45,530 nucleotides of DNA. Source: Ruminococcus sp. (lineage in GTDB: Bacteria; Bacillota; Clostridia; Oscillospirales; Ruminococcaceae). The position numbers and the translations under genes were made by a program. The notes below the pieces were generated by a model. That model saw only the letters and a program-made list of their open reading frames with translations, was not told where the DNA came from and did not search any database. Location: the NCBI GenBank assembly GCA_017525915.1, contig JAFXSC010000025.1, positions 1 to 45,530 on the forward strand, given 5' to 3'. Numbering within the stretch: position 1 is the first letter of the stretch; the number at the start of each line of letters is the position of its first letter. Positions 1 to 45,530 of the stretch are shown here, one piece after another.

Positions 1-1
1 A

Positions 2-328
2 TGGGCACGTCATACCCGCGTTTTCAACGCTATCAACAAGGGGCTGGACGAGCTCGGCTTCCGTCAGGTGATAAAGCCTGAGTGGAGGACAGGTCTTGTA
101 TCGTCCGCTATTTACCCCGATGACCCTAACTGGAGCTTCGAAGCTGTTCACGATTACTGCTACGACCGCGGATTCACTATCTATCCCGGCAAGATATCCA
201 CCACGAACACCTTCCGTCTTTGCGCTCTCGGAGCTATCGACGAGGCAGATATCGTGGACTTCTTCAAGGTATTCCGCGAAGCTATCGAAAAGAACAACAT
301 TGCGATACCTGTTAAGTACAACGACTAA
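2..328 (+). CDS. phnW: 2-aminoethylphosphonate-pyruvate transaminase, C-terminal part (5' end outside window)
   Basis: The frame is open from the first bases, so the start lies upstream of the window; 108 residues are visible. The C-terminal small domain of a class V PLP aminotransferase is recognisable: a YPDDPNW turn, then RGFTIYPGK and TFRLCALG, the block that closes PhnW/AepZ proteins. The PLP lysine is not in view. In biosynthetic clusters this enzyme converts phosphonoacetaldehyde to 2-aminoethylphosphonate. The stop is 11 nt before the PEP mutase start and an AAGGAG ribosome site overlaps it, so the genes are surely co-transcribed. Pairing with PEP mutase and phosphonopyruvate decarboxylase argues for synthesis rather than degradation of AEP. 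Confidence 0.85.
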   Translation, partial: WARHTRVFNAINKGLDELGFRQVIKPEWRTGLVSSAIYPDDPNWSFEAVHDYCYDRGFTIYPGKISTTNTFRLCALGAIDEADIVDFFKVFREAIEKNNIAIPVKYND

Positions 329-339
329 GGAGAAATAAA

Positions 340-1635
340 ATGAAGACTGTTTACACCTGTTTTTGCACAGATGTTATCCATGAGGGACATCTCAATATAA
401 TCAACAATGCGAAGAAATACGGCAGAGTAGTTGTCGGCGCTCTCTGCGACAAGGAGCTCATACGCTTCAACAAGTTCCCGACAAAAACTCTTGAAGAGCG
501 CGTAAAGCTTTATCAGGGACTCGAAGGCGTTGACGAGGTAATAATCCAGAATGATGCCATGTACAACGACGTTATCGAGAGCCTGAAGCCTGACTATATA
601 GTTCACGGCGACAACTGGAAGGAGGGTGCTGAGTCCTCAATCAGAAACAACGTTGTGAAGAAGCTCGGCGAATACGGCGGCGAGGTCATTGACGTGCCTT
701 ATACATACAATCCGACCGTAAAGAAGATAGACGCTCAGCTCAAGGAAAAGCTCGCAATGCCCGAATACAGAAGAAAGCGTCTGCGTCAGCTCATCGAAAT
801 GGGTCATGTTGTCAAGACTATCGAGGCTCACAGCGGTCTGACCGGTCTTATCGCTGAAAAGACAGTTGTCGAGCATGAGGGCAAGCTCAATCAGTTTGAC
901 GCTATGTGGGTAAGCTCACTCTGCGATTCGACTGCAAAGGGCAAGCCTGATATCGAGCTCGTTGACATGACAAGCCGTTTCCGCACTATCGACGATATCA
1001 TGGAAGTTACCACGAAGCCGATAATCTTCGACGGCGATACAGGTGGACTTACAGAGCACTTCGTATACACAGTCCGCTCGCTCGAAAGAATGGGCGTTAG
1101 CGCTATCATTATTGAGGACAAGAAGGGTCTGAAAAAGAATTCACTATTTGGCACTGAGGTAAAGCAGACTCAGGCTACTATTGAGGAAATGAGCGCGAAA
1201 ATCGCTGCCGGCAAGGCTGCTCAGCTCTCTGATGACTTCATGATAATTGCGCGTATCGAGAGCCTTATCCTCGAACAGGGCATGGAGGACGCTCTCGCAA
1301 GAGCATTCGCATTCGTTGAAGCAGGTGCAGACGGCATCATGATACACAGCCGTAAGAAAGACCCTGCTGAGATAGTCGAATTCTGCGATAAATTCCGCGA
1401 AAAGGACAAAACTACGCCTATCGTGGTAGTTCCCTCCTCGTTCAACACAATCACCGAGGACGAGCTCGCGGCTCACGGCGTAAACATCGTAATATACGCA
1501 AATCAGCTCACACGAAGTGCTTTCCCTGCAATGCAGCAGACAGCCGAGGATATCCTCCGCTACCACCGCGCTAAGGAAGTTGACGATAGACTCATGTCTA
1601 TCAAGAACATCATTACTCTTATTGATGAGCTTTAA
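340..1635 (+). CDS. pepM: Cytidylyltransferase-like domain fused to phosphoenolpyruvate mutase
   Basis: A 431-residue fusion. Residues 1 to about 140 are a TagD/GCT-type nucleotidyltransferase fold with the HxGH signature as HEGH near residue 14 and a late YIVHGDNW. Residues about 150-431 are a PEP mutase of the isocitrate lyase superfamily with the hallmark EDKKGLKKNS loop that separates mutases from lyases, and an FDGDTGG metal-binding segment. PEP mutase rearranges PEP to phosphonopyruvate, the first committed step to C-P compounds. Fusions of this shape are known from aepX-type capsule clusters. What the N-terminal domain acts on is unproven; CTP-dependent activation of AEP or a related alcohol is plausible. 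Start supported by AAGGAG 8 nt upstream. Confidence 0.93.
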   Translation: MKTVYTCFCTDVIHEGHLNIINNAKKYGRVVVGALCDKELIRFNKFPTKTLEERVKLYQGLEGVDEVIIQNDAMYNDVIESLKPDYIVHGDNWKEGAESSIRNNVVKKLGEYGGEVIDVPYTYNPTVKKIDAQLKEKLAMPEYRRKRLRQLIEMGHVVKTIEAHSGLTGLIAEKTVVEHEGKLNQFDAMWVSSLCDSTAKGKPDIELVDMTSRFRTIDDIMEVTTKPIIFDGDTGGLTEHFVYTVRSLERMGVSAIIIEDKKGLKKNSLFGTEVKQTQATIEEMSAKIAAGKAAQLSDDFMIIARIESLILEQGMEDALARAFAFVEAGADGIMIHSRKKDPAEIVEFCDKFREKDKTTPIVVVPSSFNTITEDELAAHGVNIVIYANQLTRSAFPAMQQTAEDILRYHRAKEVDDRLMSIKNIITLIDEL

Positions 1636-1644
1636 GGTGATAAA

Positions 1645-2355
1645 ATGGCAAAGGAAATAGCAATATTAATGGCAGCAGGTCTCGGCTCACGCATGAGACC
1701 TCTCACGGAAAAAGTCCCGAAGCCGCTTGTGAAGGCTCATGACCGCTCGATGATTGACACAGTCATAAGCGCACTCGAAGGCAGGGGCGTTGAGCATATC
1801 TATATCGTTGTCGGATATTTAGGCGAGCAGTTCGGATTTCTCGCTGAGAAGTACCCGAATGTCACGATAATCAAGAACACTGAGTACAACGAAAAGAACA
1901 ATATCTCGTCCATTCATGCCGCTGCCGAGGTCATGAAAACCGCGGACTGCTTCATTTGTGAGGCAGACCTCTTTGTATCTGACCCGTCGATATTCAGGGC
2001 GCAACTCGATAATTCCTGCTACTACGGCAAAATGGTGAAGGGCTACTCCGACGACTGGGTATTCGACCTTGACGACAATGGCTTTATCACAAGAGTAGGC
2101 AAGGGCGGCACTGATACATATAACATGGTCGGCGTTTCGTACTTCAAGCAGAAAGACGCTGAAATTATCGCGAATGCAGTCCTCGAAGCCTACAAGCACG
2201 AGGGACATGAGCAGCTCTACTGGGACGAAATAGTTGACCAGCAGCTCGGAAATATCAAGCTCGTTATCAATCCTGTTACTGCTGAGCAGATAGTCGAGAT
2301 AGACTCCGTTGACGAGCTCGCAGAATTTGACCCCGACTACAAAAAATACAATTAA
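1645..2355 (+). CDS. LicC/PntC-type nucleotidyltransferase, candidate CTP:2-aminoethylphosphonate cytidylyltransferase
   Basis: A 236-residue NTP-transferase. The N-terminal signature AAGLGSRMRPLT followed by KVPKPLVK is the nucleotide-binding loop of the sugar-phosphate/choline-phosphate nucleotidyltransferases. The sequence CEADLF near residue 107 supplies the metal-binding acid residues. The length is that of LicC and PntC stand-alone domains. Those enzymes activate phosphocholine or AEP as CMP conjugates; location between PEP mutase and phosphonopyruvate decarboxylase makes AEP the most likely substrate (inference). AAGGTG precedes the ATG, and the next gene's AAGGAG starts at this gene's stop. 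A sugar-1-phosphate substrate cannot be excluded. Confidence 0.75.
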   Translation: MAKEIAILMAAGLGSRMRPLTEKVPKPLVKAHDRSMIDTVISALEGRGVEHIYIVVGYLGEQFGFLAEKYPNVTIIKNTEYNEKNNISSIHAAAEVMKTADCFICEADLFVSDPSIFRAQLDNSCYYGKMVKGYSDDWVFDLDDNGFITRVGKGGTDTYNMVGVSYFKQKDAEIIANAVLEAYKHEGHEQLYWDEIVDQQLGNIKLVINPVTAEQIVEIDSVDELAEFDPDYKKYN

Positions 2356-2365
2356 GGAGCGTACA

Positions 2366-3487
2366 ATGAAGGTTGAAAGCTTAGTAAAAATAATCGGCGC
2401 TGACTTTTATACCGGAGTTCCGGACAGTCAGCTCAAGGCGCTCTGCAACTACCTTATGGATACATACGGTATCGACCAGAAGCATCATATAATTGCCGCA
2501 AACGAGGGCAACTGCACTGCTCTTGCCGCAGGATATCACCTCGCAACAGGAAAAGTACCTGCTGTATATATGCAGAACAGCGGTGAGGGCAATATCATCA
2601 ACCCTGTTGCATCGCTGCTCAATGACAAGGTTTACGCTATCCCGATGATATTCATTGTCGGCTGGCGCGGCGAGCCCGGAGTCCACGACGAACCTCAGCA
2701 TATCTATCAGGGCGAGGTGACTGTAAAGCTCCTCGACGATATGGACATCAAGTCCTTCATCATCAGCAAGGATACCACCGAGGAAGAGCTCGAACCAGTA
2801 ATGGCTGACTTCGGCAAGCTCCTTGCAAACGGCAAGCAGGTCGCATTTGTAGTGCGCAAGGGAGCTCTCACAGATGCTCCGAAGGTCGAGTACAAGAACG
2901 ACAACAAGATGATCCGCGAGGAGATAATCCAGCACATCGTCAAGGCTACTGGCGAGGATCCGATAGTATCCACCACCGGCAAGCCCAGCCGTGAGCTCTA
3001 CGAGACAAGAACTGCTAACGGTCAGAGCCACAAGTATGACTTCCTCACAGTAGGCTCAATGGGACATACATCGTCTATCGCTCTCGGAGTTGCCATAAAC
3101 AAGCCGAATCAGCGTATATGGTGCGTTGACGGCGACGGAGCCGTCCTTATGCACATGGGAAGCATGGCTGTTCTCGGTGCGAACGCTCCCAAGAACGTCG
3201 TACACGTTGTTATCAACAACGGAGCGCATGAAACAGTCGGCGGAATGCCTACAGTTGCGGCAGAAATAGACCTCGTTGCTATCGCAAAGGCTTGCGGATA
3301 TCCAAATGCAGTATGCGTTGACAGCTTTGAGGCTCTCGACATGGAGCTTGAAGCCGCTAAGAATCGAAATGAGCTTTCACTTATCGAGGTAAAATGCTCT
3401 ATCGGTGCAAGAGACGATCTCGGAAGACCTACTACTACCGCTCTTGAGAATAAGCAGAATTTCATGGAGTATTTAAGTACACTATAA
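2366..3487 (+). CDS. ppd: Phosphonopyruvate decarboxylase
   Basis: A ThDP-dependent decarboxylase of 373 residues, normal for Ppd/AepY. The N-terminal pyrimidine-binding half has ANEGNCTALAAGYHLATG with its essential Glu. The C-terminal PP half has GDGAVLMHMGSMAVLG followed by INNGAHETVGGMPT, the GDG...NN thiamine diphosphate motif. It converts phosphonopyruvate to phosphonoacetaldehyde, making the unfavourable mutase step irreversible. The chosen start at 2366 has AAGGAG at 2354-2359; an in-frame ATG at 2309 lies inside the preceding gene, has no ribosome site and would add 19 residues unlike the family. Last gene of the AEP cassette; no clear terminator follows it. Confidence 0.95.
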   Translation: MKVESLVKIIGADFYTGVPDSQLKALCNYLMDTYGIDQKHHIIAANEGNCTALAAGYHLATGKVPAVYMQNSGEGNIINPVASLLNDKVYAIPMIFIVGWRGEPGVHDEPQHIYQGEVTVKLLDDMDIKSFIISKDTTEEELEPVMADFGKLLANGKQVAFVVRKGALTDAPKVEYKNDNKMIREEIIQHIVKATGEDPIVSTTGKPSRELYETRTANGQSHKYDFLTVGSMGHTSSIALGVAINKPNQRIWCVDGDGAVLMHMGSMAVLGANAPKNVVHVVINNGAHETVGGMPTVAAEIDLVAIAKACGYPNAVCVDSFEALDMELEAAKNRNELSLIEVKCSIGARDDLGRPTTTALENKQNFMEYLSTL

Positions 3488-3564
3488 GTTAGTTTAGTAT
3501 TTTAAATAATGAGAGCAAAAAACAAAAGCGCGGAATAGTGTAATAAACTGGCAATAATCAAGCA

Positions 3565-3789
3565 GTGCCATTTCTCTTCGATGTTCTGTCTAAGCTTGAA
3601 ATCAGAGGATATTATTTTACAGGAATTACATTAAGAGATGTATCACAGAATGAAATTATCAAGAAGAAAGATAAACTTAAGTTTTTGCTTGAGAAAACGG
3701 ACTCCATAAAATCGGTTAAAGCCCTTGCGGAATCGAACATACTCGTTGGGCACCTTGTGTTGAACCATCTTCAGTTAACGTACGTCTAA
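3565..3789 (+). pseudogene. Unrecognised open frame of 74 codons, probably remnant
   Basis: Open from a GTG at 3565 with no ribosome-binding site. The conceptual product is basic and Leu/Lys-rich (starts PFLFDVLSKLEIRGYYF) and matches no family I recognise. It sits in the decayed stretch 3488-4003 directly before the glmS remnant but in another frame. It may be part of the same degenerated gene or unrelated filler. Not convincing as a functional gene. Confidence 0.2.
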
Positions 3790-3802
3790 GCTCATTCAAT
3801 GA

Positions 3803-4003
<201 letters not shown>

Positions 4004-4049
4004 TCAGAACAGCATCATGAATAACAATTACAAGGAGGCTGAACCACAA

Positions 4050-4253
4050 ATGCCTAGACACAAAAGAGAAGATCAAACTACAATCAAAGATCAGGTAATT
4101 CGCCTCCGAGTGACAGAGGCAGAAGCACAGCTCTTCAAGGCTAATGCTGTCGCTGCCGGTTGCAAGACTATCAGCGAGTACATCCGATCAAGATGTATTG
4201 CTGATGATGCCGTGGATACATATACTGCATTAAACGAATCCGCGAATAAGTAA
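4050..4253 (+). CDS. Small ribbon-helix-helix protein, MobC/CopG-like
   Basis: A 67-residue protein. After a basic N-terminus (MPRHKRED) it reads DQVIRLRVTEAEAQLFKA followed by AAGCKTISEYIRSRC, the beta strand, helix, turn, helix pattern of RHH DNA-binding proteins; the wording is closest to relaxosome accessory (MobC-type) and plasmid CopG-type proteins. A strong AAGGAGG at 4032-4038 fixes the start; an ATG at 3954 would read through the glmS remnant. No relaxase is nearby, so it is probably a stranded piece of a mobile element or a stand-alone regulator. Confidence 0.65.
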   Translation: MPRHKREDQTTIKDQVIRLRVTEAEAQLFKANAVAAGCKTISEYIRSRCIADDAVDTYTALNESANK

Positions 4254-4285
4254 AGCAGCGTTATCTGGAATGAAAACTTAATCAT

Positions 4286-4342
4286 CGTAAAAAGCCCTCC
4301 CGAACCGATGAGACAATGAGTCTCGAAGGTACGGGGGGTGCT
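4286..4342 (-). terminator. Terminator of the GH16 gene
   Basis: On the - strand an imperfect long hairpin (outer arms AAGCACCCCCCGTACC and GGTTCGGGAGGGCTT, inner GAGAC/GTCTC) is followed by TTTTTA. It lies about 85 nt after the GH16 stop. The + strand reading has no T run. Confidence 0.6.
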
Positions 4343-4427
4343 TATGCGGCTGTACTTTAGCGATTAAAACTGTAACAGTTTAGTGCACGACTGCAATCTA
4401 AGACAGCTAATTATCCTTTGTCATTTT

Positions 4428-5912
4428 CTATTCCCACATGACGTTTTGCACGGTCACAGTGTGTGTACCAAGCCCAGCAGCATCTCCTATATTGCCAAGC
4501 TGGAATTTCAGGTCAATGTTCATATCCTCGCTGAAGGTAACATCAAAGCTGTAATGCTTCTGCTCGGGCGTTACGGTCAGCTTCTCGTCGAGATAACGGG
4601 TGTATGCTGAGTCCTCAGCAGTCACGACTATCTCGCGCTCTGCACTTGACGAGACATCGAACGAAAGTGTATGTCTCTCCCCTGCCCTGACCTTATTTCC
4701 ACGGATAAGACTCATGATTCCATATTCAAGCGTACCCACACTGTTTATAGTTATCACTGTCTCGCCGTCCTTATTCACAAGGGCGGCGTCTGCGCCTTCG
4801 ATATATGCTTCAAGCGGCAGTGAAATCACCTCAGTCGGCGTGAAGCTGTCGTCAAGATCATAAACTCTCACATAGTCTATCTCAAATCTTTTCTCACCGT
4901 TCTCGAAAATCGAAGGGTCGGCATAAATTCCGTCAACGCCGTCAAAATGTCCTCCGACCGCAAGATTGAGTATGATGTAGAAGTTCTGGTCGAACGGAGC
5001 AGGATAGGCATGATTATCAGAATACCACTCACTCTGCGTGCTGTAAAGCACGTCATCAACATACCAGCGAATCTCACCGGATTGCCACTCGACTGCGTAG
5101 GTATGCCAGTTTTCAGTAGAATCCCCATCGGCAAAGCTATAGTTATTGGTGAGATATGTATTATTCGGCCACTGTCCGCCAAAGTGGATTGTTCCGCATA
5201 TCTTTTCGGGGGTACTCCCCCACCCTTCCATAATGTCTATCTCGCCGGAAGCTGCCCAGCCGCCGTACAGACTGTCCTCCGGCAGCATCCAGATTGCCGG
5301 CCAGAGGGACTTCCCGGAATCGCACCGCGCACGGACTTCGATACGTCCGCCGCAGGTTGAAAACTTGTGCTGTGTACTCAGGCGCGCTGAGGTATACTCA
5401 TACTCGCCCTGTACCGGGTCGGTATAGTGCTCTTTGCGTGCGGCGATAGTCAGCACGCCGTCATGGACTGACGCGTTGGAATCTGTGTAAAACTCCTGCT
5501 CGTTGTTGCCCCAGCCGCCTGTTATATAGTTTCCGTCCGCATCGAGCTTCCAGTTGCCGAGCTCATACGACCACTTCGACATATCAAGGCTGTCGCCGCC
5601 GAACTCGTCGCTCCATATAAGCGTGGAAGGAGCATCGACGTTTATGTACTGACGCTTCACGAGGATAAGGTCAAACACATTGAGCGAGCCGTCACCGTTG
5701 AGGTCAGCAGCTCCCCAGTCAGCAAGCTCCGCGTCAGGATCACACATCAGCCACCTGTGCAAAGCGACAACGTCCGCGATGTTGAACTCACCGTCGCTAT
5801 TCACATCACATTTTGTTATTGAAGACGGTTCATTAATTGCCGAAGCTGTGGGAATTGCAGTATTACCAGCAATAAGCAGCGCAAGAGCCGCAGATATACA
5901 GCGCTTTTTCAT
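4428..5912 (-). CDS. Secreted GH16 endo-beta-glucanase with N-terminal dockerin and C-terminal CBM-like domain
   Basis: 494 residues. Signal peptide 1-25 (MKKRCIS, hydrophobic core, TASA). Residues about 35-90 are a type I dockerin with two calcium loops (DVNSDGEFNIADVV and DLNGDGSLNVFDLILVKR). Residues about 98-350 are GH16, with the catalytic ExDxxE as EIDIME at 224-229 and laminarinase-type segments (WPAIWML, VEWQSGEIRWYVDD). Residues about 365-494 resemble a CBM4/9-like beta-sandwich. It should cut beta-1,3 or mixed-linkage glucans outside the cell, docked to a cohesin. The start at 5912 has AGGAG 8 nt upstream; a longer frame to 6035 would put 41 residues before the signal peptide and swallow the promoter. 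Confidence 0.93.
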   Translation of the reverse strand: MKKRCISAALALLIAGNTAIPTASAINEPSSITKCDVNSDGEFNIADVVALHRWLMCDPDAELADWGAADLNGDGSLNVFDLILVKRQYINVDAPSTLIWSDEFGGDSLDMSKWSYELGNWKLDADGNYITGGWGNNEQEFYTDSNASVHDGVLTIAARKEHYTDPVQGEYEYTSARLSTQHKFSTCGGRIEVRARCDSGKSLWPAIWMLPEDSLYGGWAASGEIDIMEGWGSTPEKICGTIHFGGQWPNNTYLTNNYSFADGDSTENWHTYAVEWQSGEIRWYVDDVLYSTQSEWYSDNHAYPAPFDQNFYIILNLAVGGHFDGVDGIYADPSIFENGEKRFEIDYVRVYDLDDSFTPTEVISLPLEAYIEGADAALVNKDGETVITINSVGTLEYGIMSLIRGNKVRAGERHTLSFDVSSSAEREIVVTAEDSAYTRYLDEKLTVTPEQKHYSFDVTFSEDMNIDLKFQLGNIGDAAGLGTHTVTVQNVMWE

Positions 5913-5960
5913 GAATCCACTCCTCTCAGAAGCAAGGTCAGATCTTTCAATACCATAAAC

Positions 5961-5989
5961 ATTATACCATAACCCTTGCTGTATTGCAA
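5961..5989 (-). promoter_or_regulatory. Promoter of the GH16 gene
   Basis: Reading the - strand: -35 TTGCAA (5984-5989), 17 nt, -10 TATAAT (5961-5966). About 40 nt of leader before the start codon at 5912. Confidence 0.75.
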
Positions 5990-6033
5990 GAGTTTCCGCG
6001 GTGTTTCGGTCAGGGCAGCTTATCCGCAGCAGC

Positions 6034-6063
6034 AAAAAACAGGTCAGGATAATTCCTGACCTG
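6034..6063 (-). terminator. Terminator of the HExxH lipoprotein gene
   Basis: Perfect hairpin CAGGTCAGGA-ATTA-TCCTGACCTG on the - strand followed by TTTTTTG, about 40 nt after the stop codon at 6105. Confidence 0.85.
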
Positions 6064-6104
6064 TTCGTAATAAACTATTATCTCTTTGCCCTGCACAGAG
6101 CACT

Positions 6105-8207
6105 TTACCACGGACTCTTGTCGTTAGCTGCAAAGTTTTTCAGAGTTTCCTCCCAGTATACATAGCCGAACTCCTGCTTTGTCCAATTCGCAAGATAATC
6201 GAGCTTTGCCTTGAGGCGAGGATAATCCTTGTAATACTCAACGCTATTCTGGTAATACTTCGGATTTTCGCCCTCTACCCAATCCCAGTCCCATTCAAAG
6301 AGCTCCTCTATCAGTGTCGCACGGTCTTCCATAGAAGTTACGGTGCTGTAATTTGAAATGAAATATATCTGTGAATTATCATTCCGATCAGCCGCTTCCA
6401 GAGTTGTCGGCTTCTGTACAGTATCAGTCGCATATCCGTCAAAATCGTTAGAATACTCAAAGCCGTAAGGATTCATTGCATTCCACTCCTGTGGGTTCAG
6501 GGGGTATTTCTTGCTTACAAGCGATTCAACGGAATGCAGCATCTCATGGTGGAACGAACTTGAACCATATCCGAATGAGTTATGAGGGAGCACTATATTG
6601 TACCAGCCTCCTGTATCAAAGGCAATTCCGCCGGATGTGAAGTTAGTATATGTATCAGTCGTGAGATCCTGGACCATTACCAGACGAAGACCGCACTTGC
6701 CGTTCGAAGACTTGAAATGCTCGAAAAATCCCTTTGGATACATTCTGAGTACCTCTTCAAGTTCCTTCAGATTGTATATTTCATCTTCCGGGCGGTTATA
6801 ATCAAAAGCCTCAACAGAATCGAATACATAACCGCTGCCGTATTCGGCATTCTTTACTTCGTCACCGACAAGTATGCGTATACCGTATTCCTTTTCGATC
6901 TTATCGGCAACATTACGAACCCCTTTATATTTTTCACCTACCTGCACCGGTTCATACTTTTTATGTTCATTGCCGGAAGCTGCAAGAGGTTCGTCATATT
7001 TCAGAAGAGACGGGTCTATCATCAGCAGTTCTGCTGCATCTTCATAGTTAGTGAAATAGTTCACACCAACTATCCAGCGCCTTATATCAGGTGAGTAAAT
7101 GCAGTATGTTCCGTATGCTGACGGGTATTTACCGTCTGTGAAATCCAGCACCTTTGAAAGAGCACTCTTTTCCGTATCGACGAACGAAAGCGACTTAAGT
7201 CCAGATTCCGTTGTATTATCGAATATCGTAAGCATGGGATACTTGCTTTGGGCATGGCCTTGCATTGCGAAATACGAAGCATTGCTGTCAGTAACACGAT
7301 AATCCCGCTTAAAGCTGCCGCCCGGGATGTCATAGTATGAAATATCGGCATAGCAGGTATCTTCTTCAAAGTGGTTCCACACATCAATGCAGGCGTTCTC
7401 GATCACGAATGAATCAGCGCTCTCCGTAAGAACAGATGCTATCAGACTTCCGTCATCTATGGAATAAAGCGATTTAATCATGCCTGCTTCGCTTTCCTCG
7501 GATACCTCGGACGCCCGGAACGTCCTGCTGTCAGTATCAATACAAGTGATCGAAGACAAGCCCTTATCAGCATATAGCTCTGTGACATTTCCCTTTCTGT
7601 CCATTTTCATGATAGACATATCGTTTACCGGGATCCAGTAAATGCAGTCCTTTTCCCTGTCAACGGCAATTGTAGAATTTGTCTGTGCGTCGATTTTCAA
7701 CACATCAGGTTCATTCTTTCCTACAGGATAAAGCCCGAATTCCATACCGTCATTATACTTGTAAGTCACGATAGTACCGTCGCTGAATACACCTAACGGT
7801 TGGATCGCATAATCATCAAAGGTGATCTCTCTGATGTTTTTATTTTGGATTGGGTCAAACAGAATGCAGCCGTTTTGATAGTTATTCACCACATAAGCAA
7901 GTATCGTACTGTCCGGGCCGCTGCTCAGGGCAACTATGTGTGATGCATTTTTGAAGCCGTCAAAGGCTTCAACAGGCTGAGCCATAGGCGGCATGAGTGT
8001 CACAGTAGTAGTTGTTGTGGTGGTGGCAGTAGTAACAGTAGTAGTCGCCGTAGTTGACGATGCGTCTGCTTTGGTCTCTTCTGCTTTTGTGATATCTTCA
8101 ACGGAACTGCTTCCGGAGCTGCTTTTCTTTGAGGAACAGCCGGTAACAGAAGCCGAAGCACTCACACCTATTGCTGCCGCAAGAATAATGCTTATATACT
8201 TTTTCAT
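6105..8207 (-). CDS. Lipoprotein with C-terminal HExxH (putative zinc metallopeptidase) domain
   Basis: 700 residues. Lipobox VTGCSS after a short signal peptide, then a Ser/Thr-rich linker (runs of Thr to about residue 75). A middle region of about 350 residues looks like repeated beta-propeller blades. The C-terminal region has HEMLH at about 554-558 and a conserved EDRATLIEE about 70 residues later, which could supply a third zinc ligand (gluzincin pattern). It ends with TKQEFGYVYWEE. Expected to sit on the outer face of the membrane. A paralogue with the same layout lies at 31502-33601. Substrate unknown; I know no named family. Start at 8207 chosen because it begins the signal peptide; its ribosome site (GGGG) is weak. 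The promoter carries the ATTACA palindrome. Confidence 0.8.
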   Translation of the reverse strand: MKKYISIILAAAIGVSASASVTGCSSKKSSSGSSSVEDITKAEETKADASSTTATTTVTTATTTTTTTVTLMPPMAQPVEAFDGFKNASHIVALSSGPDSTILAYVVNNYQNGCILFDPIQNKNIREITFDDYAIQPLGVFSDGTIVTYKYNDGMEFGLYPVGKNEPDVLKIDAQTNSTIAVDREKDCIYWIPVNDMSIMKMDRKGNVTELYADKGLSSITCIDTDSRTFRASEVSEESEAGMIKSLYSIDDGSLIASVLTESADSFVIENACIDVWNHFEEDTCYADISYYDIPGGSFKRDYRVTDSNASYFAMQGHAQSKYPMLTIFDNTTESGLKSLSFVDTEKSALSKVLDFTDGKYPSAYGTYCIYSPDIRRWIVGVNYFTNYEDAAELLMIDPSLLKYDEPLAASGNEHKKYEPVQVGEKYKGVRNVADKIEKEYGIRILVGDEVKNAEYGSGYVFDSVEAFDYNRPEDEIYNLKELEEVLRMYPKGFFEHFKSSNGKCGLRLVMVQDLTTDTYTNFTSGGIAFDTGGWYNIVLPHNSFGYGSSSFHHEMLHSVESLVSKKYPLNPQEWNAMNPYGFEYSNDFDGYATDTVQKPTTLEAADRNDNSQIYFISNYSTVTSMEDRATLIEELFEWDWDWVEGENPKYYQNSVEYYKDYPRLKAKLDYLANWTKQEFGYVYWEETLKNFAANDKSPW

Positions 8208-8245
8208 AGCAATACCCCATTTCGTTGTTTTATGTCTGCAAGTAT

Positions 8246-8296
8246 ATTGTAGCATACATTTTCAGAAAATGCTGCGAAATTACAAAACTGTAATTT
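8246..8296 (-). promoter_or_regulatory. Activator-type promoter with ATTACA-N4-TGTAAT palindrome (HExxH lipoprotein)
   Basis: The 20-bp palindrome AAATTACA-N4-TGTAATTT spans 8277-8296. On the - strand the inner TGTAAT is followed by 27 nt and then a -10 TACAAT (8246-8251). There is no good -35 between them. The same spacing occurs at 20807-20855 and 27188-27236. Confidence 0.65.
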
Positions 8297-8299
8297 ATG

Positions 8300-11134
8300 T
8301 TATTCTGAGAGCTTACCCTGAGTATCCCTCGCTGACTTTGTACGTCCGCTCTTTGACAATACTTTTGCAAGAGTATTCAGCAGTACCTCAACATCTATCG
8401 GCTTGGCAACATGAGCCTGCATTCCTGCTTCGAGCGCGGCCTCCGCGTCCTCCTTGAAGGCGTTGGCTGTCATTGCGATTATCGGTATTCCTGCAAGGTC
8501 TTTGTTTTCAAGTCCGCGTATCGCCCTTGCAGCGGTATATCCGTCCATTACCGGCATCTGAACGTCCATGAGCACGGCATCATAGTATCCGGCTTCCGAA
8601 GCGGCTATCTTATCAACGGCATCCTTGCCGTTTTCAGCCGCTTCAACAGTAAAACCTGCCTCTGTGAGTATCATGTTCGCTATTTCAAGATTGATCTCAT
8701 TGTCTTCAACAAGGAGCAGTCTCTTATCTTCAAACGAAATATCCTCCGCCGGAATGCCTCTGCTGTTCTCCTCACTGATGATATCATTCTCATCTGCAAG
8801 TCTTAGTTTCAGCAGAATTATCATTTCTGTTCCCTTACCCGGAGATGTCACGACCCTGATACTGCCGCCCATAAGGTCTATGATGCTCTTGGTTATCGAA
8901 AGTCCAAGACCTGAGCCCTCTATTCCGCTGACCGTTGAAGTACGCTCACGCTCGAACGGTGAGAACATTTTGGCGGCAAATTCAGCAGACATTCCTATGC
9001 CGTTATCCCGGACACGTATCTCATAGCTGCTGTACATCTCTTCATCGCCGTCTGTCTCAGTTACGGTCACACTTATGCTTCCGTCCTCAGATGTGAACTT
9101 ATACGCGTTGCTGAGAAGATTAAGGATAACACGGTTCAGGTTCTTTACATCACACCAGACATATCTGCTTTTGACGCCGGAGATATCAGTCGTGAAATCA
9201 ATTTTCTTCTGCTTCATCTGCTCCTCGAACAGTTCATGAACATCTTCAAACATCTGGCAAATATCGGATGGTACACATTCTATCTCCATTTTTCCGCTCT
9301 CGATACGGCTCATTTCAAGAATATCATTGATGAGTGTCAGAAGATGGCGGTTTGAGCGTTCTATCTTCACAAGATAACTGTGAAGTTCAGGAGATGCCGG
9401 TTCTTTGAGTGCAAGTCCGGTGTAACCGATTATTGCATTCATCGGAGTACGGAGGTCATGCGACATATTGAAAAGGAAACGGCTTTTCGCAAGGCTTCCT
9501 TCCGTTGCCCTTAAACGCTCACGTTCAGCTGATTCCTGCTTTTTTCTCACAAGATTCTGTATATAGATCATTATAACAAGTCCGGTGAAAACGACTATCA
9601 TCAGCACTATACCGCCGACAGCTATCGCAGAATGGACATCTTCGACACTTGTCCTTGAGTTGATGTACTTTGCGAGCCACAGGAATGCTGAATAGATAAG
9701 CAGGGCAAACAGTGCAACACCGGACGTTGCTATGCCGCTGTATTCTATCAGGGTACTTCTGATAATAGTTCGCCAGTAGAATACAAAGCCTATCAGGCAC
9801 CAGAATGAGAGCAGCAGGAATGCTTCACTGCCCATTGCCTCCATAGCTGTAAGTCTCGGTACGAGCTGAACTATTACGAATATTACAGAAATAAGGGTGC
9901 CGGTCATTCCTGTTATCTTTGCGGTCTTCAGACCTTCTTTTTTTGCAAACTTATATGCCGAAGCGGAGGTATATCCAAATCCGACTATCGCTCCGAATGA
10001 TGTTAGGTCAACGAACCAGCTCAGCGTATTTCTTCCGAAAAGTGCAAGTGTTATCGAGAATATCATGATACACAGTGTGCTGTATACCGTCTTTGAAAAG
10101 ACTTCGGAGAGTATCTTGTCATCTGCCATAGTGAAAAGAACGCGGATAGTTGCACGGTAACCTCCTATTATTCCGGTAAGAACACCGCAGAGCGCAGTGA
10201 TGCCTATTATTATAAGTCCCGGTCTTCCCATTATGGATTTAGCTGCATAGAATGTCGGAACTGCCTTTTCGTTCGACAGATTGCCAAGATCAACGATATA
10301 TTCAGTCCAGTCCGAATAACCGTCCGGAACTGCGGAAACACTGACTATCGCCATTGCCGTATATGCAATGCCGGCAACTATTATTGAGGTAAAAATGATA
10401 CCTTTTGTTTTTTTGACGTTGAAATTGAAGTTATGTGTGTCGAACGAAATGACATCGAATCCCACAAATGCCCACGGTGCAAGGAAAACGATACTGTATA
10501 TACCGTAAGCAATGTTCCTGTTCTTCAAGCCCAGTATGGCAAGCGCATTGCTTGATATTGCATGGGGTATGCATATAACGGCAACTGTCAGTATTCCTGC
10601 AATCATTACAAGCGACAGAAACGAGTGTATCTTATGCAGGAACTGTTTAGCCGTTATAAACAGTATTCCCACGCCTGCAAGCGCACTGACCGAAACAAGT
10701 ATCTCGCCGAGGTATATGTTGTTTCCGGAGACCTTATAGTGTACTCCCGTTTGTATCGAATCTCCGAACATAGTCCTCAGCACAACGAAAAGCGCCGTAC
10801 CGTTAAGGAATACTATTGTGAGGTATGAAAGGCAAAGGAACCATGAACTCAGGAAAGCATGATCCCTTCCGAAAGCTTCCTTCGTATAGGAGTAGACGCC
10901 GCCTGCTCCCGGGCTGCGGTTCATCAGGAACGAGAAATTGTAGCCTATGACAAGCATAATCAGCGTACCGATAGTCATTGCTATGATAGTACCTATCGGA
11001 CCTGCTACCGGAAGGAAAGTAGTACCGGGCATTACAAATGCGCCCCAGCCTACCATGCAACCGAAAGCCATAGCCCATACGTCAAATCCGGAAAGCGATC
11101 TCTTTTCCGTTACAGTTTCTTTCTGGATATCCAT
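8300..11134 (-). CDS. APC-family amino acid permease fused to hybrid histidine kinase and receiver
   Basis: 944 residues. Residues 1 to about 460 are an APC-superfamily permease (GWGAFVMPGTTFLP, MNRSPGAGGVYSYTKEAFG) with about 12 membrane segments, then two more hydrophobic segments (about 465-525). A short linker leads to HisKA with the phospho-acceptor His559 in NMSHDLRTPMNAIIGY, a HATPase_c with DNGIGM and GSGLGLSI, and a receiver with Asp857 in LMDVQMPVMDGY. No output domain. By analogy with CbrA (a transporter-kinase fusion) it may sense or gate on amino acid uptake. An in-frame TTG at 11170 exists, but AAAGGTGGG precedes 11134. The adjacent HPt protein is the natural next step in its phosphorelay. 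Confidence 0.9.
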   Translation of the reverse strand: MDIQKETVTEKRSLSGFDVWAMAFGCMVGWGAFVMPGTTFLPVAGPIGTIIAMTIGTLIMLVIGYNFSFLMNRSPGAGGVYSYTKEAFGRDHAFLSSWFLCLSYLTIVFLNGTALFVVLRTMFGDSIQTGVHYKVSGNNIYLGEILVSVSALAGVGILFITAKQFLHKIHSFLSLVMIAGILTVAVICIPHAISSNALAILGLKNRNIAYGIYSIVFLAPWAFVGFDVISFDTHNFNFNVKKTKGIIFTSIIVAGIAYTAMAIVSVSAVPDGYSDWTEYIVDLGNLSNEKAVPTFYAAKSIMGRPGLIIIGITALCGVLTGIIGGYRATIRVLFTMADDKILSEVFSKTVYSTLCIMIFSITLALFGRNTLSWFVDLTSFGAIVGFGYTSASAYKFAKKEGLKTAKITGMTGTLISVIFVIVQLVPRLTAMEAMGSEAFLLLSFWCLIGFVFYWRTIIRSTLIEYSGIATSGVALFALLIYSAFLWLAKYINSRTSVEDVHSAIAVGGIVLMIVVFTGLVIMIYIQNLVRKKQESAERERLRATEGSLAKSRFLFNMSHDLRTPMNAIIGYTGLALKEPASPELHSYLVKIERSNRHLLTLINDILEMSRIESGKMEIECVPSDICQMFEDVHELFEEQMKQKKIDFTTDISGVKSRYVWCDVKNLNRVILNLLSNAYKFTSEDGSISVTVTETDGDEEMYSSYEIRVRDNGIGMSAEFAAKMFSPFERERTSTVSGIEGSGLGLSITKSIIDLMGGSIRVVTSPGKGTEMIILLKLRLADENDIISEENSRGIPAEDISFEDKRLLLVEDNEINLEIANMILTEAGFTVEAAENGKDAVDKIAASEAGYYDAVLMDVQMPVMDGYTAARAIRGLENKDLAGIPIIAMTANAFKEDAEAALEAGMQAHVAKPIDVEVLLNTLAKVLSKSGRTKSARDTQGKLSE

Positions 11135-11189
11135 ATCAATAGTCCCACCTTTCAAATTGCTTTTATTCAATATTCATGGTAATAACAAT

Positions 11190-11226
11190 AAAACGGGAGC
11201 AACTCATAGAGAACTGTTCCCGTTTT
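11190..11226 (-). terminator. Bidirectional terminator after the HPt gene
   Basis: Stem AAAACGGGA / TCCCGTTTT enclosing an imperfect inner stem, directly after the HPt stop at 11231. It separates, at least partly, the HPt transcript from the permease-kinase gene. Confidence 0.7.
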
Positions 11227-11230
11227 TACA

Positions 11231-11566
11231 TCATAAACTGCACAGTTTCTGAAACTGTGCCTTCGCCTCTTCCATAAGGGCAGTATAATCCGTGTCTGTT
11301 CTGTTTCTCAGGAGCTCTGTCATCTCGCTTACCGGAGAAGTCAGCGGCGTAAGCGAAAGATTTGCATAAACGCCCTTCAGCGCATGGGCAGTCTCAAATG
11401 CCTGCGCAAAGTCTTTTGCGCTTATCTGCTGTTCAAGCACAGAAAGTCTGCCGTCACTGAGGACTTTTTTGACGAGCATGAGGTAAAAGTCTTCCTTATT
11501 CATGCACCGTACAAGCCCTTCATCTACATCTGCTCCGTATTCCCTGAGTTTGTCTGTTGTAAGCAT
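11231..11566 (-). CDS. HPt (histidine phosphotransfer) protein
   Basis: 111 residues, almost exactly one HPt domain. The phospho-acceptor is His61 in ETAHALKGVYANL. The helical pattern before (EDFYLMLVKKVLSD) and after (PVSEMTELLRN) fits a four-helix bundle. The gene overlaps the end of the upstream REC-EAL gene by 43 nt and has its own AAAGGAG, indicating coupled expression. It most likely carries phosphate between the hybrid kinase (8300-11134) and the receiver of the EAL protein (11524-13266); this link is inferred from position. Confidence 0.88.
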   Translation of the reverse strand: MLTTDKLREYGADVDEGLVRCMNKEDFYLMLVKKVLSDGRLSVLEQQISAKDFAQAFETAHALKGVYANLSLTPLTSPVSEMTELLRNRTDTDYTALMEEAKAQFQKLCSL

Positions 11567-13266
11567 CCCTCATGCTCCTTTAACGTTTTTCTGATAAGCT
11601 CCGTAACTTCATCGGGTGGAAGCGGCTTGGAGAGATAGTATCCCTGGATTATATCACAGCCGAGCTTTTTCAGGAGTTCAAGCTGTCCCTCAGTCTCAAC
11701 GCCCTCAACGATGACCGGCACTTCAAGCAGTCTTGCAATATCTGTCATTATCCCGACAAGCCGGTAGTCCTTCTGGTTGCTGCATATGTTACGCACGAAC
11801 TTCATATCCAGTTTAAGCGCATCTATGGGCAGTGAGCAGAGCATATTCAGCGACGAATAACCGCTCCCGAAATCGTCCATTTCGATTTTGAAGCCGTTCT
11901 CACGGAGCATGACCACGGTATTTATTATCTGCTGTGCGTTGTCAGCATAGGCTGATTCCGTTATTTCAAGCAGCAGGTCTTCACTATCTATTCCGTTATT
12001 GCTGATTATTTCGTTAAGCACCTCTACAAGCTGAGGGTTAAAAGCATCTACGCGCGAAACATTGACAGATACGGGAATACTGAACCCGAATTCGTCCTTC
12101 CATTGCTTTATCTGTGCGGCAGTCTCGTTCCAGACATATCTGTCAAGCTGCCGGATAAGCCCGTTCTCCTCAAAAAGTGTTATAAAATCATCCGGAGACA
12201 CCAGACCGTATTCAGGGTGGAACCAACGCACGAGCGCTTCAAAGCTGGTAAATACCGGCTTGTTGTCCCTGATGCTGTATTTTGGCTGATAGAATACCCG
12301 GAACTGCTTTTCGGAAAGCGCAATGTCCATATCATTTATAAGGCGCTCGGAATGGAGCTCCTTGATGTGAAGGTCTGCATTATAGAACTCGAAGCAGGTG
12401 GTGTAGTTATTCTCGATCTTACGGCAGACCAGTCCCGCACGTTCAAAACGCTGCTCCATGTCAAGACAGTCGCCGTCGTCCGAATAAACGCCCATTCTGA
12501 AACTTATCCTGCTGTCGCCGAGATTCTTTTCGATCATTGAGATGTACTGCGGGAGCTGCCCCTTCAGGTCTTCAATATGCGGGATATATATTCCAAAGCA
12601 ATTGCTGTTGCTCCGGCAGGCAAGTCCGCCGGTCTTTGAAACAAGCTCATGGATACAGCTGCCTAACTTTTTCAGAAGCATATCACCGTAAGTTCTTCCA
12701 TAAAGCTCGTTTATGATATGAAAACGGTTTATATCGAGCACGATAGCATCCATAGGCATATTATTATTCTGCTCATCAAGCCTCTTTGCGTACTCAAAGA
12801 AGAATTCCTTATTAAAGAGACCGGTAAGCACGTCCCTCTCTGTCCTGTTTATTATTACCCTGTCCTCAGCAAGCTCGATAGAACGCTGCACTCTTGCTCT
12901 TATCACGTCAGGGACATTATAAGGCTTTGAAATAAAATCTGCCGCTCCGAGCTGGAAACTTTCAACTTCCGCGTCCTTTTCAGAAGTAAGAACAATAACA
13001 GGGATCCGGCAGAGCTCACTGTCGGAACGTATTATCTTCAATAAGCTGTAACCGTCAATCTCCGGCATATGGAGGTCAAGAAGAATAAGGGAAAGCGTGA
13101 ACCTTTCGCGCCTGATTATATCCAGGGCGACCGCACCGTTTTCCGCATAAACGACTGCATACTGATCGCTGAGCATTGCGCCGAGCATTTCTCTCTCTAT
13201 CAATTCGTCATCAACAATAAGCACTGTCCTGTGAAGTCCTTTTTTGCGTTCGAGGAGTTCCTGCAT
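11524..13266 (-). CDS. Response regulator with degenerate GGDEF and EAL c-di-GMP phosphodiesterase domains
   Basis: 580 residues. Receiver 12-130 with Asp64 in LLDLHMPEIDGY. GGDEF-like domain about 145-290: the catalytic GGDEF is replaced by NSNCF at 220-224, so cyclase activity is not expected; it could serve as a GTP sensor. EAL domain about 315-565 keeps EAL at 343-345, LLEITES, DDFGSGY at 464-470, LKLDMKF and IVEGVET, so phosphodiesterase activity is likely. Role: cut c-di-GMP in response to phosphorylation, probably through the overlapping HPt gene. Start 13266 has GGAGGG; an upstream in-frame ATG at 13326 lies in the promoter. Confidence 0.92.
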   Translation of the reverse strand: MQELLERKKGLHRTVLIVDDELIEREMLGAMLSDQYAVVYAENGAVALDIIRRERFTLSLILLDLHMPEIDGYSLLKIIRSDSELCRIPVIVLTSEKDAEVESFQLGAADFISKPYNVPDVIRARVQRSIELAEDRVIINRTERDVLTGLFNKEFFFEYAKRLDEQNNNMPMDAIVLDINRFHIINELYGRTYGDMLLKKLGSCIHELVSKTGGLACRSNSNCFGIYIPHIEDLKGQLPQYISMIEKNLGDSRISFRMGVYSDDGDCLDMEQRFERAGLVCRKIENNYTTCFEFYNADLHIKELHSERLINDMDIALSEKQFRVFYQPKYSIRDNKPVFTSFEALVRWFHPEYGLVSPDDFITLFEENGLIRQLDRYVWNETAAQIKQWKDEFGFSIPVSVNVSRVDAFNPQLVEVLNEIISNNGIDSEDLLLEITESAYADNAQQIINTVVMLRENGFKIEMDDFGSGYSSLNMLCSLPIDALKLDMKFVRNICSNQKDYRLVGIMTDIARLLEVPVIVEGVETEGQLELLKKLGCDIIQGYYLSKPLPPDEVTELIRKTLKEHEGCLQQTNSGNTEQM

Positions 13267-13297
13267 ATATATCCCTCCAGAATTGAAGATTTGTTTT

Positions 13298-13326
13298 ATT
13301 ATACCATAATCTTCCGCAAAAGTCAA
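13298..13326 (-). promoter_or_regulatory. Promoter of the REC-GGDEF-EAL / HPt operon
   Basis: On the - strand: -35 TTGACT (13321-13326), 17 nt, -10 TATAAT (13298-13303), about 30 nt before the start codon. Confidence 0.8.
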
Positions 13327-13414
13327 TTATTCTGTGAAAAATCAGCATTTTTCAGTTAATTATAAAAACGAGGGGCTGTAATTGAAGCAGCATTGCCGTT
13401 GTTTCATATAAGCG

Positions 13415-13440
13415 AAAACCACCCGGTATCGGGTGGTTTT
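13415..13440 (-). terminator. Bidirectional terminator after the DUF1680 gene
   Basis: Perfect hairpin AAAACCACCCG-N4-CGGGTGGTTTT, 17 nt after the stop of the DUF1680 gene at 13458. Confidence 0.85.
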
Positions 13441-13457
13441 CTGTTTGAAAATATAGT

Positions 13458-16400
13458 TTACAGTTCCTGAATTAACCCAAGTTTGAACTGCTGAATGCGA
13501 AGGGAGTCCTTATTGGTGATACCCTCTTTACCGTCAACGTCTGCGTTCTTTTCGCCTTTATCGCTGAGCTTGTACTTATCGGGATTGCCGATGCTCTGCA
13601 TTATCAGCACTGCATCAGCCATATTGACCTCGCCGTCGCAGTTTGCATCGCCTCTGACAACGGTGTTATCCCCGGTTGAAATAAGCGGCAGCGGTGCCTT
13701 TTCAAGCGTGCGTATAATGATGTAGTTAACGTTGATAGCCTTGTCCTCGGAGACGATATCGAGCTGAAGTATGCCGTCCCCGTCAAAATCGACTTCGCAC
13801 TTTGAAGCGGTCCTGCCGTCGGTAACACAGTCCGTCAGTATCGCTTTCCTGCGGTCGGTAGCGTAATCGGTATATACCGAAGGCTTTGTCGAGCAGCCCC
13901 ACGGGTCACTGAAGCACATCTCTATCTCGTATTTTCCTGCCGGAAGCTGGAAGCCGTAAGCAATACGGCGCGGCATATCATTCTCATACTGATTCTTCGT
14001 ATAACGGAAGGTAGAGGTCTTGTCCTGACCGTCCTGTGTGTGATATTCGTCACACCATGTATTTGCGGTATAAAGTCCGCCGCTCTTTGAGCTGCCGTTG
14101 TACTGGTCAGTCTCATCGTCGAGAAGTCCCCATTCAACACCGGTAACTTCATCTATGCCGAACAGCTTTTCCGTAACGCTGTTGTAGTAGCCGAGCTTGT
14201 CTCTGCCGGTAACGGTCGATGTATCGTGGTCGCCGCAGTCAACGAAGTAGGCAATGCTGCTGTCGTATTCGTAGAGCGCATTCACAGCGGTCATATAGAC
14301 GAAATCGCATATTTTTGCGGATTCTTCCTCATTGTCCGAGGAGAATGTAATGTCGATAACATCATAGTCTGTGCCTTCAACATTCACAGTCTCCGCGCAG
14401 CGCTCGATAAGCTCCGGAGGTATTATGATCTGAATGTCATAAACGTCCTTTGCACCATTATAATAGAGAGCACTGGTGTAGATAACGCTGTCCCCTGCTC
14501 CTATGCGGATAGTCTTTTCATTGTCGGTCTTGCGGAATTTGACTGTCAGGACATTGTAGTCAGCTTCCTTGTCAACAGCCATGCGGTACTTGAAATATCC
14601 TCCGGCTTTTGCATAACGATAGGTGCTGTCATTGGTCACGCCCTGAGAATTGCTCTCTTCCATTGCATGAAGGTCGTCGTTCTCGTACTGACCATATCCC
14701 GGCTGTACCGTGTCAACAACAGCTTTCGCCGAACGCGGCGGCTTGACAACAGCTGTATTGCTGCTCTGGAAGTTCCAGTATATGCCATACCTCTGCTGAT
14801 ACTGCCTGTAATGCGGCGTGAATGTCAGGTCGTGGTCGGTACCGGTCAGCTTGAATTCAAGTCCCGAGCCGCTTCTCACAAGGTGGCTGCTTATGTCGTT
14901 CATAAACATACTTACCGATGTTTCATCATCGCTTATGCGGATATTCTCATCGGGAGTTATCTTGTCCTTCGGGGTAGTTACCCACATACCGGTCGAGCCT
15001 GTCACCATATCCTTTTTGCCGAGTTCCGCACTTAGTACCACAGGGCCGTATTTGAAGCCGTATACCGTATTATTGTCGGGCAGAGCGTAAGCCTTTACCG
15101 CCTCCGGTATGGTCAGCTCAATAGTATCCCCGGACCTGAAATTGCCGGTGACCTGTGCATAGCCGTCAATGTTCTTGTAGCTGTATTTCTCGTTATTTAC
15201 CTTTATGGTCATATTTCCGGCTTTCCAGTCAGGGATACGGAAGCGTAAATCAACCTCGCCGCTGCCTTCGATCGTGAAGAGAGCTGTGTCACCGTCCGGG
15301 ATAGTGCTCTCCTGTTTTATCTTCATATTCATGTCAGCCCAGTTGAGTATCGAGCTCTGGTACATATTGACATAGAGTGTATCGTCGCTGTGCATATAGA
15401 TGGTGTCGCCGAGCTTTGTGAAGCTCTCCATACCGCTTCCGGTACAGCACCAGAAATGGTCGTAGCGTGAACTGTATACCTTGAAGTAGCCGGTCGCCAT
15501 AGGCTGGAAGTAGGTCGTCATGCCAGTTTCGGGATTCTGCGAGGAGAGAATTGAATTGTAGTAGGTGTTCTCGTAGAAGTCCATGTACTTCACGTTGCCG
15601 GTTATCTTGAAAAGCTCCCGGCTGAGCTTGAGCATATTGTAGGAGTTGCAGGTCTCGCAGTTGCAGTTTGTACGCTCTGCATCGAGAATGTCATCCTTGC
15701 CAAAGTGCTCCCATTCACTGTTTCCGCCAGTGATGTAGGTATGGTGAGTAGTTACCATATCCCAGAAGGCTTCAGCATACTCGAGATAACGCGAGGCATC
15801 GACCTTCTCGCCGTTGACCGTCTTGCCGTCAAGGGCGATATAGCGCTTGAGTGCTCCGAGGAACTTCGGGATAGTGGTATTCGCATGCTTGCCGTCGAGG
15901 ACGTTCGTACCGCCCTTGAGAACAGCTTCATGCAGATTTGTCTCGTCGAAATAATGAGCAGCGGCAGCATGGTCGTCCTTGCCGGTTATCATATACAGGT
16001 CATAAAGGCAGTCGTTCATGCCACCGTATTCGATTGACAGAACGGTATTGTGCTTGCGCTGGTCCCACGTCTTGCAGCGTGCATATACCCAGTCACCGAG
16101 GTCGGAAGCAAGGTCCTTTGCGGTATCATAACCCGTTGCGTTGTAGATATCAACGATACCGGCGATGAGCTTGTGCATGGTATACCACGGTACCCACGCC
16201 TCATTGATGATATTGGTCTTTCCGGCTTCGACATTGTCGAACTGCACTTCCACGCTCGTTCCGCTTGGATGAGCTGCCGCCCAGAGGAATCCCGCCTTGC
16301 CCTTGGAGTTCTTCTGGCATTCACGAAGACCGTCAATGAGAGACTTCATCTTAGCTAGTATCGTGCTTTTCTGCTCGGCTGAAATGGTCGGATTCTGGTA

Positions 16401-16742
16401 AGCCTGAGCGAGAGCGGTGAGGTAGTGTCCGACGGCATGACCGGCAATATTGGTGTTTTCCCAGCCGCCGTAACGCTTTGCGCCGTTGGTGTTCAGTCCG
16501 GCGTTCTCGCGGAATCCGGCAAGAAGCCTGTCATTTTCAAATGAGAGGAGGTAATCTATCTCCTTGTCAAAAGCGTTTACACTGTATTCGTCGAGCATTG
16601 TGATGTCACTTATGCTGAAATCGCTTATGGATATATCAGCGGCTTCAGATTCAAATGTACATTGCGGAATGGAAGCCGAACCGGCAGCAAGAATTGCTGA
16701 GAGTGCGGCTGCTGTCAGCCGTGAGAGTGTTTTTGAGCGCAT
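13458..16742 (-). CDS. Secreted DUF1680 glycoside hydrolase (GH127/GH146-type beta-L-arabinofuranosidase) with C-terminal dockerin
   Basis: 1094 residues. Signal peptide to about residue 33. Residues about 45-640 are the DUF1680 alpha/alpha-barrel and following sandwich: GHAVGHYLTALA, NCNCETCNSYNMLKLSRELF and CCTGSGMESF. These Glu and Cys residues match the zinc-thiolate site of GH127-type enzymes. About 680-1020 holds one or two carbohydrate-binding-like sandwich domains. The end (about 1030-1094) is a dockerin: GDANCDGEVNMADAVLIMQ and a second, weaker repeat (NADVDGKEGITNKDSLRIQ). Expected to release L-arabinofuranose from plant pectin or arabinogalactan as part of a cellulosome-like complex. 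AAGGAGG fixes the start. Confidence 0.9.
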   Translation of the reverse strand: MRSKTLSRLTAAALSAILAAGSASIPQCTFESEAADISISDFSISDITMLDEYSVNAFDKEIDYLLSFENDRLLAGFRENAGLNTNGAKRYGGWENTNIAGHAVGHYLTALAQAYQNPTISAEQKSTILAKMKSLIDGLRECQKNSKGKAGFLWAAAHPSGTSVEVQFDNVEAGKTNIINEAWVPWYTMHKLIAGIVDIYNATGYDTAKDLASDLGDWVYARCKTWDQRKHNTVLSIEYGGMNDCLYDLYMITGKDDHAAAAHYFDETNLHEAVLKGGTNVLDGKHANTTIPKFLGALKRYIALDGKTVNGEKVDASRYLEYAEAFWDMVTTHHTYITGGNSEWEHFGKDDILDAERTNCNCETCNSYNMLKLSRELFKITGNVKYMDFYENTYYNSILSSQNPETGMTTYFQPMATGYFKVYSSRYDHFWCCTGSGMESFTKLGDTIYMHSDDTLYVNMYQSSILNWADMNMKIKQESTIPDGDTALFTIEGSGEVDLRFRIPDWKAGNMTIKVNNEKYSYKNIDGYAQVTGNFRSGDTIELTIPEAVKAYALPDNNTVYGFKYGPVVLSAELGKKDMVTGSTGMWVTTPKDKITPDENIRISDDETSVSMFMNDISSHLVRSGSGLEFKLTGTDHDLTFTPHYRQYQQRYGIYWNFQSSNTAVVKPPRSAKAVVDTVQPGYGQYENDDLHAMEESNSQGVTNDSTYRYAKAGGYFKYRMAVDKEADYNVLTVKFRKTDNEKTIRIGAGDSVIYTSALYYNGAKDVYDIQIIIPPELIERCAETVNVEGTDYDVIDITFSSDNEEESAKICDFVYMTAVNALYEYDSSIAYFVDCGDHDTSTVTGRDKLGYYNSVTEKLFGIDEVTGVEWGLLDDETDQYNGSSKSGGLYTANTWCDEYHTQDGQDKTSTFRYTKNQYENDMPRRIAYGFQLPAGKYEIEMCFSDPWGCSTKPSVYTDYATDRRKAILTDCVTDGRTASKCEVDFDGDGILQLDIVSEDKAINVNYIIIRTLEKAPLPLISTGDNTVVRGDANCDGEVNMADAVLIMQSIGNPDKYKLSDKGEKNADVDGKEGITNKDSLRIQQFKLGLIQEL

Positions 16743-16771
16743 AAAATTCCTCCTTGTAATAATATAGTTGA

Positions 16772-16800
16772 ATTATACCGCAGCCGCGCTGGAAATTCAA
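16772..16800 (-). promoter_or_regulatory. Promoter of the DUF1680 gene
   Basis: On the - strand: -35 TTGAAT (16795-16800), 17 nt, -10 TATAAT (16772-16777), leader about 25 nt. Confidence 0.8.
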
Positions 16801-16870
16801 CCCATAAACTGCATATCGGGTGGACAAAACGAAGCAAGAGTTCCGCTATGTGAAGTGAGGTATGGTTTGG

Positions 16871-16917
16871 ACTGTTCACAAAAAACAGTTGAAATTTCAA
16901 AAGCGGCATGATATAAT
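16871..16917 (+). promoter_or_regulatory. Promoter and candidate operator of the alcohol dehydrogenase
   Basis: -35 TTGAAA (16889-16894), 17 nt, -10 TATAAT (16912-16917). The -35 begins a perfect 12-bp palindrome TTGAAATTTCAA (16889-16900) and is preceded by an inverted repeat ACTGTT-N7-AACAGT (16871-16889). Two dyads overlapping the -35 suggest a repressor site. Confidence 0.7.
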
Positions 16918-16989
16918 TGGAGTTGAATAGTTGCAACTGATGAACTGACAACCGATACGGCAGAATACATTTTACAAGGAGAGTGTTTT

Positions 16990-18168
16990 ATGAACGATTT
17001 CAATTTTTACAGTCCGACAGAATTCGTATTCGGCAGGGGCAGAGAGAACGAGTGCGGCAAATACGTCAGAAAATACGGCGGAACTAAAGTGCTTCTTCAC
17101 TACGGCGGACAGTCGGCAAAGCGTTCCGGACTGCTTGACAGGGTGAAGGCTTCGCTTGAAAAGAACGGCATCGCATACTGTGAGCTTGGCGGTGTACAGC
17201 CAAATCCTCGGGACACGCTTGTCTACAAGGGCATATCTCTTGCGAGGGCGGAGGGCGTGGACTTTATCCTCGCTGTCGGAGGCGGTTCTGTTATCGATTC
17301 CTCAAAGGCAATAGCTATGGGTGTGCCTTACGACGGTGATTTCTGGGATTTTTACAGCGGCAAACGCGCTGAAAAAGCTCTTCCGGTCGGCACTGTACTG
17401 ACTATCGCTGCTGCCGGCAGTGAAGGCTCCGGCGACTCGGTAATTACCAAAGAGGACGGTATGCTCAAACGCGGTACCGGCTCAGATGTTCTGCGTCCGA
17501 GATTTTCGGTAATGGCCCCCGAACTCACACAGACACTTCCCCCCTTCCAGACCGCCTGCGGTGCCGCTGACATTATGGCTCACGTTTTTGAGAGGTACTT
17601 CACAAACACCAGGGAAGTCGAGATAACAGACAGGCTTTGTGAAGCTGTTCTCATGACAATGCTGAAGGAGACTCCGAGGGTCATCGCAGATCCGGATAAT
17701 TACGAAGCCCGTGCCAATATCATGTGGGCAGGTACTGTTGCTCATACCAACGTTGTCGGAGTCGGCAGAGAACAGGACTGGAACAGTCACGGCATCGAGC
17801 ATGAGCTTTCCGCTCTTTACGACTGTGCTCACGGTGCAGGACTTGCAGTCATCATGCCTGCCTGGATGGAATTCGTCTATAAGCATGACGTAATGAGGTT
17901 CTGTCAGATGGCGACCCGCGTTTTCGGTTGCAGTATGGATTTCGCTGCTCCGGAGAATACCGCTCTTGCAGGGATCAAAGCGTTCAGAAGCTTCCTGCAC
18001 AGCATAGGACTTCCGATCAATTTCACAGAGCTTGGTGCAAAGGAGGAGGACATTCCCCTCCTCGTTGAAAAGTTCGGACTTGGCGGCGGCAGGACCGGCG
18101 GTTTTGTCAAGCTCTCTTCGGAAGATGTAGCGGAAATATACCGTATTGCTGCAAGAGCATCGCTCTGA
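16990..18168 (+). CDS. Iron-containing alcohol dehydrogenase (butanol dehydrogenase/YqhD-like)
   Basis: 392 residues, full length for the family. The dinucleotide-binding segment is ILAVGGGSVIDSSKAIAMG. Metal ligands are visible as the Asp/His of GAADIMAHVFERYF and the His residues of NSHGIEHELSALYDCAHGAGLAVI. The overall wording (DFWDFYSGKR, LPVGTVLTIAAAGSEGS) is that of the NADPH-dependent BdhA/YqhD branch, which reduces aldehydes such as butyraldehyde and acetaldehyde in fermentation or detoxification. AAGGAGAG fixes the start. Monocistronic by context: own promoter, and another promoter directly after it. Confidence 0.9.
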   Translation: MNDFNFYSPTEFVFGRGRENECGKYVRKYGGTKVLLHYGGQSAKRSGLLDRVKASLEKNGIAYCELGGVQPNPRDTLVYKGISLARAEGVDFILAVGGGSVIDSSKAIAMGVPYDGDFWDFYSGKRAEKALPVGTVLTIAAAGSEGSGDSVITKEDGMLKRGTGSDVLRPRFSVMAPELTQTLPPFQTACGAADIMAHVFERYFTNTREVEITDRLCEAVLMTMLKETPRVIADPDNYEARANIMWAGTVAHTNVVGVGREQDWNSHGIEHELSALYDCAHGAGLAVIMPAWMEFVYKHDVMRFCQMATRVFGCSMDFAAPENTALAGIKAFRSFLHSIGLPINFTELGAKEEDIPLLVEKFGLGGGRTGGFVKLSSEDVAEIYRIAARASL

Positions 18169-18191
18169 ATCAGCAGCACACAACAGCGATA

Positions 18192-18220
18192 TTGCTTTTT
18201 TCCGGAAAATGTGATATAAT
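18192..18220 (+). promoter_or_regulatory. Promoter of the MFS exporter
   Basis: -35 TTGCTT (18192-18197), 17 nt, -10 TATAAT (18215-18220). The transcript would start near 18227, leaving about 150 nt of leader before the exporter start. Confidence 0.75.
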
Positions 18221-18258
18221 AGGTTCATAGTAAAATTATAGTTCTGAGGTGATACTTT

Positions 18259-18297
18259 ATGAGAAATTGCAGCGATTCTGCTCCATGCAAGGTTTGA
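18259..18297 (+). CDS. Possible 12-codon leader peptide upstream of the MFS exporter
   Basis: ATG at 18259 with GAGGTGAT 7-8 nt upstream, 12 codons (MRNCSDSAPCKV) and a TGA. It lies entirely within the leader of the exporter mRNA, just after the promoter. Macrolide and other drug efflux genes of Firmicutes are often controlled by ribosome stalling on such peptides. Direct evidence is only the ribosome site and position; downstream base pairing (GAGGG 18296-18300 with CCCTC 18324-18328) is weak. Confidence 0.35.
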   Translation: MRNCSDSAPCKV

Positions 18298-18377
18298 GGG
18301 AACTGTGTGGAGTATAAATGATACCCTCGGACTTTGCATATCTGATGATACAGCATTATCAAAAGGAGCAAAGTCAA

Positions 18378-19661
18378 ATGAAGAATTCAATAAATAACAT
18401 CAAAAGCTATCTCCTGCTATGGAGTACCCAATCACTTTCCGCACTCGGAAGCTCTATGACAAGCTATGCGCTTGGACTATGGCTGTACAAAAGCACCGGC
18501 TCTGCACTGAAAGCTGCCCTGCTGACAGTCTGCTCATATGCGCCGTATGTCATTATGAGCATTTTTGCAGGCGCACTCAGCGATAAATGGAACAAGAAAC
18601 GCACGATGCTCACCTGCGACCTTTTCGCAGCTTTTACAACAGTTACGGCTTTCCTGCTTATAAGTGCGGACGCTCTCGAACCGTGGCATCTTCTGCTCAT
18701 AAATGCGCTGAACGGTCTGATGAATACAGTTCAGCAGCCTGCAAGCGAAGTCGCTGCCACTCAGCTCATACCGAAGCAATACTATCAGAAGACCGGCGCT
18801 CTGCGATCACTGTCACAATCGCTCAACACGATACTCACTCCCGTACTCGCAACGATGCTGTTTGCATTCGGCGGAGTATCGACCGTCATTATAGTCGATC
18901 TTTCCACATTTCTGATAGCGTTCATGGTACTGCTGCTGTTCATCCGCATACCCGAACCCGAAACTGACAGCAAGGAAAAGGAAACTCTTATCGCATCAGT
19001 AAAGTCGGGACTTTCATGGCTGAAGGCGAATCCGCTCATACTTAAACTGATATTCTTTTTGTCCGGCATAAACCTCATCGCTTCGGCAAATACCGCGGCA
19101 CTGTCTCCGCTGATACTTTCAAAAACTGCAAGCAGCGAGGTCAAGCTCGGCTGGGTGAATTTCTGCATCGGTCTTGCAACACTCGCAGGCAGTTTCATTG
19201 CATCGGCTTCACCTGCTCCGAAAAACCGCGTCAGAGCTATATGCCTTGCGCTGTTCTTCTCAATGAGTACGGAAAACTTCATTCTTGCGTTCAGCGACTC
19301 ACCGGCAGTATGGTGCTTCGCAGTCGTTCTCGGCTGGATTTTCATTCCATATATGGGCGCTAACCTCGATGTCGTTTTCAGGAGCACTATCCCTCCCGAT
19401 ATGCAGGGACGTGTTTATGCCTGCCGTAATTCATTGCAGTTTTTTACGATTCCCATAGGCAGTCTTTGCAGCGGCGCACTCATTGACAATTTCTTTGAAC
19501 CGCTGATGTCAAATCAGGACAGCGGAAGCTATCTCTGTTCTGCTTTCGGTACCGGAAAGGGCTCCGGTGCTGCGATGCTTATGGCTGTCCTCGGAGTATC
19601 AGGAGTTGCCGTCTGCGTGATATTCACAATACTCCTCAAAAAGGAACACTACAAAAGATAA
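18378..19661 (+). CDS. MFS drug/efflux transporter (Mef-like)
   Basis: 427 residues with about 12 hydrophobic segments. After the second segment it reads SIFAGALSDKWNKKRTML, a variant of the MFS motif A (GxLaDrxGrkr). The family resemblance is to enterobactin/macrolide-type exporters (MFS_3): an early LLWSTQSLSALGSSMTSYAL and a later GANLDVVFRSTIPPDMQGRV. Substrate unknown. AAAAGGAG at 18361-18368 supports the start at 18378; an in-frame ATG at 18318 would add 20 residues and has only a weak TGGAG. Confidence 0.85.
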   Translation: MKNSINNIKSYLLLWSTQSLSALGSSMTSYALGLWLYKSTGSALKAALLTVCSYAPYVIMSIFAGALSDKWNKKRTMLTCDLFAAFTTVTAFLLISADALEPWHLLLINALNGLMNTVQQPASEVAATQLIPKQYYQKTGALRSLSQSLNTILTPVLATMLFAFGGVSTVIIVDLSTFLIAFMVLLLFIRIPEPETDSKEKETLIASVKSGLSWLKANPLILKLIFFLSGINLIASANTAALSPLILSKTASSEVKLGWVNFCIGLATLAGSFIASASPAPKNRVRAICLALFFSMSTENFILAFSDSPAVWCFAVVLGWIFIPYMGANLDVVFRSTIPPDMQGRVYACRNSLQFFTIPIGSLCSGALIDNFFEPLMSNQDSGSYLCSAFGTGKGSGAAMLMAVLGVSGVAVCVIFTILLKKEHYKR

Positions 19662-19686
19662 GCTGTTGTTCCGGCAAGGAACTTAC

Positions 19687-19710
19687 AAAGGGCGCCATGC
19701 GGCGCCCTTT
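19687..19710 (+). terminator. Bidirectional terminator between MFS gene and IseA-like lipoprotein
   Basis: Perfect hairpin AAAGGGCGCC-N4-GGCGCCCTTT lying between two convergent genes (stops at 19661 and 19754). Confidence 0.85.
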
Positions 19711-19753
19711 CGCTTTATACATCATTTTCCGGGTTCCAAACCGGTTTATCTTA

Positions 19754-20758
19754 TCAGACGGAGGCACGAACATTGTTGATCTTCCAGTACCCATTATCCT
19801 TGACAACATCAATAATTATTGTTTCGTCAGCGCCGTAGTCGTTGTTTTTGATGTTGATCGAGTAACCGCTTCCGGATTCAACGATGACCGGGTCCTCATC
19901 AAGATAGAAGCCATATATTCCGCCAATGGGTCTGTACTCAATGTAGAGCACACCGTTCACATCTATACACTTGGGATTCTCTGAACCGAATAGGAAATTA
20001 TAGTTATCGCTGATGAACTGATCTGTCATGTACCTGGACAGATAATTATGTACATCTGCTGTTGTCTTGTAGATATTATCGACTGACTTATGGTATACAG
20101 TTCCGTCATCGGTCTTGTATTCCGAATCCATATCTACCTCAACAGCACCGCTGCTCATAAGACTATCCGCAAAGGCAAGAGCATCGCGGATATCCTTAGC
20201 CTCAGGTACTGTGGGAGCGAGCGGCTTTTCGCTGTCATTACGGACAAATTTCATGCCGCCTTCATCTTCTGAGTATATCTCATTGAACGGCTTCTTGGGA
20301 CATACAAATCCTGTCCAAAGTTTACCGTCATTCTCATAGAATGAATACCAGTATGTGAAAGAGCCGTCAGGATGCTCCTCTGATTCTATCTTTACAGTGC
20401 CGAAGCGTGTTCCGCCGCCAGCATACTTGAGTGAGAAAGAGCCGTCGGCATTTACTGTGAGAATGTTGTTGAAGGAATCCACCTGAGCCCATTCTCCGGT
20501 GAGGTCGGCAGCGGTGTAGTCTGTTGACGGAACTGCGTTTTCATTTGCAGCCTTAGTTGTCTCTGCTTTGGTAGTTACGGCAGCAGTAGTAGTAACTGCT
20601 GTTGTAGTTGCAGCGCTCTCGGTCACATTTTCAGTCACGGCTGATGTTGCTGCGGCAGTTGTTGTGCTCTTCGCGCTCTGTGTGCTTGAAGCATCTTTTC
20701 CGCAGGCAGTGAAGCAAAGTGCGCTAATAAGTGAAATCAATACAATACTCTTTTTCAT
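19754..20758 (-). CDS. Lipoprotein with Thr/Ala linker and IseA-like C-terminal domain
   Basis: 334 residues. Lipobox FTACGK after a short signal peptide, then a Thr/Ala-rich linker to about residue 78. Residues about 80-175 form a small beta domain (DLTGEWAQVDSFNNILTVN). Residues about 190-334 resemble the ectodomain of the anti-sigma-like protein at 25570-27042: TTADVHNYLSRYMTDQFI, DVNGVLYI, GGIYGFY, ending in VVKDNGYWKINNVRAS. The shape recalls the IseA DL-endopeptidase inhibitor fold, a tentative assignment. TAAAGGAG fixes the start. The promoter has the ATTACA palindrome. Confidence 0.75.
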   Translation of the reverse strand: MKKSIVLISLISALCFTACGKDASSTQSAKSTTTAAATSAVTENVTESAATTTAVTTTAAVTTKAETTKAANENAVPSTDYTAADLTGEWAQVDSFNNILTVNADGSFSLKYAGGGTRFGTVKIESEEHPDGSFTYWYSFYENDGKLWTGFVCPKKPFNEIYSEDEGGMKFVRNDSEKPLAPTVPEAKDIRDALAFADSLMSSGAVEVDMDSEYKTDDGTVYHKSVDNIYKTTADVHNYLSRYMTDQFISDNYNFLFGSENPKCIDVNGVLYIEYRPIGGIYGFYLDEDPVIVESGSGYSINIKNNDYGADETIIIDVVKDNGYWKINNVRASV

Positions 20759-20806
20759 AACAATTCTCCTTTATTCTGATGATCGGTGTCATCTGTTTAC
20801 AGTTAC

Positions 20807-20855
20807 AGTATATCACGTTTTCAGAGAATGTTTATGATAATTACAGAATTGTAAT
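20807..20855 (-). promoter_or_regulatory. Activator-type promoter with ATTACA-N4-TGTAAT palindrome (IseA-like lipoprotein)
   Basis: Palindrome at 20840-20855. On the - strand 27 nt separate it from the -10 TATACT (20807-20812). In gene orientation the palindrome and next bases (ATTACAATTCTGTAATTAT) are identical to those at 27188. Confidence 0.7.
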
Positions 20856-20868
20856 CGGTGAGGATAGT

Positions 20869-21513
20869 TCAAGCACGTTTATCCTTCTGCTCAGAAACTA
20901 TGAGCGTTACGATGCGGTCAAATACTTCGCCGAAGTCTTTGCCGGCAGCTGCGGCTTCATCGAGCCATTTGCTCTCATACAGTATTTTTGCAGATTTTGC
21001 GGCTGACGGACAGCATCCCGCAAATTTTGCAAAGACATTCCCGCCTGCTCCTTGTTCCATATATCTGAGCTCATAGTACCCTTGCACTGTGAGCTGGACC
21101 TGTTCAGCCTCGCCGCCTTCAAAACGGAGATCAACGCCTTTTGCAGCGTAATATGGGTCGGTGTCCAGCAGATGCGCCATTCCGCAGTAGCTGTCTCTTG
21201 CAGCTGATCTTATCTTCTTGATATTTGACATCAGTGCTGTGCCCATGCACATAGGGCACGGTTCCATAGTGGTATAGAGTGTAAGTGACCTGGGATTATA
21301 TTTCGAGGTGTCAAGGTTCCTCAGGATATTTGCCTCTGCATGGGCTATCCTTCTGTTGATGGTCTGCGGCTCACTATTGCGGTTGTGATCGGACATTATG
21401 ATATTTCCTTCCGTATCACACAGCACCGCACCGACAGGTACGCTGCCCGCACAGAAGGCTGTCCACATTTCCCTGAAAGCTGCCTGCCATGCCGCTGATA
21501 AGTCTTTCAACAT
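20869..21513 (-). CDS. Nucleoside/tRNA-adenosine-type deaminase of the cytidine deaminase superfamily
   Basis: 214 residues. Zinc site: His58 and catalytic Glu60 in AHAEANIL, and Cys residues in MEPCPMCMG (85-89), the exact TadA/guanine deaminase pattern. The family core is about 150 residues; here about 60 residues are added after it (GGNVFAKFAGCCPSAAKSA), absent from TadA, which favours a free nucleoside or base deaminase over the essential tRNA enzyme. AAGGAAGGG precedes the start. Single-gene unit with its own promoter. Confidence 0.8.
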   Translation of the reverse strand: MLKDLSAAWQAAFREMWTAFCAGSVPVGAVLCDTEGNIIMSDHNRNSEPQTINRRIAHAEANILRNLDTSKYNPRSLTLYTTMEPCPMCMGTALMSNIKKIRSAARDSYCGMAHLLDTDPYYAAKGVDLRFEGGEAEQVQLTVQGYYELRYMEQGAGGNVFAKFAGCCPSAAKSAKILYESKWLDEAAAAGKDFGEVFDRIVTLIVSEQKDKRA

Positions 21514-21573
21514 AATTATCCCTTCCTTATTATGAGTTAAACAGGTAATCTTCCTGCCGGAACTGTCTTTAAA

Positions 21574-21602
21574 ATTATAACATATATCGCAGCAGATAGC
21601 AA
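21574..21602 (-). promoter_or_regulatory. Promoter of the deaminase gene
   Basis: On the - strand: -35 TTGCTA (21597-21602), 17 nt, -10 TATAAT (21574-21579). Confidence 0.75.
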
Positions 21603-21664
21603 GCTTTTTCCGTTGATGATACAGAATTGCCGCATACGCTTATTAGCTGTTTACGGTAAGCAGA

Positions 21665-21691
21665 GAGCGCCCCGGTATATCCGGGGCGCTC
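21665..21691 (+). terminator. Strong hairpin with T run on the + strand, no + gene upstream
   Basis: GAGCGCCCCGG-N5-CCGGGGCGCTC followed by GTTTTC on the + strand. Both flanking genes are on the - strand, so it either ends the dockerin gene poorly (no T run on -) or ends an unseen + transcript. Confidence 0.5.
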
Positions 21692-21741
21692 GTTTTCATT
21701 GTAATGTGTTTTTGAAATAGCTGATGCTCTTGGGAAGGGGT

Positions 21742-21778
21742 CCGGGGAAGAAGTTTTCCTCAGAAAGGGTTTCCCCGG
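21742..21778. repeat. Inverted repeat downstream of the dockerin gene
   Basis: Arms CCGGGGAA (21742-21749) and TTCCCCGG (21771-21778) separated by 21 nt, in a GC-rich intergenic stretch. May be a dispersed intergenic repeat or part of the mRNA 3' end. Confidence 0.4.
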
Positions 21779-21811
21779 CTGGTTACTCACGACCTCCCCT
21801 CCACAGGGATA

Positions 21812-24232
21812 TCAATCTATATAATATTCACCGGTAAGCAGTGAATTGAGGTTAGTCTGTGTATGGAACACTTCCTCATGGACAAGGGACTTTACGAACT
21901 CCCTGACGTCATCGTTATCGAGTACGCCTTCCCAGTCACCGGTCGTGCATATAGGGGCGCACAGCGGGATATCACCGGACTTATAGAAGACATACACTGT
22001 GGTAGAGCCGGCATCGCAGGAAATGCCTACACCTTTCATCCATTTCTCTTTCTCGAAGAAATACTTATCCTCATATTTCTCAACAAGAGCCCTTGTCTCG
22101 TTTACGATGCTGTCAGGCAGGCGATCAATAATGTTGTTCACCTCGAAATCCTTACTCATGAGCTGTTTGAGGCCGTCGTACCATGATTCTGTATCTGAGA
22201 AATCTATAATGCTGTTGTAGATGCGATTCTCTTTTCCGTCGTAATAATCAGCAGGCATTTCGGGAACGGGCGGCTGATAGTAGCCGCTGTATGCCTTGCC
22301 ATTTGTGTCATAGAGCGTTATTTTCTGAGCATCTGACCATGCATGATTCTCATAGACTACCGCAAGGAGCGGCTCCGGTTCCTGGACGTATTTCGCATTG
22401 TAATCGAACATTTTCCGCTTCAGGAGCATGAGATCGTACATATTGACCTTTCCGTCACCGTTCAGGTCAGAATTGTTGTAATTTATGAAGGAATATCTGC
22501 CGAGGAGGTACTCATGCAGGGTGACAACGTCAGCAACGCCAAAATATCCGTCATTATTGCAGTCACCGGGGATATCCTGAGCCTTTTCATCCTTGCTGAT
22601 CTCGGTGACGTTGAGGTCGTTATCGACTCTGAGAGTTTTTTCCGCAATGGGCTCGGCAGAGTAGACGTCAGCACCGGGAGCCCTGAGACCGAAAGTCACT
22701 GTAACATCGCCCTTTTTCTTCGCTCTGTACAGTATAATCATTTTGTCAGAAGAACCGGGAGCTGCAAGCTGCGAACTGCTGAGGTTATAGGAGTCACCCT
22801 TTGTGAACCATGTCGTTCCGTCATGGTTGAGCACAAGTTCATAGCCGGTGGAAGAGTTGAGTTCTCCGCAGTATACAAGGAATTTTCCGTGTACAGAGAC
22901 ATTTCCGTTCTTGCTGATATAGTCCTCATACTCTGTAATGCAGTCGGGGAGCCAGCCAAATCTGTCTATCTCTGTGACAGTTCCGTCCTCAGCAGCAACG
23001 AAAGCATACTCATAGCTCTGAGAGCTGCCGTCTGCGATGCGGTAGCGTGAAACATTGAGACGCGCTGAGGGAACCGGCTTATATACATCGACTGAATAGA
23101 ACTCGCCGTCCTTTGTGCCGTCAGTGTAGATCATTGTGGAAAGCGGATCAAGCTTTTCGCCGCTCGCAAGAGCGTTCGCAGGAGTTGTTGAATAAGCGGA
23201 TGTCATCCACTTGCTGGTCTCGCCTCTGCCCTTATGGACAAGGCAAACAATTCCGTCGCCAATATGTGTCTTGCCGTATTTTTCTCTGAATTCCTGTGCA
23301 GTCTCGAAGCTGTCCGGTATCCAAGCAGGGAGCGTCGAGGAATTTATGTGAGGAATAAGATTTTCGTCAACGGTAATGTTCTCGGTCACATCGTCAAGCA
23401 CGGTACCGTCAAATTTGGTTGTCTTGACGGAAACATTGGTATTTCCGGCTTTTCTCGCCTGATATACCCTGACGATGTTGGTATCTCCGCCCTCCTGCTC
23501 GTTTATAGGGATAAAGCCTGCATCAAGGGTCATAACCTCCTTGAGCACTGCCGGATCCTCCGGAACTATGCTCAACTCAGTGCCGGTCGAAGGGCTATAA
23601 CTGCCGCAGCAGATCAGGTACTTGCCGTTTGTGGAGATCTTGCCGTTCTTCTTAACGTAGCTTTCATATTCTTCGACACAGTCCGGAAGCCATCCGAAAA
23701 TATCGTCCTCAGTAAGAACTGTACCGCCGTTCAGACCGCTCTTGTTGAAGTAGTATTCAACAGGCTCTTTCTCTTCAGAGTATCTCACCTTGGCTGTAAG
23801 GTAAGAGAAATTCTTTACATTGAAAACATATACATGGAAGCAGTAGACGCTCCCGAGCTGTGTATGATAATCCTCGCCGCCGGCGGTGATATACGCGATC
23901 TCGTTATAGTATTTCTCGTAGGAAACTATCTGTGAAGCCGGTGAAACATTCGGAGTTCCGCCGAAAGTCACCTCCGGGTATTTATCGTCAGATTTGCGCT
24001 GGATAAGTACCATGCAGGCAAGGTTGTCCTCAACGTGAGTTGTTCCATAGGTGTTCACGAAGCGGTGTGCATCGGAGTAATCCTTCGGTACCCATTCCGG
24101 AATTTTATCGACTGTATCAATGAGACGCGGATCGTCATAATCGTCAGCGTTTGCGGTCACGGTGCCGGCGCCGGTCATTGCGGCAATAGTAAGGGCTGCT
24201 GCAAGTGCGAGTGCTTTTTTTAGTTTGTTCAT
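21812..24232 (-). CDS. Large secreted protein with duplicated N-terminal module and internal dockerin
   Basis: 806 residues. Signal peptide to about residue 29. Two modules of about 245 residues (about 41-290 and 297-541) align: PEWVPKDYSDAHRFVNTYGTTH with PAWIPDSFETAQEFREKYGKTH, and FGWLPDCVEEYESYVKKNG with FGWLPDCITEYEDYISKNG. Residues about 556-612 are a dockerin (GDCNNDGYFGVADVVTLHEYL, DLNGDGKVNMYDLMLLKR). A C-terminal region of about 190 residues has no family I recognise. No catalytic motif is evident. The dockerin implies attachment to a cohesin. GGAGG lies 8 nt before 24232; an ATG at 24235 is a close alternative. Confidence 0.82.
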   Translation of the reverse strand: MNKLKKALALAAALTIAAMTGAGTVTANADDYDDPRLIDTVDKIPEWVPKDYSDAHRFVNTYGTTHVEDNLACMVLIQRKSDDKYPEVTFGGTPNVSPASQIVSYEKYYNEIAYITAGGEDYHTQLGSVYCFHVYVFNVKNFSYLTAKVRYSEEKEPVEYYFNKSGLNGGTVLTEDDIFGWLPDCVEEYESYVKKNGKISTNGKYLICCGSYSPSTGTELSIVPEDPAVLKEVMTLDAGFIPINEQEGGDTNIVRVYQARKAGNTNVSVKTTKFDGTVLDDVTENITVDENLIPHINSSTLPAWIPDSFETAQEFREKYGKTHIGDGIVCLVHKGRGETSKWMTSAYSTTPANALASGEKLDPLSTMIYTDGTKDGEFYSVDVYKPVPSARLNVSRYRIADGSSQSYEYAFVAAEDGTVTEIDRFGWLPDCITEYEDYISKNGNVSVHGKFLVYCGELNSSTGYELVLNHDGTTWFTKGDSYNLSSSQLAAPGSSDKMIILYRAKKKGDVTVTFGLRAPGADVYSAEPIAEKTLRVDNDLNVTEISKDEKAQDIPGDCNNDGYFGVADVVTLHEYLLGRYSFINYNNSDLNGDGKVNMYDLMLLKRKMFDYNAKYVQEPEPLLAVVYENHAWSDAQKITLYDTNGKAYSGYYQPPVPEMPADYYDGKENRIYNSIIDFSDTESWYDGLKQLMSKDFEVNNIIDRLPDSIVNETRALVEKYEDKYFFEKEKWMKGVGISCDAGSTTVYVFYKSGDIPLCAPICTTGDWEGVLDNDDVREFVKSLVHEEVFHTQTNLNSLLTGEYYID

Positions 24233-24264
24233 CATCAAAACCTCCCATATCATAATCATGTCAT

Positions 24265-24279
24265 CCGGGTTTTACCCGG
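24265..24279 (-). promoter_or_regulatory. Leader hairpin of the dockerin gene
   Basis: Perfect inverted repeat CCGGGT-TTT-ACCCGG about 35 nt upstream of the start codon. It could stabilise the mRNA 5' end. I do not see a clear -35/-10 pair with standard spacing here. Confidence 0.4.
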
Positions 24280-24496
24280 TCTATAAAGATTAACGTATAA
24301 TATAGCGGAAATGTGCAGGCGAAATTGTAAACATTTTATGAACAAACCATGAACGCCACTCTTGCTGGCTCAGAGAATCAACTTTACTAAAGTCCAGCGG
24401 ATTCAGTGTCATAACTATCCGCCTTTAACAAGCAATCACAAACAACGCCGAATATCCCGAATTATAGCCATATCTCGGTGGTTTTGATGAACTAGT

Positions 24497-24679
24497 TTAA
24501 GTTGATTCGCCATGTCCTGCGTCCAGGACGATTATCGGTGCAGTATCCAGCCCTGTTGATGCTGCCGCTGTCACCTCATCGGCAGTCTTGTGCGGAATTT
24601 GTGATACGGCAGCGACAGCGGTAATTCCGCACGCAACTGTGATACCGCCGCCAATGAGCTTGCGTCTGAAGTTTTTCAT
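24497..24679 (-). pseudogene. Truncated N-acetylmuramoyl-L-alanine amidase (first 60 codons)
   Basis: Begins with an intact AAGGAG and a signal or anchor sequence (MKNFRRKLIGGGITVACG). After a short linker it enters the Amidase_3 signature PIIVLDAGHGEST, where a TAA ends the frame. In real CwlD/AmiC-type amidases this His-containing motif opens a domain of about 170 residues, none of which is visible in any frame downstream. It is therefore a decayed gene whose start region survives; a short secreted peptide could still be made. Confidence 0.7.
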
Positions 24680-24755
24680 ATGAATGCTCCTTTTTGGTTT
24701 TTTGTAAACAATATGCGGAAATTTGCCGGACTATGCGAAAAAAAGATGCCGCATA

Positions 24756-24784
24756 TTGACATACAGACTGCCGCACAGTATAAT
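24756..24784 (+). promoter_or_regulatory. Consensus promoter of the ECF sigma operon
   Basis: TTGACA (24756-24761), 17 nt, TATAAT (24779-24784): a perfect housekeeping promoter. Start near 24791 gives a leader of about 195 nt before the sigma gene. The leader contains a perfect palindrome ATTCCATGGAAT (24950-24961) flanked by TGAAAG/CTTTCA, and little else. It fills the 306-bp gap 24680-24985. Confidence 0.8.
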
Positions 24785-24985
24785 TTTCTCATGTACAACC
24801 TTTCTTCACATGCAGATATAGTTCAGTAATTCTGTGCATTTTCGACAAAATCCGTGCATGCTCAGCACCGTGAATGCACATATTCTTAAAATACATCAGT
24901 TTGTGTGACACTTTCTGATCTGGCTGTGAGTGTACTATATGAAAGCGCAATTCCATGGAATCTTTCATCAACAGGAGGAATAGAT

Positions 24986-25552
24986 ATGACCGGCAATGAA
25001 TACCGCAGGCTTTATGCGGAATCGCCAGAAAAAGCTTATGCTGCTCTGTTTAAAGTCTACTGCGATTATGTTTACGCAATCGTTTACAATAAACTGAACA
25101 GAGTCGCTCAGCGCGAGGACATAGACGAATGTGTGAGCGATATTTTCGCGGACATATTCTTCAGTTATAAAAGGAACGGCGAAGACTACGCAGATTTGAA
25201 GGCATACATCGGAACTATCGCAAAACGTCACGCGATCAATTCCTACCGAAGTCTTAAACTACGCTCGGAACGCTTTTCCGGCGACAGCGATGAAGAATTT
25301 GCCTCCTTCGCTGACGATACCGACATCGAAACCAATTCCGATGACCGCGAGACCAGAAGTATTCTGATAAGCAAGATCAACGAGCTTGGCGAACCGGACT
25401 CGACCATTATCCTCCAGAAATATTATTATGACCGCTCCTCCGGAGAAATCGCGGAGATGATGTCTATGAAAGCATCTGCGGTGCGTATGAGAGCTGCAAG
25501 AGCCCTCGAAAAACTTAAGAAATCACTTGCCGCCGCCGGCATTATGCTATAA
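24986..25552 (+). CDS. ECF-type RNA polymerase sigma factor
   Basis: 188 residues. Region 2 (about 15-85): AALFKVYCDYVYAIVYNKL, with REDIDECVSDIFADIFFSYKR replacing the usual DLxQEvF core. Region 4 (about 130-182): STIILQKYYYDRSSGEIAEMMSMKASAVRMRAARAL compressed here as a helix-turn-helix with the family's final ARALEKLKK. AGGAGGA supports 24986; the longer frame to 24905 runs into the leader. A gap of 17 nt separates it from the membrane protein that follows, the usual sigma/anti-sigma order. The consensus housekeeping promoter suggests it is not mainly autoregulated. Confidence 0.88.
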   Translation: MTGNEYRRLYAESPEKAYAALFKVYCDYVYAIVYNKLNRVAQREDIDECVSDIFADIFFSYKRNGEDYADLKAYIGTIAKRHAINSYRSLKLRSERFSGDSDEEFASFADDTDIETNSDDRETRSILISKINELGEPDSTIILQKYYYDRSSGEIAEMMSMKASAVRMRAARALEKLKKSLAAAGIML

Positions 25553-25569
25553 GAAAGGAGATACATACT

Positions 25570-27042
25570 ATGAGAAAGGATCGGGTATTGAATATGCTTG
25601 ATAACGCCGAAGATAATATCGTAGAACGTCTCTCCGTTCCGGCGCTGACCGATAATGAAAAAGAGAGGTTGTTAAAAATGAGTATGAGTAAACTTGAAGG
25701 TATGTCAATGAATATCAATGCAGAGGAAGAAGTTCGCGGTGTAGATGTTTACAGAAGGCCCAGATGGCACAGATTCGTTTCTGTTGCCGCAGCTATCGCA
25801 CTTGTATCAGGTGCGGTCGGCACAGGATTTCTTCTGAAGCGCAGCGGAAAGAAGCCTGAAGACAGTTTCCATGCGGTAGTTTCTCCGGAACAGACAACAG
25901 AACTGACTACTGCTGATACTGTCAGCACAGATGTCACAACTGAGCTGGCAACTGAAAATACCGTTATTCCCGGAACAAGTGAGACAACAGCGGACTATCA
26001 GGCAATCGCAGTTGACCTCATGAAGGCTATGAACGCAGCAGAGCTCGCAAGCAGCGGTATGCTCAATACTGATGCAAATTCTCCGCTTGCTTCCGACAGT
26101 AATTACTTCAAGATAGTAGACGGTAATATAAAAGGCTTCGATTTTTCCACTATGGAAAACGTAAGGAACTTCCTCACAGACAATTTCTCCGGAAAGTTCT
26201 ATGAGCAGCACAGCTACTTCATCGAGGGCTCAGACCCGTTCTTCAAGGAAGGACCTGACGGGCTCTACGCTAGGTATACCGGCAGAGGCAGCATCTACGG
26301 CTGGGATAAGTATGAGCCTGAGATCATTTCATCTTCTGAGGACAGTTTTGTTGCAAGAGCAGAATATGAAATTGCCGGAACAACATTCCAGGTCGATATG
26401 ACTATCGTGAAGAGCGAAGACAAATGGCGCGTTGACTCAGCAACATCCACATTATCCGATCCGGATGCAAACAATACCAATAACAGCAATCCCTATGTAT
26501 CGCTCTGCAAAAGCAAGATAGAAGACAAGTGGAACGAACTTACAAATGAAAGTGATAACGTCAGCCTTGATTTCGTCTTCAACGACCTTGACGGCGACGG
26601 CTCACCCGAATTCTTCCTGATGTACGGTAACGGCGAATACAATTATCAGATAGATGCTTACACCTACAAGGACGGCGCTCTTAAGGCGATCGGCAACCTT
26701 CCCGGAAGCCACACCTCTTTCGCTGTTGATACTTCCAGCCGCAAGCTCGTGCTTATCCATGCACACATGGGCGCAGGAGATTACAGCTGGTATACTATGG
26801 AAAACGATGCCCTCAAGGTAATTAAGAACGAAGAGTTTGAATACCAGGAATGGGGTTCTAATGAGGCAACTTCAAGGCAGGATATCAATTATCTGTCAAA
26901 AGGCTGTATTTACAAAATCGGCGATGGCACAGTATCCTATACCCAACCGGAATGCCCTATCAATGAGATCCCCCGCAGCAATGAAATAAACTCCTTCACC
27001 CTTGACATTGTTGACCAGCTCTATGCATCAGCTGCCGAATAA
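25570..27042 (+). CDS. Membrane anti-sigma-like protein with IseA-like and FG-GAP-like ectodomain
   Basis: 490 residues. Cytoplasmic head 1-68 without the zinc HxxxCxxC of ZAS anti-sigma factors; one membrane segment 69-89 (VSVAAAIALVSGAVGTGFLL); Thr-rich linker to about 138. The first outer domain (about 145-300) matches the lipoprotein at 19754-20758: MENVRNFLTDNFSGKFY, DGLYARYTGRGSIYGW, IVKSEDKWRVDS. The second (about 310-480) has FNDLDGDGSPEFFLMYG, a calcium-loop motif as in FG-GAP/VCBS proteins. Position directly after the ECF sigma gene implies it holds the sigma factor and senses something at the cell surface. AAAGGAG fixes the start. Confidence 0.78.
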   Translation: MRKDRVLNMLDNAEDNIVERLSVPALTDNEKERLLKMSMSKLEGMSMNINAEEEVRGVDVYRRPRWHRFVSVAAAIALVSGAVGTGFLLKRSGKKPEDSFHAVVSPEQTTELTTADTVSTDVTTELATENTVIPGTSETTADYQAIAVDLMKAMNAAELASSGMLNTDANSPLASDSNYFKIVDGNIKGFDFSTMENVRNFLTDNFSGKFYEQHSYFIEGSDPFFKEGPDGLYARYTGRGSIYGWDKYEPEIISSSEDSFVARAEYEIAGTTFQVDMTIVKSEDKWRVDSATSTLSDPDANNTNNSNPYVSLCKSKIEDKWNELTNESDNVSLDFVFNDLDGDGSPEFFLMYGNGEYNYQIDAYTYKDGALKAIGNLPGSHTSFAVDTSSRKLVLIHAHMGAGDYSWYTMENDALKVIKNEEFEYQEWGSNEATSRQDINYLSKGCIYKIGDGTVSYTQPECPINEIPRSNEINSFTLDIVDQLYASAAE

Positions 27043-27096
27043 GCTGCCGGAAGTCCCCTTGACACAGACAACACTTTAATTCCTTCTTATTTATCA

Positions 27097-27143
27097 TAAA
27101 AAGCAGGCATTAGAATCTCTCTGATTTCTATGCCTGCTTTTTT
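27097..27143 (+). terminator. Terminator of the sigma/anti-sigma operon
   Basis: Stem AAAAAGCAGGCAT-AGAA / TTCT-ATGCCTGCTTTTTT, about 55 nt after the stop at 27042. Confidence 0.88.
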
Positions 27144-27187
27144 ATGAAGTCTTCCGATCAGACTTTGATCCCGGACCTTCCCCAATG

Positions 27188-27236
27188 ATTACAATTCTGT
27201 AATTATGCTTGAAATTAAAAGGACATGGTGTATATT
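27188..27236 (+). promoter_or_regulatory. Activator-type promoter with ATTACA-N4-TGTAAT palindrome (decayed histidine kinase)
   Basis: Palindrome 27188-27203, 27 nt, then TATATT (27231-27236; TATTAT at 27233 is an alternative). Same arrangement as at 8246-8296 and 20807-20855. Confidence 0.65.
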
Positions 27237-27292
27237 ATACTCATAACCCATTAACTGCAATGCTATGCACTGACGATAAAGGGGGAGCCTGA

Positions 27293-28079
27293 ATGGGAAA
27301 CAAAAAAACAATGAAGCTAAAGAACAAGCTGTTCATTATCATATTATGTTCAATGGCAATAACGCTCTTATGTATGGGAACGGTATTTATAATACTTGCC
27401 GGGAAGTATACAGAAACGGAGTGAAAAGTCACTGGCCGTTTTCTCCGATGACATGATAGGTATTTTCAGAGAGGACGAGAAATACTCTATCATGAGGGAA
27501 ACCGGAAACAGTACAAGACTGCTCGCCTGCATATCAAAGAATTATCTGAGCGAGCCGATGATCCAGGAATACTATGAATGGTCATGCAACATTGCCTTCA
27601 GCATATACAGTGAAGTGGTATTCGCTGATGCTGACGGAATTTCATGGGTAAGAGATAACGCTTTAGGCGATTCATATATTGAAACAGATGAAGTTTTTAT
27701 TTCGATCTGCTTCAAAAAAAATAGAATTAGACAAAGATGATACTCCTGCAAAAGTCGGAATAATACAGGAGTGGAAAAGCAAAGAAATGCTCAATTCCTA
27801 CGCGCAGGAAAGAGTCAGCTCTGTGAGCAGCGCGGAAAAAGCGAATAACAAGACAGCTTTCCGCAAAGCCATGCTGTTCATGACTGCGGCAGTTATCATG
27901 ATAATCCTGCTCAGCCTGATCTATACGAGAAAGCTTTCCGGTTATGTTGCCGACCCGATAGAGCTTTAAAGGCTCAAGGCACAGCAGGAAAAGGAAGCTC
28001 TTGAGGAGACCAGCAGAATGAAGACGACCTTCCTCTCCGATGTTTCTCATGAGCTGATAACAGCTGCCATTCTGCTATA
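27293..28079 (+). pseudogene. Frameshifted and truncated sensor histidine kinase
   Basis: Reading begins MGNKKTMKLKNKLFIIIL with a first membrane segment and stops after about 43 codons (27422). The protein continues in another frame from about 27396 (SDDMIGIFREDEKYSIMRE, an extracytoplasmic sensor region), shifts again near 27710, passes a second membrane segment (MLFMTAAVIMIILLSLIYTR), meets a TAA at 27967-27969, then reads LEETSRMKTTFLSDVSHEL, the H-box of HisKA, and ends nine codons later. The rest of HisKA and all of HATPase are gone. A two-component sensor destroyed by at least two frameshifts, a stop and a 3' deletion. The promoter is still recognisable. Confidence 0.85.
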
Positions 28080-28099
28080 AAAATTCTGTATACAAAAAC

Positions 28100-28128
28100 A
28101 CGGCAGACAGTTAAGCACTGTCCGCCGT
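28100..28128. terminator. Bidirectional terminator between decayed kinase and receiver-like gene
   Basis: Stem ACGGCAGACAGT / ACTGTCCGCCGT (one mismatch) with T-rich tails on both sides, between convergent units. Confidence 0.75.
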
Positions 28129-28151
28129 TTATTATGTCCGTGTTCCGGGCA

Positions 28152-28889
28152 TCATTTTATCTCATTTGTTTCATATCCCATTTCGTACATACCGTCCACT
28201 GAGAACGCCTGATAGGTGTCAATGATACGCTGTGCCGCTGTCTTTGCACCTTCAGCGTCAGCTCCGATAAGTATAGCGAGCAGGCTGCTGCCGTAGATGC
28301 AGACTATATCTCCGCGTCGGAGGCACATCTTAACGATAAGGAAAGCCTCCTCAAGAGCTCCCGGTTCAAGCTTTCTGTTATCGGGAGTGGTGAACGTGAA
28401 TTTTACAAGATAAGCCGGCTTGTCCATACGCTCGAGCAAACGCTTCACGAACCTGTAAAGATTGGTGAAATTCGACTCGTGTACAACGAAAGCGCCCCTC
28501 TGGTCGTCCAGAGCAACTATCTTCGCAAACTGCTCAAATCCGGAATCCGAAGCTATCCTCTCAGCCGAGAGCATAGCGGTGATGCGCTTCACAAACGAAT
28601 CATTATCCACAGGCAGGGCTATGACCTCTTTCACGCCGCTTCCGAGAAGCCTTACTTCGTTTTCGCGTGAGTTGTCAAACGTCACGGCAGCACAGGCGAT
28701 ACCGCGCCTTCTGAACGTTTCAGCGATGTTCCTGATGCTGTCGCCGGAATAGTCCTGAGATACCAGAACACAGTCGGTATCGGGCGAAACATCGGGCTTG
28801 TCAGTAAAGCTGAATGAAACATCATCCGTTGCCGGCAGCGCTGCCTTAAGGCGCTCATCATTATCACTCAGGACAACTATTTTATACAT
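28152..28889 (-). CDS. Receiver-like protein with degenerate GGDEF-like C-terminus
   Basis: 245 residues. The N-terminal half (YKIVVLSDNDERLKAAL, CVLVSQDYSGDSI, KEVIALPVDNDSFVKRITAML) has the beta-alpha rhythm of a receiver but no clear phospho-Asp; the QDYSG segment occupies that place. The C-terminal half (YRFVKRLLERMDKPAYLV, CLRRGDIVCIYGSSLLAILI, AQRIIDTYQAF) follows the GGDEF fold, with the RxGGDEF site replaced by IYGSS. Probably a non-enzymatic signalling or ligand-binding protein. The start at 28889 is preceded by GAAAGG at a rather long distance; a 13-residue longer frame exists. Confidence 0.55.
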   Translation of the reverse strand: MYKIVVLSDNDERLKAALPATDDVSFSFTDKPDVSPDTDCVLVSQDYSGDSIRNIAETFRRRGIACAAVTFDNSRENEVRLLGSGVKEVIALPVDNDSFVKRITAMLSAERIASDSGFEQFAKIVALDDQRGAFVVHESNFTNLYRFVKRLLERMDKPAYLVKFTFTTPDNRKLEPGALEEAFLIVKMCLRRGDIVCIYGSSLLAILIGADAEGAKTAAQRIIDTYQAFSVDGMYEMGYETNEIK

Positions 28890-28942
28890 ATAGTCACAAC
28901 CTTTCAAAACCTGCTGACTGTGCAGCATTGTTTTTATGATTC

Positions 28943-29025
28943 ATACTGTATCTGATACAAGTATTAGCTTAGTCGGGAGTCATCATCATTTTTATTATTA
29001 TATAACATATTCAGATAAAATGCAA
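28943..29025 (-). promoter_or_regulatory. Promoter and leader palindrome of the receiver-like gene
   Basis: On the - strand: -35 TTGCAT (29020-29025), 17 nt, -10 TATAAT (28997-29002). Downstream in the leader lies an imperfect dyad (28943-28964), arms ATACTGTATC and GATACAAGTAT. The remaining AT-rich stretch 29030-29232 shows nothing else I can name. Confidence 0.6.
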
Positions 29026-29232
29026 TGAACAAATAATGAATTTTCTGTTTTCTTCAGCTGAACTTTACAAAAAACTCCTTACTGTAAAATTATAACATAT
29101 ATAAGCGGGGATTTCAAGTAGTTTATTGCATTTTTTATATATTCTTTGAGTATATCAGTTTATGCAATATACAAATTGTAGCAGAAAAGAGACACATTAC
29201 ATCTCTCACCTGCTGCATCAGCGGTCAGCAGC

Positions 29233-29892
29233 TCACAGACCGAGCTTTTCTGCGACCTCCGCGGCTATTTCATCTATCGTTCTCATTTCACCGCCGGAAA
29301 CACACTCCACCGTCTCCCAGCCGAGCTTTTTCGCGCAGTAATCCGCGGCAATGCGCGAACGCCGCAGATAGTCAACATCGCGCTCATGGATATCCTTCTT
29401 CTCATCGTGCGAATCATAGCGCTTGTCGAGAAGCTTCTGGCTCACGTCCGGGTCAACGCGGAGGTATATAACGTTATCCGGTGCCGGTATCCCCATGAGG
29501 TCGTACTCATAGCTGAACAGCCATTTGAGAAAGCCTTCCCACTTATCCTCGGGGAGCTTCGAGCACTGGTGTATCGCATTGGAAGTGGTATAGCGGTCTG
29601 CAAGTATTATCCCTCCGCCGTCATAAAACTCGCCCCAGTCGGATTTGTAACCTGCAAAGCGATCGACCGCAAACAGGCTCGAGGCGGCATATGGGTTGAC
29701 AGAATCCGGCGATGTTCCGAATTTTCCGCTGAGATACATTCTCAGGGGTGCTGAAGAATCGCTTTCGTAATTCGGGAACGAGACCTTGCGGACGCTCATT
29801 CCCTTCTGCACGAGCGTATCAAAAAGACGGGCAGTCTGGGTAGCCTTGCCGCTGCCGTCAAGACCTTCGATGACTATAAGCTTACCTTTCAT
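29233..29892 (-). CDS. tmk: Thymidylate kinase
   Basis: 219 residues. P-loop GLDGSGKATQ at 10-19, then KVSFPNYES, the DRY/TSN motif LADRYTTSNAIHQCSK and a lid with DSHDEKKDIHERDVDYL, all typical of Tmk. It phosphorylates dTMP to dTDP. The P-loop has GKA in place of the common GKS/T, which also occurs in some Firmicute members. AGGAGG precedes 29892; a 31-residue upstream extension of the frame would overlap the promoter and aroC promoter. Confidence 0.93.
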   Translation of the reverse strand: MKGKLIVIEGLDGSGKATQTARLFDTLVQKGMSVRKVSFPNYESDSSAPLRMYLSGKFGTSPDSVNPYAASSLFAVDRFAGYKSDWGEFYDGGGIILADRYTTSNAIHQCSKLPEDKWEGFLKWLFSYEYDLMGIPAPDNVIYLRVDPDVSQKLLDKRYDSHDEKKDIHERDVDYLRRSRIAADYCAKKLGWETVECVSGGEMRTIDEIAAEVAEKLGL

Positions 29893-29919
29893 AATTGACC
29901 TCCTGAAATATTTGTATAT

Positions 29920-29948
29920 ATAATAGCACGAATTCGGGAAGTTGTCAA
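29920..29948 (-). promoter_or_regulatory. Promoter of tmk
   Basis: On the - strand: -35 TTGACA (29943-29948), 17 nt, -10 TATTAT (29920-29925). Confidence 0.75.
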
Positions 29949-29978
29949 CTTTAAGGCTGTGAACTGCTGAATTTCCGG

Positions 29979-30007
29979 TTGACATCTCTCATCTGCCATG
30001 GTATAAT
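29979..30007 (+). promoter_or_regulatory. Promoter of aroC
   Basis: TTGACA (29979-29984), 17 nt, TATAAT (30002-30007), leader about 25 nt. Divergent from the tmk promoter. Confidence 0.85.
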
Positions 30008-30038
30008 GTTTCTGTAAATTCTTTCTGGAGATGAGATA

Positions 30039-31133
30039 ATGAAAAACACCTTCGGCTCAAGCGTGAGCCTTACAATATTCGGCGAGAGCCACGGCACAGG
30101 CATAGGCGCTGTCCTTGACGGACTCGCTCCCGGAATACCTGTTGACGAGGAGTTCATAGCTGCTCAGATGGACAAGAGAAAGGCAGTCGGAAAGATATCC
30201 ACTGCCCGTCACGAGGCTGACGCGGTCAAGATACTCAGCGGAGTTTTCAACGGAAAAACTACCGGCACGCCCATTACCCTCCTTATTGAAAATCAGGATC
30301 AGCACAGCCGCGATTACGGCGAGCTTGCCTATAAAGCCCGTCCCGGTCACGCTGACTTCACCGCACAGATGAAATACCACGGCTTTCAGGACTTCCGCGG
30401 CGGCGGTCATTTCTCCGGACGCATCACTGCCGGTATTGTTGCTGCCGGAGCTATCGCGATCAGGGCGCTCAGGGCTAAAGGAATCAGCATCGGTACGCAT
30501 ATACTCACCTGCGGCGGTGTTTCCGACAGGGACTTCAGCGACCTTCAGGTTGACATTGACAAGCTCAATGCTTCTGAATTTGCTGTTCTCGATGACGGCG
30601 TGAAGGACGCGATGATAAAGCGCATCGAGGATGCCCGTGACAACAGTGACAGCGTCGGCGGAAGGCTTGAAACAGCCGTTACCGGTTTCCCGGCAGGCAT
30701 CGGTGAACCGTGGTTTGATACCCTCGAGAGCGTGCTCTCGCATATGCTGTTCAGTATCCCCGCTGTAAAGGGAGTTGAGTTCGGTGACGGATTTGCTCTT
30801 GCCGATATGACCGGAAGTTCTGCGAACGACCCATTCCGTGCAGGTGCGGACGGAGTTGTCACGTCTACCAACCGCAGCGGCGGTATCCTCGGCGGCATCT
30901 CGGACGGTATGCCGATAATCATAAGGACTGCCGTAAAGCCCACTCCCTCTATTTTCAAGGAGCAGCAGACCGTTGATATGCGCGATATGAGCAATACCGA
31001 TCTCGTTATCAAGGGCAGACACGACCCTGCTGTGATCCACCGTGCGAGAGTTGTCGTTGACAGTGCAGTTGCGCTCGTTCTCTGCGATCAGCTCGCGCTC
31101 AGGTTCGGTACGGACTGGCTCGCTGAGGTGTGA
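30039..31133 (+). CDS. aroC: Chorismate synthase
   Basis: 364 residues, full length. Family signatures are present: FGESHGTGIGAVLDGLAPG near the start, RPGHADFTAQMKYHGFQDFRGGG as the FMN-site region (here split around residue 105-125), SGRITAG, and GGISDGMPI near residue 290. It converts EPSP to chorismate using reduced FMN, the last step of the shikimate pathway; aroB lies 4.7 kb downstream in a separate unit. CTGGAG precedes the ATG. The TfoX-N gene starts 3 nt after the stop. Confidence 0.97.
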   Translation: MKNTFGSSVSLTIFGESHGTGIGAVLDGLAPGIPVDEEFIAAQMDKRKAVGKISTARHEADAVKILSGVFNGKTTGTPITLLIENQDQHSRDYGELAYKARPGHADFTAQMKYHGFQDFRGGGHFSGRITAGIVAAGAIAIRALRAKGISIGTHILTCGGVSDRDFSDLQVDIDKLNASEFAVLDDGVKDAMIKRIEDARDNSDSVGGRLETAVTGFPAGIGEPWFDTLESVLSHMLFSIPAVKGVEFGDGFALADMTGSSANDPFRAGADGVVTSTNRSGGILGGISDGMPIIIRTAVKPTPSIFKEQQTVDMRDMSNTDLVIKGRHDPAVIHRARVVVDSAVALVLCDQLALRFGTDWLAEV

Positions 31134-31136
31134 CTT

Positions 31137-31454
31137 ATGGCTTCGACAAAAGGCTATCTCGATTTCGTTCTGGAGCAGCTCTCCGGGCTCGGTAATATCA
31201 CTTACAGAGCGATGATGGGCGAATATATCATTTACTATCAGGGAAAGATAATCGGCGGTATCTATGATGACCGCCTGCTTGTAAAGCCAACGCATTCCGC
31301 AAAGAAAATGATGCCCGGTGCGACTTATGAGCTGCCTTATGAGGGCGCAAAGGAACTGCTCCTCATTGAGGATATCGACAACAGAGACTTCCTCACGGAG
31401 CTGTTCATCGCAATGGCGGACGAACTCCCCTCACCTGCAAAAAAGCACCGGTAA
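31137..31454 (+). CDS. TfoX N-terminal-domain protein
   Basis: 105 residues. YRAMMGEYIIYYQGKIIGGI and LLVKPTHSAK match the TfoX_N domain: a short RxMFGgxGiy-like strand with conserved Gly, followed by a hydrophobic pair of strands. Stand-alone TfoX_N proteins are common in Firmicutes; their role is not established and is not the competence function of full-length Sxy. GAGGTG overlaps the end of aroC, so it is translated from the aroC mRNA. Confidence 0.85.
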   Translation: MASTKGYLDFVLEQLSGLGNITYRAMMGEYIIYYQGKIIGGIYDDRLLVKPTHSAKKMMPGATYELPYEGAKELLLIEDIDNRDFLTELFIAMADELPSPAKKHR

Positions 31455-31470
31455 TTTACATATAAAAGAA

Positions 31471-31492
31471 GGGCGAGCATTTCTGCTCGCCC
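31471..31492. terminator. Hairpin between convergent TfoX-N and HExxH lipoprotein genes
   Basis: Perfect stem GGGCGAGCA-N4-TGCTCGCCC between stops at 31454 and 31502. The - strand reading is followed by TTCTTTTATA, the + reading by ATGTTTG. Confidence 0.7.
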
Positions 31493-31501
31493 ATGTTTGT
31501 A

Positions 31502-33601
31502 TCAGTATTCCATATATTTTTCGTTAGCCTTGATATTCTCCTCGACCTTTTCCCAGAAAACATAGCCGAACTCCTGCTTGGTCAGCTCACCGAAGTAATC
31601 GAGCTTTGCTTTAAGATGAGGATACTTGTTCAGGTCCTCGGTTCCTATCAGGGTATATTTGTCCGTCTTGTAGGAATAACGTGTCGTCAGGACCTTCTCT
31701 ATCAGCGTTGCACGGTCCTCAAGAGGAGTTACCTTGCCGTATGACGAAGCGAAATACGGCTTGTCATAGGCTATATTATCAGCGTCAAGGAAATATTCAT
31801 ATGAATCTTCTCCGTTGTTAGAATTCTCTGCGTAGCCGTCAAAATCACTTGTATAATCGAAACCCTGAGGGTCAAGCTCCTTCCATTTGCCCTCATCAAG
31901 ACCGTAACGCCTTGAAATGAGCATATCAACGCAGTGTGTCAGCTCATGGTGGAACGAAGACTTGCCGTAAGTATATGTACTTACCGGGAGCACGATCTCA
32001 AACCAGCCGCCGGTGGTGTAGGCTATGCCGCCCGACACGAATGAAGAATAGGATTCGGTTTTCAGATCATAAACGACAGAGATACGCAGTCCGCATTTTC
32101 CATTAGCCTGAAAATGCTTGAAGAAGCCGGAGGGGTATACAGAAAGCAGAAGGTCAATGCTGTCAACAGCCTCGGCAATGTCTTCGGCAGTGAAGCAGCA
32201 CTCGGGAGCCTCAGTAGATGTAAAGATGTAGTTGGAGCTTCTCTCCGAGTTCTTTACCTCGTCGCCGATGAGTATGGTAACGCCGTACTTCTCCTCGACC
32301 GCATCAGCCTTTTTCCTGACGTCCTTATAGGCTGCACCGCAGGTTTGCGGAACATATTTTTCTGTAAGCGCGGCAGTCTCAAACTTCTGATCGTACTTTA
32401 CCATTTCGGGGTCGATCATGACGATACGCTGCCTTGTGACGCCTCCGTTAATGTAGTTGACTACTGCTATCCAGCGTCCTAACTCTGGAAAGTAGCAGGG
32501 CTTTATCCATGTTGCATTCGATGTATCAGCATCTATCCTGCCGTATGTACCATTCTCTGTATCAAGACAGTACAGCGCGCTGATATTCTCATACATACCC
32601 GGAGTGTATGAAGACATGAGAGCATAGCGGCACTCGCGGCTTCCGAACATATTGAACATTTCATTGGAATCATAATGAGAGACATCGTAGCACTTCACGC
32701 TTCCATCCGAGAGCTTGTGGACTTCAAGCTTTGAACGAGGACTGCCGGACTGTGTGGTATTTTCATAATCTGTTGTTATGCCGGAACAGGTATCGTCTGT
32801 AAAAAACGCACCGTAAACATTATCTCCGAGTGCAGCTATACATTTACCGGTATCAAGCGAGAACATACACTCTTCCATTCCGTTCTCTGTCTCCTCAGTA
32901 AATGCGTTCGCGTGGAAGTAGCCTTCATCAGGATTAATGTCCATGACCGAATACATATCTGTACTTTCATGCACAATACTTACGCTGCCGCTCTTGTCCA
33001 TTTTATATATTTTGCAGAGCTGCGGATCGCTCCAGTATACGCAGTTATCCTTAACATTGACCCTGTACTCGGGCACATACTCAACGCCGGGCTTATGCGA
33101 TTCCGGAGCAGTGCTTCCGGGAGCATAGAACAGCAGTGCGTTGTCAGTATACCGTATCGTTATAACGGTTCCATCGCTGAACATACCGATAAATTCTTCA
33201 TTCATGTCCTGGATCGGAACAGTCCTTTTGATACTGCCGCTGACGACATCAAAGATAACGCATTTTTTGCCGCTGTACTGGTCGTATTGCATTACGAGCG
33301 TATTGTCCGGACCGCGCTGTACCTTCCAGACATCGCCGTCAACAGAGATACCGTCAATGAATTCGGCAGGCTTTGCCATTGCCGGCATCAGCGGTGCAGT
33401 TGTTGTGGTGGTAGTTGTAGTCGGAGCTGCTGCCGCAGTTGTAACAGCGGCAGTTACCGTTTCCTGTGTGACCGCTGTGTCAGAAGCAGCCTTTGGATCT
33501 GACGTCTGCGAACCTACCTTCTTTGATGAACAGCCTGCCGTCAAGGCTGTTGTTACAGCTAAAATGAATGCAGCAGCACTTCTGTATAAATGATCTCTCA
33601 T
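31502..33601 (-). CDS. Lipoprotein with C-terminal HExxH (putative zinc metallopeptidase) domain, paralogue of 6105-8207
   Basis: 699 residues. Lipobox LTAGCSSK, a Thr/Ala linker, beta-propeller-like middle and a C-terminal domain with HELTH at about 552-556, LEDRATLIEK about 70 residues later and TKQEFGYVFWEK near the end. Aligns along its whole length with the 6105-8207 protein (linker followed by LMPAMAKP in one and LMPPMAQP in the other). The two genes are 23 kb apart, so this is an old duplication rather than a tandem. GAGGGG supports 33601; a GTG 18 nt upstream is a weaker alternative. No ATTACA palindrome is present upstream, so its control differs from its paralogue. Confidence 0.8.
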   Translation of the reverse strand: MRDHLYRSAAAFILAVTTALTAGCSSKKVGSQTSDPKAASDTAVTQETVTAAVTTAAAAPTTTTTTTTAPLMPAMAKPAEFIDGISVDGDVWKVQRGPDNTLVMQYDQYSGKKCVIFDVVSGSIKRTVPIQDMNEEFIGMFSDGTVITIRYTDNALLFYAPGSTAPESHKPGVEYVPEYRVNVKDNCVYWSDPQLCKIYKMDKSGSVSIVHESTDMYSVMDINPDEGYFHANAFTEETENGMEECMFSLDTGKCIAALGDNVYGAFFTDDTCSGITTDYENTTQSGSPRSKLEVHKLSDGSVKCYDVSHYDSNEMFNMFGSRECRYALMSSYTPGMYENISALYCLDTENGTYGRIDADTSNATWIKPCYFPELGRWIAVVNYINGGVTRQRIVMIDPEMVKYDQKFETAALTEKYVPQTCGAAYKDVRKKADAVEEKYGVTILIGDEVKNSERSSNYIFTSTEAPECCFTAEDIAEAVDSIDLLLSVYPSGFFKHFQANGKCGLRISVVYDLKTESYSSFVSGGIAYTTGGWFEIVLPVSTYTYGKSSFHHELTHCVDMLISRRYGLDEGKWKELDPQGFDYTSDFDGYAENSNNGEDSYEYFLDADNIAYDKPYFASSYGKVTPLEDRATLIEKVLTTRYSYKTDKYTLIGTEDLNKYPHLKAKLDYFGELTKQEFGYVFWEKVEENIKANEKYMEY

Positions 33602-33742
33602 ATAGACCCCTCTTTTCACGGATACCGCAGCTCGTGCAGCATCTCTCTATCATGATCAGTGCGAAGAAAATCCGTATTATCACTGTCATACAACACAATC
33701 GAAGGCTCTGCGGTAAATGTGACATATTTTCGGAAAATTTTT

Positions 33743-34837
33743 TCAGCTGCGGCTTTTAGACTCCTTGAAAAGTATGAGGTTCTTTACGAGCTCGTCCGGG
33801 TCAAGAGTCCACGCCCTCCGGCGGTCAAAAGGATCTATGATGCGGTAATGATTCTTCAAAGGCAGGACCTTGTGCCATTCTATCGTCCAGCCGCCGAGCG
33901 CGTATATCGTGTCATAACATACTTCCGCACGGAGGACCTTCAGCTTGATATTCAGATGCTTGAATTTCGAAATCGAAACAAAGTCTTCAAAATCCTGTGA
34001 TGTTTTCAGCACCTCTGCGGCAAGTCTGCGTATTCTGTCATTTACATTTATATCCATTATTACATCCTCTCCCTTTTTCGTGCTTAGTATACCTATGGCA
34101 TCGTTATATCCAAGTGCCATTCTTTCCCTTATGGAGTCCGTTCTGAAATCTATTGTGCCATTGAAAAACTTTCCTATATCAAGGCTCGGCTTTATTATCC
34201 TGAAATTCACTCCGGGAAAGCGCTGATAAATGTTGAAGCTCTCTCCGAAGGCACTGTTGCTGACAGCATAAGGATTGAAGCTGCTGTTCAGCGGCACAAG
34301 TATGATATTCCTGCACCCGCCGTCAGCAAGCACCTCTATCGGATGATTGCCCAAAGGGGTGCAGCCGCCGTCCTTGTACTTTTCGCCGTGAAAATCCACA
34401 GGAGAATACACGACGGGTATTGATGATGAAGCAAGCAGAAGCGTGGTGATATTTTCCTCGCTCCTGCCGTTCAGCAGGAATTTCTCCGGCCGGTCAAGCC
34501 TTATGTTATGGGCATATATGTACACAAGAGGGCGGTTCCTCAGCTTGTTCAGGCCGATATATCTCAGCATTGCCCTGAGGCCGTCCCTTGATATCTCCGA
34601 CCTTCCGGCATCATAATTCTTTATCATCACATTCGGTGTGACATATTCGAGCCACACTCTCTCCGCAAGCTCAACGTCACCGATAGCATAGAGCACAGCG
34701 TTCAGCGCTCCCACTGACGTTCCGGAAATGTATTCTATCTGTCCGAGCACACCTGTCTCAGCCATTGCTTTCATGACCCCGATCTGGTAAGCGCCCTTCC
34801 CTCCCCCGCCGCAGAGGGCAATGGAATCATAAGTCAT
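33743..34837 (-). CDS. Patatin-like phospholipase
   Basis: 364 residues. Oxyanion loop CGGGGKGAYQIG at 9-20, nucleophile Ser41 in GTSVG, and catalytic Asp156 in YKDGGCTPLG: the complete Ser-Asp dyad. Residues after about 240 (GYNDAIGILSTKKGEDVIM onward) form a tail without known motif. No signal peptide or membrane segment, so it should act in the cytoplasm on lipid acyl esters. AAAGGAG fixes the start. Own promoter, divergent from the HAD gene. Patatins also occur as phage-defence effectors, but nothing next to it supports that here. Confidence 0.9.
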   Translation of the reverse strand: MTYDSIALCGGGGKGAYQIGVMKAMAETGVLGQIEYISGTSVGALNAVLYAIGDVELAERVWLEYVTPNVMIKNYDAGRSEISRDGLRAMLRYIGLNKLRNRPLVYIYAHNIRLDRPEKFLLNGRSEENITTLLLASSSIPVVYSPVDFHGEKYKDGGCTPLGNHPIEVLADGGCRNIILVPLNSSFNPYAVSNSAFGESFNIYQRFPGVNFRIIKPSLDIGKFFNGTIDFRTDSIRERMALGYNDAIGILSTKKGEDVIMDINVNDRIRRLAAEVLKTSQDFEDFVSISKFKHLNIKLKVLRAEVCYDTIYALGGWTIEWHKVLPLKNHYRIIDPFDRRRAWTLDPDELVKNLILFKESKSRS

Positions 34838-34876
34838 TTATCTGCTCCTTTCGCTTAAAGCAGTTTGTCTAAAAGC

Positions 34877-34905
34877 ATTATAACATTTTTCCCGGCATTA
34901 TTCAA
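34877..34905 (-). promoter_or_regulatory. Promoter of the patatin gene
   Basis: On the - strand: -35 TTGAAT (34900-34905), 17 nt, -10 TATAAT (34877-34882). Confidence 0.8.
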
Positions 34906-34959
34906 GCATATGACCGCAGAAAATACAGCGAATCTGCACTTACCTCGGTTCGCTGCATA

Positions 34960-34988
34960 TTGACACAGATGCTCCCCTGATGTATAAT
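34960..34988 (+). promoter_or_regulatory. Consensus promoter of the HAD phosphatase gene
   Basis: TTGACA (34960-34965), 17 nt, TATAAT (34983-34988). Confidence 0.85.
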
Positions 34989-35030
34989 CATGGTATCTAC
35001 CTTAACACTCAGAACAGGGGGACGCTGTAT

Positions 35031-35759
35031 ATGCACCGTAATCTACTTTTTGACCTCGACCAGACACTCCTCGATTTTCACGCTTCCGAACGGATTGCGC
35101 TCAGAGCTGTCATGGACAGATACGGACTTGTATTCACCGATGAGCGCTACGCCTTCTTCAAGGAGGTCAATAAAAACCTCTGGCTTGAATTTGAAAAGGG
35201 CAGCATCACCAAGACCGAACTCTTTGAGACAAGGTTCGGGCGTCTGTTCACGGAGTGCGGACTTGATACTTCCGGAATGAACCTTCTGGATGTCAACAGC
35301 TTTTTCATTGACTATATGTCACAGCACGGCGTACTCCTGGACGGTGTTCTCGAATTCCTGCAAAGGATAGCTGACAATATCCCTGATGCAAGGAGTTATG
35401 TCATAACAAACGGTGTGGAGAGGAACGCTCTCGGAAGGATAAACTCCACCGGGCTGAACAAGTTTATCCGCGAGGTATTTGTAAGCGAGACTATCGGCGC
35501 ATCAAAGCCTTCAACCGAGTATTTTGAATTCGTAAGAAAAGCTGTCGGCGAGCCGGACGGAAGCTGTATCGTTATCGGAGATTCGCTCACTTCCGATATG
35601 CTCGGTGCCAAAAACGCAGGCCTCACAAGCTGCTGGTTCATGCCTGATGAAAATACCGGAGAAGCCGTAAGGGAATTCGGGATCAACTACACTGCCTCGT
35701 CCTTTGACGAGCTTTATGAGGTCATCAGAAAGTGGTCAGGAAGCTTCAAAAACACATGA
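35031..35759 (+). CDS. HAD-superfamily phosphatase, YjjG-like 5'-nucleotidase
   Basis: 242 residues. Motif I LLFDLDQTLLDF (Asp8, Asp10), cap domain of about 80 residues, motif II YVITNGVERNA, motif III lysine in GASKPSTEYFEF and motif IV IVIGDSLTSDMLGAKNAGL. This is the YjjG/YfnB pyrimidine 5'-nucleotidase subgroup, which clears non-canonical or excess dNMPs. CAGGGGGA lies 9 nt before 35031; the longer frame from 34980 would start inside the -10. Confidence 0.88.
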   Translation: MHRNLLFDLDQTLLDFHASERIALRAVMDRYGLVFTDERYAFFKEVNKNLWLEFEKGSITKTELFETRFGRLFTECGLDTSGMNLLDVNSFFIDYMSQHGVLLDGVLEFLQRIADNIPDARSYVITNGVERNALGRINSTGLNKFIREVFVSETIGASKPSTEYFEFVRKAVGEPDGSCIVIGDSLTSDMLGAKNAGLTSCWFMPDENTGEAVREFGINYTASSFDELYEVIRKWSGSFKNT

Positions 35760-35781
35760 GCGCATTTCCTTGCAGCCCGTG

Positions 35782-35810
35782 TTGACTTCTGCAATGTAAA
35801 GTGCTATAAT
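35782..35810 (+). promoter_or_regulatory. Promoter of aroB
   Basis: -35 TTGACT (35782-35787), 17 nt, -10 TATAAT (35805-35810). Confidence 0.8.
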
Positions 35811-35850
35811 ATAAATATAATGAAATTAACCCTGTCCAAAGGAGTATACT

Positions 35851-36957
35851 ATGATTTTCAATTGTGAACTGAAAAAAGTCGTTGACGACTCATACGACAT
35901 TGAGATAGGTCATTCACTTCGTGACAAACTCATAAACGACCTCAGAAACGGTCTGACCGGAAAAAAGAAATTTGCCGTTATTACCGATTCCATAGTCGAG
36001 GGGCTTTATGCACGCGGCATATATGAAGCCCTGCTCGCTGCCGGTTTCAGCGCTGAGATCTTCGTTATTCCCGAAGGCGAAAAGAGCAAGACACGTCCGA
36101 TGAAGGAATTTGTCGAGGACTCCATGCTCGAAAAGGGCTTCCGCCGTGACTGTGCCGTGATAGCCGTCGGTGGCGGAGTTGTGACTGACCTCGCCGGATT
36201 TGTTGCCGGAACATTTGGCAGAGGTGTCCCCTTCGTCAATTACGCGACCACTCTGCTTGCTGCCGCTGACGCTTCTGTCGGGGGAAAGACAGCCGTTGAT
36301 ACTCCCCTTGCGACCAACCTCATCGGAATTTTCAACCAGCCTGCAAAGGTCTACATCGACATCGACACATGGAAGACTCTGCCGCCGCGTCAGGTTTCGA
36401 GCGGACTTGCAGAGACTGTCAAGCACGGATGCCTTGGCGACCGTGAGCTTTTTGAATACCTTGAAAGCAACGTAGAAAAAGTGCTTTCCGGCGATACCTC
36501 AGCCTGCGAGTACATTGCCGAGCATAACTGCTCCGTTAAGTACAGAGTCGTTATGAAGGACGAGCGCGAGAGCGGACTTCGTGAGGTTCTGAACCTCGGT
36601 CATACGGTCGGAAGGGCGGTCGAAACCGTTTCCGATTACAGGCTTCTGCACGGCGAGGCGGTCTCGATCGGACTTGTCGCACAGGCGCGTCTCGGTGAAG
36701 TTCTTGGCTACATTTCGCACGATAACCGTGTACGGGTCGAGAAGCTGCTTGAACGTGCAGACCTTCCAATTGGTATACCTGAATATATCGACAAGAAAGT
36801 GCTTGTCAGAAAGCTCTACACCGATAAGAAGGTGCGCGACGGAAAGCTACGTTTCGTCTTCCAGAAAGAGATCGGCAGCGTTGTCCAGTTCGGCGAAAAC
36901 GACTTCGCAAAGGAGATAGCCGAGGACGAGATAGCGCGTATTATAGCGGAAATGTGA
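35851..36957 (+). CDS. aroB: 3-dehydroquinate synthase
   Basis: 368 residues. NAD-binding and active-site landmarks: IPEGEKSKT, AVGGGVVTDLAGFVAGTFGRG, PTTLLA variant YATTLLAAADASVGGKTAVD, LIGIFNQP, then the metal ligands Glu in SSGLAETVKHG and His in NLGHTVGRAVE and LHGEAVSIGLV. Converts DAHP to 3-dehydroquinate, step two of the shikimate pathway. AAAGGAG fixes the start. Monocistronic; a terminator follows at 37103. Confidence 0.97.
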   Translation: MIFNCELKKVVDDSYDIEIGHSLRDKLINDLRNGLTGKKKFAVITDSIVEGLYARGIYEALLAAGFSAEIFVIPEGEKSKTRPMKEFVEDSMLEKGFRRDCAVIAVGGGVVTDLAGFVAGTFGRGVPFVNYATTLLAAADASVGGKTAVDTPLATNLIGIFNQPAKVYIDIDTWKTLPPRQVSSGLAETVKHGCLGDRELFEYLESNVEKVLSGDTSACEYIAEHNCSVKYRVVMKDERESGLREVLNLGHTVGRAVETVSDYRLLHGEAVSIGLVAQARLGEVLGYISHDNRVRVEKLLERADLPIGIPEYIDKKVLVRKLYTDKKVRDGKLRFVFQKEIGSVVQFGENDFAKEIAEDEIARIIAEM

Positions 36958-37102
36958 GTAAGGTCAGCTGTTCGCAGGAGTGCTTCGTTAATACCTTCAT
37001 ACTGCGCCGAGCTCACAAAATAACCAGACATTAAACTCGGCGGCTTCATTACCGCATGCAGGAGTAAATAATGATCTGCTGCAAATGATATTACCCAAAC
37101 TA

Positions 37103-37131
37103 AGGGCACACGTTCAAACGTGCGCCTTTTT
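37103..37131 (+). terminator. Terminator downstream of aroB
   Basis: Stem GGCACACGT / ACGTGCGCC (one A-C mismatch) followed by TTTTTG. The 145 nt between aroB and this site hold nothing I recognise. Confidence 0.75.
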
Positions 37132-37159
37132 GCTAAAATATAAAATTTTTAAAAGCCTA

Positions 37160-37188
37160 TTGACAAATAATTAAAGTTCTGGTATAAT
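37160..37188 (+). promoter_or_regulatory. Promoter of tRNA-Trp
   Basis: TTGACA (37160-37165), 17 nt, TATAAT (37183-37188). Confidence 0.85.
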
Positions 37189-37209
37189 GTTTATTGTTGT
37201 GAAACATAT

Positions 37210-37285
37210 AGGGGTATAGCTCAGTTGGTAGAGCAGCGGTCTCCAAAACCGCGTGCCGAGGGTTCAAGTCCTTCTGCCCCTGCCA
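37210..37285 (+). tRNA. tRNA-Trp (anticodon CCA)
   Basis: Cloverleaf: acceptor AGGGGTA pairs with TGCCCCT, then G and encoded CCA (37283-37285). D arm GCTCAGTTGGTAGAGC; anticodon stem GCGGT / ACCGC with loop CTCCAAA, anticodon CCA; T loop TTCAAGT. All arms pair with only G-T wobbles. The accessory island starts right after this gene, so the tRNA 3' end may serve as an attachment site; the matching second copy is not seen in the window. Confidence 0.96.
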
Positions 37286-37295
37286 GAACGATAAA

Positions 37296-37338
37296 GCCTG
37301 TATTTCGAGAAAAACTCCGAAATACAGGCTTTTCTCTT
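37296..37338 (+). terminator. Terminator of tRNA-Trp
   Basis: Stem GCCTGTATTTCG / CGAAATACAGGC followed by TTTTCTCTT, 11 nt after the tRNA. Confidence 0.88.
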
Positions 37339-37377
37339 ACCTATTCCAAACAGTTTAAACCGCAATTTTGCAGCTCC

Positions 37378-37704
37378 GTGTGCATAAAAATCAGGTGAAA
37401 TGCACACGAAATGCACACGGAATGCACACGACTAAAAGGCAGTATAACGATAATAAATGAAGCCAGCTCCCGTAAGGGAGCTGTTTCTTTATAATAATAT
37501 TCATTAACAAAAGGTGCTTCAATGAATGTTGCCGTTTCTATACTCTTCCAAGAATCATTCAGCTTTTTTATTACTAAAATAAAAATGTGCATAGACCGAT
37601 CAAAATGTGCACAGACCATGTGCATGGACTTCTTACAGTGTGCATAATTGCTGTGCAAATCATTGCTCAATGTGTGCATTGTTTAGCATATGTATTGACG
37701 CACA
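37378..37704. repeat. Array of TGTGCA / TGCACA repeats upstream of the island operon
   Basis: Motif copies: GTGTGCAT 37378-37385; ATGCACAC at 37400, 37411 and 37422 (11-bp period); AAAATGTGCAYAGACC at 37582 and 37602 (20-bp period); TGTGCA at 37619, 37639, 37652 and 37673; GCACA at 37700-37704 inside the island promoter. At least eleven copies on both strands in 330 bp, non-coding. A 33-codon + frame ending at 37460 is too short to judge; it could be the tail of a lost gene. Confidence 0.75.
37464..37490 (+). terminator. Terminator inside the repeat region
   Basis: Perfect hairpin CAGCTCCC-N4-GGGAGCTG (37464-37483) followed by TTTCTTTA on the + strand. It insulates the island operon from the tRNA side, or is the end of a gene now lost. 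Confidence 0.7.
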
Positions 37705-37723
37705 TTTTGCTTTATGATATACT
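37695..37723 (+). promoter_or_regulatory. Promoter of the island operon
   Basis: -35 TTGACG (37695-37700), 17 nt, -10 TATACT (37718-37723). A GCACA copy of the repeat motif overlaps the -35, and four more TGTGCA copies lie within 80 bp upstream, so a repressor bound to the array would block it. Confidence 0.75.
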
Positions 37724-37788
37724 AAGGTCAACAGGAAAGACAGCAGAGAGCTGTTACGAACTGGGCTAATACCGAAGGAGGTATAATT

Positions 37789-37935
37789 ATGAATGATGTA
37801 ATGAAGGGCATGCTAATAATCTTAGTAATCATCTACGTAATTTCTCCCATTGATTTTGTTCCAGGACCAGTGGATGATATCATCGTTATTCTGCTGGGAA
37901 TTGCTAGTCAGAAGGAAATCGAAAACAACGAGTAA
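37789..37935 (+). CDS. Small DUF1232 membrane protein
   Basis: 48 residues, too short for usual gene callers. After MNDVMKGMLIILVIIYV it reads SPIDFVPGPVDDIIVILLG, the diagnostic core of the DUF1232 (YkvA-like) family: a membrane helix with a Pro-Asp turn. AAGGAGG at 37774-37780 supports the start. First gene of the island operon. A decayed copy of the same C-terminal segment lies at 41336-41392. The family's function is not known. Confidence 0.85.
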   Translation: MNDVMKGMLIILVIIYVISPIDFVPGPVDDIIVILLGIASQKEIENNE

Positions 37936-37948
37936 AACGCCCAACGCA

Positions 37949-37982
37949 TAGGGCGGATATCCAGTAAGTGTTATCCGCCCTA
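37949..37982 (+). promoter_or_regulatory. Intercistronic hairpin between DUF1232 and XRE-PIN-ANK genes
   Basis: Perfect 11-bp arms TAGGGCGGATA and TATCCGCCCTA with a 12-nt loop, and no T run. More likely an mRNA processing or attenuation element than a terminator; it could set the ratio of the two products. Confidence 0.6.
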
Positions 37983-38006
37983 TAATACCAAGAAGGAGGT
38001 AATCAT

Positions 38007-39347
38007 ATGTCTGAGAAAAATGATGTTAAAAATGAATTCCTGAAAGATGGTAAGAATGTTATCATCAGCAAAAAAATGAAGGAGATTCGCCTAAGTAAAG
38101 GTATGACACAGGGAGATGTGGCAAATAAACTTCATATTGATCGTTCTGTGTATGCTAAATACGAAACAGGAAAGCTCGCACCTACACAGGAAAGAATACA
38201 GGAATTTGCCAATATCTTCAATATTGAAATTAATGAACTTGAGAAGTGCGTTTCTGCTGTTATTCCCGATACATCGGCACTTCTTAAAAACAAAAGACTG
38301 TTAACTATGCTCTTGGAAGATTTTGATCTAGTGATCATTCCTGACACCGTATTGAACGAGCTTGACTATCAGAAAGATAACGGCAGGAACAAAAAGATTG
38401 CTTGGCAGGTAATGATGACAATCGACGAGTACCGTACTCGTTTTCGTGAGAGGTTATTATTTGAGAGAAGCAGTCACTTCAAGCAGGAGAAAAATGACGC
38501 AAAAATCATAGAACTAGCTGAGTATCTTAACAAAAAGCTCAATAAAATAATCTATCTTATCCATGATGACATCGGTATGTCACTCTCTTACGGTAACAGT
38601 ATCCTCTTAAAGGATTATATAGCCAAGCGCTCAAATAACACTAATTATGCAACATTTCTTGCTTTAGATGAAGAATATGAACATCTTGAAGCATTTCAGA
38701 AAATGATACCTGATCTTGACCTAAACATGTATCTGCCAGATGGTATGACTTTACTTATTAGCTGCATCAGATGCAATGATGAAGATAAATGTAACGAAAG
38801 AGACAATTATTACGTTTCAGAGACGAAGCAACTTAGAAAGCTTAAATTTCTTGTCGAAAATGGTGCTGATCTCGATAAGACTGATAATAGTAGATATTGT
38901 TTGACACCACTTGCCCATTGCGTACAAACAAGAAATTTCAAGCTATTTAATCTGTTACTTGAATTGGGAGCGGATTATAACAAAGGGTCTGTTGATGAAA
39001 CTACACCAAGTCACTTGAAGATGCAGAACATCAATGAAGGTAATACTCCTTTGATGATTGCTTGTTGGCACGCTAATAAAAAATTAGTTGAAAAGCTGTG
39101 TAGTCTCCCTGATATTTCATTGAATCAGCAAGATAGTAACGGATACACAGCACTAATCAAATGTGCGGTGCAAAGGTATAACAGGATAAAAGAAGGTAAA
39201 AAGGTCGATTACGTTGAATCAATTTACCGCTACCTTTTGACTTTAGAAAAGGTAGATACTCTTATCCGTGATCGCCAGAATAGAACTGCAAATGATTGGT
39301 GGCAATTAGGCAATGAGCTAAGAAAGGAAAAAGAAGAGAATGCTTGA
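38007..39347 (+). CDS. XRE DNA-binding / PIN ribonuclease / ankyrin-repeat fusion protein
   Basis: 446 residues with three parts. Residues 20-78: XRE helix-turn-helix (MKEIRLSKGMTQGDVANKL, DRSVYAKYETGKLAPT). Residues 84-205: PIN domain like those of PhoH2-type proteins, with acidic residues Asp88 (IPDTSALL), Glu118 (VLNELDYQK), Asp164 (EKNDAKIIELA) and Asp187/188 (LIHDDIGMS), so RNase activity is plausible. Residues 245-440: ankyrin repeats (KLKFLVENGADLDKTDN, LFNLLLELGADYNKG, NTPLMIACWHANKKLVEKL). A toxin-like nuclease, its own regulator and a protein-binding sensor in one chain. AAGGAGG precedes the ATG. Base and codon use are more AT-rich than in the core genes. Confidence 0.85.
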   Translation: MSEKNDVKNEFLKDGKNVIISKKMKEIRLSKGMTQGDVANKLHIDRSVYAKYETGKLAPTQERIQEFANIFNIEINELEKCVSAVIPDTSALLKNKRLLTMLLEDFDLVIIPDTVLNELDYQKDNGRNKKIAWQVMMTIDEYRTRFRERLLFERSSHFKQEKNDAKIIELAEYLNKKLNKIIYLIHDDIGMSLSYGNSILLKDYIAKRSNNTNYATFLALDEEYEHLEAFQKMIPDLDLNMYLPDGMTLLISCIRCNDEDKCNERDNYYVSETKQLRKLKFLVENGADLDKTDNSRYCLTPLAHCVQTRNFKLFNLLLELGADYNKGSVDETTPSHLKMQNINEGNTPLMIACWHANKKLVEKLCSLPDISLNQQDSNGYTALIKCAVQRYNRIKEGKKVDYVESIYRYLLTLEKVDTLIRDRQNRTANDWWQLGNELRKEKEENA

Positions 39348-40179
39348 TCGAGCTTGTATCAGTATCAACAATCGCTGTAACCTTAACTGCACCTACTGTC
39401 ATTTTCATACTTCTGAAAAGGAGAAATACCTTTCAGAGCACAGTATGGATGTATATGTTATTCTTAATAATATCAAGCATCACATCGACAAGTACAGTAT
39501 TCCGAAGTTTAAGCTCGGTTTCGTAGGAAACGGAGAACCTCTTCTTGATTACGATGTTCTTAGTAAATACATCGAGTACATTGACGATTACCTTTCAGAC
39601 GGCAGAATTGCTGCATATACCATTACAAATGGTACACTGATCACAGAAGAAATGCTCCGCTTCTTTAAGGCATACAACTTCAACGTTGGTTTCTCAATCG
39701 ATGGTATCCCTGAAATACATAACAAATGGCGTTGCAATACCCATAAAGAGGTGATGGAAGCCATTAACCAGTATCGTGCCGTAAATAAGTGCTATCCATC
39801 TATGAATTGCACGGTTGGAAAAGATACACTTGCCAAAACGGAAGAAACGATTGCTTTTTTTGAGCAGTTCGATAATAGAGTAACTTTTTCGCGAATGATC
39901 GGTACAAATGGTATTTCGTTAATCGATTTTCATGGATTCCTAGATAGAGCAATGAAAACGCTAAATGTCAGAACCGGAGGATATGATTGTACGATGTACG
40001 GCGGCAAGTGTGGTGCTGGAATAAACAACATCTTCTATGCTAATGGGAACGTCTATATCTGTGGAAATTGTGTGGACCTCCCACCTATCGCCAGATCCCA
40101 AGATCCTATTGACAGTATAAAACCGGATATTCCTGTGTTTGACAGGAACACTTGTTTCAAAGAAACTCAATGCATATAA
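39340..40179 (+). CDS. Radical SAM protein with SPASM-like auxiliary cluster domain
   Basis: 279 residues. Cluster motif CNLNCTYC with Cys13, Cys17, Cys20; GNGEP at 63-67 in place of GGEP; ITNGTLIT; FSIDGIPEIHNKWR, wording typical of anSME/peptide-modifying SPASM enzymes. The C-terminal part has Cys217, Cys224 (KCGAGINNIFYANGNVYIC), Cys241, Cys244, Cys272 and Cys278, enough for one auxiliary [4Fe-4S] cluster. Shorter than anSME (about 370-400). The ATG overlaps the XRE-PIN-ANK stop by 8 nt, so the two are translationally coupled. Target unknown: a protein or RiPP-like peptide is most likely from the domain type. Confidence 0.88.
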   Translation: MLDRACISINNRCNLNCTYCHFHTSEKEKYLSEHSMDVYVILNNIKHHIDKYSIPKFKLGFVGNGEPLLDYDVLSKYIEYIDDYLSDGRIAAYTITNGTLITEEMLRFFKAYNFNVGFSIDGIPEIHNKWRCNTHKEVMEAINQYRAVNKCYPSMNCTVGKDTLAKTEETIAFFEQFDNRVTFSRMIGTNGISLIDFHGFLDRAMKTLNVRTGGYDCTMYGGKCGAGINNIFYANGNVYICGNCVDLPPIARSQDPIDSIKPDIPVFDRNTCFKETQCI

Positions 40180-40197
40180 GCATTGGAATCGGTTTTA

Positions 40198-40215
40198 ATA
40201 TCCGTTTTCGGATAT
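40198..40215 (+). promoter_or_regulatory. Hairpin between radical SAM and NERD genes
   Basis: Perfect ATATCCG-TTTT-CGGATAT hairpin in the 99-nt gap, followed by AAAATATAATG. A weak processing or pausing site; a separate promoter is possible but not clear. Confidence 0.4.
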
Positions 40216-40278
40216 AAAATATAATGTAAACAGAAGAATCAAGGACACCGTTTTTCAACCTGTAAAGGAGGGCTTGAA

Positions 40279-41328
40279 ATGACTAATGATAAAAGAGTGA
40301 ATGAAATCATTTCCCAGATTACCGCTTTTTCAAAGGCCACATGCACCAAGAGCGAGTTTCTGCCTGAGTTGCTAAAACTACAAAAAGAGCTGATAGATCT
40401 GACTTTCAACGCTGAACACGCTGAGAACGGTGATCTTCGCCTGTGGGACGTGGAAAGGCACCTACGCAAGATGAACGATGAGCGTGGTCATGTTGCAGAT
40501 GATGAGCTCGCTAGATTTATTCAGGGTTGCAAAGTGGTTAGCAACAATATCAGTGCTGAGTTCTCAGGAAATGTCGGAGAACAGAAAGTGTTTAGAGCTT
40601 TAGAAAACCTTAGCTGTCAGAATGGAGTACTGCATAATGTTGAACTCGAATTTGACGGAAGGCGTACAGAAATAGATGCAATCGTCTTTACTAATCATGC
40701 AATCTTCATCATCGAAATCAAAAACAGTAAGAAAGACATTTTTATTGATGAGGATGGAGAATTCTACAGGACAGGTCATTCTATGCATCATGACTGTAAT
40801 ATTGCAGAAAAAATGGATGAACGTGAAGCCCTGCTCCGGAAGGCTCTTGATAGAGTTGGTCTGAACTATCTGAAGATTTTTAGGATAGTGACATTCACAA
40901 ATCCACGTATTGATGTGGAGAACAAGTATCACTACATCAAAGTATGCGGAAGCAACTATCTCCCCTCATTTATCGAAAAATTCACAAGTAGTCAGTGGTA
41001 TACATACGAAGACATCTGTACTATGATGGCAGCTGTCAATGAAGTTAAGTGTACTGATGAATACCAGATGAATATTGATATGAATGGTTATAAAAATGAT
41101 TTTGCAACGCTCATGGCTAAGCTTGAAGCAGCCGAAGAATCCGATAATGAGAGCGAGACTGTTGATCAGCCAAACAATAAGCCTGAAAAGGTTGTTGATA
41201 GTAATGCCAAGTCTCATAGGATAAAGCAGAAAGATCGCGATTACGGAAAAGGGATAGTTGCGGCAGTTGTTGGTGTGACACTTATTAATGCTGCACTTCT
41301 TGTTGGTAGCAGATTAATCAAAAAATGA
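40279..41328 (+). CDS. NERD-domain protein with C-terminal membrane anchor
   Basis: 349 residues. N-terminal helical part 1-90. NERD (nuclease-related) domain about 95-215: GNVGEQKVFRALENL (Glu101), FDGRRTEIDAIVFTNHAIFI (Asp133) and IEIKNSKKDIF (Glu146, Lys148), i.e. the E..D..ExK core of a restriction-endonuclease-like fold, intact. Middle region acidic, then basic KSHRIKQKDRDYGKG and a hydrophobic end (about 320-345, GIVAAVVGVTLINAALLVG), probably a tail anchor. Suggests a nuclease held at the membrane. GGAGGG lies 8 nt before the ATG. The stop is overlapped by the DUF1232 remnant. Confidence 0.82.
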   Translation: MTNDKRVNEIISQITAFSKATCTKSEFLPELLKLQKELIDLTFNAEHAENGDLRLWDVERHLRKMNDERGHVADDELARFIQGCKVVSNNISAEFSGNVGEQKVFRALENLSCQNGVLHNVELEFDGRRTEIDAIVFTNHAIFIIEIKNSKKDIFIDEDGEFYRTGHSMHHDCNIAEKMDEREALLRKALDRVGLNYLKIFRIVTFTNPRIDVENKYHYIKVCGSNYLPSFIEKFTSSQWYTYEDICTMMAAVNEVKCTDEYQMNIDMNGYKNDFATLMAKLEAAEESDNESETVDQPNNKPEKVVDSNAKSHRIKQKDRDYGKGIVAAVVGVTLINAALLVGSRLIKK

Positions 41329-41392
41329 TGGCGCTATGGACAATGTTATTGTTCTTCTGCTTGGCATAACAGCAAATAAGAATCGGGGGTGA
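41321..41392 (+). pseudogene. 3' remnant of a second DUF1232 gene
   Basis: In frame from 41321 to a TGA at 41390-41392 the codons give NDGAMDNVIVLLLGITANK, which aligns with PGPVDDIIVILLGIASQK of the gene at 37789-37935. There is an ATG at 41336 but no ribosome site. The remnant ends within the ribosome-binding region of the next gene. The two copies differ at many positions, so this is not a recent duplication. Confidence 0.65.
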
Positions 41393-41397
41393 ACAAG

Positions 41398-42999
41398 ATG
41401 AAGTATGTATTATATGGACTGCCGTGTGCAGGAAAATCAACTATAATGCAGGACCTTGCTATTCCCGTTATACACGGGAGTACAGAGCTAAACAGGATGG
41501 CATCAGGAAACTTTTCGAAGCTTCCTGATGAAGAAAAGATTAAACTTCGCATCAGATATGCTGAACAGCTGGTCAATAGGAACGATAGTTTTATCTCGGA
41601 CGGACATTACTCTTTTCTTGATGATATCGTCTTTACCGAAGCTGACGGTGATCTGTATGATGTGTTTATCTACCTATATTGTGATTCTAAGGTTATTAGC
41701 GAAAGACTAAAAAGCTCGACAAAGAACGAACAATTTGCAAAGCTTTCTGCTGAACATATACGCAAGTGGCAGGACTTTGAGATAGAAAGTCTGCGGAGTG
41801 AATGTCATAAGCGAAATAAAGACTTCTATGTGGTTCACAATGTTAAATCGGCAGATTTACAAAAATTCATAGACGAAATTGAGGCTGGTTATAGCTCATA
41901 CTATATCGCCCAAAGAATTGCAGATAAGATAATGAATATATATCCTGCTCCTTGTGAGCTTCACATCTGCGATGGTGATAAGACTATAATCGAACAGGAC
42001 TCCTTCAGAGTATGTACTGATAACTATGTTACTCACACATTTGACGGAAACTTCTATACGGGGTATCAGTCGATGCAATTCGGTACAGAAACAGGCAACA
42101 TGAATTACGACATGACTAAGCTCTCTACAATACATCTTAATGAAGCTGTATATGGAAGAATAGCTGATAAGAACTATGTAGTGCTTTCGTCAGGCATTAG
42201 TATACTTTGGGAAAAGTTAGCTGTTCAGTTTGGTCTGAAAAATGTAATAGCAGATACTTGTATTTCAGCCGATACTAAATATTTCGTCGTTAATATGCTA
42301 CAGAATAAGGGGTATTCTATAATCGCCTATGGTGACGGTAAGAATGACTTTTATATGCTTAAGCAAGCCAATAAGGGCTATCTCTATATTGGTTCTTATC
42401 TCAGCCGTTCTCTTAAGAACACCGACCTTTCAGGCATCGAATTAATCTATGATAAGACACCGTATATACTGGCAGATGTAACTGATACAGTATCCGAGGA
42501 GATTGCAATCTGCAAGTCCAATTCTGGTATCAACGGTTCAAGGCTTGCGGATGCACATCTAAAACTTGGCAGAATACTTGGTGAAGTGATTCATAGATTC
42601 ATCCCTAACATTGGTAGTGCGATTATTGTTCTTGATCGCGGAGGAAGGTTCTTTGGTGATGGTGTATACATAGGATTTGGCGGTGTATTCTTCCCTTATA
42701 ATACTAAGAAAGACGATTCACCAGATATTCATAGCAATATAGTAGTTATCGTTGACAGTGTTATCAATACGGGCAAGTCAATCCTTGATACGATCAAAAA
42801 GGTGAAGCAGAAATCTCCTGGTGCCGAAGTGTTCATTGTAGCCAATGTTATTCAGGAGAAGGCAGTTGAAGTCTTGAAAGAATATAAGGTTTTCGCAGTC
42901 AGAACCTCCGCCAACTCTTTTGTTGGTAGCAGACAGACCGAACAAAAGAATGGTAAAGGTCCGGATACAGCTGATAGGTTGTTCAATTACATTCAATAA
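41398..42999 (+). CDS. P-loop kinase / HAD phosphatase / uracil-phosphoribosyltransferase-like fusion
   Basis: 533 residues in three enzyme domains. Kinase 1 to about 165: Walker A GLPCAGKST (7-15), LSAEHIRKWQDFE. HAD about 185-365, SerB-like: CDGDKT with Asp192 and Asp194, VVLSSGIS as motif II, YGDGKNDFYML (312-317) as motif IV. PRTase about 380-533: PRPP loop IVDSVINTGKS (452-461) and the closing GKGPDTADRLFN (519-530), which mirrors the uracil-binding GDAGDRLF of Upp. All catalytic motifs look intact. The order suggests making or recycling a modified nucleotide. GGGGGTG supports ATG 41398; a GTG at 41389 is possible. Confidence 0.85.
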   Translation: MKYVLYGLPCAGKSTIMQDLAIPVIHGSTELNRMASGNFSKLPDEEKIKLRIRYAEQLVNRNDSFISDGHYSFLDDIVFTEADGDLYDVFIYLYCDSKVISERLKSSTKNEQFAKLSAEHIRKWQDFEIESLRSECHKRNKDFYVVHNVKSADLQKFIDEIEAGYSSYYIAQRIADKIMNIYPAPCELHICDGDKTIIEQDSFRVCTDNYVTHTFDGNFYTGYQSMQFGTETGNMNYDMTKLSTIHLNEAVYGRIADKNYVVLSSGISILWEKLAVQFGLKNVIADTCISADTKYFVVNMLQNKGYSIIAYGDGKNDFYMLKQANKGYLYIGSYLSRSLKNTDLSGIELIYDKTPYILADVTDTVSEEIAICKSNSGINGSRLADAHLKLGRILGEVIHRFIPNIGSAIIVLDRGGRFFGDGVYIGFGGVFFPYNTKKDDSPDIHSNIVVIVDSVINTGKSILDTIKKVKQKSPGAEVFIVANVIQEKAVEVLKEYKVFAVRTSANSFVGSRQTEQKNGKGPDTADRLFNYIQ

Positions 43000-43015
43000 G
43001 GAAAGGCGGTGTTAT

Positions 43016-43210
43016 ATGAATAAGAATGAAGATGTCATCTATGATCCCAATGTTGATTACGACAGCTTGGAACAACATACATATGATGACACACCGGGAT
43101 ACACATTTTACTCTTGTCCAAAATGCGGACATGAATTTCTAGCAACATTTATAGTGGAAGAAGATGGCGAAACCATGTGCATTGATTGTTGGAATCGCCT
43201 TCGTGGATGA
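43016..43210 (+). CDS. Small acidic zinc-ribbon protein
   Basis: 64 residues. The N-terminal half is Asp/Tyr-rich (YDPNVDYDSLEQHTYDD); the C-terminal half is a zinc ribbon with CPKCG and, 21 residues later, CIDC. It begins 17 nt after the fusion enzyme's stop; ribosome site GGAAAGGCGG is modest. Possibly a nucleic-acid- or protein-binding accessory of the operon. No known family. Confidence 0.75.
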   Translation: MNKNEDVIYDPNVDYDSLEQHTYDDTPGYTFYSCPKCGHEFLATFIVEEDGETMCIDCWNRLRG

Positions 43211-43230
43211 CTAAAACAGGAGGTAATTTT

Positions 43231-43497
43231 ATGAGGCATGTTTTCAGGGCTACAAAACTCGGATGGGACGAGGAAAAAGAAGGTGTTTGGTTCGATTCGG
43301 ATCATTACACCAAAGAAGAAGCTGAAGAACAGTTTAAGCCATATCAGGGTGTCACCCAGAAGGGCTATCCGTATACTGGTTACGAGTATGACGGTCAGAA
43401 ATACCATGATTACCAATATCTCGGCGAATATGAGGATGATAAAATGCCTCAAAATGACAAGGAATACTTTGATTCTCTCTTAGAAAGGAACAGATAA
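43231..43497 (+). CDS. Small acidic Tyr/Gly-rich protein, unknown function
   Basis: 88 residues: MRHVFRATKLGWDEEKEGV, a helical EEAEEQFKPY, then an unusual stretch with repeated Tyr (KGYPYTGYEYDGQKYHDY, then QYLGEYEDD). About one residue in seven is Tyr. AGGAGG 8 nt before the ATG. Last gene on this strand of the island operon. Not a family I recognise. Composition and position make it a candidate substrate or partner of the radical SAM enzyme, which is speculation. Confidence 0.7.
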   Translation: MRHVFRATKLGWDEEKEGVWFDSDHYTKEEAEEQFKPYQGVTQKGYPYTGYEYDGQKYHDYQYLGEYEDDKMPQNDKEYFDSLLERNR

Positions 43498-43532
43498 ATC
43501 CAACAGTCTATTCCAAGCATTTTCAACCTAAG

Positions 43533-43561
43533 AAAAAAGTAGCCTCCCGAGTGGAGGCTAC
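43533..43561 (-). terminator. Terminator of the serine recombinase gene
   Basis: Perfect hairpin GTAGCCTCC-N5-GGAGGCTAC; on the - strand it is followed by TTTTTTC. It lies just after the recombinase stop at 43567. Confidence 0.85.
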
Positions 43562-43566
43562 ATCTG

Positions 43567-44166
43567 TTAGTTGTCACTGTACAGCTTGTAGAAGTAAGAG
43601 CGAGATATACCTAATTCCCGTATTGCTTCCACAGGCCTTTTGTTTCCGCTGCGGACATCTGCCATTATCTGCTGCCAGTTGTAAGGTAGAGACTTTGGCG
43701 GACGCCCGAAGCGGACGTTTTTCTTTTTGGCAGCTTCAATGCCCTCGCGCTGACGAGCTCGTATCTTGTTACGCTCGTTTTCAGCTATAGCGCCGAGCAC
43801 CTCAATAAGGATGGCATTTATCATTTCGAGTACCCATGCTTGCTCCGGCGGAAAGTCCGTAAGCGTTGTAGGTATGTCCAGTATCTTCACACGGATACCC
43901 ATATCTTTGAACTGTTCCAGTTCTCGTTTGATGTCAGTCTTATTCCTACTGAGCCTGTCCAGTTCTTTTATGACAAGCGTATCGCCCTTCCGGAGTATCT
44001 GACGTTTGAGGTATTGATAACCTTCGCGCTCAGTATCTTTACCGGAAGCCTTGTCGATAATGATGTTCTGTTCAGGCACACCGAACTTAGTAAGAGCTTC
44101 GATCTGCCTGTCCTCATTTTGTTCCCGGGTAGATACCCGGGCGTATCCATAAATTCTATTGTCCAT
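43567..44166 (-). CDS. Small serine recombinase (resolvase/invertase family)
   Basis: 199 residues. Catalytic Ser in YGYARVSTREQNEDRQ (about residue 12), then LVIKELDRLSRNKTD with the conserved DRLSR arginines, the long E helix (AILIEVLGAIAENERNKIRARQREG) and a C-terminal helix-turn-helix (RPVEAIRELGISRSYFYKL). Typical full length for the resolvase/invertase group, so it acts on short paired sites. The GGAGG ribosome site is good. Repeated GTCCATAAA boxes upstream (44161-44291) are likely its sites or operator. Confidence 0.95.
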   Translation of the reverse strand: MDNRIYGYARVSTREQNEDRQIEALTKFGVPEQNIIIDKASGKDTEREGYQYLKRQILRKGDTLVIKELDRLSRNKTDIKRELEQFKDMGIRVKILDIPTTLTDFPPEQAWVLEMINAILIEVLGAIAENERNKIRARQREGIEAAKKKNVRFGRPPKSLPYNWQQIMADVRSGNKRPVEAIRELGISRSYFYKLYSDN

Positions 44167-44291
44167 ATTACCTCCGATTTGTCCATAAATGTGGTTGTTA
44201 CTTAGTGGACGTCCATAAAGTCAGAATGGGACTTTTATGTACACTTTTTTGCTTGTTTTCAAGGTGTGCATAATTGTTTACTTTTATGGAC
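44161..44291. repeat. Repeated GTCCATAAA boxes upstream of the recombinase (candidate res/operator region)
   Basis: Direct copies GTCCATA at 44161 (over the start codon), 44181 and 44211 (GTCCATAAAG); inverted copies ACTTTTATG at 44231-44239 and ACTTTTATGGAC at 44280-44291. A perfect 10-bp palindrome TGGACGTCCA lies at 44206-44215. It also contains GTGTGCATAATTG at 44264-44276, shared with the repeat array at 37638-37650. Confidence 0.65.
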
Positions 44292-45269
44292 TTAAAAAGC
44301 GCCGCAGTAGCTCTCATAAACATCTTCACCGCACATATACTTCACGTCCCTGAGAGCTTCATGGAGCAGGTTCGTGTCCATAAGCATTTCCTCCACCTCA
44401 TCTGCCGTATACCCCCACTCAAGCAGAAGTTCTACATCCTCGCTGTCAACGCCATAGCAGCTACAGTATGCAAGCAAGATTTCCTCGTGCATATTGTAAT
44501 AGGGCGAGTCGTCGAGACCGTACCATGATCCGTACTTGGAGCGATATATCTTAGGCTCAAACTCCGAGCGTGTAATATTTCCATTTTTGTCAATACGAAT
44601 GATATCGCCCTCATCTGTTTTGATTCTTTCATTTGCGAACTTATGCAAGCCTATCCTACGGAGAGCGTTCTTCATGATACTTTCGGTGGATGCGTATACA
44701 TACAGCCCGATATCTTTAAAGTGAAGCAGGCACATTGGGTTGCTGCCTTTGACAATGTATAAGCTATTGCTGTCATCAAGAACTGAGAAGGCGAAGTTGC
44801 CCTCTACGGTCTCAGCCATATACTTGAGGCTGTCAAAGTCCAGCTTGTTCTGCTGCTCTATCAGCTGACATGCGGCATAACTATCAGTCTCAATGTGTGT
44901 CTCGGGTATGAGCTTCTCCTTGCGGAGCTCACGATCATTCCACAATACACCGTTATGAGCAAAAGCGAAAGAAGTATCGCCGGCTATACCGGCGAACGGA
45001 TGATTGTTATAGTTGTATTTTTCGTTTCCCTGAGTGGTCATACGGGTATGCCCCATGACAGCTCTTGTGCCTTCCGGCGGATTGAAGTGAAGCTTATGAG
45101 CAGGCTTAGGGCGCTTATAGATTACTACCTTACCGTTATTGATGTAGCTGATACCGGCTGCATCCGTGCCTCTCTCTTCCGCAGCATTAGCCAGTGCCTG
45201 AGTGAGCTTGCGTAAAACTTTATGAGGGATAATCCCCTGATAATCGAGAAATCCGAATAAACTACACAT
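44292..45269 (-). CDS. Class II glutamine amidotransferase-domain protein
   Basis: 325 residues. Ntn-type amidotransferase: Cys2 nucleophile in MCSLFGFLDY, RGTDAAGISY, MGHTRMTTQGN (the arginine and histidine that bind glutamine), FAFAHNGVLWND and ETDSYAACQLIEQ. This corresponds to the glutaminase half of GlmS or PurF. No synthase domain follows; residues about 255-325 are a charged helical tail (LLLEWGYTADEVEEMLMDTNLL). Stand-alone versions occur in phages and mobile elements. AAGGAGG fixes the start; 2 nt separate it from the small gene upstream. Confidence 0.85.
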   Translation of the reverse strand: MCSLFGFLDYQGIIPHKVLRKLTQALANAAEERGTDAAGISYINNGKVVIYKRPKPAHKLHFNPPEGTRAVMGHTRMTTQGNEKYNYNNHPFAGIAGDTSFAFAHNGVLWNDRELRKEKLIPETHIETDSYAACQLIEQQNKLDFDSLKYMAETVEGNFAFSVLDDSNSLYIVKGSNPMCLLHFKDIGLYVYASTESIMKNALRRIGLHKFANERIKTDEGDIIRIDKNGNITRSEFEPKIYRSKYGSWYGLDDSPYYNMHEEILLAYCSCYGVDSEDVELLLEWGYTADEVEEMLMDTNLLHEALRDVKYMCGEDVYESYCGAF

Positions 45270-45271
45270 AA

Positions 45272-45421
45272 TTAGTCCTCCTTATCGTCGTCAGAGTCGA
45301 TACCGTCTATAGCACCGCCTGCGAAAAGTATTGTTGCTATAACACCGACAGTCTTTAATACGTCCTTTATATCCTGCTCGGTGTCTTCATCCATATCAAA
45401 TATATCTGCCAAAAGTCCCAT
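45272..45421 (-). CDS. Small acidic protein with one hydrophobic segment
   Basis: 49 residues: MGLLADIFDMDEDTEQDIKD, a hydrophobic VGVIATILFAGGAIDG, and an acidic end (DSDDDKED). GAGGAGG lies 8 nt before the ATG at 45421. An in-frame extension of 11 residues to 45454 would overlap the preceding gene and lacks support. No known family; part of the same - strand operon as the amidotransferase. Confidence 0.65.
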   Translation of the reverse strand: MGLLADIFDMDEDTEQDIKDVLKTVGVIATILFAGGAIDGIDSDDDKED

Positions 45422-45422
45422 T

Positions 45423-45530
45423 TTACATATCCTCCTCGGTATTAGTTTCTTCATTGATGTAGAGCCTGCGCTCTTTCAAGTATTGGATAAGCTCCGGCGC
45501 TTCAATAGTATCAACAAATTCGCTCCAAGA
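45423..45530 (-). CDS. Unidentified gene, C-terminal 35 codons (start outside window)
   Basis: The frame is open from the window edge to a TAA at 45423-45425 and reads SWSEFVDTIEAPELIQYLKE, then RRLYINEETNTEEDM. Its end contains the ribosome site of the next gene, one nucleotide separating stop and start. Too little is visible to name it. Confidence 0.55.
   Translation of the reverse strand, partial: SWSEFVDTIEAPELIQYLKERRLYINEETNTEEDM

What the first reader, a model, noticed from the sequence alone, without database searches (positions are those of the whole stretch)
37695..43497. Candidate undescribed stress/defence operon downstream of tRNA-Trp
Seen: one strong promoter and seven same-strand genes: DUF1232, XRE-PIN-ankyrin, radical SAM/SPASM (8-nt overlap with the previous gene), membrane NERD, kinase-HAD-UPRT fusion, zinc ribbon and Tyr-rich small protein. 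They sit in an AT-richer stretch starting at a tRNA and ending at a serine recombinase. Known: PIN and NERD domains are nucleases of toxin and defence systems; XRE regulators, small Zn-ribbon proteins and tRNA sites are typical of defence islands. Inference: the operon senses a stress or phage cue (ankyrins), and combines RNA cleavage with synthesis or repair of a nucleotide. I know of no named system with this gene set.
Basis: partly seen in the sequence, partly recalled or inferred. Interest (0 to 1): 0.85.

Follow-up and report, generated by a model that had tools for sequence, protein, structure and literature searches.

The report
Mobile ankyrin ribonuclease and radical-enzyme operon
A mobile set of three genes - a DNA-binding ribonuclease with ankyrin repeats, a radical-chemistry enzyme and a nucleotide-making fusion enzyme - recurs together in bacteria, in an archaeon and in virus-classed DNA, matched no catalogue searched here, and may be a stress- or phage-triggered immune switch that has not been tested in the laboratory.

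Summary
In detail: seven same-strand genes lie in an AT-rich stretch between tRNA-Trp and a serine resolvase. The real unit is smaller. Three genes form a conserved core: XRE-PIN-ankyrin ribonuclease, radical SAM with auxiliary-cluster cysteines (rSAM), and P-loop kinase-HAD-uracil-PRTase (KHP, one gene or two). rSAM-seeded scans of species genomes and viral contigs gave, with the window, 66 loci: 57 hold every core part, 6 are cut by contig ends, 3 are decayed. Hosts span Clostridia, Gammaproteobacteria, Treponema, Fibrobacter, Kiritimatiellae and an archaeon. Catalytic residues are nearly invariant; NERD, DUF1232, Zn-ribbon and Tyr-rich genes are optional.

New: rSAM and KHP co-diverge while XRE-PIN-Ank is swapped, and repeat arrays upstream match the XRE type: TGTGCA with type 4 (51 seen, 3.4 expected), TGTTGCA with type 3 (39 against 3.1). 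The ribonuclease thus probably binds its own promoter region.

No library or paper search names this set. Best reading: an autoregulated PIN ribonuclease gated through conserved ankyrins by a product of rSAM plus KHP, in defence. Some loci lie near Hma, DISARM, Druantia or AbiE genes, but a flank control showed no general enrichment.

The parts
37210..37285 (+). tRNA-Trp (CCA anticodon) at the left edge
   Evidence: ARAGORN
37586..37678 (+). Array of six TGTGCA direct repeats, start-to-start spacing 20-13-20-13-21; predicted operators of the XRE domain
   Evidence: same spacing in L027 (plus one more copy), L047 and L057; 51 copies seen against 3.4 expected in 11 type-4 loci
37695..37723 (+). 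Sigma-70-like promoter TTGACG-17-TATACT, directly downstream of the array
   Evidence: both hexamers also in L027 and L047
37789..37935 (+). DUF1232-like small protein (accessory), between promoter and core
   Evidence: 19 bits, below the cut-off of 23
38007..39347 (+). CORE 1: XRE-PIN-ankyrin protein, predicted autoregulated ribonuclease effector
   Evidence: PIN acids D88 50/52, E118 52/52, D164 50/52, D188 52/52
39340..40179 (+). CORE 2: radical SAM enzyme with C-terminal cysteines of SPASM/twitch type (type judged by eye)
   Evidence: C13, C17, C20, C217, C224, C241 and C272 each 54/54
40279..41328 (+). NERD nuclease-related protein with a C-terminal hydrophobic stretch (accessory)
   Evidence: 10 of 65 entries and 4 of 5 viral loci
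41327..41392 (+). Tail of a second DUF1232-like frame after NERD, without its N-terminal part; L027 has an open frame there
41398..42999 (+). CORE 3: P-loop kinase - HAD phosphatase - uracil-PRTase-like fusion (KHP)
   Evidence: G12, K13, D68, H70, D192, D194, T196, K294, D313, D317, D453 and G521-P522-D523 without exception among the rows aligned there
43016..43210 (+). Small Zn-ribbon-like protein (accessory; found in this locus only)
43231..43497 (+). Small Tyr-rich protein (accessory; also in L025 and L050)
43567..44166 (-). Serine resolvase/invertase, right edge
   Evidence: PF00239 104 bits

Best explanation
It is a mobile, self-regulated, predicted immune (abortive-type) operon with three core parts. 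Shown by comparison: the three proteins recur as one block across phyla with nearly invariant catalytic residues; rSAM and KHP co-diverge; XRE-PIN-Ank is exchanged between systems; repeat arrays upstream carry a sequence that follows the XRE-PIN-Ank type. Inferred: XRE-PIN-Ank binds the repeats next to its own promoter and keeps the operon low with its PIN ribonuclease held back. rSAM and KHP together make, or trim, a small pyrimidine-type nucleotide: the UPRT-like domain joins a base to PRPP, the kinase phosphorylates it, the HAD domain dephosphorylates it, and rSAM modifies the base, the sugar or a partner. When infection or stress shifts the level of that compound, the conserved ankyrin surface senses it, the protein leaves DNA, the operon is induced and the PIN domain cleaves RNA, stopping growth and phage production. 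NERD with DUF1232 is an optional extra module. The sign of the ligand (activator or inhibitor), the substrate of rSAM and the RNA target are not known.
For: Block recurrence: 57 of 66 loci with every core part. PIN-Ank-seeded check in viral contigs: 7 hits, of which 5 are the known trio loci, 1 is cut by the contig end and 1 is ankyrin only. Catalytic residues. rSAM-KH distance correlation 0.897 over 53 loci, 0 of 500 permutations as high, against 0.50 and 0.44 for the pairs with PIN-Ank; within the Clostridia-type clade 0.70 against 0.12-0.14. PIN-Ank types 3 and 4 need 8 and 6 changes on the rSAM tree, at least 6 and 5 forced by supported branches. Type-matched repeat arrays; label permutation 0 of 20000. 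Ankyrin is the most conserved domain: mean pairwise identity 0.46, PIN 0.36, HTH 0.32. Patchy presence (4 of 247 genomes), lower GC than flanks in 24 of 31 loci, copies in virus-classed contigs. Neighbours in hand-picked loci: HmaA-HmaB-HmaC, DrmA-DrmB, DruE1, AbiEi-AbiEii. Decayed loci L047 and L061 keep PIN-Ank with its catalytic acids without an intact KHP, which fits an effector that is off by default.
Against: No experiment. Most named families of the nearest flanking genes are ordinary. PADLOC models matched by far-flank ORFs (67 models) are not fewer than those matched by near ones (19 models), so general defence-island enrichment is not shown. The closest rSAM relatives are peptide and protein maturases, not nucleotide enzymes. 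The ankyrin similarity to RNase L is weaker than to many other ankyrins. The rSAM seed patterns came from trio-bearing loci, so rSAM relatives in other settings could have been missed. Two type-4 proteins with TGTGCA arrays (L036, L057) have deviating helix sequences. No structure could be predicted.
Confidence: 0.42

Rival explanations
1. The radical SAM enzyme modifies a protein, most likely XRE-PIN-Ank or KHP itself (a maturase), and KHP supplies or recycles a cofactor; the system is a maturation-controlled ribonuclease, not a nucleotide-signal pathway.
For: All 54 members match SPASM peptide-maturase models (PapB, CcpM, HxsB) and 53 match the sulfatase maturase model; the best solved relatives are a radical SAM domain protein (5wgg) and the anaerobic sulfatase-maturating enzyme. 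No conserved small precursor frame was found on the outer sides of the core (no cluster in more than 7 of 57 loci, the largest being the accessory c7 and NERD N-termini), so a core protein would be the substrate.
Against: rSAM co-diverges with KHP, not with PIN-Ank. For the window protein the scores to the 25 NCBIfam models shown are all below their cut-offs.
Confidence: 0.22
2. Toxin-antitoxin-like guard: rSAM and KHP make a ligand that keeps the PIN ribonuclease off; loss of the ligand (nucleotide drain by a phage) releases it.
For: XRE fused to the RNase and type-matched arrays resemble autoregulated TA modules; kinase and phosphatase in one protein could set a level.
Against: Loci L047 and L061 keep PIN-Ank with its four catalytic acids (judged by eye) without an intact KHP; that would be lethal if the ligand were an obligatory antitoxin and the frames are real.
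Confidence: 0.18
3. RNA-repair cycle: PIN cuts RNA and the kinase-HAD part heals the ends like T4 polynucleotide kinase-phosphatase (layout recalled).
For: Kinase plus HAD in one polypeptide, next to an RNase.
Against: The kinase matches AAA_17 in 47 of 69 aligned rows, a model of small-molecule kinases as recalled; the best HAD matches among solved structures are P-type ATPase and phosphoserine phosphatase HAD domains; a UPRT-like domain has no evident role in end repair and the radical SAM is unexplained; no RNA ligase is among the core domains.
Confidence: 0.07
4. Cargo regulator of the mobile element (lysogeny, maintenance or metabolic island) without immune function.
For: Presence in virus-classed contigs, four of five with serine-recombinase-like frames nearby; many copies sit between ordinary genes.
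Against: The trio occurs with many differing flanks, so it is not tied to one element; a nuclease with nearly invariant acids suggests an active strike.
Confidence: 0.08

Closest known systems
RNase L / 2-5A pathway (animal)
   Same: Ankyrin repeats joined to a ribonuclease; a nucleotide-making partner is imagined upstream
   Different: PIN instead of the RNase L nuclease domain (layout and ligand site of RNase L recalled); no OAS-like synthetase among the Pfam matches; many other ankyrins score higher; analogy only
Prokaryotic viperins (pVip)
   Same: Radical SAM enzyme next to a nucleotide-kinase-like domain in a candidate defence operon (kinase link of viperins as named in PADLOC)
   Different: NCBIfam viperin score 56 against a cut-off of 180; C-terminal cysteines conserved; better matches to maturases
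CBASS and type III CRISPR signalling
   Same: Idea of a small nucleotide signal gating a nuclease (recalled)
   Different: No CD-NTase, Cas10 or CARF family among the Pfam matches of the seven operon proteins
Type II toxin-antitoxin (VapBC and PIN toxins)
   Same: PIN ribonuclease, probable autoregulation by a DNA-binding domain
   Different: DNA-binding domain and PIN are one protein; no separate antitoxin in the core; two enzyme genes conserved instead
Ter stress systems (nucleoside-like metabolite; recalled)
   Same: PRTase and HAD in a proposed nucleotide biosynthetic module
   Different: PRTase_2 score 16 against a cut-off of 29 and no TerD-like family among the Pfam matches
VMAP/FtsH ternary conflict systems with radical SAM (PMC7159879, passages seen)
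   Same: SPASM radical SAM in a conflict system; PIN effectors occur in that class
   Different: There the enzyme goes with a peptide gene and vWA-MoxR parts; no such domains among the Pfam matches and no conserved small frame on the outer sides of the core

Membership tests
Prokaryotic viperin | Passes the curated viperin model (NF038283) | tested here: not met
   56.2 bits against a cut-off of 180 for the window protein; 37 of 54 members match at E up to 1e-10, best 7.3e-19
CBASS | CD-NTase in the operon | tested here: not met
   No CD-NTase family among the Pfam matches of the seven operon proteins
Type II toxin-antitoxin | Separate antitoxin gene next to the PIN toxin | tested here: not met
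   XRE fused to PIN; next gene in the core is radical SAM
Type II toxin-antitoxin | Autoregulation at operator repeats | tested here: inconclusive
   Type-matched repeat arrays predict it; binding not tested
Ter biosynthetic module | PRTase_2 (PF15609) domain | tested here: not met
   16.4 bits against a cut-off of 28.8
RNase L-like pathway | Ankyrin domain on a ribonuclease-type domain | tested here: met
   PIN_4 and ankyrin models on one protein
RNase L-like pathway | Ankyrins bind a nucleotide ligand | not testable with these tools
RiPP maturation system | Precursor peptide gene beside the radical SAM gene | tested here: not met
   No conserved small frame within 700 nt on the outer sides of the core; largest clusters 7 of 57 loci, accessory genes; gaps between core genes and more distant places were not searched
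UPRTase (Pfam PF14681) | Score above the curated cut-off | tested here: met
   27.6 against 27 in the window; 38 of 69 aligned rows match at E up to 0.001, best 2.6e-13; rows of split genes without the PRTase part cannot match
NERD (accessory gene) | Score above the curated cut-off of PF08378 | tested here: met
   58.4 against 22.1
Known defence systems of PADLOC-DB 2.0.0 | A model that covers a core protein at full length | tested here: not met
   Only partial matches, such as the XRE part of RmrA, pVip 50.7 bits, PRTase_III-A 21 bits

The most novel reading that the evidence does not exclude
A prokaryotic counterpart, by convergence, of the RNase L pathway: radical SAM and the kinase-HAD-UPRT enzyme make an unknown modified pyrimidine nucleotide that the conserved ankyrin surface of XRE-PIN-Ank reads, switching one protein from a repressor lined up on an array of operator repeats to a free ribonuclease that stops phage growth. 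The repressor-effector and its operators are swapped as one module between otherwise stable biosynthetic pairs.
Probability: 0.22. Interest if true: 0.93.

Novelty: categorically new. Interest (0 to 1): 0.78.

Why it matters
If the reading is right, this is a widely scattered but unnamed prokaryotic immune or stress system with two unusual features: a ribonuclease that is also the DNA-binding regulator of its own operon, and an enzyme pair (radical SAM plus kinase-HAD-UPRT) that would make an unknown signal or cofactor. It gives a concrete, testable place to look for new antiviral nucleotide chemistry outside CBASS and viperin, and a natural series of operator-repressor swaps for studying how such systems exchange parts. 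The label 'categorically new' refers to the gene set, which matched no library and no paper search made here; the general idea of a ligand-gated ribonuclease is known.

Tried and rejected
Seven-gene unit: rejected, because NERD, DUF1232, Tyr-rich and Zn-ribbon appear in only 10, 9, 3 and 1 of 65 entries (63 distinct loci). RiPP precursor: no conserved small frame on the outer sides of the core. tRNA attachment as a general rule: 6 of the 50 loci scanned hold a tRNA (L028, L057, L063, L069, L078, L082), in no constant place. Empty-site comparison: the gene left of the tRNA (35851-36957, looks like 3-dehydroquinate synthase, recalled) is found in 5 of 40 same-genus genomes including the window's own; three of the four others were fetched, share only that gene with the window by blastn and show no tRNA in the stretch taken, so no empty site could be read. 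A 21-nt imperfect repeat on both sides of the operon (37341 and 43508, 86%) is one of 46 direct-repeat families and was not taken as att sites.

General defence-island enrichment: the nearest flanking ORF of 150 aa or more on each side (89 ORFs of 51 loci; one with a bad frame dropped, leaving 88 of 50) matched 19 PADLOC models at E up to 1e-20, the largest count being 3 ORFs for one model. The far control (94 of 104 ORFs more than 5.5 kb from the core) matched 67 models, 25 listed. The output does not say how many proteins these are, and the far set itself holds hand-noted defence genes (AbiE in L067, HmaA in L068), but the test does not support enrichment. The defence neighbours were picked by eye: 20 proteins of 11 loci, 15 with any match at E up to 1e-8, several of these only weak or helicase-level matches (L077, L041), 5 with none.

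Other searches: KHP of the window in plasmids, phages and viral contigs: none; Vibrio-type rSAM in plasmids and phages: none. Order-level search with the four-row KHP profile: apart from the window's own gene 14 weak hits confined to the HAD part, with at most 3 candidates scored per genome. Phylum-level search with PIN-Ank: the window and one ankyrin-only hit in 398 genomes, at most 4 candidates scored per genome. Paper searches; searches returned no paper at all. I saw passages only of PMC13092281, PMC10853773, PMC10732462, PMC12839542 and PMC7159879, and listings only of the rest; none of the passages describes this trio. The operator motif TGTGCA was noticed in the window after the fact and then counted elsewhere; TGTTGCA came from the repeat list, so its count is partly circular. 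One search also listed ATGTGCA in L036 and L057 before the count. Without the window and its near copies L027 and L047, the remaining 8 type-4 loci hold 31 TGTGCA against about 2.6 expected, 7 of 8 with three or more, L060 with none (from the rows).


Full report
1. Observation. The window is a whole 45,530-base contig of a 3.09-Mb genome. Domains were checked with Pfam, PADLOC and NCBIfam and PHROGs. The stretch is AT-rich against the contig, starts after tRNA-Trp and ends at a serine resolvase. The gene beyond the resolvase, a class II amidotransferase-like protein, has seven matches in this genome and ten in a relative, so the right side is probably mobile DNA.

2. What the unit is. A search of 247 genomes of the family with KHP gave four hits, the window's included. 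Two of the other three showed the same neighbours, a PIN-Ank-type frame and a radical SAM gene, one of them with KHP at only 31% identity. A radical-SAM-seeded scan of the species-genome collection (84,980 genomes by its description) gave 61 loci. Its two seed patterns came from trio-bearing loci, so radical SAM relatives without these motifs were not sampled. Profiles built from the window proteins and iterated over the loci show nearly always the same order and strand: XRE-PIN-Ank, radical SAM, KHP, the last either one gene or a kinase-HAD gene plus a PRTase gene. A scan of viral contigs gave 25 loci; 5 belong to the family (radical SAM above 300 bits) and all 5 carry the trio, 4 with NERD, 3 with DUF1232, 4 with serine-recombinase-like frames in the locus; the other 20 score under 90 bits and have neither PIN-Ank nor KHP.

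3. Audit (read). With the window there are 66 loci with the radical SAM gene (L084, a fragment too short for the audit, was left out). 54 pass a strict automatic test; the window and L027 fail it only because NERD lies between, and L029 because KHP lies upstream, so 57 of 66 hold every core part by profile match. One of these, L083, has its kinase-HAD gene in two frames; L033 and L037 have PIN-Ank cut by the contig start. Six are cut by contig ends (L036, L043, L045, L046, L064, L076); for L043 the frame ends 82 nt before the contig end, so its PRTase may be absent rather than cut. Three are decayed: L047 (radical SAM truncated, no KHP), L061 (KHP truncated), L079 (PIN-Ank missing, radical SAM truncated, KHP in two frames). 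Reciprocal checks: PIN-Ank in 3 of 247 and radical SAM in 3 of 247 genomes of the family, the same three (at most 7 and 10 candidates scored per genome); KHP in those three and in G035, where a fragment lies at a contig start. PIN-Ank-seeded viral scan: 7 loci, 5 known trio loci, 1 cut by the contig end, 1 ankyrin only. L086 and L088 repeat the contigs of L026 and L076 and were left out of the 66.

4. Spread. The radical SAM tree of 59 rows has a Clostridia-type clade that includes one Anaerobiospirillum (Pseudomonadota) row, and a second clade of 17 rows with Vibrionaceae, Neptuniibacter, Lonepinella, Treponema, Fibrobacter, Kiritimatiellae, four Bacillota and a Methanomassiliicoccaceae archaeon. 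Presence is sparse: 4 of 247, 3 of 148. GC of the core is below its flanks in 24 of the 31 loci long enough to compare (Wilcoxon p 2.4e-5). This fits horizontal spread; contigs of metagenome bins may be misplaced.

5. Parts and residues. PIN: D88 50/52, E118 52/52, D164 50/52, D188 52/52. Radical SAM: C13, C17, C20 and the C-terminal C217, C224, C241, C272 are 54/54. KHP: G12 and K13 47/47, D68 and H70 47/47, HAD D192 47/47, D194 and T196 48/48, K294, D313 and D317 47/47, PRTase D453 41/41, and the UPRT-like end G521-P522-D523 40/40. Pfam over the 69 aligned rows: AAA_17 47, UPRTase 38, HAD 20. The roles as catalytic motifs and the enzymatic activities are inferred from these families and from general knowledge.

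6. Co-divergence and swapping. Distance matrices of radical SAM and kinase-HAD correlate at 0.897 over 53 loci (0 of 500 permutations as high); PIN-Ank correlates with them at 0.50 and 0.44, also 0 of 500. Inside the Clostridia-type clade (34 loci) the figures are 0.70 against 0.12-0.14 for the PIN-Ank domains. Clustering of PIN-Ank gives five, four or three types at three cut-offs; with four, types 3 and 4 need 8 and 6 changes on the radical SAM tree of 51 rows, at least 6 and 5 forced by supported branches. For example the window's nearest radical SAM is L025 (77%), whose PIN-Ank is 30% identical, while that of L027 is 91%. So the effector-regulator is exchanged more freely and the two enzymes stay together.

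7. Operator arrays. Upstream of the promoter lie six TGTGCA repeats spaced 20-13-20-13-21; L047 and L057 have the same spacing and L027 the same with one more copy. Counts in 600 nt upstream of XRE-PIN-Ank, expectation from the rest of each locus: type 4, 11 of 13 loci, TGTGCA 51 (3.4 expected), TGTTGCA 0 (1.2); type 3, 20 of 23 loci, TGTGCA 11 (6.9), TGTTGCA 39 (3.1); type 1, 4 of 5, and type 2, 11 of 12 loci, no excess (loci with under 600 nt upstream or no full start were left out). Among type 4, L060 has none; among type 3, L028, L043, L048 and L053 have no TGTTGCA. The majority sequence in the presumed recognition-helix region differs between the types (DRSVYxKYESGK-like against NKSTLSRxExG-like), though L036 and L057 of type 4 deviate. 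Shuffling type labels over 30 loci (L047 left out) never reached the observed difference in 20,000 trials; related loci are not independent, so this is not an exact probability. The simplest reading is that XRE-PIN-Ank binds the array before its own operon.

8. Why defence is favoured, and how weakly. For: a nuclease with nearly invariant acids, patchy distribution, virus-classed contigs, optional NERD, and neighbours that belong to known systems in some loci: HmaA, HmaB and HmaC beside the archaeal copy, DruE1 next to L029, DrmA and DrmB about 3 kb upstream in L080, AbiEi and AbiEii about 6 kb away in L067, AbiD in L037 and L056 (proteins picked by eye). Against: the families found most often among unpicked nearest flanking ORFs are mostly housekeeping or transport (the first 25 of 95 families), and PADLOC matches there are not more frequent than in far-flank ORFs (19 models; 67 models). 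The claim of enrichment is therefore not made.

9. Mechanism. The ankyrin domain is the most conserved part of its protein (mean pairwise identity 0.46, PIN 0.36, HTH 0.32), with invariant or nearly invariant polar positions (R255 47/52; N343, N373, D376, N378, K385 and D417 52/52). This fits a fixed ligand or partner better than a rapidly changing phage sensor. The co-diverging enzyme pair would be the source of that ligand or the partner. L047 and L061 keep XRE-PIN-Ank with its four catalytic acids (judged by eye on the printed sequences) without an intact KHP, so the RNase is probably silent by default. The main weakness is the radical SAM step: its best relatives are peptide and sulfatase maturases, but no precursor peptide gene was found on the outer sides of the core.

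10. Known or new. No library model covers a core protein at full length among the matches listed. Paper searches in an open-licence library found no description; subscription papers and preprints were mostly not held. Papers seen in passages: PMC13092281 (PIN and HAD proteins in newly tested systems, no match to this trio in the passages), PMC10853773, PMC10732462, PMC12839542, PMC7159879.

Noticed in passing
window 44292-45269 (-): Class II amidotransferase-like gene (GATase_6) with seven matches in its own genome and ten in a relative; looks like a mobile-element gene of unknown role.
   Followed up: partly
window 41327-41392: Tail of a second DUF1232-like frame after NERD; L027 has an open frame in the same place, so NERD-DUF1232 may be one accessory cassette.
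   Followed up: partly
L049:421-2912, L080:6895-9989, L090:7474-9983: Loci with two PIN-ankyrin genes in tandem; in L049 and L080 one matches the profile from its start and one only from after the XRE part, L090 judged by frame size.
   Followed up: no
L025, L026 (= L086), L027, L028: A further accessory family of about 110-124 aa, beginning MAW(D/N)ANEKGN in three of them, next to KHP.
   Followed up: no
L055:797, L066:7711, L071:12797: A shared gene of 216-221 aa that looks like a DnaQ-type 3'-5' exonuclease (judged by eye, no family search) near the core in three loci.
   Followed up: no
L089-L092: Frames weakly matching the resolvase profile, probably large serine recombinases, two or three in a row, in four of five viral-contig copies.
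   Followed up: no
window 37401-37428: Three TGCACA copies 11 nt apart, in opposite orientation to the main array and about 160 nt upstream of it.
   Followed up: no
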